Shown piece by piece: positions 1 through 64,000 of a stretch of DNA of 64,000 nucleotides. The first letter of the stretch is position 1. Every line of letters begins with the position of its first letter. The notes under the pieces are model-generated. The model made no database searches, was not told the DNA's origin, and saw only the letters and a program-made list of their open reading frames with translations. This stretch comes from Tubulanus polymorphus (lineage: Eukaryota; Nemertea; Palaeonemertea; Tubulaniformes; Tubulanidae). Made by a program: the position numbers and the translations under genes. Location of the stretch: NCBI RefSeq assembly GCF_964204645.1, contig NC_134032.1, forward strand, positions 13,572,275-13,636,274, read 5' to 3'.

Positions 1-882
1 TAAAGCCGGGTCTTTCGCTTTAGAAAAAACTACATTCACATTTTGTCTGGGTACGTTTTTCTCGCACCACGGAATATCATCTGACGCAACAATAAACAGT
101 ACATTTTCACCGTACAATGACGTCATACGGTCCATCGCAATCTTTATATAGATGACCGGAACTGTGACGTAACCGAAACGAAATGAGCGTGTTGACTTCA
201 TATCACCGCGTCTTATATGTATGCCGATAATCGTAATATTGGCGCTAGTGAGCAATGAAAGATTGTACGCGCTACGCTGTACGAAATTTTCGGCGGCCAT
301 TTTTATGTGTTTTCGGAACGTAAATTGTTTACGAATTTCGTCGGTTTCATTTTGAAAATATTTCCACGACTGTAGATAACCCAGGATACGACTGGCGAAC
401 AAACCGGTGATGTTTAAATCACGAGTATCGGGATCGAATTTACCCGCGCCTTTTTCCTTGAGCACGGTTTTTACACCGTCATTTTTTAGCGTTACAGAAG
501 GCGCTGTCAATTCGAAAGCCGTCGCTAGATTGAAATCAACCGGAATGACCGGCATGACGTCATAGTGTTTAGAAATAGCATACAGCGCCGCGTATTGGAA
601 CATCAAGTTACCAGTGCGACCCATAAACCAGATAGTCATAACCGGAAATGGATTCTTCGGGAATTTTATCACTTCCGGTGCTGGCTGATTTGGAGAAAAT
701 GGCCGTCGTCGGAGTCTGCCGGTTGTCAGAAAGTCTGATGCGCCGTAAACTGGGGCTCTTACGGATGGCAGATCTCGCATCGACGTTGATCCTCCGCAGC
801 GCCAGTAGGTTGAAGTAAATCCAGTTATTATAAAAACAATGCTAAAACCAATCATAAAATCGATTAAACTGATTCTCCGCAT
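1..882 (-). CDS. Alpha-1,2-fucosyltransferase-like (GT11), copy A, 3' part cut by window edge
   Basis: Single-exon gene with 294 codons visible; the last ~45 residues lie outside the window. GT11 enzymes move fucose from GDP-fucose onto galactose of glycans in the Golgi. From the ATG at 882 the protein has a short cytoplasmic N-terminus, one hydrophobic anchor (about residues 5-24), a variable stem, the entry motif FMGRTGNLMFQYAAL, the phrase LGYLQSWKYF, and the donor-site signature GIHIRRGD. This is the type II Golgi layout. The start is supported by an in-frame stop upstream (about 982-984) with no other ATG between. It is a close paralogue of the gene at 2860-3876. The stem is the most diverged part: it is longer and Arg-rich here. 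No frameshift is visible. The acceptor glycan cannot be told from sequence. Confidence 0.85.
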   Translation of the reverse strand, partial: MRRISLIDFMIGFSIVFIITGFTSTYWRCGGSTSMRDLPSVRAPVYGASDFLTTGRLRRRPFSPNQPAPEVIKFPKNPFPVMTIWFMGRTGNLMFQYAALYAISKHYDVMPVIPVDFNLATAFELTAPSVTLKNDGVKTVLKEKGAGKFDPDTRDLNITGLFASRILGYLQSWKYFQNETDEIRKQFTFRKHIKMAAENFVQRSAYNLSLLTSANITIIGIHIRRGDMKSTRSFRFGYVTVPVIYIKIAMDRMTSLYGENVLFIVASDDIPWCEKNVPRQNVNVVFSKAKDPAL

Positions 883-2365
883 TTTCCGAATTAGTAAAAC
901 GTCGATTCGGGTTGTGATTAGCAAGGATCGTCTCCGTAAGTGGTCAGAGTAACGAGTCACCGGTTGGTTAGCGCGCGAGAATCAATGAAGATATTTCAAG
1001 ATCTGTAAATATTTCAGCGTTTATCCCCGCAACGGCACGTGTTGATCAGGCTGAACGAAACTATACATTTAGTCTTCTAAAAATGTCCAACTCTTTAGGA
1101 AACGTCGAGAAACCGATTGAAATTGTTACCTAATTCCTCGTCATTAATCGAGTACTGAGTTAAGTTCTACACGTTTTGGCGGCCACAATCTGACCAGCTT
1201 TCTCGTTTGTCCGACTGGATTTTTATATGGCGAAATTGTGCAATGAATGTTTTATAGTTATTGATCTATCGTTCAGTGCAGGTGCGATAAAGCAGCGATA
1301 CTTTTATTACTTACTCTGCTTACATTTCATTTATGGGGGAAATCGAACACATCTCGTTTTGCATAATATGTAGTGCTCTTAAAATGATCGGGAACGTGCG
1401 TTTCCTCGACTTTTAAATAGCGATTCTAACTAACTTTGTATCGGTTAAAACTCAGTCACTATAGACCTATAGTACTCCTAAAATATAAGCATCAATCAAA
1501 TTATGCAACTCCTCGAATGAATGTGTGTTGTTTGGTGAAAATGTTTTTTTTTTATTCGCGTGCCACAGTTAGTAACGTCCAGCCATGTGAATCCAAACCG
1601 TCAAGTGCTGCCCCTATACATATCGTTGACGGTGAATGCGTGAACTAACTTATTACTCACTTGCCGCCGTAGGAATAATATGCAGCCGTGTTAGTTCATA
1701 TGTTCAACGCTAACGATAAATCAAAGGGCAGCACTCGACGGTCAAGTTCTGTCACCGCGGGACCGAAATTTATGATAACTAGTCAAGTTTCCAGTTTCTA
1801 TGAGTGGTACTGTGCGTGCGGGTGTACCGGTTTCGAACCCATTCTATGATACTGATGCTGACTAGCCCTGACGTTGCAAATCGAGGATAAACAGGATGTC
1901 CCGAGTTCGATTCCCGTCTATTGGCATGCACATGCATTTTGCTACTTCTGCTATACAGGCAATCTACTACCATCTACATCATCTTGATTTCAGTGAGACG
2001 ATACGATATCATTGTTGCTAATATTTTCAATAAAATCTGGGATATCGAGTTATTAAGTTAAAAGACCACATTCAGTCAGAGTAGCACGTTTAATGATAAT
2101 TTGATACAAGGCGATTCAGGTTTGCTGTACGGGTGACATTTTGCCGATTTAAAAAAAAGTGATAACGTTTGGGTTTACGTCAGGTTCATGAATTGTACCA
2201 CTATATCAATATCGTGATTTTCATCAGCCATATGAAAATCTACCATGCGCGCGAGTCAACACAAATATCTATCAATATTGAAATTGCTTTCATAAAAATT
2301 CACACTATTTACAAATTAAATGACATATAACAACTATTTCTACATAACGGTATACGAATTGCATA

Positions 2366-2536
2366 CACACAGAGTCCCGCTCCGCTGATGCTTTTCCGTT
2401 CATTTTCCAGGCATTCAAAAACGTTGTTTTAGTGTTTCAACAAATACCATTCATGACCGACCGAGACAACGAAGGTCTAGGTCTAACGGGTCGCACACAC
2501 AGAGTCCCGCTCCGCTGATGCTTTTCCGTTCATTTT
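2366..2536. repeat. 41-bp direct repeat, two copies 130 bp apart
   Basis: Positions 2366-2406 and 2496-2536 are identical by eye and begin CACACAGAGTCCCGCTCCGC. The segment between them (2409-2493) is itself the partner of a third locus at 5871-5955. This looks like a local tandem duplication of a compound unit just downstream of the fucosyltransferase gene. Confidence 0.8.
2409..2493 (+). repeat. 85-bp direct repeat, left copy (partner 5871-5955)
   Basis: Begins AGGCATTCAAAAACGTTG and ends near GTCTAACGGGTCG. The second copy at 5871-5955 is in the same orientation with only a few mismatches. The two flank fucosyltransferase copy B. Confidence 0.8.
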
Positions 2537-2859
2537 CATCATGTCGTATCATTCATATCAGGAAAGCATACTTGATTACCATTAACTCGCATTCGTATTT
2601 TATTTTCGAATGAGAGTTTAGAGAGTCTCCATCTGTCTCAGCCTTCATATACACATTGAAACCTTTTCTGTTTATAAACACCTTTTTACTAATAGTTTTC
2701 GTGGAGCCCTAACGATACGTTACATGTTCGACCTCGCACTCGTTAAAGAGGTTTCAAGTTTCTAGTTGTGACGGTCAACGAAGGTCAACGTTGTTTGCGA
2801 GAAGCACCGGCGCCCCTCAACAGGAAACAGTGGCATGAGTTGTGGAACGGAAACACCTT

Positions 2860-3876
2860 TCACTTTCCGGATAGACCGATCCAATATGGCGGAAAATAAT
2901 CCTCATGACTGACTTGTCGTGCCAGTGTCGAATTTTTGCGCGGCCAATCCTTGTAATATATAGTCGTTCCATTTGCTAACCAGGCCGCCCACCAACCGAA
3001 CGAACCTGTCGAAATGATCACGTGATCGCAGGATGACAATATAGCCAGATCTAAAGCCGGGTCTTTCGCTTTAGAAAAAACCACATTCACATTTTTATTG
3101 GGTACGTTTTTCTCGCACCACGGAATATCATCTGACGCAACAATAAACAGTACGTTTTCACCGTATAATGACGTCATACGGTCCATCGCATTTTTCATAT
3201 AGCTGACCGGGACTGTGACGTAGCCGAAATCAGATAAGTATTTTAACGTCATATCGCCGCGTCTTATATGTATGCCGATAGTCGTAATTTTGGCGCTAGT
3301 GAGCAATGAAAGATTGTATGCTCTACGCTCTATGAAATTTTCGGCGGCCATTTTTATGTGTTTTCGGAACGTAAATTGTTTACGAATTTCGTCTGTTTCA
3401 TTTTGAAAATATTTCCATGACTGTAAATAACCCCAGATACGGCTGGCGGACAAACCGGTGATGTTTAAATTGAGAAACCTGGGATCGAATCTACACGGAT
3501 CTTTTTCGTAATGCACAATTTTGATACTGTTTTCTTTGAGCGTAATAGAGGGCGCTGTCAATTCAAAAATCTTCGCCAATTTGAAATCTACAGGAATGAC
3601 CGGCATGGTGTCATAGTGTTTAGAAATAGCAAATAGCGCCGCGTATTGGGACATCAAGTTACCAATGCGACCCATAAACGAGCCGATCATAACCGGAAAT
3701 AGAATAGGCGGGAATTTTATCGCTTCCGGCTGGCACGGAGAACATGGTCGTGTAGATGTGCTGTAAACAGGTGTTGATTCCCGGCAGCGGCAGCGACAGT
3801 GTATTGCAGTAAATCCAGTAATTATTAAAACAACACTTGAACTAATTACGAAAACGATAAAACTAATTTTCCGCAT
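2860..3876 (-). CDS. Alpha-1,2-fucosyltransferase-like (GT11), copy B
   Basis: Complete single-exon gene of 338 aa, the usual size for animal GT11 enzymes. Predicted type II Golgi protein transferring fucose from GDP-fucose to glycan galactose. Residues 5-24 form the signal anchor. MGRIGNLMSQYAAL (69-82) is the family N-terminal motif, GYLQSWKYF (149-157) follows, HIRRGD (203-208) is the GDP-fucose binding signature, and STGSFGWWAAWL (289-300) is the conserved C-terminal motif. Several N-glycosylation sequons are present (for example NET near 159 and NST near 315). The ATG at 3876 is preferred over an open extension to 4002 because the paralogue at 1-882 starts at the matching codon and has a stop upstream. 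All key motifs are intact, so it is probably active. Linkage and acceptor specificity are inferred from family only. Confidence 0.88.
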   Translation of the reverse strand: MRKISFIVFVISSSVVLIITGFTAIHCRCRCRESTPVYSTSTRPCSPCQPEAIKFPPILFPVMIGSFMGRIGNLMSQYAALFAISKHYDTMPVIPVDFKLAKIFELTAPSITLKENSIKIVHYEKDPCRFDPRFLNLNITGLSASRIWGYLQSWKYFQNETDEIRKQFTFRKHIKMAAENFIERRAYNLSLLTSAKITTIGIHIRRGDMTLKYLSDFGYVTVPVSYMKNAMDRMTSLYGENVLFIVASDDIPWCEKNVPNKNVNVVFSKAKDPALDLAILSSCDHVIISTGSFGWWAAWLANGTTIYYKDWPRKNSTLARQVSHEDYFPPYWIGLSGK

Positions 3877-5029
3877 TTTTCGAATTGGTGAGATGATGAT
3901 TCGGGTTGTGGTCAGCAATAAGTCTCGTCCCCTGTAATGGTCAGAGTAATTGGTCGGCGGTTGGTCAGCGCGCGACGAGAATCTATAACTCAAAAAGCGC
4001 ACTTGTTTAGTACAAACCGATTAGGTTTTGGTTTACTTGGTGTTTTGGCCAGTGAAAGCGGTTTTTGCGATTTAAACGAATCGAAAGATTAAATATAGCT
4101 GCAAAGCAGCAATAACGGGCTTCTGCCTACGTAACTGGCTATTTTGAAGGAGTGGAACCTAGGGGTCAACACATAAGATCCATAAGGGCTACTATGTAAA
4201 AAGCAGCAGAAACCCTTATTATCAACGGTTTCGAGAGGTTTTGCGGATGGCTGCCACCTTGGTTGAGTCGGTTTAACGCAGCAAACCACTCCCTGGCGGA
4301 TTGATCTGTTTACGACGAAATGCCGTTTGAGCAATGGACTTCACAAATGCGACTTCAGTTAACCTTATCTTTCGGTTTGCTCTTAAAATAAGTTGGCCTC
4401 TGATCTGACAAGATATGTTGTCAAATCGTTGATTGAAATCATGACTGGGGCGTTTTCGAAGGTGTCTGAAAATGAGATATTTTATTTACCCTTTTAAATT
4501 CTGAATTAGGTTCCACATTTTGGCGGCTAGTCCCGGTTGCTTAGCTGTTTCGATTTTCTGTGTTCGGTTGACCACTTTAGTTTCGGTTTGTACAATGGAT
4601 GCTTCTGAGTAAGATACGAGAATTAATCGTTCGCAGTACCGGGTGCAAAAGAGCAACGATGTTTTCTTTACCATAGCGACGGCGATTGGTTTGCACACAG
4701 TTCGTTACGCAATCAATCCATGATTTTGAATAAGAGCGTTGCTCTTTTGGAAGCAAATACATGTAATAGCAGTTTAAAATTATGTGACAGTCGCGATAGA
4801 CCTATATACTTATACTCCTCGTTAGCGTGTATTTGAACCTGTGCGGCATCGTAAAAAATATGCCAAATACCCCCCTTAAGGTATTTGAACCCAGAAAGAT
4901 ACGGCATTAAGAGACTCTGTCACAATCATCCCAGAGACCGTTGCACAATCCAGCCCTTGTGCAGCTATCAACCTAATGCCTGCACGCACACCCTCATTAT
5001 CCCAGGCGTCGTCATCCCCTGTGGCACTA

Positions 5030-5190
5030 TCCAGGTATTCTTCTTGAAAATGAAAAGGGGTGTCATTTTTGAACCGTCAATTTTGACCGACATTTACCAT
5101 TTGTGAAAAATGGGTTCGCCCAGGCTTTGTCATTCAAAAAGGTGATCGTCTGACAGGGTCCAGACAACAGATTGACAGCTGCACAGTAGA
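5030..5190 (+). repeat. Dispersed repeat, copy 1 (copy 2 at 6491-6675)
   Basis: Shares with 6491-6675 the ordered blocks GGGTGTCAT, TTGTGAAAAATG, CATTCAAAA and ACAGCTGATTGACA-like, with many substitutions. An old dispersed repeat of unknown class. Confidence 0.65.
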
Positions 5191-5870
5191 AGACCCAGCC
5201 TCCCCTTAGGAATGAAAGCTTACACTTCAACCTGGACGGCATCGTGTGACTCTGCGCCACGGGAACTCTTCCTTCCACTCGCAGGGATTCGGACCTGACG
5301 GCACCGAAAGACTCGATGCTAATCCTTCAAGAGACTACAAAGACCACCCAGAAAACCGAGGGAAAAAGGATTTGAACCCAGTGGCATTGCGATAAGGATT
5401 ACCGATAATGAAACTCATAGCTGCGGTATAACCATGCTGCCATACACAAAACACGTTTCTCGCGTCTCCCGACTATTTGGCAGAAAACCCTTGATGCAAT
5501 TCCCTCGACCATTATTTGTATCGATAACTGGCATTTCCGGTTTGATGGGCCTGAACTCAAGAATGAAAAGAATGGACCTCCAACCGCGGAAGATTACGGT
5601 AGCGATTTTCATTTCTACATAGACGTACGCTCTCAGGCTAGCGCCTTCATCCCCTACAGCCCTTTCGAAATTACCATGCAATAATATCAGCTTGGCCAAA
5701 AATATAACAAGCCTCGGAAGAACAGAAAAAGAAATACCCGGCAAATAAACACGCAAATTGACTTCAATAGAACTAATCTTTATTTTTCCATTATTTCAGA
5801 TTTTCCTTCCATCGATATGAATACACAAATATCGTCTTCTTAACCGTTATCGATTTTACTGACACGAACC

Positions 5871-5955
5871 AGGCATTCAAAAACGTTGTTTTAGTATTTC
5901 AATAAATACCATTCATGACCGACCAAGACAACGAAGGTCAAGGTCTAACGGGTCG
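5871..5955 (+). repeat. 85-bp direct repeat, right copy (partner 2409-2493)
   Basis: Near-identical to 2409-2493 and in the same orientation, on the far side of fucosyltransferase copy B. Confidence 0.8.
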
Positions 5956-6231
5956 TTTAGTGGATAAGGTCAAGGTCGCCGTAACCTTATTCTATTTCAA
6001 AAATTCATAGTTCGCAATTTTATTTTCTTTATATGGAAAACGTGGATATCTTATTCTTCAAAAAGCAGCACAGTGAAAATCAAATATTCAGCAAAAACTA
6101 TCAGTTATATTTAGATGATTTTTAAATTCGTTAGTTCACGAAATGTTTCTCAAGCTGCATTAAAACTAGTCTAAATCGATCCCCCAATTTATTTTTTTTA
6201 TTACCAATTATTTGGACAGGAAATTAATGCC

Positions 6232-6344
6232 CTGGACCCAGTTCCACAGTTGTGAGTTAGAGTTAACTCTGAGTTAAAGTTAGTTCATTTGCAATGAGTT
6301 AACTCAAGAGTCAAATCTTAACTCAGAACTGTGGAACTGGATCC
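6232..6344. mobile_element. Palindromic MITE-like element with CAGTTCCACAGT ends
   Basis: Left end reads GACCCAGTTCCACAGTTGTG and right end AACTGTGGAACTGGATC, its inverted match. The interior is rich in GAGTTAA/TTAACTC blocks, so the whole ~113 bp can fold on itself. Relatives occur at 12349-12469, 43539-43653 and 45631-45737, and more distantly at 15081-15217 and 25391-25507. No coding capacity. Confidence 0.7.
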
Positions 6345-6490
6345 TGATTGTTAATATCTTAACTTGACTACAAATCAATGAAGCAAAAGCAATAACCACT
6401 ATGCAGCTATCAAACCTCAGTCTGTACATACGCCCCCGACGTTTGACAGACGTTCACTTTTTGCCCAATGTTTGTCCAGGGCCCATGGCA

Positions 6491-6675
6491 GGACCCCAGA
6501 TATTTTCATTTCAAAATGAATAAGGGTGTCATGTCTGAACAAACAATTTTTAGATGGACATTCACAATTTTGTGAAAAATGAGTTTGTCAAAAATGTTTT
6601 TCGTCCAGATATAGCCATTCAAAAGATTATCGTCCGAGGGGGCGGGTATAGACAGCTGATTGACAACCACATTAT
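6491..6675 (+). repeat. Dispersed repeat, copy 2 (copy 1 at 5030-5190)
   Basis: Diverged copy of the 5030-5190 repeat, recognised by conserved order of short blocks. Confidence 0.6.
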
Positions 6676-8463
6676 CATTTAGCAACCCCTATTGTATAAT
6701 GAATGTATAATTCTATTAATTAGATTCAGATGTATTTCACCTCATGATGGGATACGATCCCAAAAACGTTAAATGATCGTTGTCACGGATTTTCATTAAC
6801 CCGAGAGATCTCTCTACCTCAGATTCTAATCAATTGATTTCGATTAATCCCAGTAAACTTACCAATTAAACTGAAGTTGATTAACTTTTTACAAATCTAA
6901 CAATCGATCTCCCCCCCCCCCCGCGATCTAAAGCCTTGGTTACATTATTGGATTAGAAACAAAATGCGCGCTATCAACGGAAATTACATTATTACATAAT
7001 CATTACTACAACATCATCGTTTAACATAGTCTCAATAATCCAGGTACCAGACAGGACTACTTGATATCTCTTTTCGATTGTAGTTTTCACCACAAACGAC
7101 CGCATTATCTGACATAAAAAATAGAAGTTAAATTGAAAATCAGCTATAGCAATTATTCTGTTTTTGGGAGTATTTCGATACTTTTTTTGGAGTAAAAGAT
7201 ACTCTCAAATAGTAGTCGTAGTCAGGTCTGAGCTGAAGACAAACAAAACATTGCCTAGCTAGCCTAGTATACTCCCCGTCCCAATATAGAAAATGTTATA
7301 TTTTACTCTTGGCTTTTTGTAGCTACCTACATCCAAATACATGATTTTACAAGCCCAATTAGTTAACCCGCGTTTAACCAAAAATATAGGATACATATTT
7401 TTGGCGTAACCTAAAGTAACCAAATATACACTTCAAAACTCTCTGCACCAACACCTTGAAAACCATTAAAAATCTTCAAACTCAGCAAAATAAAGTCAAG
7501 TGACACACAACACAGTCACATTAGTAGCTTATTAATTCATTGAGTCATACAAGAGTCATGCATACTTCATTTTCATTCAGTTGACTCCAAATTGACTATG
7601 TCCTAAGCATTCATTACGCTACAGATCAGAGTCAAAATTATTTCAACTTCAATCTCTTGATTAGAGAAGAGTTCAATTGTTAATCAACCACAATGAACTG
7701 GCTCCATCAGGACTCAGATCGACAGTTCTCAAATGACTTTGGTTCCAACCCTACCTCCAAAAATATTATCCATAACTCTGGAGCTGGGTCGGTCCAGGAT
7801 CAATTGACTCAAAATCATTTCATTTTCAAATATAACTTTCAAAATCTGTGGAACCGAGTCCAGAGGGAGGTTATCAAATACTATCGTATTTATTATTGGC
7901 ACAATCTTTTTTTTTTACTTTGCTTCAATAAGTACTTTGAACAAAAGCCGAGCAAAATTAGCACACTTTATCTCTGTAAAAAAAGTTTACATCGAAAAAT
8001 TTCACGATTTTACAACAATTTTTCAAATGTTAAAAATTAATACTACGAAAACAGATACGTAAAAGTTGATTTTATCTATAGACGAATTTTTGGGTGTTTA
8101 AAACAAAATCCCGATATATGACATTTTATCAAAAATTAATAGATTATCAAAGCTAAATTCAAGAGAAGAGACATGAAATTCTTAATTTCTTCTTTTTTTT
8201 AATACTAATGTAGCTGGGCTAGTACAGTCAGTGATTAAAAAGTTTTCATTTTTCAAAAGTGAAAAGGACAGAATTCAAAACGGAAAACATCAACAGACTA
8301 CAACATAGAGGGCGCTACCGATGTTTATCATCAAATGATATCGAGGGCGCTACCTCTCAAACAGGATACAGGGGGTCTAGTAGACGACAGAGGGCACCAC
8401 TTTCTATATAATATGGAGGGCACTACTAGTATGCTGCAGACGATATAGGGGGCGCTACAAGTC

Positions 8464-8469
8464 TTTATT
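8464..8469 (-). terminator. Poly(A) signal AATAAA of the NNT gene
   Basis: AATAAA on the minus strand, about 140 nt after the NNT stop codon at 8612. Confidence 0.6.
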
Positions 8470-8611
8470 TTGCTGAACTACGACGACACAAATACAGTTT
8501 TACACTCATCAAAATTCAAACAACGGCCAAACGACACCTGTGACTGAAAAAACACCCTCGATTGAGAGAGAATAACAAACTATAATTTCTCTACAACGAC
8601 CGACGGAGCCA

Positions 8612-18815
<10,204 letters not shown>

Positions 18816-19791
18816 GACTGAGTGATAACCCTGACAAAAAAAAGAATTAGAAACAATTTTAAATTCATACATAGAGCTATAATTATATGATATTTGATCA
18901 ACCTTTTGTTTTTTTAAGCATTGGGCTTTTGTTTTCAGTTTTACTTTAATTTGTATTATTACACCTAGTTTGCGGTTTGTTGTATTCTACTAATTGTTTT
19001 CCTGTCTCTGTTTTAAATCACTTTCTGTTATTCAACCTTTCGCTGTTTGATTCTCATATCTTGTTTTTTACTTCTCTCCTCTCAGGTAATTTTCCTCAAA
19101 TGTTTTATGAAAATATATTGAACTGTCTGCATGTCAAAAGGGGCTGTAGCCAGGGGTGTTACTGTTAGGGGTTCTGAATCTGCTTGGTGCTGGGAGTAGA
19201 TACATGTTTTAACAATTTTTGCACCAACTAGTTCCAATTCTAAATTATATAGGCCCTATTCACAAAAGAAAGATCGAGGATTCTAAGTAAGGGTTAGCAA
19301 ATTCAATTTCACATATTGTTGTGTGTGCGTCTGTTCCCTTACGGCTTACAGTGGTGTTGTAAGTGCAGCGACTGCAGCGATGAAAGCCGCGGCAATAATT
19401 TACTGAATGACGTTTTTTTTTCTTTGAAAAAATTAAGCAAATTCGCCTGCCTAAAGCATTGAGGTTTCGGTTTAAGCTGCAGTACTCTGGCTGGATAAGT
19501 TTTTTGCACCACTCTGTATTGTCTTAAACGGGTGACCTTGTCTCCAGTAACCATCTCTTTTCTGCCTCGTTCATACTCCCATCAGCCCCGAATTTGAGAT
19601 ATGGCAAAAGAATAACATATTTCATAATGTGCGATGGTTTTTTAACTTACAGGTTGACTCTAACCGGGTTTAAATCGCGCTGAAATACCGAGCCAGACTT
19701 TACTTCCAGTTGTGTGCGTGATCGGACGACGATCACGATAAACCTGGCGCACTGTGCGTGATTGACTCGAGAAGTTATCCTACTCGCTTAC

Positions 19792-19860
19792 CAGTGTCGG
19801 TTTGGCTGACTGCGCATCGGACACGGTTCAGTGCCACATGCGGTCAGCAATCCAATATCC
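19792..19860 (-). promoter_or_regulatory. Possible noncoding first exon of NNT
   Basis: On the minus strand CACTG|GTAAGCG at 19792/19791 is a good donor. The NNT coding exon 1 has a matching acceptor (TTTTGTCAG at 18831) a few bases before its ATG, so a 5'UTR exon must lie upstream, and this is the best visible candidate. The transcription start is not determinable. Confidence 0.35.
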
Positions 19861-20328
19861 CAATGCATTATCATAAAAACCAAAAAAGGTACCTATGAAT
19901 AACGATACTGGGGTAAAAAAACATTTTTGCAACCATTCCTATGTGAATTAGAAGTGAGAAATGTCATACTTTTAATCATAGTTTTTTGATGATTTTTGCG
20001 GGTGCCCGGCCGCGTGTTGTGCCCCAGTGATCTCGCAACAAAAGTCAATCCATTATACGCCCATGAGGCGGCTTCGACTAACCAGCATGCAGAGTGACTC
20101 CATATTGTTACCTTATTTTTGTACCATATGACATTTCTTTTTTTTCTGTAATTTTATTCGTTCATCGAAATTGAGCAATCGATACAATTTTTCACTAGGG
20201 TCCGGGAATTTTGGTTTCGAATTCCGCGCGCATGCTGTACAAGTTCTCTACTGAACTCAGGAGTCGAACCCGCTCACGACCGGCGAATCTGTACAGCGCG
20301 TAGCAAAACTCAACCCTCTGTCTTCACG
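19793..20328. promoter_or_regulatory. Divergent promoter region between NNT and IDH
   Basis: Intergenic segment between the candidate first NNT exon (minus) and the IDH start codon (plus). It is richer in CG dinucleotides than the neighbouring introns. No TATA box is evident at a convincing position on either side. Any sharing of elements is inferred from layout only. Confidence 0.45.
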
Positions 20329-23300
20329 ATGGCTAGCAGTTCGGCACTTTGTTTTTCTCGATTTCTGGCTAAAAACAGCCGCAATCTAAGGAAGCTGGTC
20401 GCCCCGGCGTCGATTAATATCACTCAGAATGGATCGTGTAAGTATTTTATTTGCTCGTTTCGTAAATTCTCGTTAGAAACCGATTTTTGAACGCGGCAGT
20501 CTGGCAAACTAGTCTGCGCCTAAACCGTTTAGTTTTTAGAAAAGCTGAAAGCTCAACGATTTTTAATTTCGTTTACTTTGCCCATTTGCTGTTTTTTTCT
20601 GTTGTTCAGTAATGACGGATAGCTGTAGGTTTACAAAACGTTCACTTTGTCTTTGACCGGAGAAGGGAAGGAAAAGAGTTAGAGAATTAAATGCAAGACT
20701 AAATTCCCGTTATCAGAAAAATAAAAAAAGAATTTACTTTGGTGCATGTTCATTGCTGCTATGAACATACAATGAATATACCCCTGGTCTTCTTCAACAA
20801 TTCAATATGAAATCAAAGTAATTTACGAGTCTTTCTTTGAACTTCACGACAAAAAACTCATTCCTGCCACCAGCTGCCACATCGCAGTAATATAGAGGTT
20901 AGAGTTGTGGGCTGTGGTTCCAGCTGTTAGTACCAGGAATGGATACATCTGACGTAGATATTGCACCTGCCACCTACACTATACACGCACACTATAGATG
21001 TGACACTTCATTCATGAATATGATATTTGTTTGATTGGTAGCTGTAGATATCGTTATTGAAACATGTGGCATTGGAATAAAAGTTCCCAATCATTTGCGA
21101 TAAATGGTTGATTTTGTATGGGAATTTCAGGCATTTTCATCTGATCTGGAAATCATTGTACTGTATATTAAGATATGATGATTAATTCGGAGATTATTAA
21201 AATGTCATGTTAAATCACAGATTTTATCATTATAATCTTGTTTAGTTTGTCCAAAAATAGGTTTAATGATGTAAGATAAAGTTTGTGTCATTGAAGTAAA
21301 AGTATAGCGTATTTATGAGGGAATAGGTACATATTGTATAGATGGTAATTCTGGCTTTATTCTTCCTGGCAGATAAAATCGGGGAATTCCTACTTTTTTC
21401 TGAGATAATCAGGCAAATTTTAGTGTCTTGATATTTTTGCTGGCGATAAGTGGTGATAAGGAACCTCTTAGTCTTGATAAGAAACAAGCGCCATAGTGGA
21501 TATCTTATAATTCAATGAGGTTAATGGTCAGGCATTTATCAAAAGGAATTTTAGACTCCCTCTTATCTATAAGAACCCTGATTGTGATTAAGTCCTGCAC
21601 TTAATAGCTGACAAATTTCCAAATATTCCCCATGATAATTTTGTCCGCATACCTTATGAATTCAGGAAAAAGAATTTAAATTTTTGTTGGTCAGCGAGTG
21701 TGGCTCAGGTTTTGGCTAGAACATTAGAAAACCACGACTCAATAGGAAAACAGCAGCTGAAATGAATATTATCTGCTCTTCTAAAAATATCTATGAACAG
21801 CATTGACTGCAGTCTAGCTTCAGTACTACCGGCTGTAAGCGTTATATATATGTAAAAAACGACTTCGTAGATCTATTCATAATCTTCGGTTTGTTTTTGT
21901 GTTATCTTCGCTTGAGTTGTCCGTCTGCCCGGTTCATACCACCGGCAGACGATCATTTATAATCGCGCAACAATAAAAACCGGTAGACGCCGGATTTAAA
22001 CCGTTTTGATTGAATAATCCACGAAGTCGTCGAGATAAAAGAATTCTTACAGTCGCATTGTTTCGTACGACAAACCCCTTGATAGATATCTTTTATTCTT
22101 TCTGTCTGATTTCATATTCTCTGTGAAAGAAACTTGATATGAAATATGGCATTTTCATGGCTGACCTTTATCTATTCGTCTTTATGGAAAATCTTGTTAT
22201 TGCCCCCATAAAATTTTATAATGATATTCTTTAATTTCTCAGCTGGTTTATTGTGGTTTAGTTCCAGTCACCGCTCAGGCAAGGTGTCGAGGCCTGGATA
22301 GTGGTTGACTGATTGCCAAAATAAAACTCGAGATGATCTTGAGTTTAGGGGTTAATGCTGAAATTTCAATCTTTTTGAAATATTTTAACTTTCCGCTGAA
22401 GTTTAAATCAAACTCTGCCCTGATTGGAGTAGTGGATCCAAAAATTTTGTTTCTGGGTGACTCCATTTATATTTTTGAATATTCTGTCCTGATCTTGTGC
22501 CCCAGGGGGTTCTGCTCCACCCATAGAAAATTTTGAAAAATGTAGCTCTGGATGCGATGTGTTTGTGGTGTCTATCACACCTATGATTAGTATCAAAATG
22601 TAATGGCAAGAAACAGGGACCCAGTCTGTTAAGCCCTCCCCAGATTTGCTGTGAGTATCTCATAAGGTCTGACTGTTGAGATTATTTTAATGTTTTTTTG
22701 CTGTTGTTTGTTGATTTTATAGATTCGACACAGAAACGAATTAAGGTTGATAAACCGGTCGTTGAATTGGACGGAGATGAAATGACTCGAATCATCTGGG
22801 AAAAAATCAAAGAAAAGGTAAACAGTAAATTCTATACAGCCCTTTAACCTCCCCCTTAAACCTCTCTCCATTCCTTACCTCTCCTCACTTCTCTAACCTC
22901 CCATTCCCGACCTTGGACCGAGCTTCCTGTCTCTCCTATCACCCACCCTTGCCCCCTTTCTCACTCCCCAACTTTCTCACTGCCCACCTGCCAGCTCTTC
23001 CTTCCACATTGTCTTGTAAGATGAACAAAACTGGCAGGTGTGGTGGGTTTGAAAGTTTGTCAGAGACACTAAATCGAAACCAAATCGACTTATCAAATGA
23101 ATAGGGTTGATCCCTATTTTAAGATTAGAATAAAATCTCTTTTCTTTCTATTTTCACATCTTCTTTCTTCACCTCTTGATCTTCCATCTCCCTTCTCCCC
23201 CATTCTCCACTAGCCTCCCTCCCCAGTTCCTCCCTCTCCCACTCCCCAATTGTCTTCCCACCCTGTCTTGCAGCTAGAATAACATCTCAATCTCTCTCTC

Positions 23301-26300
23301 TGTGTTCTCTGTGTTTACAGTTGATATTGCCGTATTTGGATGTGGAGTGTTTATATTATGATCTGGGTTTACCGCATCGTGACGCGACCAACGATCAGGT
23401 TACGATCGACTCGGCTCACGCTATTCTCAAACACAACGTCGGTATCAAATGTGCAACGATTACCCCCGACGAACAGAGGGTCGAAGGTAAACTATCATCG
23501 TTAACTTAATCATGTCTGCCTCGGTGAATCTCCTTATGACATCGGAAAGAGTCAAAAATAATCTCAAATCTGTCAAATCCCGCTCGCATTCCGAGGTTGT
23601 TGAAATTGTTGAAAAAGTCCTTCTTAGTACTTCCTTTTACCCTGGCCTCACCGCTGGAAACCCTCTCACGGATTTGAATAGATACCCCTATGACATCATC
23701 AAATTGCTTTGTGACAATTCCAGAAATGATGTCCGACAGTCTCAAAAAATCCCCCTATGACGTCACAAATTCTCTTCTGATTTGATATGTAAGGTAGTAT
23801 GTCCTATTTCTAATCGAATTTTGATTAATTTGATGATGTCATTGGAGGAATTTATAGAGGTGGGCCATACCAGGATCTTTATATGGCAGAAATGATAAGA
23901 ATGTTGCAGACGATCCTGTTTTCTGTAAGTGACAGTGATTTCTGAGTTTTCACGCAAAATTTTGTTTTTTTTGTTTTTCAGAATTCAAACTGAAGCAGAT
24001 GTGGTTGAGCCCGAACGGTACGATCAGGAACATTCTCGGCGGAACCGTGTTCCGAGAGCCGATTATCTGTAAGAAAATTCCGCGATTGGTTCCCGGCTGG
24101 AAGGACGCGATCGTCATCGGTCGTCACGCCCACGGTGATCAGGTACGTCAGAGCAGACGACTTCAATCTCAACTATCAGCCACTGGTTACTGAGATGCTG
24201 TCCTCCATTTCTTCTTCATTTCGATGAAATTTGAATCAACCTTTCCTGATAAGTAAATTAATTTACAGTGAAATCTATACTATACACTTGTGAATGAAAA
24301 AGTCAATCTAAGATCTATTTTACTTGTTTGATGATTTTTGGTTTTCAAAACTTATAAGTTCAGTTCGAAGTTCATTGAAAATGAAAACATTTTCACTAAA
24401 AATTGCAAATTCAGTGTATTGTTGCGCCATCTGGTGTATGCTGCTTGTACTTCATTGGCAATTAACGAAACTTTGGTCTGTCACAACAATTGAAGATTTA
24501 GGAGTGATAATTTTGAACTTTCTTTGGTTTGAATATTTTTTGTTGAATTCCGGTGCGGTGTTGACCCTGTTTTTGTTTTGATTATTCAATGAGTGATGTA
24601 TTGTGTTTATTATTTCAGTATAAAGCCACTGATTTCGTCGTACCCGGAGCTGGTAAAGTTGAACTAGTTTACACTCCGGCCGGAGGAGAAAAAGTCACGC
24701 ACGAAGTTTACAATTTCAAAGATGGCGGTTGCGTAATGGGCATGTACAACACTGATGAGGTAATTCAATTAATTTAAAATTTTCTCAATCTGCTGCCCTG
24801 AAAACCAATTTTTGAAAGTGTGCCGATGGAATCTCTAATATATCTGGGATTTGTAGCTCATTTTCAATTAAAAATGTCTAAGATGAAGCACTGAACATGT
24901 GTGAGTGTGAACGATCAGTTTTTGAAAGCGCAATCATAGATTTTCAAATGTCATTTAAACTTTAAGGACTCGGACTCTAAGCATTCGACACCAACTCGGG
25001 TTTGAACTTTTTACAGCGTTGTAGGAATTTGTATTTTGATATTTCAGTCGATTCGAGGTTTCGCGGAAAGTTGTTTCCAGATGGCGCTGATGAAGAAATG
25101 GCCGCTGTATTTGAGCACGAAGAACACGATCCTGAAACGTTACGACGGACGATTCAAAGATATCTTCAACGAAATCTATGAAAGGTGACTTGACTGGGAG
25201 ACAAAACTAGCAAGAGAATTTTGTTCTTGTTATTAAATCAAGGTTCTTTTACAGATCAGGGATATCTGACTTGGTGATTCTTGCTCATGACAAGTGGCAC
25301 AATGAACCTCTTGATAGAAACAGCCCCCTCTGAGGAGGGTTGGGGAGAATAGGAGAATTTTGGATTCTCTGATCCATAAGAATCCAACTGCTGGTTGCAT
25401 GGTCATGGCTTAGACTTAAGGCCAGTCTTAGACCAACTTGCTTCTAGAGCCACTCTAACAACTTAAGACCACTCTTAATATTTTAGTCACGACTGTGCAA
25501 CTGGCCCTTGGGAACAGCCCCCAATGAGAATAAACTCATTATCTAATCAAAGAATCTTTTGGTCAAGGGTGAGCGAAATATCAGCAAGGAATTTCTGAAT
25601 CCCTGATCTGTTCAAACCTTGTTAATTGAAGATAAAGTCAAGACGACGCAATCAATTATCATTTTCTTTTTCTAAACAGTAAATATAAACAGAAGATCGA
25701 GGAAGCAGGGATCTGGTACGAGCATCGATTAATCGATGATATGGTCGCGCAGGCCCTGAAATCTAGCGGAGAGTTTATCTGGGCGTGTAAAAACTACGAC
25801 GGCGATGTACAGTCGGACGTCGTCGCTCAGGGTATGCATCTAACCCCCACCCCGCTCAGTAATGTTCCCATGAATCCCCCTATTAATTATATCATGAATT
25901 GATATTGTTGAAACGAGTTGGTTCCACAAGACAGGTGCTATATATTTAGATGAATAGATAGTAAATTTGATGTCTTGATATTCGCGAAGATGAAAAGTTT
26001 GATTTGATTTTCTGACAACAGATTTTTGATTTTGATATTTGTATGGGTCTGCTGAATTGAGCATGTTGGTTAGTAGTATTGCTGACCCCTGGTATGAGGG
26101 TATAGGTCAGTTAATAGCCGAGGCCCGCAAGTACCTACGCCCGGGCGGGAGGGCGATAATCGGTTTCAGTTGCGCCATTGGAGTTATCGCCTACATATTG
26201 CGCGCTTCAAGATCCCCTTACAACATCGTTTCTTCATTAGCCATACTAGAATTCAAAAGAACCAGTTCCAAACAATGATTTCGATAAATGTTATTCTTGC

Positions 26301-27311
26301 AGGTTATGGATCTCTCGGTCTGATGACTAGTGTACTGGTCTGTCCTGACGGTAAGACTGTAGAATCGGAGGCGGCTCACGGCACGGTCACGCGTCATTAC
26401 CGTGAACACCAGAAAGGTAATCCGACGAGCACGAACCCGGTGGCCAGCATCTACGCGTGGACTCGCGGGTTAGAACACCGAGCGCGGCTCGACGGAAATA
26501 AAGATCTGGAAAAATTCTGTCATGATCTGGAAAGAGCCTGTGTCGATACTGTAGACTCGGGACTGATGACTAAAGATCTGGCTGGCTGCATTTATGGCCT
26601 GAAAAAGTAAGTTATACCTGCATTTTTTGTGAAATAATTTCAGTTCTATGTGTACTGTTTGACCTAGTTCAGGGTGCTTAAGTTTCAGATCAGAAAAAAA
26701 AAAATTCAGGGAGCTCTAGATTTATTCTTTCCTTCAGGGAATTCTGACACGTTTCTTGGAAATCTGAAAATTTGGATTTTTAGGGTCTTGTTGTTCTTGC
26801 TAGTGTCGAGTGGCATAAGGAACCTCTATTGGAACAAGAAACCTGCTGTTTCTATAAAAACCAGTGCCCACAGAAGATATCTTACACAATCTGATCAGGG
26901 AATTTGAATTTTTGATATCTTGTTGTTCCTGCCGGTGACGAGTGGCACAAGGAACCTCTTGATAAAAACAGCCCTCACTGAGGATATCTTTAATTTAATC
27001 TGGGAATTTGGATTTTGGTGTCTTGTTGTTCATGCTGGTGACAAGTCGTCAAGGAACCTCTTGATAGGGGACAGCCCCCACTTAGGATATCTTTAATTTA
27101 ATCAGGAAACTTTTGGCTTGGTCACAGGTCAGGGATATAATTGTTTGAAACAATGCGACTACGCATGAATATTTTGATAAAATTTCATTATTTTAAATGT
27201 TGTTGCAAAATCGATGTTTTTATTTCCAGTTTGAAACCCGACCAATATCTGTACACGATGGACTTCCTCGAGGCGATCGCGAAAACTCTCGAGAAAAGTC
27301 TACACAAATAA
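20329..27311 (+). CDS. IDH2: Isocitrate dehydrogenase [NADP], mitochondrial-type, 9 exons
   Basis: Oxidises isocitrate to 2-oxoglutarate and makes NADPH. Exons: 20329-20437, 22723-22817, 23321-23486, 23982-24142, 24619-24759, 25048-25184, 25680-25831, 26303-26606, 27230-27311; 448 aa, complete (human IDH2 452). Residues 1-39 are rich in Ser/Arg/Lys/Leu with no acidic residue, as in a matrix presequence, and YSTQKRIKV marks the mature start. Seen: [32 protein letters not shown] (substrate loop Arg), [15 protein letters not shown] (Arg equivalent to human IDH2 R172), [27 protein letters not shown] (metal Asp) and [12 protein letters not shown] (NADP). The body has IDH1-like phrases such as PGAGKVE and WPLYLSTKN, so it may descend from a gene serving both compartments. 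The C-terminus SLHK is not a peroxisomal signal. The 2.3-kb intron 1 could hide an alternative first exon, but none is evident. AATAAA lies at 27490. Confidence 0.95.
21855..22034. mobile_element. Palindromic element in IDH intron 1
   Basis: Outer inverted repeat ACGACTTCGT (21859-21868) / ACGAAGTCGT (22021-22030), with an inner hairpin GTCTGCC/GGCAGAC and further CCGGT/ACCGG pairs. MITE-like or a structured RNA segment; class unknown. Confidence 0.5.
22840..23270 (+). repeat. Polypyrimidine-rich intron 2 of IDH
   Basis: Two C/T-rich blocks (about 22840-23005 and 23140-23270) on the sense strand. The polarity relative to transcription is the same as in the NNT introns. Confidence 0.7.
25391..25507. 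mobile_element. Palindromic element, TTAAGAC-rich subfamily, copy 2
   Basis: CTGGTTGCATGGTCATGGCT at the left and AGTCACGACTGTGCAACTGG at the right are imperfect inverted repeats. Related to 15081-15217. In IDH intron 6. Confidence 0.6.
26735..27115 (+). repeat. ~120-bp degenerate tandem repeat, three units, in IDH intron 8
   Basis: Each unit has TCTTGTTGTTC, TGCTGGTGACAAGTGGC-like, AAGGAACCTCTTGATA, ACAGCCC and GGATATCTT. Single related units occur at 21400-21515 and 25245-25345, so the family is concentrated in this one gene. Confidence 0.7.
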
Positions 27312-27489
27312 TTCTCACCACTAGACGGCGCTACCGTACACCATCCATCCATTTGAACTACCGTAGGTGGCAGCACTATATCGCTAGCCGTGGTTTAATG
27401 ATGTGTGTGATTATGTAGAGGGCACTAGTAGTTTTTAAAACGAATAATATGCAAATAAGTCAAATGTAGGTCAACACTCGTCCAATTGG

Positions 27490-27495
27490 AATAAA
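27490..27495 (+). terminator. Poly(A) signal AATAAA of the IDH gene
   Basis: AATAAA about 180 nt after the stop codon. Confidence 0.6.
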
Positions 27496-28958
27496 AAACG
27501 TGTTCAAGTTTCAGAGTAGTTGGACGTTTAAAAGAAAAAAAATATATTTCTGTTTTGTATTTCATAAGCTCAGTGCGTAATGTAGTGAATTTGATTATCA
27601 AAAGGTAACTCATTCTCAGGACTCAAGAGTTTCGATTGACTCCAATGACTTTCGAATTATTGTTGAGGACATTTTAACTGCTGGCTTGAAGTTTACAGAG
27701 GTAACTAGAGCGCCATTACCTTAATTGTAATTCATCTAAAATGTCGAATCACTGTTTCAAATTCAGTTCAAACCTTTTACAATGATGAATTCCTCGGATC
27801 AGTTGCTTTAAAGGTTGGTTGAGTTAATCGTTGACATAGTGGTGTTTATCCGTCAGTAAACTTTAATCAACCTTTGAGCATCTGGCCCCTGGATTATGTT
27901 TACTTTGGCTATTGGTTGGATCAGAAAAAATGTAGCACAGCAGAGTCTAATCAGAGTAATTGTCTTCACAAATCATTCTTTTGTCATAAACTTTCGACCA
28001 ATTCGTGCGTTGTTGGCATTGCTTTCTGCTGTGGTTCTGAATGATCTAATTCCGCTGTATAGAGACCGTGAACTGTTTTTTATTTGATTCCGCGTTTGCT
28101 GCGATCATGTTCTCGAAAACATTTTTAAAAAGAAATCATTTCTAAATTATTTTCATTTCTATTTTTGTGAAAGACCTATTTTTTTAAGTACCAAGTACAG
28201 CAATCATTAAAATGATAATTTCTGAATTAACCAGACTGCTAACGCTGCTATTTTCTAAAAAAAAACTTTGTATTTTGTCTTCAAGTTTGATATGCAATAT
28301 CAGTGTTGTTTGTGAGCCTCCTTGACAGAGTCTAAGACCCTCAAGTTTTACTAAGTAAACTTTAAAAACTACAAATTTATAGGACACCATGTTATGAATA
28401 GTATATCTAGAGTCAGTTCTACAGTTGTTGGAATAAACGCAACCCTTAACATAAGTTAAACCAAAACTTTTAAGGGTCAAGTGTTAAAACAGCAAGCGTA
28501 GAACTGTGTAATGTTTAATATGACTAATAGGTGTAGCTGCTGTGGTTGATTAATAAATAATAAAGGCAGGGATGAATGTGTATTGTGTAAATATCTTCGG
28601 TTTGTTCACTCTATTCTTTTCACTTGTTTCTGATACGTCGAAGACCTCGATGATTTGTATATTCGATAGAAAGTATTTGCCGTTTGGAACTCTTGCTAAC
28701 AGCCTTACAATCACAGTGGGACACACCTGTCCCTCGCAACAGGACACCCCTCCAGCCCCATTGCATCAACTATTCAGACTGTACATGAAACATCTGGGAC
28801 ACCACAACATCACTAAGAACTAATTTGATCTTCAAAAAAGTCCAAAAATCTTCGATTCAATAGGCAATCGCAATTCAATAGGCAGCCATTTTGTTTCCAA
28901 TATCTTCCGTTTCTAGACGTATATTTATCAATAAAAATCATTGAAAATTTGTGAGTTT

Positions 28959-29186
28959 GGTGGCAGCACCATACGGTCGACTAGCGGAATTTCTGTGAAC
29001 TAATATAATATTTGCCGTCTATTCGGATAGTAATCGGTCATTTTTACTATTTTTAGAAAACAAATAAGCCATTTCTACCTAATTAAATTAATATTGAGGG
29101 CCACCGTAAAGTAGTTGTTTTACACAGCCCGCGGTATTACATTAGTTTACAGAAATTCCGCTAGGTGACCGTATGGTGCTGCCACC
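28959..29186. mobile_element. MITE with ~45-bp terminal inverted repeats
   Basis: GGTGGCAGCACCATACGGTC at 28959 is the exact reverse complement of GACCGTATGGTGCTGCCACC ending at 29186. The match continues inward (AGCGGAATTTCTGTGAACTAAT against ATTAGTTTACAGAAATTCCGCT). 228 bp with no coding capacity. A related GGTGGCAGCAC motif lies in the IDH 3'UTR near 27365. Confidence 0.85.
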
Positions 29187-30647
29187 TAGTTTGCTGCGGT
29201 TGAATTAAAATGGGTGAATGATCGATTGGAATCCCACTATTTGGTTCTCTTTTTAATGCCACACGCGGATTTAGGTTCGAAACGAATAGATACGTAAAGC
29301 TTCTTTCTTTGATCCGAGTGAAAGAAAACTTTTTGGGAATCATTCAAAACATTGGCAGCATTGATACAAAAGCGATGGTTGTTTTGCATTCCACAATTCT
29401 GATCAGTTTAATTGACCAAAAATTGACTGAAATATAAAAAGACAAAACGACAGGAATCGAAAAATTTGACCTATTTAGATCGATTCATTCGCATGGAATG
29501 ATTTAAATACTTGATTCCGCAAAACTTAGCCACAGTATAAAAAATCACACATGCTTAGAATAAGAAAATTAAATGTATTAAATCTTTTATTGGTCGTGTA
29601 TAAACCCTAGTTCGTATCACATCTTCTGCAGCTTGTTTATTCTGGACATCTCATCCTCTCTGAAGAGACGGTAAAGTCGCTACTAGCTCAAGGAAACAAT
29701 TTAGACTGAATTGTTTTTTTTCTTATCGTCGGATTTAATGGTCATTTAAGTCATAGGTTTTCATTACCGTTTAAAGAGGAAATTCGTATTCGAACAACGC
29801 TGACAATATCTGCATATAATCATAAGACAGCTTGAAGTCCATCATTAATAAAAAAAACCTTTTTCGTTTGTACGTCTTGAGTGCGTCAGCCGGCTAAAAA
29901 CATTGATTTCACAATCCTCCCGAATCAATATAGAAAGCCACTGTCATTTATTTTTATATTCAATTTATTGTCCTGGTAATGAAATAATGATGGGGCGTGG
30001 GCTGCCTTGTTGCTATCGTTAATTACTCTCGTATGCTGTGTCGTTTGGCAATAATGATAGTTGCTGAATCGAACATAAAGGATATATTCATAGAACACCA
30101 TTTTATTAGCCGGTTTCCTTTTTTTCAAAGCAGCCGAAAGCGAATGAGTTTTGATTTTATGACGTCACACGGTTGCCCGGCCGACCCGCGTATCGGAATC
30201 AATGAACTCCTTTGAAGTGTTTTATTGAGAGTGAAAGGTTAAGTCGCGGCTTTAAGTGTTCAAGCAGGGACGTCTGATCCAGACGAAAGCGCAAAGAGCA
30301 CGCGCGCTCTCGTCGCAATTTTCCCTTTGAAGAAAATTGCAAAAAAATTGCACTATTGTCAATATTTTCACCTGTATATCGATAGAGCAGCAGAAAGCAG
30401 CCCAACATATGTTTACATTCTGTTTACTGTCACTAAAATGCATGGAAATTGAAATGCACTGAAATCTCGTTATTTTCCAGATCCCCGTATTGGCGCCTTT
30501 ATTGCTCTTGTTACGTTTTGTCCTTTTTCGATATGCCCTTTTCATTTTTGCTCCTGTCGAATCTGTCCTGGATCCGTTGCCACTACAAGTATGTATAATA
30601 AACACTTTAGTGCAGGCCTACTCGCGGCATTTCGCCAACCTGATGGC

Positions 30648-30724
30648 GACGCTTGACCCATCCACTTTCGGGCTGTAGCAGTCCCCGATGCTTGACTCAT
30701 CCACTTTCGGGCCGTAGCAGTCCC
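30648..30724 (+). repeat. ~39-bp tandem duplication
   Basis: Two adjacent copies of GACGCTTGACCCATCCACTT...GTAGCAGTCCC with three or four differences. Confidence 0.8.
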
Positions 30725-32927
30725 GACGCCACCATGTTCGAGGTGAACACCCTAAAAGGAAAACACAAAAATAAGATGGCCAACATATCTACATACAAAA
30801 CACACGCGCGCGCACAAAATCTGAACGAGTTTCGTAATTACGTTTAAGCTTCATAATTAATCAAATCGATTTAATATGAAGTTTTTTCATCAGTGAACGA
30901 TTAGATGTAAGGAGATGTATTTCTGTTGCAGTGAAATTGATATATATCGGTTTTCAGCTTTACGTAATAGCGCGCTGGTGCTGAATGAATGGTTTCAATA
31001 GGTGACAAAGTAGCACTTGATATACATCGCTGCGGATGTCGACTCTAATCAAATTAGTTCTTACGATTCAGAACGTTTGATTCGAAAGCCGCCATCAAGG
31101 AGAGAGTACTTCATTATTACTCCAAGTACCGGAAACCACTAGCGATACGTTAGGTACACTATGTATTATACTATATAACAATATTACATCAATTCGCTTT
31201 TAACCGAACCTATTCCCGACCGGAAGTGTGACGTATAATATGAGCTACTTCGAACGAAATGAGCGGCGTGGCAGTGCCGAAATGCATTATGGATTCGATA
31301 TCGACGCTGGCGCCGGCGAACGGAATCCGATGCCTCCATTTGAAACATCGATTCAATTTTCACTCGTTAAAGCAAGGGAATGTTAATATTTGCCTTGTTG
31401 ATGACGCGTAATGGCCTCTATCCGTCGAGGTAGAAGGAAACCCTACGTCTTTAAAGCCGGGCCTAACGAACAAAGTTGTAGTGGTCAAAATATTTCAATC
31501 TAATGATTTGTAATCTAAGATAATTTTTCGGGAGTTTCACTTTACGTAGTCATGGTACCTCTGTTATGTTATCAGCATTTTACCTGACCCCAGTCTCTGT
31601 ATGTTCACGCTCAATGCGATCCCAAATCATATATACCCATAGAGACCACACAATATGCCATCATGGTAACGACAAACTGGTATTATTGTTCCTAATCTGG
31701 ATCTGGGCTCTCATTTGATATTTGGGCCTGCTGGGTCTCAGCGATTCTATTCCCTGATATGGTTTACGCGCTGTAATGGCAATTATCCCTGTCGCCACCC
31801 CCTCTCCCCTCCAGAATCCCTATCCACCTTCTAAATACGTAGGCCCTAGTTGATCATGGCAAATATATCCGAATCACGATGTCTCTGTGGTGAATACATT
31901 GGGTGCGGTCGGCATATTCACTCCATTGTCCTAATGAGTCGTGAAAACATTAAATTTTATGACTAGCTGTCAGTTTGATGACAGATCTCATTTTTAACCG
32001 TCGCCGAGAAGAGCGACGAGACGCACCGCCGTACCTCTCGTTCATCAGCTCTCTGAGACTAATGTGCGGTAACCAGTCCGCGCCTGTCATAGCAACCGCG
32101 AATTGGAAGATCATTATTTCCGGTCGACGATTAGACGCCGGTCGGGAAAGTCGATGGTATCATCATCTGATACATCAGCCTACTTTTTCCTTTGTGATAA
32201 AACAATATATAGCGGAAGTTTCCTATGCTTTATAAACCCGAAATGCGATCAGAATAAGCACAACTAAAAGCATTTGATTGTATGAAGTTTCGAATTTTAA
32301 TAAAATTGTTCAGTTTTTTTAAATAATTTGCACGCAGGACTTTCATATGACCATCCCATCATCACACATTCTCATTCTTTCAAGATCATTACGATTTATA
32401 ATCACCTTGCTCACTGTATATTCTTTAATCAGTGTCACTCTCCCTACAAACTGTTGTCTTCTTGAGACTATATACTATAAAATTGTATAGCAAAAGTTCG
32501 TATATACTTTGATTAAGTTCACTTTTTTACATTTAACCGATTAGACAACAGTCCTATTCTCCACAACTGTTTCCATTAGGCAAGTGGGAATACAAGAACT
32601 AAAAACAAGAGATATCGACAGGTTGTTATTATTATTAGCTTTGTTTAATTATGGAGAACTCCTCGTCATCCACCTCTGCGACGCCTACTTTTCATCCCAT
32701 AACACTGATCGTATCACTCCGTCTCCTTTTCAATTACGAGAACTCTCTCTCTCTCTCTTGATGTCTCACGCGCGACAACATCGCAAACAACCGGACACAG
32801 TCTCAACTACAACTCATTTCGGTTCATGTCTGCATGGAATCGACCGTCTCTAATCTATACATAAAACACCAACAACATTGACGATAATTCGTTTCACTGA
32901 CGGTTTGATTAGTTCTACGTAACTATC

Positions 32928-32977
32928 TTCAGAGATCTATTCAAAATTTGAATACATAACTACCTAGATCTCTGAAG
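32928..32977. repeat. 12-bp inverted repeat upstream of the lectin-like gene
   Basis: CTTCAGAGATCT (32928-32939) and AGATCTCTGAAG (32966-32977) with a 26-bp AT-rich spacer. It could fold or be a remnant of a larger palindrome. Confidence 0.55.
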
Positions 32978-33582
32978 GTGACTTTCAAGCAAAAATTCAT
33001 AAGGATTAGATAACTATAATGTACATATTTTGCGAGTTGTACATGTTTATGAATTTTCAATATCGAAAACTTCAGCGAAACGGAATTCTTAGTTATCAGT
33101 GGATTGTGGGTTTTATTTATAAACTACATTAACTGTGATTTTTCAACATTTATTTCGAGTCTTAATCAGTTTAGCTCAAGTTCAACGACGTCGATATCGT
33201 ATTTCGTTTTTAGAACGCGATTTCTCTATTCTCGAAAAATACATTCAGAAAGAAATCGTAGTTTGTTCGATGAATGGAAATTATCGCTGCGTTTGAGCAA
33301 AAATTGTTTAGTAATTTTTTTTACGTGCGCAAATGGATAACTCGGATTATTTCGATGCTATATTGATCCAATAATTGTCGCTTGTGTGTGTGTGTGTAGT
33401 GCACTAACGTACACCGGAAACACGCGTGCCACCATTTTGAATTTTTCCGAACTTCGAGTGCGAAATGGTCTCGTAGGAGTTGCGTAATTAAAATTGTTTC
33501 ACGTAAAAGAGATAATTTTCACGAGAGAAAAGAAAAACAAAAAATTGAAAAAAAGCATTTATTAGGAATAAAATTTTTGAAT

Positions 33583-35249
33583 ATGTTCGGAAAAGTTGAT
33601 TTCGTAGCGATCACCGCAAAAGTCGTAGCCCTAATTTTGGCTACCCTAGTTCAACCCACATCCGAACAAGAGGATTACACATTCCACAGAGTGGATAAAT
33701 CGGCCTTCGTAGGAGTGAATATTCTTCAAGAGTTTAAATCAGTACGGTCGTCTGCTCAGTGTACGGTTTATTGTAGTATGGATAAGTCATGTAGCGGGTT
33801 GCTGGTGGTAAGAAATGTCGGTCCGGTAACAACAACAACAACAACGTGTCAACTTATCAGTGGCTCTGTAGCGTTCATCAAACCGTTGAGCATTTCAAAT
33901 ACACATTACTTTTATAGGGTAAGTAAATATTTGTTGTATTAAATTATCAGTGATTTGACTCTAGATCCAGTTCCACAGTAAGTTGTGTGAGTTTAATTTG
34001 ACTCTGGGTCCAGTTCCGCAGTTGCGTGGGTGGAATTTGGATGACTCTGGATTAAGTTCTACAGTGTTGTGTGGGTTTAGTTTGACTCTGGGTCCGGTTC
34101 CGCAATTGTGTGGGTTGAGTTTGGATGACTCTGAATTAAGTTCTACAGTTGTGTGGGTTTAGTCTGACTCTGGGTCCAGTTCCGCAATTGTGTGGGTTGA
34201 GTTTGGATGACTCTGAATTTGGATGACAGTTCCACAGTTGCGTGGGTTTTCTTTGACTCTGGACCCAGTTCAACAGTTGTGTGGGTTTTCTTTGACTCTG
34301 GACCCAGTTCCACAGTTGTGTGGGTTTAATTTTACTCAGGATCCAGCAGATTTTAATTTAGTTTCACAGTTTATGCTATATGTTACTTAATTTCACACCT
34401 TTGTGAATTTTATTTGACCCCAGAATGCGCAATTGTGGCCTGATACAAATAAATGGTCTATTTCTTTTAGAAAAACACTTTGTTTGACTATTTCAGAAAC
34501 AAAAAGCATATCATGCATCTTCAACTGAGGCTACAACAACAACTATTACAACAACGACAACTATCCCGACAACTACTACCCCGACCACTACAATTATCCC
34601 GACAACTACAACTACCCCGACCACTACAACTATTACAACAACGACAACTACCCCGACCACTACAACTACCCCGACCACTACAACTATTACAACAACGACA
34701 ACTACCCCGACCACTACAACTATCCCGACATCTACAACTACTGCAACCACAACAACAGTGGTCACAACTACATTAGTTCCATTACAATTTCACGTACATG
34801 CTGATGTAAGCGTCACGCAATCGGAAACGGCGCAAATATGCGCCGATCGACACATCGCTGGAAAACTAGCTTCAACTGTGACGTCACAAGAGGTCAAGGA
34901 CGTGCGTGATTTATTGGACGGCCGAACAGGTACGGCTGTTTTTTTTTTAATCCGGCGATTAATTAATCTTGAGAATTAGAACTTTTGAAAGAACTATTGT
35001 AAACATATTGCAGGTGATTTTTGGGTGGCTGCCTACTCGAGTACAAGCGTCGGACACAGTTCAATACGTTGGTTTAACGGCACGGGGCCAGTGATAGATG
35101 GCGCTCTTTGGCACCCTACGGACGCCGAAGAGAGTAAAGTACCCGTCTGCGCTCGGTACGTCGCCATGGGAAGCGCCACGTCGTATCTGATGGATCGCGC
35201 GTGTTCTAAGAAATATCATATAATATGCGAAGTCGGACAAAGAGCCTGA
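33583..35249 (+). CDS. Secreted PAN-like / Thr-rich / C-type lectin domain protein, 3 exons
   Basis: Exons 33583-33918, 34497-34929, 35014-35249; 334 aa, complete. The ATG at 33583 is preferred over an in-frame TTG two codons earlier. Residues 1-~29 are a signal peptide (VVALILATLVQPTSEQ). Residues ~30-112 have PAN/Apple-like spacing (CTVYC, DKSCSGLLV, CQLI). Residues ~121-212 are Thr/Pro repeats (TTTTTP, TTTTIP), probably O-glycosylated like mucin. Residues ~215-334 are a short C-type lectin fold: C227, LLDGRTGDFWVAAY, RWFNGTGPVIDGALWHPTD, C302, DRAC (C320), IICEV (C328), giving the canonical four cysteines. The Ca-binding EPN/QPD and WND motifs are absent, so Ca-dependent sugar binding is doubtful. 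Its ligand is unknown; immune recognition or mucus are possible roles. Confidence 0.85.
33960..34335 (+). repeat. ~60-bp tandem array inside intron 1 of the lectin-like gene
   Basis: About six units of TTTGACTCTGGGTCCAGTTC followed by CRCAGTTGTGTGGGTTTA. The core matches the terminus of the palindromic element family seen at 6232 and 43539. Confidence 0.85.
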
Positions 35250-35307
35250 AATTGATCCTATATGTAGACGCTAGAAAAAAAAACCGTGGAATATGAAAGG
35301 GTAAAAC

Positions 35308-35475
35308 GCATCTAATCCTCGTTTGTCAGGGCTTTCACTTAGTTATTGTTTACCGCCGCCACGGAAGCTCAGAGAGAACCAAGCCCTGGTAAGTGAGGAT
35401 GCCGAACCCTAGGCATTGTTTAGAGCAAACCAGTTTCGGTAAACCGAGAGCTGGATCGAGACCACGCAGTCTTTT
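35308..35475 (+). ncRNA. Possible structured Pol III-type transcript or 5S-related SINE
   Basis: Just after the lectin stop codon. Nested stems are visible: GCAT..CCTC with GAGGATGC, and AGGGCTT (35329-35335) with AAGCCCT. They are followed by the strong hairpin CCAGTTTCGGT-AA-ACCGAGAGCTGG, a B-box-like GGATCGAGACC, and a T-run (TCTTTTTCT) as a Pol III stop would need. GGAAGCTCAG...CCCTGGTAAGT...GGATG resembles the internal promoter of 5S rRNA (GGAAGCTAAG, GCCTGGTTAGT, GGATGGGAGACC). It could equally be structured 3'UTR. Function unknown. Confidence 0.3.
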
Positions 35476-36037
35476 TCTAAAAAAAAATCTTTTTTCCTGT
35501 GTGCGTGTTGAATATAAGGTAACTTTATCAGTGGTTTGTTTGTAATGTGCCTGGATATGCGGATATCACGTGACCGGACTGACGCGCCGAGTCGGTGTTA
35601 TTACAGACAAAACGGATTTATCGAATGTTTTCATGTCAATAACGAGCCTGAAAAAGATGTGACTTGTACATTTCTTTGTTAATCTTATAATTTACGTAGT
35701 AGCAAGACGTAATCCTTACGATTTTCTATCATAAATTGCGTGACAACCAAACGGATTATATACGTTCCAACAAACCGCCGCCGGTCAGTCATCGAGTCCT
35801 CTATCCGTCGATTACTGTCGAGATTTTTGCATCACCGCGGAATTGATTTCATAACGAGAATGGTTTTCTTTTATTCCGCGTCAAAAAGATGGAAGCAGCT
35901 TGCTGTAGGTCGATGCATAGGATAATAATAGCGTATAATATATCTAACCTTCGAGCAAACGTCCCCTTCCTGGAATCCTTTCACCGATAGAACGACTGAA
36001 TTCATTTCAAACACTATGATCTAATGAACGCAATCAT
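35476..36037. other. Intergenic gap between convergent genes
   Basis: No gene seen. Lies between the lectin-like gene (plus) and the 3' end of the gene at 36180-40459 (minus). AT-rich with no clear repeat; the 35740-35925 frame shows no family. Confidence 0.5.
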
Positions 36038-36073
36038 TTTATTATCAATTTAATTGCAAAATAGAAATTTATT
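36038..36073 (-). terminator. Poly(A) signals for the 36180-40459 gene
   Basis: Two minus-strand AATAAA motifs (36038-36043 and 36068-36073), 105-145 nt past the stop codon. Confidence 0.55.
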
Positions 36074-36179
36074 TGTGTAATGTTTAAATGTATGATATCA
36101 AAGCTTAGAATTTGTAATGAATGGAAAAAAGCACAGAAAAGAATCGGTTTACAATATGAATTAGCTATGGGTCGAGTAT

Positions 36180-39100
36180 TCAAATGACATGAGCTGTGAC
36201 GTCATTGACATTTGTAGTTTGTTTTTTGGATTTGGTGCTAGCGCCCCCTGACGGGCCTTTTCGCGCCGTTTCGTGGTCGTCATCTTTCTTTTTGATATCA
36301 ATAGTAGATGTGACTTTCTGCGTGAAGGACGTGACGTCACTAGTCGATCTTTGTTTATCTTCCAAACTCATCGAACCGCCACTAGACGGTGCATCGGTCT
36401 TCACAGGCGATTTACCAACTGTTGGCTTGATTTCAACTCGAGAGGTCGCAGATTTTGATTTCCATTCACCGCTAGGGGTCGTAGATTTTGATTTTTCCAT
36501 ACCGCTAGGGGTCGTAGATTTTGATTTCTCTCCGCCACTTGAGGTCGTAAGTTTTGATTTCTCTTCACCTCTAGGGGTGGCGGGCTTTGTTTTCAATTCA
36601 CCACTAGGGGTCGCAGATTTCGATTGACATTCACCGCTTGAAGCCGTGGGTTTCACTTCAACGTTACTCGTTGCGGCAGATTTTGGTTTTATTTCCTCAC
36701 CAGGTGTCGCAGCAGTAACGGCAGGTTTACCCGTATAAACGACCTTCATCTGCCAATCTCCCGTCTGCGGTTCTGTGACTAGCAGTTTGGTATCTTTCTT
36801 CTTACTCTTCTTACCGTGACCGTTCATCACTGCAGCAACATTAACGTCAACATCTTTATTTTCGGCTGCTTTAACTTTCGTCTCATTCCCATTGACTTTG
36901 GGTCCAGTCTTCATTGACTGATCGGTACTGACAGATGATTCCTCTGTAGGTTCAATAGTAACGGCTGTATCTTTTCTGGATGCTGCCTTGATGGTGTTCT
37001 TATTTTCATCTTTCCTTCTTTTGGTCGAAGCATCACTGGTAATAACTCCCTCTTTATCGATTGTTATCGTCGTATTTCCTTCGTTCAAATCGATATTTAT
37101 AGCCCCATCTTGTGTCTTGGACGCGTCAGGTTTAAGAGCGGAGGACTTCGGTACGAATCCCGTCGTCGCCGGAGATGCCGGAAGTGGAATACCGGCTACT
37201 TCCGATGTCGTCGGTTTACATGTCGATATACCGTCTCCCGCTAACGATACGACATTCAAGTGTCTGGGAACCTGCGAATAAAAACTAATTTGAAATTATT
37301 CATGCATGGAAATATGTAAAATTGTTACAAGTTTTATTTGGTGAGTGTATTCAAGGGCCATTCCACGAAACGATGATTGCTTATTCTCGGTGAATTATTT
37401 ACAGCAGTCCGAACGCAATCGAGTTCCCTGATTCTCAACGCGGTGAAATATTTACAGCAGTCTCAAAACTACCGAGTTCCCTGATTCTCAACTCAAGTTT
37501 GATTTCCTGAATTTAGTTAAATCCCCTCCGATACCGATTATCAAATAACTAAAAGTATACAAACCTCCATTGTGCCGCCATCTTGACATATTTTCTTCGC
37601 TTCTTGTAGCAATCCTAAAATGTCTTCCTCTGCCTCGTCTTCCGAGTCGGACAAGTCCTCCTCACAACTATCGATTTCCGATACTGCCTGGAAATTGAAA
37701 ATCGAATCAACGTATCGATCACGCGTTTCAAATAGAAAATTAACATTTCAAATATGGCTGCTATGGCAGTCACCTCGTAATCGGAATCGAGCGCTGAATC
37801 GTAATCCGACCAATCACCATACGATTCTTCTGTGATGTCATCGTCGAAGACTTCTTCATATTTGCGTTTGTGGATGTCTATCTTACTCGGACTTGGATCT
37901 ATGGTAAAAATATAAACAAACCGATTCGTAAATAAAAAATGAGATACGTAGTGGTGATATACAAGCATATTTTTATCCAATAGTCGATTCAACAACTCTA
38001 GACCAATCGATTCTGTAGCCAGTAAATCATGACGGCCCCAAGATCTGGGTTTGAAACTTGATATTTTCTTTTATACAGATTAATTCTATTTCCACCAAAA
38101 AGTTGAATATACCATCTTTATATCTCGTCATACGGCATCACATATATCTAAAGACGGTCATGGAAATCATTGGAGGCATAGTCTTCCCTCGTGCATTTCC
38201 AGTTTTCAGAGGAGCCGTGTTAACTAGTGTTAACAGAGCGAAGATTAGTAGAACTGCGTAGGTTAACTTGATCCTATGAAAAATACGAGCTTTCGTATCG
38301 CACCTTCATCACGTTAATTGATGAGATGTTAATGGATGGAGCCGTATATATGCACTAGCAGCGAACGTTCGTAAATTTTCAATAGAATCAAGCTAATCTA
38401 CGAAGTACTAGCAGTCTCTACGTTTATCTACCTGTTTTTAGAATACGTTGAAGCTCGTGTTGGTCTGGGTTTGTATTGGAATAAGTGCGACGCAGTCCGA
38501 CCATAGTCAGAGCTGAATTCACCAATCTCTGAGGAAACGAGTGATACCGGCGTCTGATTGGTGCAACTTTGACACGCTCTGCGATCTGCTGCTCCGATTG
38601 GTGGAGATGTTCGGCCGCTTGGCGGTCAATATCTGCGGTGGCCAACAGACGGCGTTCGGATCGAGTTCGTCTGCGGGCTATCTTTAAACCACGTCTCAAA
38701 TAACGCAATACACCGATCTAAAAGTTAGAAACAGTTTTTGGAAAATCGTCAACATTACCAGTTGTTCATAATTCAAATTCTAGGTTCAAAAAAGAAATAC
38801 CATATCGATAACTTACCCAAACCTGAAGCGGTTTAATCAACAGGTAATAACGAAGAATTCCTGGCTGTTTAGTCGTCTGGCACGCTTTACTAAGAGCCTG
38901 AAAACATACGAACATAAAGGAAGATTTTTTGAAAAACAAGGGATTCTCATCATAATTGTATCTAATGCAGGTATTCATCTGCAGTCAGGACCAAGCCGTT
39001 TCCACGTGCTCAATCTCTGTTCTCGCTTTTTGATCGTCTTGACTTGGCGTGTGTTCAGGACTTCATCAAAGACATTTTTAAATTGATAATGACTACAAAC

Positions 39101-40459
39101 ACCAGACATTAGACATTTTAAAAGCCGTTCCCATAAAATTACAAATGTCTGATTGATACTTCCATTGAAGTATCGCCGGGTTTTTCCCTTATCAAAGAAG
39201 TAATTGATAGGATCTAAAGAAACTTACGTTTTTTTCAACATCATGCGCTGAGTGGGCAGGCGGGATTTCTGATTGGGTTTCTCGCCGAGTGACGTCGCTA
39301 CGCAGGCGCCGTTTGGCGAGCGGTGTCGACGACTTTTCATCCGGTTCAGTGTTGCCGTCTGGCGGTGAAATCTTGTCCAGTAAGTACTCGGATACAGAGA
39401 TTACCGCGTCCAATCCGTAAAGCGTAGCTTGGCCTAATCTTGATCGCGTTGCTGACCGCACGAGTTGACCAGACTTATTTTTCAGAACCTGTAGCAGAAC
39501 ACAAGCAATTACAAGATGAATTTTAGGATAGGTTTCCTAATACAGATGATAAATCACCAGCATACGTACCATCGCGGGTGGAGCAAGTATTTCCTTCGTG
39601 TACTGGACAACTAGAAATAAACAGAATAGAAAATCTTTTAACTCCTCGATAGAGGTATCAGTCTGTAGTCTGAAACCGTCCTCTCTTTTCTGAGCATGGA
39701 GCCAATCTTTCACATGCCATCGTAGTGGAATGAGTGTGGCCATATCTAAGGGTAAGCACTGAACACATGTGAACTGTGGACGATCAGTTTTTGAATTGTG
39801 CAGAAAAATTCTTATGTCTATGGTGTTTGTAGTTCACTTTCAATAAAAGATTTCTCAGGTGAAGATCAGTTTTGAAATTGTTCTGTCTATAATATCTGGC
39901 GTTTTTAGTCCCGGCAATGAGCTGATTATGGTTGAAACGTGCAACATTCTCTTCTTATTTTAGATAACAAAATAACCAGGAAAATCTAACCTAACAACAC
40001 ACTTTGTAGCTATACCGTACCGATAACACCTATATTTGTGATCAAATCATGAGGAACGATATTCGACGGTTATTTCATGCCGTTTGGTTTAACCTTAAAG
40101 CACCGAGAGACGACGGGACCGAATTTCACAGCGACATAAATACATTGTGTATCGCATATATCGTGTATTACTAGGTTATATAGCCTTCCAGCGACTGAGA
40201 TAGAACTAGTACAAATATATACATCGGAAAATTACTTAATTGAGCAAGCTTCTATTCTTGTTTCGAAAATTAAACTTTTAAAACGCTTCAAATGTTAGGA
40301 AACTCGTATTCAGAAATATAAAAACAATACGTGAAAGTTACCTTTAGAATAGGATGACAGTGGTTTACTCGCGGTACCGAAAAGTATTCCAGTAGACACG
40401 GTATTGGTGCCAGTAGTCTGAGAGTATTTCTCGTCTGTTGTTCCGACACCGATCACCAT
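36180..40459 (-). CDS. Unassigned 8-exon protein, faint perilipin-like resemblance
   Basis: Exons in transcript order: 40459-40342, 39610-39570, 39488-39228, 38897-38817, 38717-38432, 37898-37774, 37687-37565, 37271-36180. They join in frame to 708 aa. The ATG follows GAAA and precedes G, a good context. Residues 70-96 (SRLGQATLYGLDAVISVSEY, then LLDKISPP) recall the perilipin segment before the four-helix bundle, and VQYTKEILAPP precedes it, but the N-terminal PAT domain is missing. Then come a basic amphipathic stretch (LRRGLKIARRRTRSERR), an acidic block (EEVFDDDITEESYGDWSDYD and EEDLSDSEDEAEED) and a disordered C-terminal ~360 residues. That tail has an 11-residue repeat (EKSKSTTPSGM type, ~residues 536-625) and a basic KKSKKKD patch. 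No signal peptide or clear membrane span. A lipid-droplet coat role is only a guess; gene structure is well supported, function is not. Confidence 0.7.
36443..36640 (-). repeat. 33-bp coding repeat
   Basis: About five units of CTAGGGGTCGTAGATTTTGA plus TTTC..TTCACCG. In the minus-strand frame they encode 11-residue units such as GEEKSKLTTSS and GMEKSKSTTPS. The length is a multiple of three, so expansion keeps the frame. Confidence 0.85.
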
Positions 40460-41554
40460 TTTCACTAACGAACTGCCTGACCGCGCAACTAACACTACTT
40501 CCGATCTGGTCACGTGACGACACACTCTACTAGGCGCGCAATATGACGATACAATAGTGGATTACTGTCGGAATTCTGACGTCACGGAGTTCACGGTCAA
40601 AGCCCGCTGTACGTGACGTCACGGGGAATGCGTCTATCTTTGACTAGCGGTGATTCAGTAAGGTTTATGCCCCGGGTTCGAATCATCTCCGTTCCTGGGA
40701 CTCACAATAGACAACAGAGAAATCTCAGGACCCCGTTAAACAGCCAAGGCTTTAGGCTAAACGAAATCGATTCCTTGTTTCTCATTTCTGCCAAGCTTTA
40801 AAATTGACCCGACCGGTCGCATCTAACTGTGTACGTTTATTAATCATCATTACGCGAACAATTACAGACCCGGCTTATGAGGAGGAACAAGGAATCATTT
40901 TTCAGCCATAGACGAGAGGCCATCCTAAGCTTATTTCTACAATAAAGGCGAGGCCTGGCCTCTATGGGATCCGTTAAAGAGAAAGTCAGTGCGCACCCCC
41001 ACTAGAGAACAGAAAACACAAAGACAAATCCCGGGTTCGAATCCGTCGATAAAGTACCAACGAGACCTTGGTACAAAGAGAAGAGCGAACAACTACTTAA
41101 TTATCATATTAACTTATCGATACAAAGTGTATACTTTATTTCTCTTAAAACGCTTATAATATCATATAATATATCATCATTTCATTACGTTCAATTTCAT
41201 TCTATACATATTTTCTTTCCCTTAAAAATGCAAACTATGGGTCTGGGTTTTTTTTTCAAAGCAGCCCTATAGTGATAAAACAATACAGGGTTTTTCATTT
41301 ATAAGTAAAAATATAAAATTTTGACAAATAAGATTTTTGAGTTACACAATCACGAATACATGAAAAACACACAATATTATCTTCCAACAAAATTTTCGTG
41401 TATCTGCTAAAAAGGGGGAGTTGCCCTGGCAGTCGATACAACGGCGTTGACTAGACAAGTATAAAGAGACAGAGAGTATGAGCCCGGTAAATATTGAAAA
41501 TGGCGCCTGATGAAAAAGAAACAGGGCGAAAACGACGTGTCATTTTTGTGCCGG
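40460..41554. other. Region between the 36-40 kb gene and the metalloproteinase 3' end
   Basis: Holds the promoter of the 36-40 kb gene (40460-40620), tRNA-like B boxes (GGGTTCGAATC near 40667 and 41035) and a diverged inverted-repeat element (40753-40911). AT-rich DNA follows to 41554. No gene seen. Confidence 0.55.
40753..40911. mobile_element. Diverged TIR element, CCTTGTTTCTC family
   Basis: Left end TAGGCTAAACGAAATCGATTCCTTGTTTCTC and right end GGAACAAGGAATCATTTTTCAGCC are inverted, with GACCCG-type motifs inside. Same family as 51715-51939 and the host element 53450-55821. Confidence 0.65.
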
Positions 41555-41560
41555 TTTATT
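41555..41560 (-). terminator. Poly(A) signal AATAAA of the metalloproteinase gene
   Basis: Minus-strand AATAAA about 60 nt beyond the stop codon at 41621. Confidence 0.6.
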
Positions 41561-41620
41561 CACACGAATTCGCCGCTGTAATATGACGTCATCGATGACG
41601 CGTCAGGCCACTGCGACCGA

Positions 41621-44600
41621 TCAGCATTCGTTGAACCATCGTTTAGCTTTAGGTGCCGGACCGGCGGTTGTCCCGTAGCCTCGTTGGTATTGCCAGTACT
41701 GACCGCCCTTGAAGAAGTAGAGGTAACCATTGACGTTGACGACGGCGTCCAGGTTTCCGGGCATACCCGGAAAATGCCGATCTATCTGCTGTTTCGGGTA
41801 TCGTTCAACGCTCAGATAATATTCGTTGAAATAGTAAAATATATCGTCCTGAAAACGAGAAATAGATTTTGAATTGTCGAGTCCGGTGTTAAAGTTCCCG
41901 AACAATAGGCTAGCTACGCATAGTGGTCACAATACCGGGAATTACATTTAAGACTTCTTGGTAAATTTGTCTTTGGTGCGACCTTTGTTCTTCGTAACTA
42001 CTAAATAACTGAACTCAATTTTCTAAATCGAGACTTCTTGGTTGAAATTTAGATTTCTTGGTTGATATGTCTTTGGTAGGACCTTTGTTCTTTTGGTAAA
42101 TGGGTTTTACTGAAATACTGAACTTGATTTTCCACTACATACTGTACTAAATTTTCGAAACGTATATACTTTGTTTTCTGATCCGCCCCATAAAAGTCTT
42201 TGACCATTTACAATAGAATTTTCCTTCCATTTAAAAAAAGTAGATAATTATTATTTACCTCGAAGAGATAGATTCGGCCGAATCGATCAATCATGGAGGC
42301 GCTTGGGCGTCTCGGGTAAACAGTGTCCAGACTGCGATCTACGGGGAATCCCCATTCTTTCTCGTATTTGCCGTATGTGTATGTATATCGATAAATATCC
42401 GTATCTGTTGAAACGAGAGAAAAACAACACATAAATAATAGATAGGAATGACATGGCACCATCCAGAGTACTAAACGGTATTTTCGATTCAAAACAATGG
42501 ATTTAATTGTATATTTTCCCCGACATTTCGATCTGTGAATTAATTATGGAAATATTGCGTGCAGGATACAAAATTCAGTCTTAAACATTGTATTCATATT
42601 GCGATTGGGAGGGTCGGTACTGTGATAAAGTCAGTGAAATCCCTAATCTCCCAAACAGAGATATCGTCATGGGAAATGACGAAAAGATTTTTCGAATATC
42701 CTTCGCAAAATTGCTCCAAAGATTTCTCACCAAAAACTCTTGAGAGTCTTTCATTTGCATATGTTTTCTTTAATCTTTAAAACCGAATTGCATTTAAGAA
42801 TTAAGCATTTTCGTGAGGCGGCGGTCCGATAGATGTTCACACAGAATCGATCAATTTAAAATCGTACCTTTGAAAATGTAAAATTTGCGAGTTCGGAAAG
42901 AATAGGAGGCGCCACTGACGACGTTCGGGGCACCAGGGAAGACGTCACTGATTGGTTTCGGGTATCCAGGTAGCAGTCCACCACTAGTGTACGTAGCGTA
43001 CACCCATCCGTTGTAGAATATATACATATGAGTATCAGGCCCTAAATGAAAATATATGAACGAATAACATTATTAATGATATTTCAGTTATCAAAGATAT
43101 CGTCAGAACATTGTTCAGAGTTTAAACGGACAGGGGCCATGAGTCGCTGAAAGGATGTAGACCATTGCATGCTTAGGACCCAGTTCTGGGATAACCTATT
43201 CCACACATCAGGTATTTATTTGAATATTCGAGGTAAGATTTACAAGTTTTAGGGCCAATTTTCACGAAAAAGGTGAACTCGTATTTTTTTTGGTTAACTT
43301 CATGTTTTCAACCAGCACAGCAATACAAAGTACAAGTTTAAGCTTAAACTTGTTCATGAAACTGGACCCTACACGTTATGAGAAGCAGTTTGGCCGAATG
43401 TTTAAATCATTGGTCAGCTATAGCAGGCCCCATGTATTCGAATCCTACAGAAGACATCTTTTTTGCTAATGCGTCTTGAGTAGCGGTTCAGTTTTGTTAG
43501 GGATTTCTTTTTAGTACCGGTAGTTGAAGAAAAATTCCAGACCCAGTTCCACTGCTTTGAGTTAAGACAACTCAAGTTACAATTAGTTCATTTTGAATGA
43601 GTGAACTCAATCTTAACTCAGTTTACTCTGCTCACAACCGTGGAAACTGGATCATACGCTGTATAAGCCCCTGAAACACCTACCAAAAGCAACGGCATCG
43701 AAGTCCATCTTACAATGATCAGGCGCGTATGGTGATATAGTTGGTCTGGTCGGTGGTTTAGTCGGTTCAGTCGGTTTAGTCGGTTTGGTCGGTTTGGTTT
43801 TAGGTGGTTTCGCGGTAGATTTGACTGGAGGTTTTGTCGGCGTTGACTTCGTCGTAGTAGGTTTAACTGGGGGTCGAGTTGCAGTACCTAATAAATGAAA
43901 ACAATTAATATGAAATTAGTTATCTACGAAACGCCCAAATACTTAAAAAATAGTTGATTCGATTGGCGATGGCAGAGCGGTATTCTCGAGCTGGACTCGT
44001 CAATCAGTGTTTGTAGGGTTTATGGTTTATGCGTTCAGAGCTCCTCGTGGTTATTCTGTGGGTCAGTACCCTCGATAGGAAAAACGTTGCATAAGACAAT
44101 TGAATACAAAAGATAACTAAGACGACACAATTCTATCTTCAATTCAGTTTTGAAAATGGCTTATAGAATTGAGTCAAAACGTCGTTAGTTTTTCCTTATT
44201 TTAGGTTTTTAGATTTTTAAGCCACATCAGCCGTACGAGAGGTACAGCTAGGGCTGAGGGGCGAGGACTGAGGGGCGAGGACTGAGGGGCTCAGCGAGTT
44301 GAGGAAGTATTTCACGTAAGGATAGAACGAACGATTATTTACCGTATAGATGTTGAATTCCCAGAATGTCATCAGTCGTCAGTTTAAAGTTAGGGATATA
44401 GCCTTGATAAAACGGAGCCATCAACGCTTTCGGGGCGGAAGAATGCGCCAGACCTAAAGCGTGTCCGATTTCATGAGCGGCAACGATTTTCAGGTTGACA
44501 CCGCGGTCCTCGCCGTCTGTCCAGTCCTCCGCCTCGTCGAAATGTGTCTCGCCGCTTTCCGGGAAGAATGCGTGGGCCAGAACGGTGCCTGGAATATCGA

Positions 44601-47422
44601 AATAGATATTTATTTATATACAGAAAAATTATATTCGAAGTAGAACTTTAATGGCGTATGATTTTTTCCTAAATTGCATGCATCATTTAAGGCAAACCTT
44701 AAGACCCTGTTAAACTAAACATTCTACACCCTAGTGGTGGTCATATTGAACCAATTAATAACCAACCATTCTGTCCCCTAGTGGTGGTTATTTGAAACAA
44801 TTAATGACCGACCATTCTAGTTGGTGGTTGTCTTGATGGATAAGATCACCTCAATTTGAATCAATTAATAACCAAATGCCGCGTGGTTGTTGAAAAAGGA
44901 CTCACAATGCCCGTCCCCTAGCGGCGGACTCGCGACTCACCTGGACCGTCGAATCTGTTGCCGTACCCGTCGCCGTGGTCGATATGAGGTCGAGCAAATT
45001 TAATCATGATGTCCGCTTTTCCGCCGGCGATTTCGTGGAATGTTAAATTAGCGACGTCGCTCCAGAATTTAAACGATTCGTAAAATATACGTCTGAAAAT
45101 AAAGTGAGAAAAAGTTCAGAATTTCTATTCGAGGTTCTTTTCATTTTTCAACAACGGCATTTTACGAGCAAACGAACCTTTGAGAGCCGCGGTCTAAGTC
45201 TGGAGAATCGTTGGTCATTCGCCAAGTGAGAACGTTCTTCTTCCATTTAAATCCTATGAAAGTAACATATAGAGAATAAATGTACAACTGATTTAATTAT
45301 TTTTTGGTAAAATGTATCGAAGATTTAAACAATTGTATGTTGCAATATTGACCGTCGATGATATGAAATCGAACAGTCGGAACGGAAAAGGGTTCGAAAA
45401 GGTATCCTTGGGTTTACTCAAGGTAACCTCGAGGACTTGTTTCGATCCTTTTCCGAGTGTTGAATCCGATATCAACGTGACACCACGGACACATCCTCCC
45501 CGGCAGGGATTCGAACGTGATGCCATCAGGTGGGAATCCCTGCCGAGGGAGGATGACGGACATAGAGTGTTTCATCAATGCACTCTGATAGGAGGCTGTT
45601 GTCTACCAGTCGTTTCTTTTGAAGGGTGAAGATCCAGTTCCACAGATTTCTCAGTTGAACCCAGGGTTTGAATTAGTCAATTGCAAATGATTCAACTTAA
45701 TTGGCAAATTACGAACAAAAACGGTGAGACTGGGTCCTATGTTCGGCAGTATACGAAATGTTCAATTTCGACTCTATTTTCGTCTTACCTGGTACTTGAT
45801 AAGCCACGGGTAACGATGGGTCGTTTGGAGGGAATTTATCTTTCACACCGCACCGTGGCGCTAACATCTTTCGCTTGGTGTTCGGATCGAGGAAACCAGT
45901 TTCGGGAAGTTGAGCCATTCGCTGGAACTCTCTGAATTTTGAAATGATGCAGAATTTTAGGTAAAATAATAGAATTTTCATTAAAAGAAAAAAATCTGCA
46001 GACACTGTGGTAAGTGATGCTGCATAAACCGACCCTGGTAAGTGGTTATTTTTGTCTAATTTCCACAGATTGTAGATTGTGCAGAATTAGCATGAACTCT
46101 GGGAAGTGATGTTATGAACGGTTCTGAAGAAACCAACCCTGTTAAGTGGTACTCACTTAATGGCTTCCATTCTGACAACGTTACTGTCCGGAGGTGGTCC
46201 GCCTGTTCCGTTCTTTACGGCACTCCATTCTAAATATCCATACTTCTCCAGAAATTTCTAGAAGGAACAATAAAACACGCTATATACAAATTAGCAGATC
46301 ATCGTCTTTAGAGAGAGAGTCTGAAACTCGCGACTTTTTCATTTTAATTTTTGATTTGATAAATAAACTAGGTTTTTAATCTTCTGAATTTTAATGTAAT
46401 GGGTTTTAATCAGCTATTCTCAAAGTTTGAGTGCACGGACTATTCTACTGTTTTCTTCTAGATTGCTATTTTATGTCAATTATATCATGGTATGTTACGA
46501 TTAGGTCGGTGAAAATTGAAACAAAAATATTTACACGGAAATATGGCGGGTTATTAAAAAGATTTACTACTCGTGTACTATACAAATACATAATTTTCAT
46601 TTTTTGTTTTTACGACGTGGGGGGCGCCAGTTTGGTGAGAGAGGACCGGTCTGCATTGACGCGAGGAACACTGAACGACCGCGGAAAGAACCTACAGTAT
46701 GTACAAAATAAATATCCCTTCGACCTGACCCGAAAACATGCAAAACAATCACTAAATATTCGCGATTAATGTATGAACCTATTATCTATTCTATAATAAT
46801 TGTGGATGATGAATATGTATTGAATGTAATTGGGCAAGTGATAGACATAAGAAATTATATTGCGGATAATTTGTCGGTGTTTTTGCGGTCGTTAATGTAA
46901 TTTGTCGCTGCATCGCTTATTGAATACAAACACGTTAACATAACCGACGAAAACGACGCTACTGTGGCAATCGAGGATTCCGTACGTGTTCGTTACTGGT
47001 GAGGATCCACCAGGTGCGCTAGTTGTGCATTAATGATATCAATTACTCTGGCAATAGTACTGATACTGCTTTGGGGCAATCGGGGATCCACCAGGTGCGC
47101 TAGTGCGCAGAAAGAAGAACACCAATTACTTTGATGATAGATGATTCTACTTTTGTGGCAAGTGGGGATCCGCCAGGTGCGCTAGCATGCCGCAATTTCT
47201 CCTACCGAACATTGCCGATGATTAACGACGATTACTTACATCTGGGTCGACATCGTCAAACGCCTGTCGTTTGTGTCTGAGTTTTATCTGATCCTCTTGA
47301 TTGTTGGTTGTAATTTCGACGTTGTATTTTCGCGCTTGTCGATGTGGAAATGCGGAGGTCAAGGTGACACTCAATACTACGAAGAATATGGCCGCCACGC
47401 CGAAAAATCCCCGTTTCAGCAT
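41621..47422 (-). CDS. Secreted matrix metalloproteinase with hemopexin domain, 10 exons
   Basis: Zinc endopeptidase of the extracellular matrix. Exons in transcript order: 47422-47240, 46257-46157, 45931-45789, 45253-45178, 45092-44941, 44588-44343, 43887-43684, 43041-42868, 42404-42259, 41848-41621; 550 aa, all junctions in frame. Signal peptide ~1-24, a dibasic site RHKR (49-52), then the prodomain [11 protein letters not shown] with cysteine switch PRCGVKD (C122). The catalytic domain begins near [12 protein letters not shown]. The zinc site is [11 protein letters not shown] (257-267) with Met-turn ALMAP (M275). A Thr/Lys/Pro hinge spans ~301-356. Four hemopexin-like blades follow, closed by C359 and the last residue C550. 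No transmembrane or GPI tail, so probably soluble. [10 protein letters not shown] after the Met-turn recalls MMP19-like enzymes. An acceptor just before the ATG implies an upstream 5'UTR exon, perhaps ending at 48443. Confidence 0.94.
43384..43458 (+). mobile_element. tRNA-derived SINE-like fragment
   Basis: TTTGGCCGAATG (43389-43400) fits an A box, and TATTCGAATCC (43435-43445) fits a B box. Lies in a metalloproteinase intron, antisense. Confidence 0.45.
43539..43653. mobile_element. Palindromic MITE-like element (CAGTTCCACAGT family)
   Basis: AGACCCAGTTCCACTGC at the left and CCGTGGAAACTGGATC at the right are inverted. The interior is GAGTTAA/TTAACTC. In a metalloproteinase intron. Confidence 0.65.
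44717..44890. repeat. ~60-bp degenerate tandem repeat in a metalloproteinase intron
   Basis: Three units with ACCATTCT, CTAGTGGTGGT, and CAATTAATAACCAA in order; a fourth is decayed. Confidence 0.65.
45493..45554. repeat. Near-perfect 20-bp-arm hairpin
   Basis: ATCCTCCCCGGCAGGGATTC (45493-45512) and GAATCCCTGCCGAGGGAGGAT (45534-45554, minus one base) are reverse complements with a single indel. The loop is 21 bp. The left arm contains the reverse of a B box (GGGATTCGAAC), linking it to the SINE-like piece at 12762-12850. Confidence 0.8.
45631..45737. mobile_element. Palindromic MITE-like element (CAGTTCCACAGT family)
   Basis: GATCCAGTTCCACAG at the left and GAGACTGGGTCC at the right. More decayed than the other copies. 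In a metalloproteinase intron. Confidence 0.5.
46920..47190. repeat. ~80-bp imperfect tandem repeat, three units, in metalloproteinase intron 1
   Basis: GGATCCACCAGGTGCGCTAG recurs near 47003, 47084 and 47166 (the last with one change), each preceded by a diverged ACTTTGGCAAT-like segment. Confidence 0.8.
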
Positions 47423-49084
47423 TTTCCCCTGAAATTAACGAGTATCTTTTAAGAGGTTGGAAATTAATTCCTCACAACTGTGAAAGGAGAACGGAAAATA
47501 ATTCTCCGCATCTGAGATACAGGGCGTGGAAGATTCTCACAAATGTAAAACAGAAGGTGGAATATTTTACACCTCACAAATGTGTTGTAGAGAGTGGAAA
47601 TAAATCCCTCACAACTATGAAACGAAAAGGGGAAATAAATCTTCTCACCACTTCGAGGAACAAAGAGTGGCAAGGTGTGGTACTAGATACTGTGCATACT
47701 CGTCTATTCTAAACTTCGGTAACAATTTTTAAAACCACGTATCTTTAAAGCTATTGTCTAGAAATATGCGCTATTTTTCCCTATTGTTCCTGTGTTTATG
47801 TCTGGAATATTTGTTTAACATGATATGCTATAATCTAATTCACGTCATGCGCCCGGATGTCGAGGTTTTCCGTGAACACTTGACTTCCGGAATACGCACC
47901 ACTCAATGTAGTAGTAGTAGTAGTTTGATATTATCCGATACAAAAACATACTATCAAAACATAAACAGATCCGATCAGTGTACGAGTGCACGCACGTACA
48001 AAGAGTCGGTAGCGTTAAAGATAAAATTGATATCCTAGTATACTCTTTTTCCTTCAAGTCAAAACATCGTCTGTAACAATTGTTGAAGTGCTGATCATAA
48101 AAAGCTCACATTATCTACGAGCGATAAGGCGCAGCCTGTATAGAATCGTGCCAGTAGACATGATTTACGATATCAAAATAAAAGAAAACCCTGTTTCGGC
48201 AGTTACGGTGGGTTTGTAAGCGACACCGAATCAAGTCGAATTAGATCGATATGAATCAAATAAGTAAGACGGACAATTCCTTATTTCAAGATAGAAAAAA
48301 ATTAGATTAGCGAAAAGCAGATTATCCTAATAGAATCAGTTGCAGGTGCTTTCAATTAATAGTATCCTTTGAAAGAAATTTATTTTCAAAAGTGAAAACT
48401 GATTATTTTCCATCGATGAAAAAGTTCGAAATTAATATTTACCTGTTAATATTTCGGTGGCGTTGTGTGTTATATGTTTTTCTTTTACTTGTAATCACGA
48501 CCGTTTTGATATTCTATCGTATTTTCAATCAGTCCTGTACCGTTCTAGTGCCGAGTTCCGGGTGAAGTGAGTGAGAGATGAACAACGCTTGTGCAGCTTT
48601 TATCGAATACAAACCAGGATTTCCTAGAAATTCGTCATCACTCGACGCTGCATATAGAACAAGGGAATCCCCCAATTACACAGCTATCAGTTATCTGATT
48701 CCACCACAAACCGCAAATGACCGTTCAGTCGTTTTTGTTCAACAAGTCAGAGCGAATTTATGAATAAAAATGACGAATCGTGTCCGTGTTAGTGTTAGCA
48801 TTTCATTCAAATTTATTATACAAAAACTAACATACCAAATATGGTGATAGATCCCAATGAGGTTTCGTGATTATTTCATGATAACGGCCGGTATTACTAG
48901 AGATTTGATAAAGGGGCTTTTAGAAAATGGAAAACCTGAGATAATTCTACAACTACTGATATGATCAAAATTTTCCAATCTTAAGAATTTAAGTGATTGT
49001 GGTTAATGATAAGATCGGAGAACTATAGCGAGTCAGGTTCTATCGATTTCTATAAATTCATACAGAAAAACATTTGCCCGTACG
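47423..49084. other. Upstream flank of the metalloproteinase gene
   Basis: Includes a degenerate ~55-bp tandem repeat (47464-47690) and a GTA microsatellite near 47908. A candidate 5'UTR exon ends at 48443 (AACAG|GTAAAT on the minus strand), presumably with the promoter around 48450-48600. The 48578-48763 frame shows no family and is probably chance. Confidence 0.5.
47464..47690. repeat. ~55-bp degenerate tandem repeat
   Basis: Four units marked by CCTCACAACTGTGAAA / TCTCACAAATGTAAAA / CCTCACAAATGTGTT / CTCACAACTATGAAA, each followed by GGRAATAAAT-like sequence. Confidence 0.65.
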
Positions 49085-49305
49085 AAATAGTGGTTTGGGC
49101 AGTTGTCGGGAGCAGCTAAAACTGAAATAGTGGGTTGGAAAGTTGTCGGGAGCAGCTAAAACTGAGGGTATAAACAGGTTGAGTGGGTGACAGTCGAAAG
49201 AGTCGGGCGGTTGCAGGCACTTTGGGGGTTTAGTGAGGGTGGCAGTTGAGGTTGTGGGCGGGTTCCAGAATTGAATTGAAGGTGGTAGTCGAAGAATTGG
49301 AGTGA
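49085..49305. repeat. Degenerate G-rich minisatellite
   Basis: Repeated GTTGTCGGGAGCAGCTAAAACTG (two near-identical units), then decayed GGCAGTTGAGG/GGCGGTTGCAGG units. It may be an eroded relative of the 40-bp array that follows. Confidence 0.6.
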
Positions 49306-49470
49306 CTAGTATTAATTCCAATAACCGATCCACGATACAAAATGGCGGCTTTTTCAACCGTAGCAAATATCTCGTATCTACTGGTCCAAAAATGCAGGGG
49401 TCTAGAGAGTCCAAAGGGTTAGTAAGGGTTTAGTACTAAAGTACTAAACAAAAACCGTTACTTTCGTTCC

Positions 49471-49516
49471 GTCTGGATCGGTTGGGGCACTCACATGCTT
49501 GCGTGTTCGAATCCAA
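49471..49516 (+). mobile_element. tRNA-like fragment
   Basis: TGGATCGGTTGG (A-box-like) and GTGTTCGAATCC (B-box-like), spaced closer than in a normal tRNA. Probably a SINE remnant. Confidence 0.35.
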
Positions 49517-49599
49517 ACTTTCGCAAAAATTACTTAGATACAGCAAAATTACGCATGCGCAGTGGAGAATCGCGGATCGATTATTATAAAATCAACCAA

Positions 49600-50745
49600 T
49601 TGGACTGATTTCGGAGTAAAATATGTGGCAGTCGAGGAATTGGACTGGTTTCGGAGTAAAATATATGGCAGTCGAGGAATTAGACTGGTTTCGGAGTAAA
49701 GTGTGTGGCAATCGAGGAATTAGACTGGTTTCGGAGTAAAATACGTGGCAGTCGAGGAATTAGACTGGTTTCGGAGTAGAATGTGGCTATGGAGGAATTA
49801 GACTGGTTTCGGAGTAAAATATATGGCAGTCGAGGAATTAGACTGGTTTCGGAGTAAAATATGTGGCTATGGAGGAATTAGACTGGTTTCGGAGTAGAAT
49901 GTGGCTATGGAGGAATTAGACTGGTTTCGGAGTAAAATATGTGGCAGTCGAGGAATAAGACTGGTTTCGGAGTAAAATATGTGGCTATGGAGGAATTAGA
50001 CTGGTTTCGGAGTAAAATATGTGGCAGTCGAGGAATTAGACTGGTTTCGGAGTAGAATGTGGCTATGGAGGAATTAGACTGGTTTCGGAGTAGAATGTGG
50101 CTATGGAGGAATTAGACTGGTTTCGGAGTAAAATATATGGCAGTCGAGGAATTAGACTGGTTTCGGAGTAAAATATGTGGCAGTCGAGGAATTAGACTGG
50201 TTTCGGAGTAGAATGTGGCTATGGAGGAATTAGACTGGTTTCGGAGTAGAATGTGGCTATGGAGGAATTAGACTGGTTTCGGAGTAAAATATATGGCAGT
50301 CGAGGAATTAGACTGGTTTCGGAGTAAAATATGTGGCTATGGAGGAATTAGACTGGTTCCAGAGTAAAATGTGTGGCAGTCGAGGAATTAGACTGGTTTC
50401 GGAGTAAAATGTGTGGCAGTCGAGGAATTAGACTGGTTTCGGAGTAAAATATGTGGCAGTCGAGGAATTAGACTGGTTTCGGAGTAGAATGTGGCTATGG
50501 AGGAATTAGACTGGTTCCAGAGTAAAATATGTGGCAGTCGAGGAATTAGACTGGTTTCGGATTAGACTGGTTCCAGAGTAAAATGTGTGGCAGTCGAGGA
50601 ATTAGACTGGATTCGGAGTTGAATGCGTGGCTATGGAGGAATTAGACTGGTTTCGGAGTAAAATATATGGCAGTCGAGGAATTAGATTGGATTCGGAGTA
50701 GAATGTGTGGCAATCGAGGAATTGGACGAGTTTCGGAGTTGGCGG
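49600..50745. repeat. 40/38-bp minisatellite, about 29 units
   Basis: Unit GAATTAGACTGGTTTCGGAG followed by TAAAATATGTGGCAGTCGAG (40 bp), with a 38-bp variant (TAGAATGTGGCTATGGAG). The two types alternate in blocks, with a few TTCCAGAG variants toward the right end. Units are contiguous with no spacers. Confidence 0.97.
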
Positions 50746-51050
50746 GTAGTCGGTTAAAAACGCCAGAGTCCGAGAGAAAGTAATTGTGAACATGACATCG
50801 TTCAGTGTTCAAGCAGGGTAAAAGACGAGACAAGGTTATTGTCCAACATTCGATTACAACCAACTTTCAAGTGCGTTTTTTAAGAGATTAAGAGCAAGTT
50901 AAGTTAACGTAGAAGTTAGGAGTGTTGTCAAAAGTTGGCTGTAACTGATATGATTAAGACACGTGGCAGTAGATATGAGATTGAAATTAGGATAATGGGA
51001 AGTTTAGCCTTAAGGGGAGGGAGAGTTGAAGTCGTAGGGAAGGAGTTGGA
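50746..51050. mobile_element. Conserved palindromic module beside a minisatellite, copy 1
   Basis: TTATTGTCCAACATTCGATT...CAACTTTCAAGTG (50836-50873) is inverted against GTCAAAAGTTGGCTGTAACTGATATGATTAAGACAC (ending ~50962). It then continues GGCAGTAGA...GAGATTGAAAT. The same module, including flanks, recurs at 58830-59145. Confidence 0.7.
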
Positions 51051-51714
51051 GACGTGGTTGAGTCACCACATGCCACAAAAAAACAACACGATGTAAAGGA
51101 ATTTATTGACACAAAAATGCATACAATGGTAGAGTTCAACGGACTCCGCTAAAACCGGTACCGGTTTATCCGGTAATACATGTTTATGTTAAATTCGGTA
51201 TAATAAAATAAGATTTAACAATATACTATCATGTCGATGGTGATATAAGATACATCGCTTCCCTCAACTGGTAGCAATTATGTAATTCGTCATTTCCAGT
51301 AACTTTCTTAATTCATATGTTGTTATGATGTACAGGAAATAAAGCAATTGAAAACGATAAATATATCGCTTAATTGATTTATGTAAATACCACCGAAAAA
51401 ATGCCACCAGTGAAAATTACAAATAATCAGCAAGTAAATCAATGTTATTGATATCTTTTATGAACGGTTTAAACAAAGGTTGCTCAAGTTTATGTTCTAA
51501 AATCTTTAGATCGAACGTGTTTACAATGTGATCAATTACATACTGATTATGAATGTGATTTAAAGTATGAATAGACACATCATTTTCATATATACAATAA
51601 TATTGACAAATACAATATAATACAAATACAATATATCGGACTTAACAAAAAATTTAAAGAATAGCAAACTAGGGGGTTCTAGAATACATTAGTGAATATA
51701 TGATTCAGAAGCTA
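51051..51714. other. AT-rich unique-looking stretch
   Basis: No gene or clear repeat seen. Many ATATA-type runs around 51590-51640. Confidence 0.5.
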
Positions 51715-51939
51715 AGGCCAAAAAAAATTGATACCTTGTTTCTCCGCTCTGCTGAGATTAAATGTTGACCCGGCCGGCCGCCTATCTACCCTATACATTA
51801 CTTTTTTAAAAAAATCGTGATCCATTTTACCATAACAGACCCGGCCGCTATAGAAATGAACTGTTTATAAATTTCATCATATTTTACAAAAATGACCCGG
51901 CCGCTGCGGAGAAACAAGGTATCATTTTTGTTTAGCCTA
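51715..51939. mobile_element. TIR element, intact copy (CCTTGTTTCTCCGC family)
   Basis: AAGGCCAAAAAAAATTGATACCTTGTTTCTCCGC at the left is inverted against GCGGAGAAACAAGGTATCATTTTTGTTTAGCCT at the right. GACCCGGCCG motifs repeat inside. About 225 bp, no coding capacity. This empty copy defines the insertion site in the larger copy at 53450-55821. Confidence 0.82.
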
Positions 51940-52130
51940 AATAGAAGGAGATCATCATTAAGATGATTGATAATTATTGCAGTTAACTTTAATTGATGTA
52001 TTAAAATAACGTTTTTGCGGTGGCATTTTTTCCTAGTTGCAAAAGCTTGCAATTTTTCCTACTGAGCAAAAGTGGCTATTTACCGGACGGAGCGTGTAAT
52101 TCCACGATTCTGCAGCACTCAGATACATAG

Positions 52131-52334
52131 TCAATGTCTTACTGGGGTAGATCCTGCTGTACTGGGAAACCATGTGTTGAACTTAAAAATGACGGAAAAT
52201 TCTATTTCTGTTATGTCGCGTTTCCATAGGTCCCCGGATGATTCCACACCAGGTGTTTCTAGAGAAAAAGAACAATTATCGGTTAAATGAAAGCACGGAT
52301 TAAACAAACATGGCAGCAAAAAAACGGACAACAT
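52131..52334 (-). other. Exon-like module of the 52-64 kb minus-strand repeat family
   Basis: A splice-acceptor-like TTTTTCTCTAG precedes AAACACCTGGTGTGGAATCA, in frame ETPGVESSGDLWKR. The same acceptor plus ETPGVESF phrase recurs at ~62750 and, altered, at ~60080 and ~61010. No full gene could be joined. Confidence 0.3.
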
Positions 52335-52564
52335 TGATAACAGATGTAACCAAAGTTTGAAAATATGGGACCTGGCTAATTTTGGCGTTATAACGAGAAT
52401 GGCGGTATGAAGAAATGCTCGATATGATCCTTCGAAGCACCATCATCCCAGTCTTGTCATATTGTTCGGGCACTACTTTAAGGACTTTCTACGCTCTTGC
52501 TATCATTAGATTCACCTGAGACCCCTTAATTGACCACGTTACTTTCAGGATAGACGACATTGTT

Positions 52565-52987
52565 ACAGGGTCCCTACAACTCCTAGAATCCTTGAAAACT
52601 CCTTGATTTTTGAATATATTTTTCAAGGTCCTTGAATATCCTTTAATTTTGAGAAATATCCATAAACTCCTTGAAACTCCTTAAATTCTGGGAAAGTCCT
52701 ATTAAAAATTTTCAAAAGGTCCTTTTCAGAAGACAGTGTATTCTATTATTCTTCATTGTGTGACTTGCGAGTGAAAGTTGTTTCACTTTGAGATTTAAAA
52801 CATTTAAACATGTAAAACCAAAACGGCACACACAACAACAGATCAAAATTTGAGAAAAACATGGATTTTGTTTTTGAATTTTCGACTTTTTTTCCTTATA
52901 TATGACCGCAAAAACCTCCTTGAATTTTGAAAATTACTCCTTGAAAAGTCCTTGAATTCTGGATACCAGGAATTGTAGGAACCTTGT
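52565..52987. mobile_element. hAT-like MITE, 423 bp
   Basis: ACAGGGTCCCTACAACTCCT at the left matches, inverted, AGGAATTGTAGGAACCTTGT at the right. TGTTA directly flanks both ends. The interior is made of CTCCTTGAA/CCTTGAATT blocks. The CAGGG end suggests hAT, but the 5-bp flank repeat is shorter than the usual 8. Confidence 0.7.
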
Positions 52988-53561
52988 GTTACTTGACTAT
53001 TCAAACAGTGAGTGACGGTATAAACGACAACACTTGTAATGAAAGTTCGCTGATCAATGAACTAACTGTAAAGGAGTGTCTCATTGTCTCAAAGCGTTGT
53101 ACGCTGACAAATAGCATGCAGGGTAGACGAAATCTCGATGCCGGTATTAAGGGGCAAATTAACAATGCTTTAGGAAAGAGCGTTATTACGGGAGCAACAC
53201 TAAATTAGATACGGCTGAAACAGTGCCACAGCAATGTGATGGCGGTAATACGAGGGGCGTCATAACCAGTGACTGAATTCTAGTCTTTATGAATTTTTGG
53301 TATTACTTACTCAGGTTCGGTTGTTAAATGAATCATTTGTTCGTGAAGAGATGTTGAGAGCTGAGGCACAACCTCTTACATGGTATTGAACTGAAAATAA
53401 AGTAAAAGACTATTCATGAATTCATTCTCGAATACATATAAGGCTAAACAAAAATGATACCTTGTTTCTCCGCAGCGGCCGGGTCATTTTTGTAAAATAT
53501 GATAAAATTTGTTAAAAGTTCATTTCTATACGGTTATGGTAAAATTGATCACGATTTTAAA

Positions 53562-55727
53562 CTAGGGGTCCAGGGACACCATGCCCACTTGGGAAGTGGT
53601 TTCAAATGCTCAACAATCTAACAATTTCAATATTCAACGCCCTCTGGTGAGCATATATAAAAACCAATGACCTTGAAACTCAATACAATCATAAAACATG
53701 TCAGCAGCTACGATTTTGTAATTGATTGTGATAACAAAAAATGCTTCGTTACTAATTAAATATGGAAATACTAAGTTAATCTACTATTCAACGCCCCCTG
53801 GTGACCATATTCAAAACCCAATAACCTTGTAACTCACCATATTCATAGAACATGTCATGAACTACAACTTTGCAATTGATCATGGTAACAAAATATGCCT
53901 ATGTACCAATATAATAAGGAAATACCAGGTTATTCTACTATTCAACGCCACCTGGTGACCATATAGAATAACTAATTTCCACAATCATAGATGATGTCAT
54001 GAGCTACAACTTTGCAATTGATTGCGGTAATAAAATATGTATTGGTACAAATATAATATAGAAATACTAAGATATTGTATTATTCAACGCCCCCTGGTGG
54101 CCATATACAAAAAACAATGAACTTAAAACTCACCCCAATCATAGAACACGTTATACGCTACAACTTTCTAATTCATTGTTGTAACAAAATATGCTTAGGT
54201 AACAATATAATGTTGAAAAACTTTTTCCCACCTACGAATGAGTACTAATGACACCAAGATGGCCGCCAATTGCGTCATAATTGGCGGATCAAAAATACCT
54301 ATCTCAGGTATAAAACATCCCTTTACAAAGAATACCCATCACAAATTGCAATGAGAAATGGCAAACCAGTAGGAAGCTACAGGACCTAGAATTCTGGCCA
54401 AAATTGACATTTTTGGGCACTAAAAAGGTCATAGGACGGCCATCTTGAGTCAGATGGACCCAATTTTTCTTATGCTGATGGGCCCTTGGTAGATTAAAAT
54501 ATATTCGAAAGATCAAGGTAATTGATCATATCGTCTTCAAAATTTCCCTCGTAAACTTCGAAAATGTGTAAAAAGTGCTGATTTTGGCGAACAACAATGG
54601 CTGCCAGTCGGCCATCTTGATTCTGATAGGGCCAGCTTTTGGGTTGAAGATGTGTCTAGGGTAGATACATGTATAAACCAAATATCAAGACATTACCTTG
54701 AAGCGTCTTCAAAACTTCCCAAAATAACTGGGGCCGGTTTCACAAAGCATAATTAACTTTAATTATAGTTAGGACCTAAATCATGATTAAATTTCCTTAA
54801 TCATGATTAGTTAATTACGATTAAAATTCGGTTTCACGAAAGGGTTTAATTACAAAATTAACTAATTACATAATTAGGCAACTTAATTACAATTTAACTG
54901 TATCAAAATGGCGGAACTTTAGACAGCCATTTGCTGTCCAAGCATCAACAACAGGAACAACCTTCCTTGTTTAGAAAAAAAGAGAAATTCACTCCTTTGG
55001 GAGTTAAAGATTGCTCTGAAAGGTCTCAAGAACCAGTGGAAAAACTTAGCAAGATGTCTCAAAAGTTTTTAAATAGAAACTCACCTCCAGTCAGCAAAAT
55101 AAAATCCTCGTAAATGGGGTTTATTTCCGAGCAGTGATTAGCACTTTTTAACACTAACTCCATAGATATGTACTCTACTGACAGAAATCTATCATATGTT
55201 TGGACAAAATCAATTAATTCAATACTTCTAAGTATGTGATGGTCGTGCTGACAAAAAACATAGGACGTTTGAAAATAAATCAATAGAATTTAGAGTATTG
55301 ACATGCCTTTTTTACAAAAGGCAGAAAAAATCCAAATTATTTGAGCCAAACAATCTGAAAAACTGAATAAGTGTAGGAATTGCCGTCGTCAATTAATAAA
55401 CACCAAATTCCATGAATAATATCCGCAGCTTTTTGTTTTTAATAATAAACTAATGATGATTAAATGGTTTAATTACACTCTAGAGGAGAATTAAATTTTG
55501 TAATTAACTTAATTATAATTAAAGTTAATTACGTTTTGTGAAACACCTAACTTGATTAAATCATGATAATTTAATCATGATTAGTGTTTTAATCATAATT
55601 AAGGGTTAATTACGCTTTGTGAAACCGGCCCCTGGATTCCGTCCACGGACGGACGAACGGACGGACGGATGGACGACGGACGAAAAGTCAACGCAATAGC
55701 CGGCTGGGACTAAAGTCCCAAGTGGGC
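53562..55727. mobile_element. Nested 2.17-kb non-autonomous element
   Basis: Inserted in the element above. Subterminal inverted repeats GCCCACTTGGGA (53583-53594) and TCCCAAGTGGGC (55716-55727), with TAAA next to both junctions. Inside are about four ~150-bp units carrying ATTCAACGCCCCCTGGTG (53634, 53789, 53940, 54088), a CGGACGGA run near 55645, and a further nested palindrome. The 54304-54516 frame shows no family; no transposase found. Confidence 0.75.
54730..55632. mobile_element. Innermost nested palindromic element, ~0.9 kb
   Basis: GGGGCCGGTTTCACAAAGC at the left and GCTTTGTGAAACCGGCCCC at the right are perfect inverted repeats. Both ends continue inward as TTAATTA/TAATTAA-rich palindromic sequence (54750-54900 and 55455-55615). 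The centre has a short open frame (54931-55113) of no known family. Target duplication unclear. Confidence 0.8.
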
Positions 55728-56405
55728 TAAAAAAGTAATGTAAAGGGTAGATAGGCGGCCGGCCGGGTCAACATTTAAGCTCAGCAGAGCGGAGAAACAA
55801 GGTATCAATTTTTTTTAGCCTAGAAATCAATAGGAAGAATTGTCAATTATTCTACTCACATTCTGCAGCACTGGATGTCAAGTTCATTAGACATTATCTC
55901 ACTGGGGATCCTGCAGAACTTGGGCGTTGATTTCACCAGCAGTTGTTTCACTAGGAGTAGTTTCACTTCTGGAGCACTCTCGATTTCATTTGTAGTGTCT
56001 GTTGATGATTCAACTCAAAGCGTTTCTATTATTTAATTGAAATCAAAAGTGGCAGTCAAAAAACGGACAATTAAATAATCGATCAAACAAAACTTTTGAA
56101 AATTTGATTTACTTACTTGGAACAAGTGCAATAGATATTGAATGAATGGTCTGTTTGTGATGAGATGGTAACAGGAGATACGCCCATATTTAATATCTCT
56201 GAAGAATAAAAAAGTAAATGAAAAACTCATTTCAAAATGTGTGATTGATAATTTCTTAAAAACAAAATCGAGTTTCAGTCTGAATACATACCACATATAT
56301 TTCTATCATAATCAACGATTGACTGAAAGTGTCAAGGGCTGCTGCTGTTGAGGCTGTTCATTACATGGTGAATCAACCTCTCACATGGTATTGGACTGAC
56401 TCACT

Positions 56406-57200
56406 GGAGGTAGATTCTGCAGCACTTTCAAGTCAAGTTCACCAGACAGTGTCTCACTGGGGATAGATTCTGAGCACTTTGAAGTCAATTTCACCAGACT
56501 GTGTCTCACTGGGGATAGATTCGGCAGCACTTTTAAGTCAATTTCACCCGACAGTTTCCCACTGAGGGTAGATTATGCAGTACTTTGAAGTCAAGTTCAC
56601 AACACAGTGTCTCACTGGGGATGGATTCTGCAGCACTTTGAAGTCAATTTCACCAGACAGTTTCCCACTGAGGGTAGATTCTGCAGTACTTTGAAGTCAA
56701 GTTCACCACACAGTGTCTCACTGGGGATGGATTCTGCAGCTCTTTGAAGTCAATTTCACCAGACTGTGTCTCACTGAGGATAAATTCTGCAGTACCTTGA
56801 TGTCAAATTCACCAGACAGTGTCTCACTTGGGGTAGATTCTGCAGCACTTTGAAGTCAAGTTCACCAGGCAGTTTCTCACTGGGGGTAGATTCTGCAGCA
56901 CTTTCAAGTCAAGTTCATCAGGCAGTGTCTCACTGGGGATAGATTCTGCAGCACAATGAAGTCAAGTTCACCAGCCAGTGTCTCACTGGTGATAGATTCT
57001 GCATTTCTTTGAAGTCAATTTAACCAGACAGTCTCTCACTGGGGATAGATTCAACAGCACTTTGAAGTCAAGTTCACCAATGTCTCAGTTGGGATATATT
57101 TTGCAGTACTTTGAAGTCAAGTTCACCACACAGTGTCTCACTGGGGAGAGATTCTGCAGCACTTTGAAGTCAAGTTCACCAGATAATGTCTCACTAGGGG
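56406..57200 (-). repeat. 53-bp minisatellite, about 15 units
   Basis: Unit GGATAGATTCTGCAGCACTT plus TGAAGTCAATTTCACCAGACTGTGTCTCACTGG. At 53 bp the frame is not kept between units, so it is not a coding repeat. Single diverged units lie at 52100, 55862, 59925, 60380, 60550, 60700, 61500, 62440 and 63710, inside the larger repeat family, so the array seems amplified from it. Confidence 0.93.
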
Positions 57201-57204
57201 TAGA

Positions 57205-58815
57205 TTTCTGACAGACGTTGGGAGGGACAGTCAAGGGTTTGATTAACGGATGTCGGGAGGTACAGTTGAGGGTTTGATGAACGGATATCGGGAGGGACAG
57301 TCGAGGGTTTGATGTACTGATGTCGGGAGGTACAGTCGAGGGTTTGATTAACGGATGTCGGGAGGTACAGTGGATGGTTTGATGTATGGATGTCAGGAGG
57401 TACAGTCGAGGGTTTGAACGGGTTTCGAGAGGTTGTCATGGGTTTGATGTACGGATGTCGGGAGGTGCAGTCGAGGGTTTGATGTACAGATGCCGGGAGG
57501 TACAGTCGAGGGTTTGGTGAACAGATGTCGGGAGGTACAGTCGAGGGTTTGGTGAACGGATGTCGGGAGGTATAGTCAAGGGTTTGATGTACTGAGGTCG
57601 GGAGGTACAGTCGAGGGTTTGAACGGGTTTCGAGAGGTTGTCATGGGTTTGATGTACGTATGTCGGGAGGTACAGTCGAGTGTTTGATGAACGGATGTCG
57701 GGAGGTACTGTCGAGGGTTTGATGTACGGATGTCGGGAGGAAGTCGGGGGTTTGATGAACGGATGTCAGGAGGTAGAGTCGGGGGTTTGATGAACGGATG
57801 TCGGGAGGTACAGTCGAGGGTTTGGTGCACTGATGTCGGGAGGTACAGTCGAGGGTTTAATGTATGGATGTCAGGATGTACAGTCGAGGGTTTAATGTAT
57901 GGATGTCGGGATGTACAGTCGAGAGTTTGATGTACTGATGTCGGGAGGTACAGTCGAGGGTTTGATGAACGGATGTCGGGAGGTGCAGTCGAGGGTTTGA
58001 TGTACGGATGTCGCGAGGCGCAGTCGAGGGTTTGATGAACAGATGTCGGGAGGTACAGTCGAGGGTTTGATGTACTGATGTCGGGAGGTTCAGTCGAGGG
58101 TTTGACGTAAGGATGTCGGGAGGTACAGTCGAGGGTTTGACGTAGGGATGTCGGAGGTTCAGTCGAGGGTTTGATGAAGGGATGTCGGAGGCACAGTCGG
58201 GGGTTTGAACGGGTTTCGAGAGGTACAGTCGAGGGTTTGATGTACTGATGTCGGGAGGTACAGTCGAGGGTTTGATGAACGGATGTCGGGAGGTGCAGTC
58301 GAGGGTTTGATGTACGGATGTCGCGAGGCGCAGTCGAGGGTTTGATGAACAGATGTCGGGAGGTACAGTCGAGGGTTTGATGTACTGATGTCGGGAGGTT
58401 CAGTCGAGGGTTTGACGTAAGGATGTCGGGAGGTACAGTCGAGGGTTTGACGTAGGGATGTCGGAGGTTCAGTCGAGGGTTTGATGAAGGGATGTCGGAG
58501 GCACAGTCGGGGGTTTGAACGGGTTTCGAGAGGTACAGTCGAGGGTTTGATGTACAGAGGTCGGGAGGTAAAGTCGAGGGTTTGATGTACGGATGTCAGG
58601 AGGTGCAGTCAAGGGTTTGATGTACTGATGTCGGGAGGTACAGTCGAGGGTTTGATGTATGGATGTCGGGAGGTACAGTCGAGGGTTTGATGTATGGATG
58701 TCGGGAGGTACAGTCGAGGGTTTGATGTATGGATGTCGGGAGGTTCAGTCGAGGGTTTGATGTACGGATGTCGGGAGGTACAGGCGAGGGTTTGAATGGG
58801 TTTCGAGAGGTTGTC
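57205..58815. repeat. 35-bp minisatellite with an internal 310-bp duplication
   Basis: Unit GTCGGGAGGTACAGTCGAGG plus GTTTGATGTACGGAT. About 45 units with variants (GAACGGGTTTCGAGAGG blocks). The segment ~57925-58234 is repeated at ~58235-58544 with a constant 310-bp offset and no mismatch noticed. Confidence 0.95.
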
Positions 58816-58829
58816 ATGGGTGAATCGCT

Positions 58830-59145
58830 GTAGTAGGGTATTAAAGAGTTCAGGGTAATGATTACACAAGCCTATTGTCCACAATTCTATCAATTACAGC
58901 CACCTTTCAAGTGCAAGGTTTTAGAAGATTCGTTAGGTGGAAGAATTAGTATTTAAGTGGGAGATTTTGATAGATTAAGAGTTAGGTTGAAGAAGGAATA
59001 TTTATACGTGCTATAAGTTGAGAAGAGTTTGTCAAAAGGTGGCTGTAACTGATAGGATTGAAGACACCTGGCAGTAGAATGGAGATTGAAATAAGGTAAA
59101 ATGAGATGCCTGGGCTGGGGAGAGAGAAGGGATAGTTTTTGAGTT
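58830..59145. mobile_element. Conserved palindromic module between two minisatellites, copy 2
   Basis: CCTATTGTCCACAATTCTAT...CCACCTTTCAAGTG (from 58871) is inverted against GTCAAAAGGTGGCTGTAACTGATAGGATTGAAGACACC (to ~59068). Homologous over ~250 bp to 50746-51050. Confidence 0.7.
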
Positions 59146-59154
59146 ATGGGAAGA

Positions 59155-59875
59155 CAGTTGAAGTCAAGGTGGGAATATGGGATGTCAAGGGGCGTGGTAC
59201 AGGTTGAAGTCGAGGTGGGATGAGGGGATGTCGAGGGGCGTGGTACAGGTTGAAGTCAATGTGGGATGAGGGGATGTCGAGGGGCGTGGTACAGGTTGAA
59301 GTCAATGTGGGATGAGGGGATGTTGAGGGGTGTCGTACAGGTTTAAAGGAGGGGATATCAAGGGGCTTGGGATAGGTTGAAGTCAAGGTGGGATGAGGGG
59401 ATGTCGAGGGGTGTGGTACAGGTTGAAGTCGAGGTGGGGGGGGGATGTCGAGGGGTGTGGTACAGGTTGAAGTCGAGGTGGGATGAGGGGATGTCGAGGG
59501 GCGTGGTACAGGTTGAAGTCAATGTGGGATGAGGGGATGTTGAGGGGTGTCGTACAGGTTTAAAGAAGGGGATATCAAGGGGCTTGGTATAGGTTGAAGT
59601 CAAGGTCGGATGAGGGGATGTCGAGGGGTGTGGTACAGGTTGAAGTCAAGGTGGGATGAGGGGATGTCGAGGGGCGTGGTACAGGTTGAAGTCAAGGTGG
59701 AGGGATGTCGAGGGGTGTGGTACAGGTTGAAGTCGAGGTGGGGGGGATGTCGAGGGGTGTGGTACAGGTTGAAGTCAAGGTGGGGGATGTCGAGGGGTGT
59801 GGTACAGGTTGAAGTCGAGGTGGGGGATGTCGAGGGGTGTGGTACAGAAGTCAAAGAGAGGGGTTGCAGGGGGTT
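59155..59875. repeat. 46-bp minisatellite, about 16 units
   Basis: Unit GGATGAGGGGATGTCGAGGG plus GCGTGGTACAGGTTGAAGTCAAGGTG. Some units have lost GATGAGG. A variant unit (GATATCAAGGGGCTTGG) occurs twice. Confidence 0.95.
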
Positions 59876-62165
59876 GAAGTGAGAACTGGTGTTTGCAGCG
59901 CACTTGACTAATTTCATGGTTTCACAGCACTTGGGATGTCAGGTTCGCCAGACAGTGCCTCAATGGAGCAGTTCTGCGGCACTTGGAATCCATGTCACAT
60001 TTGTGGAACTTAATTGTGATGACAGTTTCATTTCTGCTCTATTGGTTTTCAGAGCTCTCCGTAAATGATTCCACAACAGGTGTTTCTAAAATCAATACAA
60101 ACATACATGCCTTAAGAACGTTGCTATTTTTCTTCATCTTGAAATAGGGGATTGGCCTTGTTATTCATTGATTTGTTTTGATTCAGTGTCCCTTACAAGC
60201 GCCAGAATGGGGTTAACGTTGTTGGTTGCCTAGTTTAACAAGTTGAAATATTCGAAATAACCGTAACTATATTAAGGTAGCCAAATAACGACATCATTGA
60301 TAATGGATGAGACCAAAATTTGAAAATATGTTTTACTTACTGGGAATCTTTTGTTGAATAATTGGTCAGTTCGTGAAAAGATGGCGAGTTCACCAGACAG
60401 TGTCTTACTATGGGGTAGATTCTGCAGAACTTGAATCCATCTCATCTCAAATGGTACTGAACTGTAAATGAAATACAAGATTCATTATGAACATACTTAG
60501 AAACAATAGGAAAGATCTTAAATTTCCAATTTTACACAGTTCTTCTCACATTCTGTAGCACTTAGGATGCCTCCAGTTCACCAGACCATATCTCATTGGG
60601 GGTAGATTCTACAATACCCGGTACTTCGATCGGATGGTGGTGTTGCACCTTTCATCTGAGGGAAACCAAAAAATCCTGCAGTATTTGGAACTCAAGTTCA
60701 CTGGACAGTGTCTCACTGGGGATAGATTCTGCAGTACTTGCAAATCATTTTTCATGGCGCTGATCTAAAGTAGAATTAAGAATTAGAAATTGATATACAT
60801 TTTCAAACATGGAAACCAATAGTTAGATTTCCAAATTTACACGTTTCTCCTCACATTCTGTAACACTCCGATGCTGAGGTCACCAGTCTCTCATTGGAGG
60901 TGGATGGAGTCTACAATAGTTGCATATCAAGTTGATCAGGGTCTCACCAGTGACAGATTCTGCAGCACTCTTGAATTCAATAGTGGAATTTGTGAATTAA
61001 TCAACACCAAGCATTTCTAAATCAGTACAAAATTGTATAAAAGGCGAGTATTTGCCAAAGAGGAAGCCAAAAATGGGAATAATTGATAATGGATGATATC
61101 AAACTTTGAAAACTAGTTTTACTTACTCAGACTTAATGTCGAATGAATGAGTCTGTTTGTGAAGAGAACATATTGCACCATTTATCTGAAGGAAAACAAA
61201 AAATAGATGAAAAACTCATCACTAAAGATAATTGATGATTTCTTGATTTCGGTGTGTATACATACCACTAGTATTTCTATCATAATCTGTAAGTTTCAAG
61301 GGCTGCTGCTGTTCCTGCTGCTGCTGCTCAAGTCGTCCTATCTAAATGATGTTCTTTATAGACTTGTTCATTACATAGAGGATCAACCTTTAAAATAGTA
61401 TTGAACTGAAAATAAAATAAAAGATACTTCATTCATTTTCAAACATAGAAACCATATAGGGAGGATTACCAATATGACATGATTCTACTCACATTCTTCA
61501 GCATTTGGGCGTCAAGATTACCAGACAGTGTCTCAATGGGGATGGATTATGCACGAGTACTTGAAATCCATCTCACGTGGGAATGAACTGAAAATCAAAT
61601 GAAAGATTCATTTTGAATATTTTTTCACAAAGACAGAAAAAAATGGAGGGTTTTCAAATTCCAATTTTACATATTTCTTCTGACATTCTGCAACACTTGG
61701 ATGCTGAGTTCACCAGGCTTTCACTGAGGGAAAATTCTAAAACACTTGGGTATCGAGTTAATCAGGCAGATTCTGCAGCACTTGAATCCTTTTGTGGAGT
61801 TTGTGATTGATCCAACTTTGAATAGATGGCAAGAAAAGATATTTCGCCTTTCATCTGAAAGAAGGCCCAGAGAACATCCGAATTAGTCAATAAGGACAGC
61901 CAAACAACAGGCATTACTGATGATGGATTAAATCAAATTTTGAAAACATGTGTAACTTACTTGGAATATAATGTCGAATGAATAGTCCATTTGTGAAGAG
62001 AGGATTAGAGAACAAATAGCATCTTTCAACTGAAGAAAAACAACAAATTTATAAATGCACTTCAAAGAATGACTGGTGTGACTTCTTAAAAGAAAATCGA
62101 TTTTCGGTTTGGATACAAACCACTTATATTTTTATCGTAATCAACAATGGACAGTAAGTGACGGG

Positions 62166-62233
<68 letters not shown>

Positions 62234-64000
62234 TGCTGCTACTGCTGTTGGCGCTGCTCAAGTGCGATCAAAATGATGTTCTTTATGGACTTGTTCATTA
62301 CACATTGATCGACCTTTTACATGGTATTGAACTGAAAATAAAATAAAAGATTCTTTATTAATTCATTTTCAAATATAGAAACCAATAGGGAGAATTGCCA
62401 ATTTTACACAATTCTACTTACATACTGCAGTAATTGGACGTCAAGTTTACCAGACAGTGTCAGGGGTGAAGATTTTGCAGTACTTGCAAATCATTTTTCA
62501 TGGCGCTGATCTAAAGTAGAATTAAGAATTCGAAATTGATATACATTTTCAAACATGGAAACCAATAGTTAGGATTTCCAAATTTACACGTTTCTCCTCA
62601 CATTCTGTAACACTCCCATGCTGAGGTCACCAGCCACTCATTGGAGGTGGATGGAGTCTACAATAGTTGCATATCAAGTTGATCAGGGTCTCACCAGTAA
62701 CAGATTCTGCAGCACTCTTGAATCCAATTGTGGAATTTGTGAATGATTCCACACCAGGTGTTTCTAAATCAGTACAATATTGTATAGCAGATGAGTATAA
62801 ACAGCGCCAGCCAAAAAACAGGCATAATTGATAATGGATGATATCAACTTTGAAAACTAGTTTTACTTACTCAGACTTAATGTCGAATGAATGAGTCTGT
62901 TTGTGAAGAGAACATATTGCATCATTTATCTGAAGGAAAACAAGAAATAGAAAAAAATTATTTCTGCAGATTATTGATGATTTCTTTATTTTGGTCTGAA
63001 TACATACCACTAATATTTCTATCGTAATCAAATGAGTGTCAGGGCGGCGGCTTCTCAGGCCCGATCAAAATGATGTTCTTTATGGACTAACTTGTTCATT
63101 ACTTAGAGAATCAGCTTGTTACATGGTATTGAACTGAACATGAAATGAAAGATTCTTCATAGATTAATTTTCAAACAAAGAAACTAGTAGGGGTAATTTC
63201 CAATTCTAACTTTTTCTACTCACATTCTGGAGCACTTGTATGCTGATTTCACCAGATAAAAACGGGCATTATCAATAATGGACGATACCAAACTTAAAAA
63301 AATATGTTTTACTTACTAGAAATCAACTGCGATCAAGTGTCCAATTTAGTGTTTGTGGAGAGGATGGTGAGAGAACATACGGCTCATATTTCTTTCATCT
63401 AAAGAAAAATAGAAAATTATTGGAAATGTATTTCAAAAGATGATTATTATATTATATAAAATGAAATTGAATTTCGGTCTGAACACATACCACTTATGTT
63501 TCTATTGTAATCAACGATGGACTGTAAGTGTCAAGGGCTGCTACAGTTCAGATCACTTTGATCAAAATGAAAATCCTTATAGACCCGTGCATTACATAGA
63601 TATTCCAACCTTTTACATGGTATTGAACTGAAAATAAAAGATTCTTCATAAATCCATTTTCAAACATAGAAACCAATAGGGAGCTTTTCCAATTTTGCAG
63701 AATTCTACTCACATTCTACAGCACTTGGACGTCAAGTTTACCGGACAGTGTCTCACTGGGGATAGATTCTGCAGTACTTGCAAATCATTTTTCATGACAC
63801 TGAACTAGATTAGAATAAATAATTCATCAGGAATAATTCATTTTCACACATAGAAAACAACAGTGAGGATTTCCAAATTTACACATTTCTTATTACATTC
63901 TTTGGCACTTCGATGCCGAGTTTACCAGTATCTATCTTGCATATCAAACTGATCAGCGTCTCACCAGTGACAAATTCTGCAGCACTCTGAATCCAATTGT
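59876..64000 (-). repeat. Higher-order repeat of ~0.87-kb units with splice-like signals
   Basis: Units recur at ~860-890 bp, with closest resemblance at ~1745 bp (60761 and 62507, 61263 and 63007), so the higher-order unit has two subunits. On the minus strand each has polypyrimidine-AG starts (TTTTCCTTCAG, CTGATTTAG, TTTTATTTTCAG) and GTAAGTAA donors (60331, 61121, 61951, 62861, 63311; also 53301 and 56111). The 60-200 nt between them do not keep one reading frame across copies. It could be a noncoding spliced transcript, a decayed multigene family, or a mobile-element array. It continues past the right edge. Confidence 0.6.
62168..62255. repeat. CTG/GCT trinucleotide microsatellite
   Basis: About 26 nearly pure CTG units with one CTT and one CTA interruption. 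A shorter related run lies at 61300-61330 in the equivalent place of the neighbouring repeat unit. Confidence 0.95.

Follow-up and report, generated by a model that had tools for sequence, protein, structure and literature searches.

The stretch analysed here, referred to below as the window, is 64 kb in length and lies on contig C8 (16.7 Mb) of an assembly of 268 Mb. A search of the assembly for COX1 gave no match, and hence no mitochondrial DNA to use; annelid linker and molluscan haemocyanin families gave no match either, although their controls were equally silent. The window contains NNT on the minus strand and, adjacent to it on the plus strand, a gene for an NADP-isocitrate dehydrogenase of the IDH2 type, with their 5' ends facing and 1513 bp separating their ATGs. 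The two genes are as follows.

8612..18815, minus strand: NNT coding region (spliced alignment to mammalian NNT, with a corrected exon joint; Pfam; PDB comparison; genome copy search)
20329..27311, plus strand: IDH2-type mitochondrial NADP-isocitrate dehydrogenase (spliced alignment, with a corrected exon 2; PDB comparison; Pfam)

Mammalian NNT and IDH2 served as guides for the spliced alignments; what identifies the two genes is their matches in Pfam and PDB. NNT has 16 coding exons and encodes about 1069 aa, from an ATG at 18815-18813 to a TAA stop at 8614-8612. Its exons, searched as single ORFs, match the Pfam families PF05222 (3.2e-44) and PF02233 (3.9e-26), and the best match of the first ~390 aa is ovine mitochondrial NNT (PDB 6que, 3.8e-145); the query used for PDB stopped at the joint 15612/15015, before this was corrected, which should not affect the ranking. 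The joint from 15612 to 15015 was set by hand, and alternatives differing by a few residues are possible there. The protein thus has fused AlaDh/PNT and PNTB domains and an N-terminal leader, and its reading frame is intact when spliced. Matches to PNTB across the 268-Mb genome are confined to this gene, which is therefore present as a single copy.

It is worth adding that one NNT intron carries, immediately after the exon, a 24-bp minisatellite (16095-16733, about 27 copies, 94% matches), which can be read on the minus strand as an open frame of somewhat over 200 codons. Viral contigs were also scanned for eukaryotic NNT, and four pntA-like loci were found. The one that was inspected, at 959-1492 of a phage contig from IMG/VR (L020), is a bacterial pntA frame cut short at about 170 codons, with genes for phage lysis next to it, which suggests a prophage inserted within or next to pntA.

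The IDH2-type gene has 9 exons encoding 448 aa, with its ATG at 20329-20331 and its stop at 27311, and is intact once spliced. The preliminary description had called this enzyme mitochondrial in type, and the comparison with PDB bears this out: the protein scores 707 bits against mitochondrial IDH2 and 665 bits against cytosolic IDH1, the query having had three surplus residues at the exon 2 joint, which should leave the ranking unaffected. The N-terminus, rich in Ser, Arg and Lys, is a plausible mitochondrial leader. Hence the protein is nearer to IDH2 than to IDH1, has a leader at its N-terminus, and is encoded by an intact ORF. The sole other NADP-IDH found in the assembly, on C11, is IDH1-like. 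The aligner had placed a tiny exon 2 at 20931-20953; the acceptor at 22723 was preferred to it, so that exon 2 is 22723-22817.

Elsewhere in the window there is a single-exon ORF of 386 aa for a glycosyltransferase of family 11 (fucosyltransferase-like; 2863-4020, minus strand), past the 3' end of NNT. Downstream of IDH2 there is a matrix metalloproteinase gene (41624-46086, minus strand) with peptidoglycan-binding-like, Peptidase_M10 and hemopexin matches. Four minisatellite arrays, at 49598-50739, 56400-57206, 57220-58795 and 59157-59847, have units of 40, 53, 35 and 46 bp respectively, and the arrays at 49-51 kb and 57-60 kb overlap with very strong GC skew (0.4-0.6).

NNT and IDH2 are neighbouring protein genes that point away from each other, and the arrangement proposed earlier, head to head with some 1.5 kb between start codons, is real: both genes are intact, and positions 18815 (minus strand) and 20329 (plus strand) are each precisely the A of an initiating ATG. 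The ORFs that lie within the gap are all short and have no assigned family. The features identified in and around the gap are as follows; a slash marks the splice junction.

18816..18830, minus strand: 5' end of the NNT exon that carries the ATG, with the splice acceptor ctaattcttttttttgtcag/GG just before it, score 6.3
18871..19035, no strand assigned: repeat in the presumed NNT 5'UTR intron (genome DNA search and BLAST)
19347..19455 (3' limit approximate), plus strand: MITE-like fragment in the presumed NNT 5'UTR intron (genome DNA search and BLAST)
19456..20328, no strand assigned: candidate divergent promoter region (CpG profile and genome DNA searches)
19651, minus strand: second candidate donor for the NNT 5'UTR exon, CAACCT/gtaagtta, score 3.4
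19792, minus strand: best candidate donor for an NNT 5'UTR exon, GACACTG/gtaagcga, score 5.1

The acceptor that stands 15 nt ahead of the NNT ATG is strong, its score of 6.3 lying near the top of the range for real acceptors of the two genes (-4.3 to 6.5). A strong acceptor at this place implies a noncoding first exon farther upstream, and it is likely that NNT has one. The donor at 19792 has the highest score on the minus strand of the gap (5.1) and that at 19651 scores 3.4, real donors ranging from -0.1 to 8.9; either of them would bring the transcription starts of the two genes well under 1 kb apart. The preliminary description had suggested that the first exons might be only about 0.5 kb apart if its candidate NNT 5'UTR exon at 19792 was real. 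The distance agrees with what we find, in that 19792 is the best donor and lies 537 nt from the IDH ATG, while the first exon itself stays a prediction. The two donors differ in what they imply for translation. An exon ending at 19792 would contain upstream ATGs, some with ORFs that extend across the NNT start in a different frame, in weak context, whereas with an exon ending at 19651 every ORF from an upstream ATG terminates ahead of the NNT start.

The sequence between the genes falls into two parts, and both repeats are on the side of the presumed intron. For the repeat at 18871-19035 one further copy was detected, on C4, about 87% identical. The fragment at 19347-19455 is a truncated copy of a high-copy, MITE-like element of about 200 bp with hAT-like CAGTGGCG termini, for which 289 candidates include at least 38 copies that were scored, at 82-95% identity; L015 and L016 contain it nearly complete, with the ends CAGTGGYGTTGGAAG...CTTCCAACGCGCCTG. 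By contrast, the remainder of the gap, 19456-20328, is single copy in its own genome, and an origin of the central region from an inverted repeat or MITE is rejected for that reason. CpG is sparse at 18.8-19.2 kb and denser over two stretches, 19.6-19.9 kb and 20.1-20.6 kb, with a trough between them; the observed/expected ratio reaches 1.65, the mean of the window being 1.03. A TATA match was sought in 19456-20328 and none was found. The segment is therefore unique, CpG-rich and TATA-poor, as expected between the members of a divergent pair. Taken together, the CpG profile, the uniqueness, and the NNT acceptor and donors would suit one divergent promoter region of some 0.5-0.9 kb containing two core promoters. 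If the predicted 5'UTR exon is real, the layout agrees with what is commonly meant by a bidirectional promoter pair.

Such pairs are common in animals. Genes in pairs with starts less than 1 kb apart make up 11.35% of genes in human, 17.87% in C. elegans and 32.17% in Drosophila (PMC3403606). Paired genes usually have no common function (PMC3403606, PMC3815023), and divergent pairs are enriched for housekeeping and oxidative-phosphorylation genes (PMC3403606). The window has roughly four Pfam-recognised genes per 64 kb, a density compatible with a divergent-pair rate in or below the 11-32% range. As for function, NNT and the NADP-linked and NAD-linked isocitrate dehydrogenases (IDH2 and IDH3) form a substrate cycle, according to PMC3363418 and to Sazanov and Jackson (1994) as cited there, and the functional coupling that had been asserted for NNT and IDH2 is well founded. 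Literature searches for the NNT-IDH2 gene pair gave no description of it, in keeping with the earlier statement that no description of the pairing as a unit was known.

The adjacency of NNT and IDH2 is thus a further example of a familiar divergent-pair arrangement, and we consider it probable, at about 0.6, that the two genes are no more than an ordinary divergent pair with an ordinary divergent promoter region, in which the functional match is coincidental. On this reading two intact and broadly needed mitochondrial genes would start from a unique intergenic stretch at about 19.5-20.33 kb, most likely with a separate TATA-less core promoter for each. The first exon of NNT would be short and noncoding, with its donor at 19792 or 19651 joined to the acceptor at 18830. 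Transcription of IDH2 would begin at most about 130 nt from its ATG, and the two starts would then be roughly 0.3-0.6 kb apart. Starts so close together would probably have open chromatin in common, and perhaps some activator sites. Most simply, the partnership of the two enzymes in one pathway would be a fortunate neighbourhood and not a selected regulatory unit. Against this, chance would bring two matrix NADPH enzymes together less often than it would produce just any divergent pair, and there are two competing NNT donors, with upstream ATGs in the exon ending at 19792. The functional match is indeed unusual, a random neighbour being seldom so closely related in function, but it was spotted afterwards among many possible pairings. 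Co-regulation of the two genes and an effect of neighbourhood cannot be told apart from the data at hand.

The chief alternative is that the arrangement is a selected unit, a bidirectional promoter with common activator sites, such as NRF1-like or antioxidant-response elements, that keeps NNT and IDH2 in step. This we regard as rather unlikely. Its attraction lies in the substrate cycle described above, and in a number of motifs in the gap, of which two are placed close to the predicted starts.

19811..19817, plus strand: NRF1-like core TGCGCAT, next to the candidate first exon of NNT (a weak lead)
20228..20235, plus strand: NRF1-like core GCGCATGC, some 100 nt upstream of the IDH2 ATG (a weak lead)

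The NRF1 half-site core GCGCAT occurs 12 times in the 64 kb, and two of these are within 19700-20328, where 0.12 would be expected, one by each predicted start. Position 19807 has an antioxidant-response-like core, TGACNNNGCA, and position 19533 the core AAGGTCA. Roughly in the middle of the gap, a perfect 12-nt inverted pair, AGAAATGTCATA, is found at 19957-19968 and 20127-20138. A precedent for shared control exists in C. elegans, where in the pairs mtl-2/T08G5.1 and cdr-1/F35E8.10 one high-zinc enhancer between the head-to-head genes drives both (PMC12239621). However, all of these motifs were picked post hoc, after the sequence had been viewed, and they serve as hypotheses only. No full NRF1 consensus is present, the TGACNNNGCA core lacks the flanking purine, and the 12-nt pair, which resembles a mirror-symmetric element, is dismissed as evidence, since 25 of 141 windows of the same size (18%) contain one. 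Moreover, in human RPE cells a knock-down of Nrf2 reduced IDH2 and left NNT protein unchanged (PMC8373343), so that joint control by Nrf2 is not favoured in mammals.

The fuller form of this idea is a conserved, co-regulated pair of matrix-NADPH genes in this lineage, using NRF1-like or antioxidant sites in a bidirectional promoter of 0.5 kb, and we hold it to be unlikely. Were it true, this animal would offer a rare instance of two non-paralogous enzymes from a single metabolic cycle being kept head to head. If the pair were both conserved and co-expressed, the capacity of the two NADPH-producing arms of the matrix would be fixed by a single promoter, and deletion of a single element would be a clean probe of how tightly NNT and IDH2 need to be balanced. 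In human the two genes are unlinked, at 5p12 and 15q26, and any conserved pairing would consequently be limited to other lineages. If this is mere neighbourhood, which we think likelier, we have one more divergent gene pair.

It is quite unlikely that the two promoters are independent, lying close together but uncoupled by insulation or distance, with NNT starting in the repeat-bearing interval at 18.83-19.65 kb or from some other exon that was not predicted. The repeats are there, together with weak acceptor signals at 19126 and 19255, and the donor at 19792 is only middling in score; but CpG content and uniqueness favour 19.6-20.3 kb, and few acceptors of the two genes are as strong as that at 18830. 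Finally, it is highly improbable that this acceptor takes a trans-spliced leader, with no local first exon at all: a strong acceptor 15 nt before an ATG does resemble a trans-splice site too, but there are plausible cis donors upstream of NNT, and spliced-leader trans-splicing is restricted to certain animal lineages, which counts against it here.

The ordinary divergent pair, which remains our preferred reading, can be set beside several known systems. In the substrate cycle of NNT, IDH2 and IDH3 the two enzymes of the window are two arms, although the cycle is a biochemical coupling and the accounts of it drawn on here describe it without genomic linkage. The C. elegans pairs mtl-2/T08G5.1 and cdr-1/F35E8.10 likewise have regulatory sites between the start codons, as the NNT-IDH2 gap has candidate ones; there it was deletion that proved the zinc enhancer to be shared (PMC12239621). 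With the divergent protein-gene pairs of animals in general (<1 kb), NNT-IDH2 has in common a short, CpG-containing, TATA-poor region and opposite starts; it differs in that its partners are functionally related, and in that its ATGs are 1.5 kb apart and its starts are only predicted. Head-to-head pairs of the COL4A1/COL4A2 type are paralogues held together across animals, and their partners, like NNT and IDH2, serve one system, the difference being that NNT and IDH2 are unrelated.
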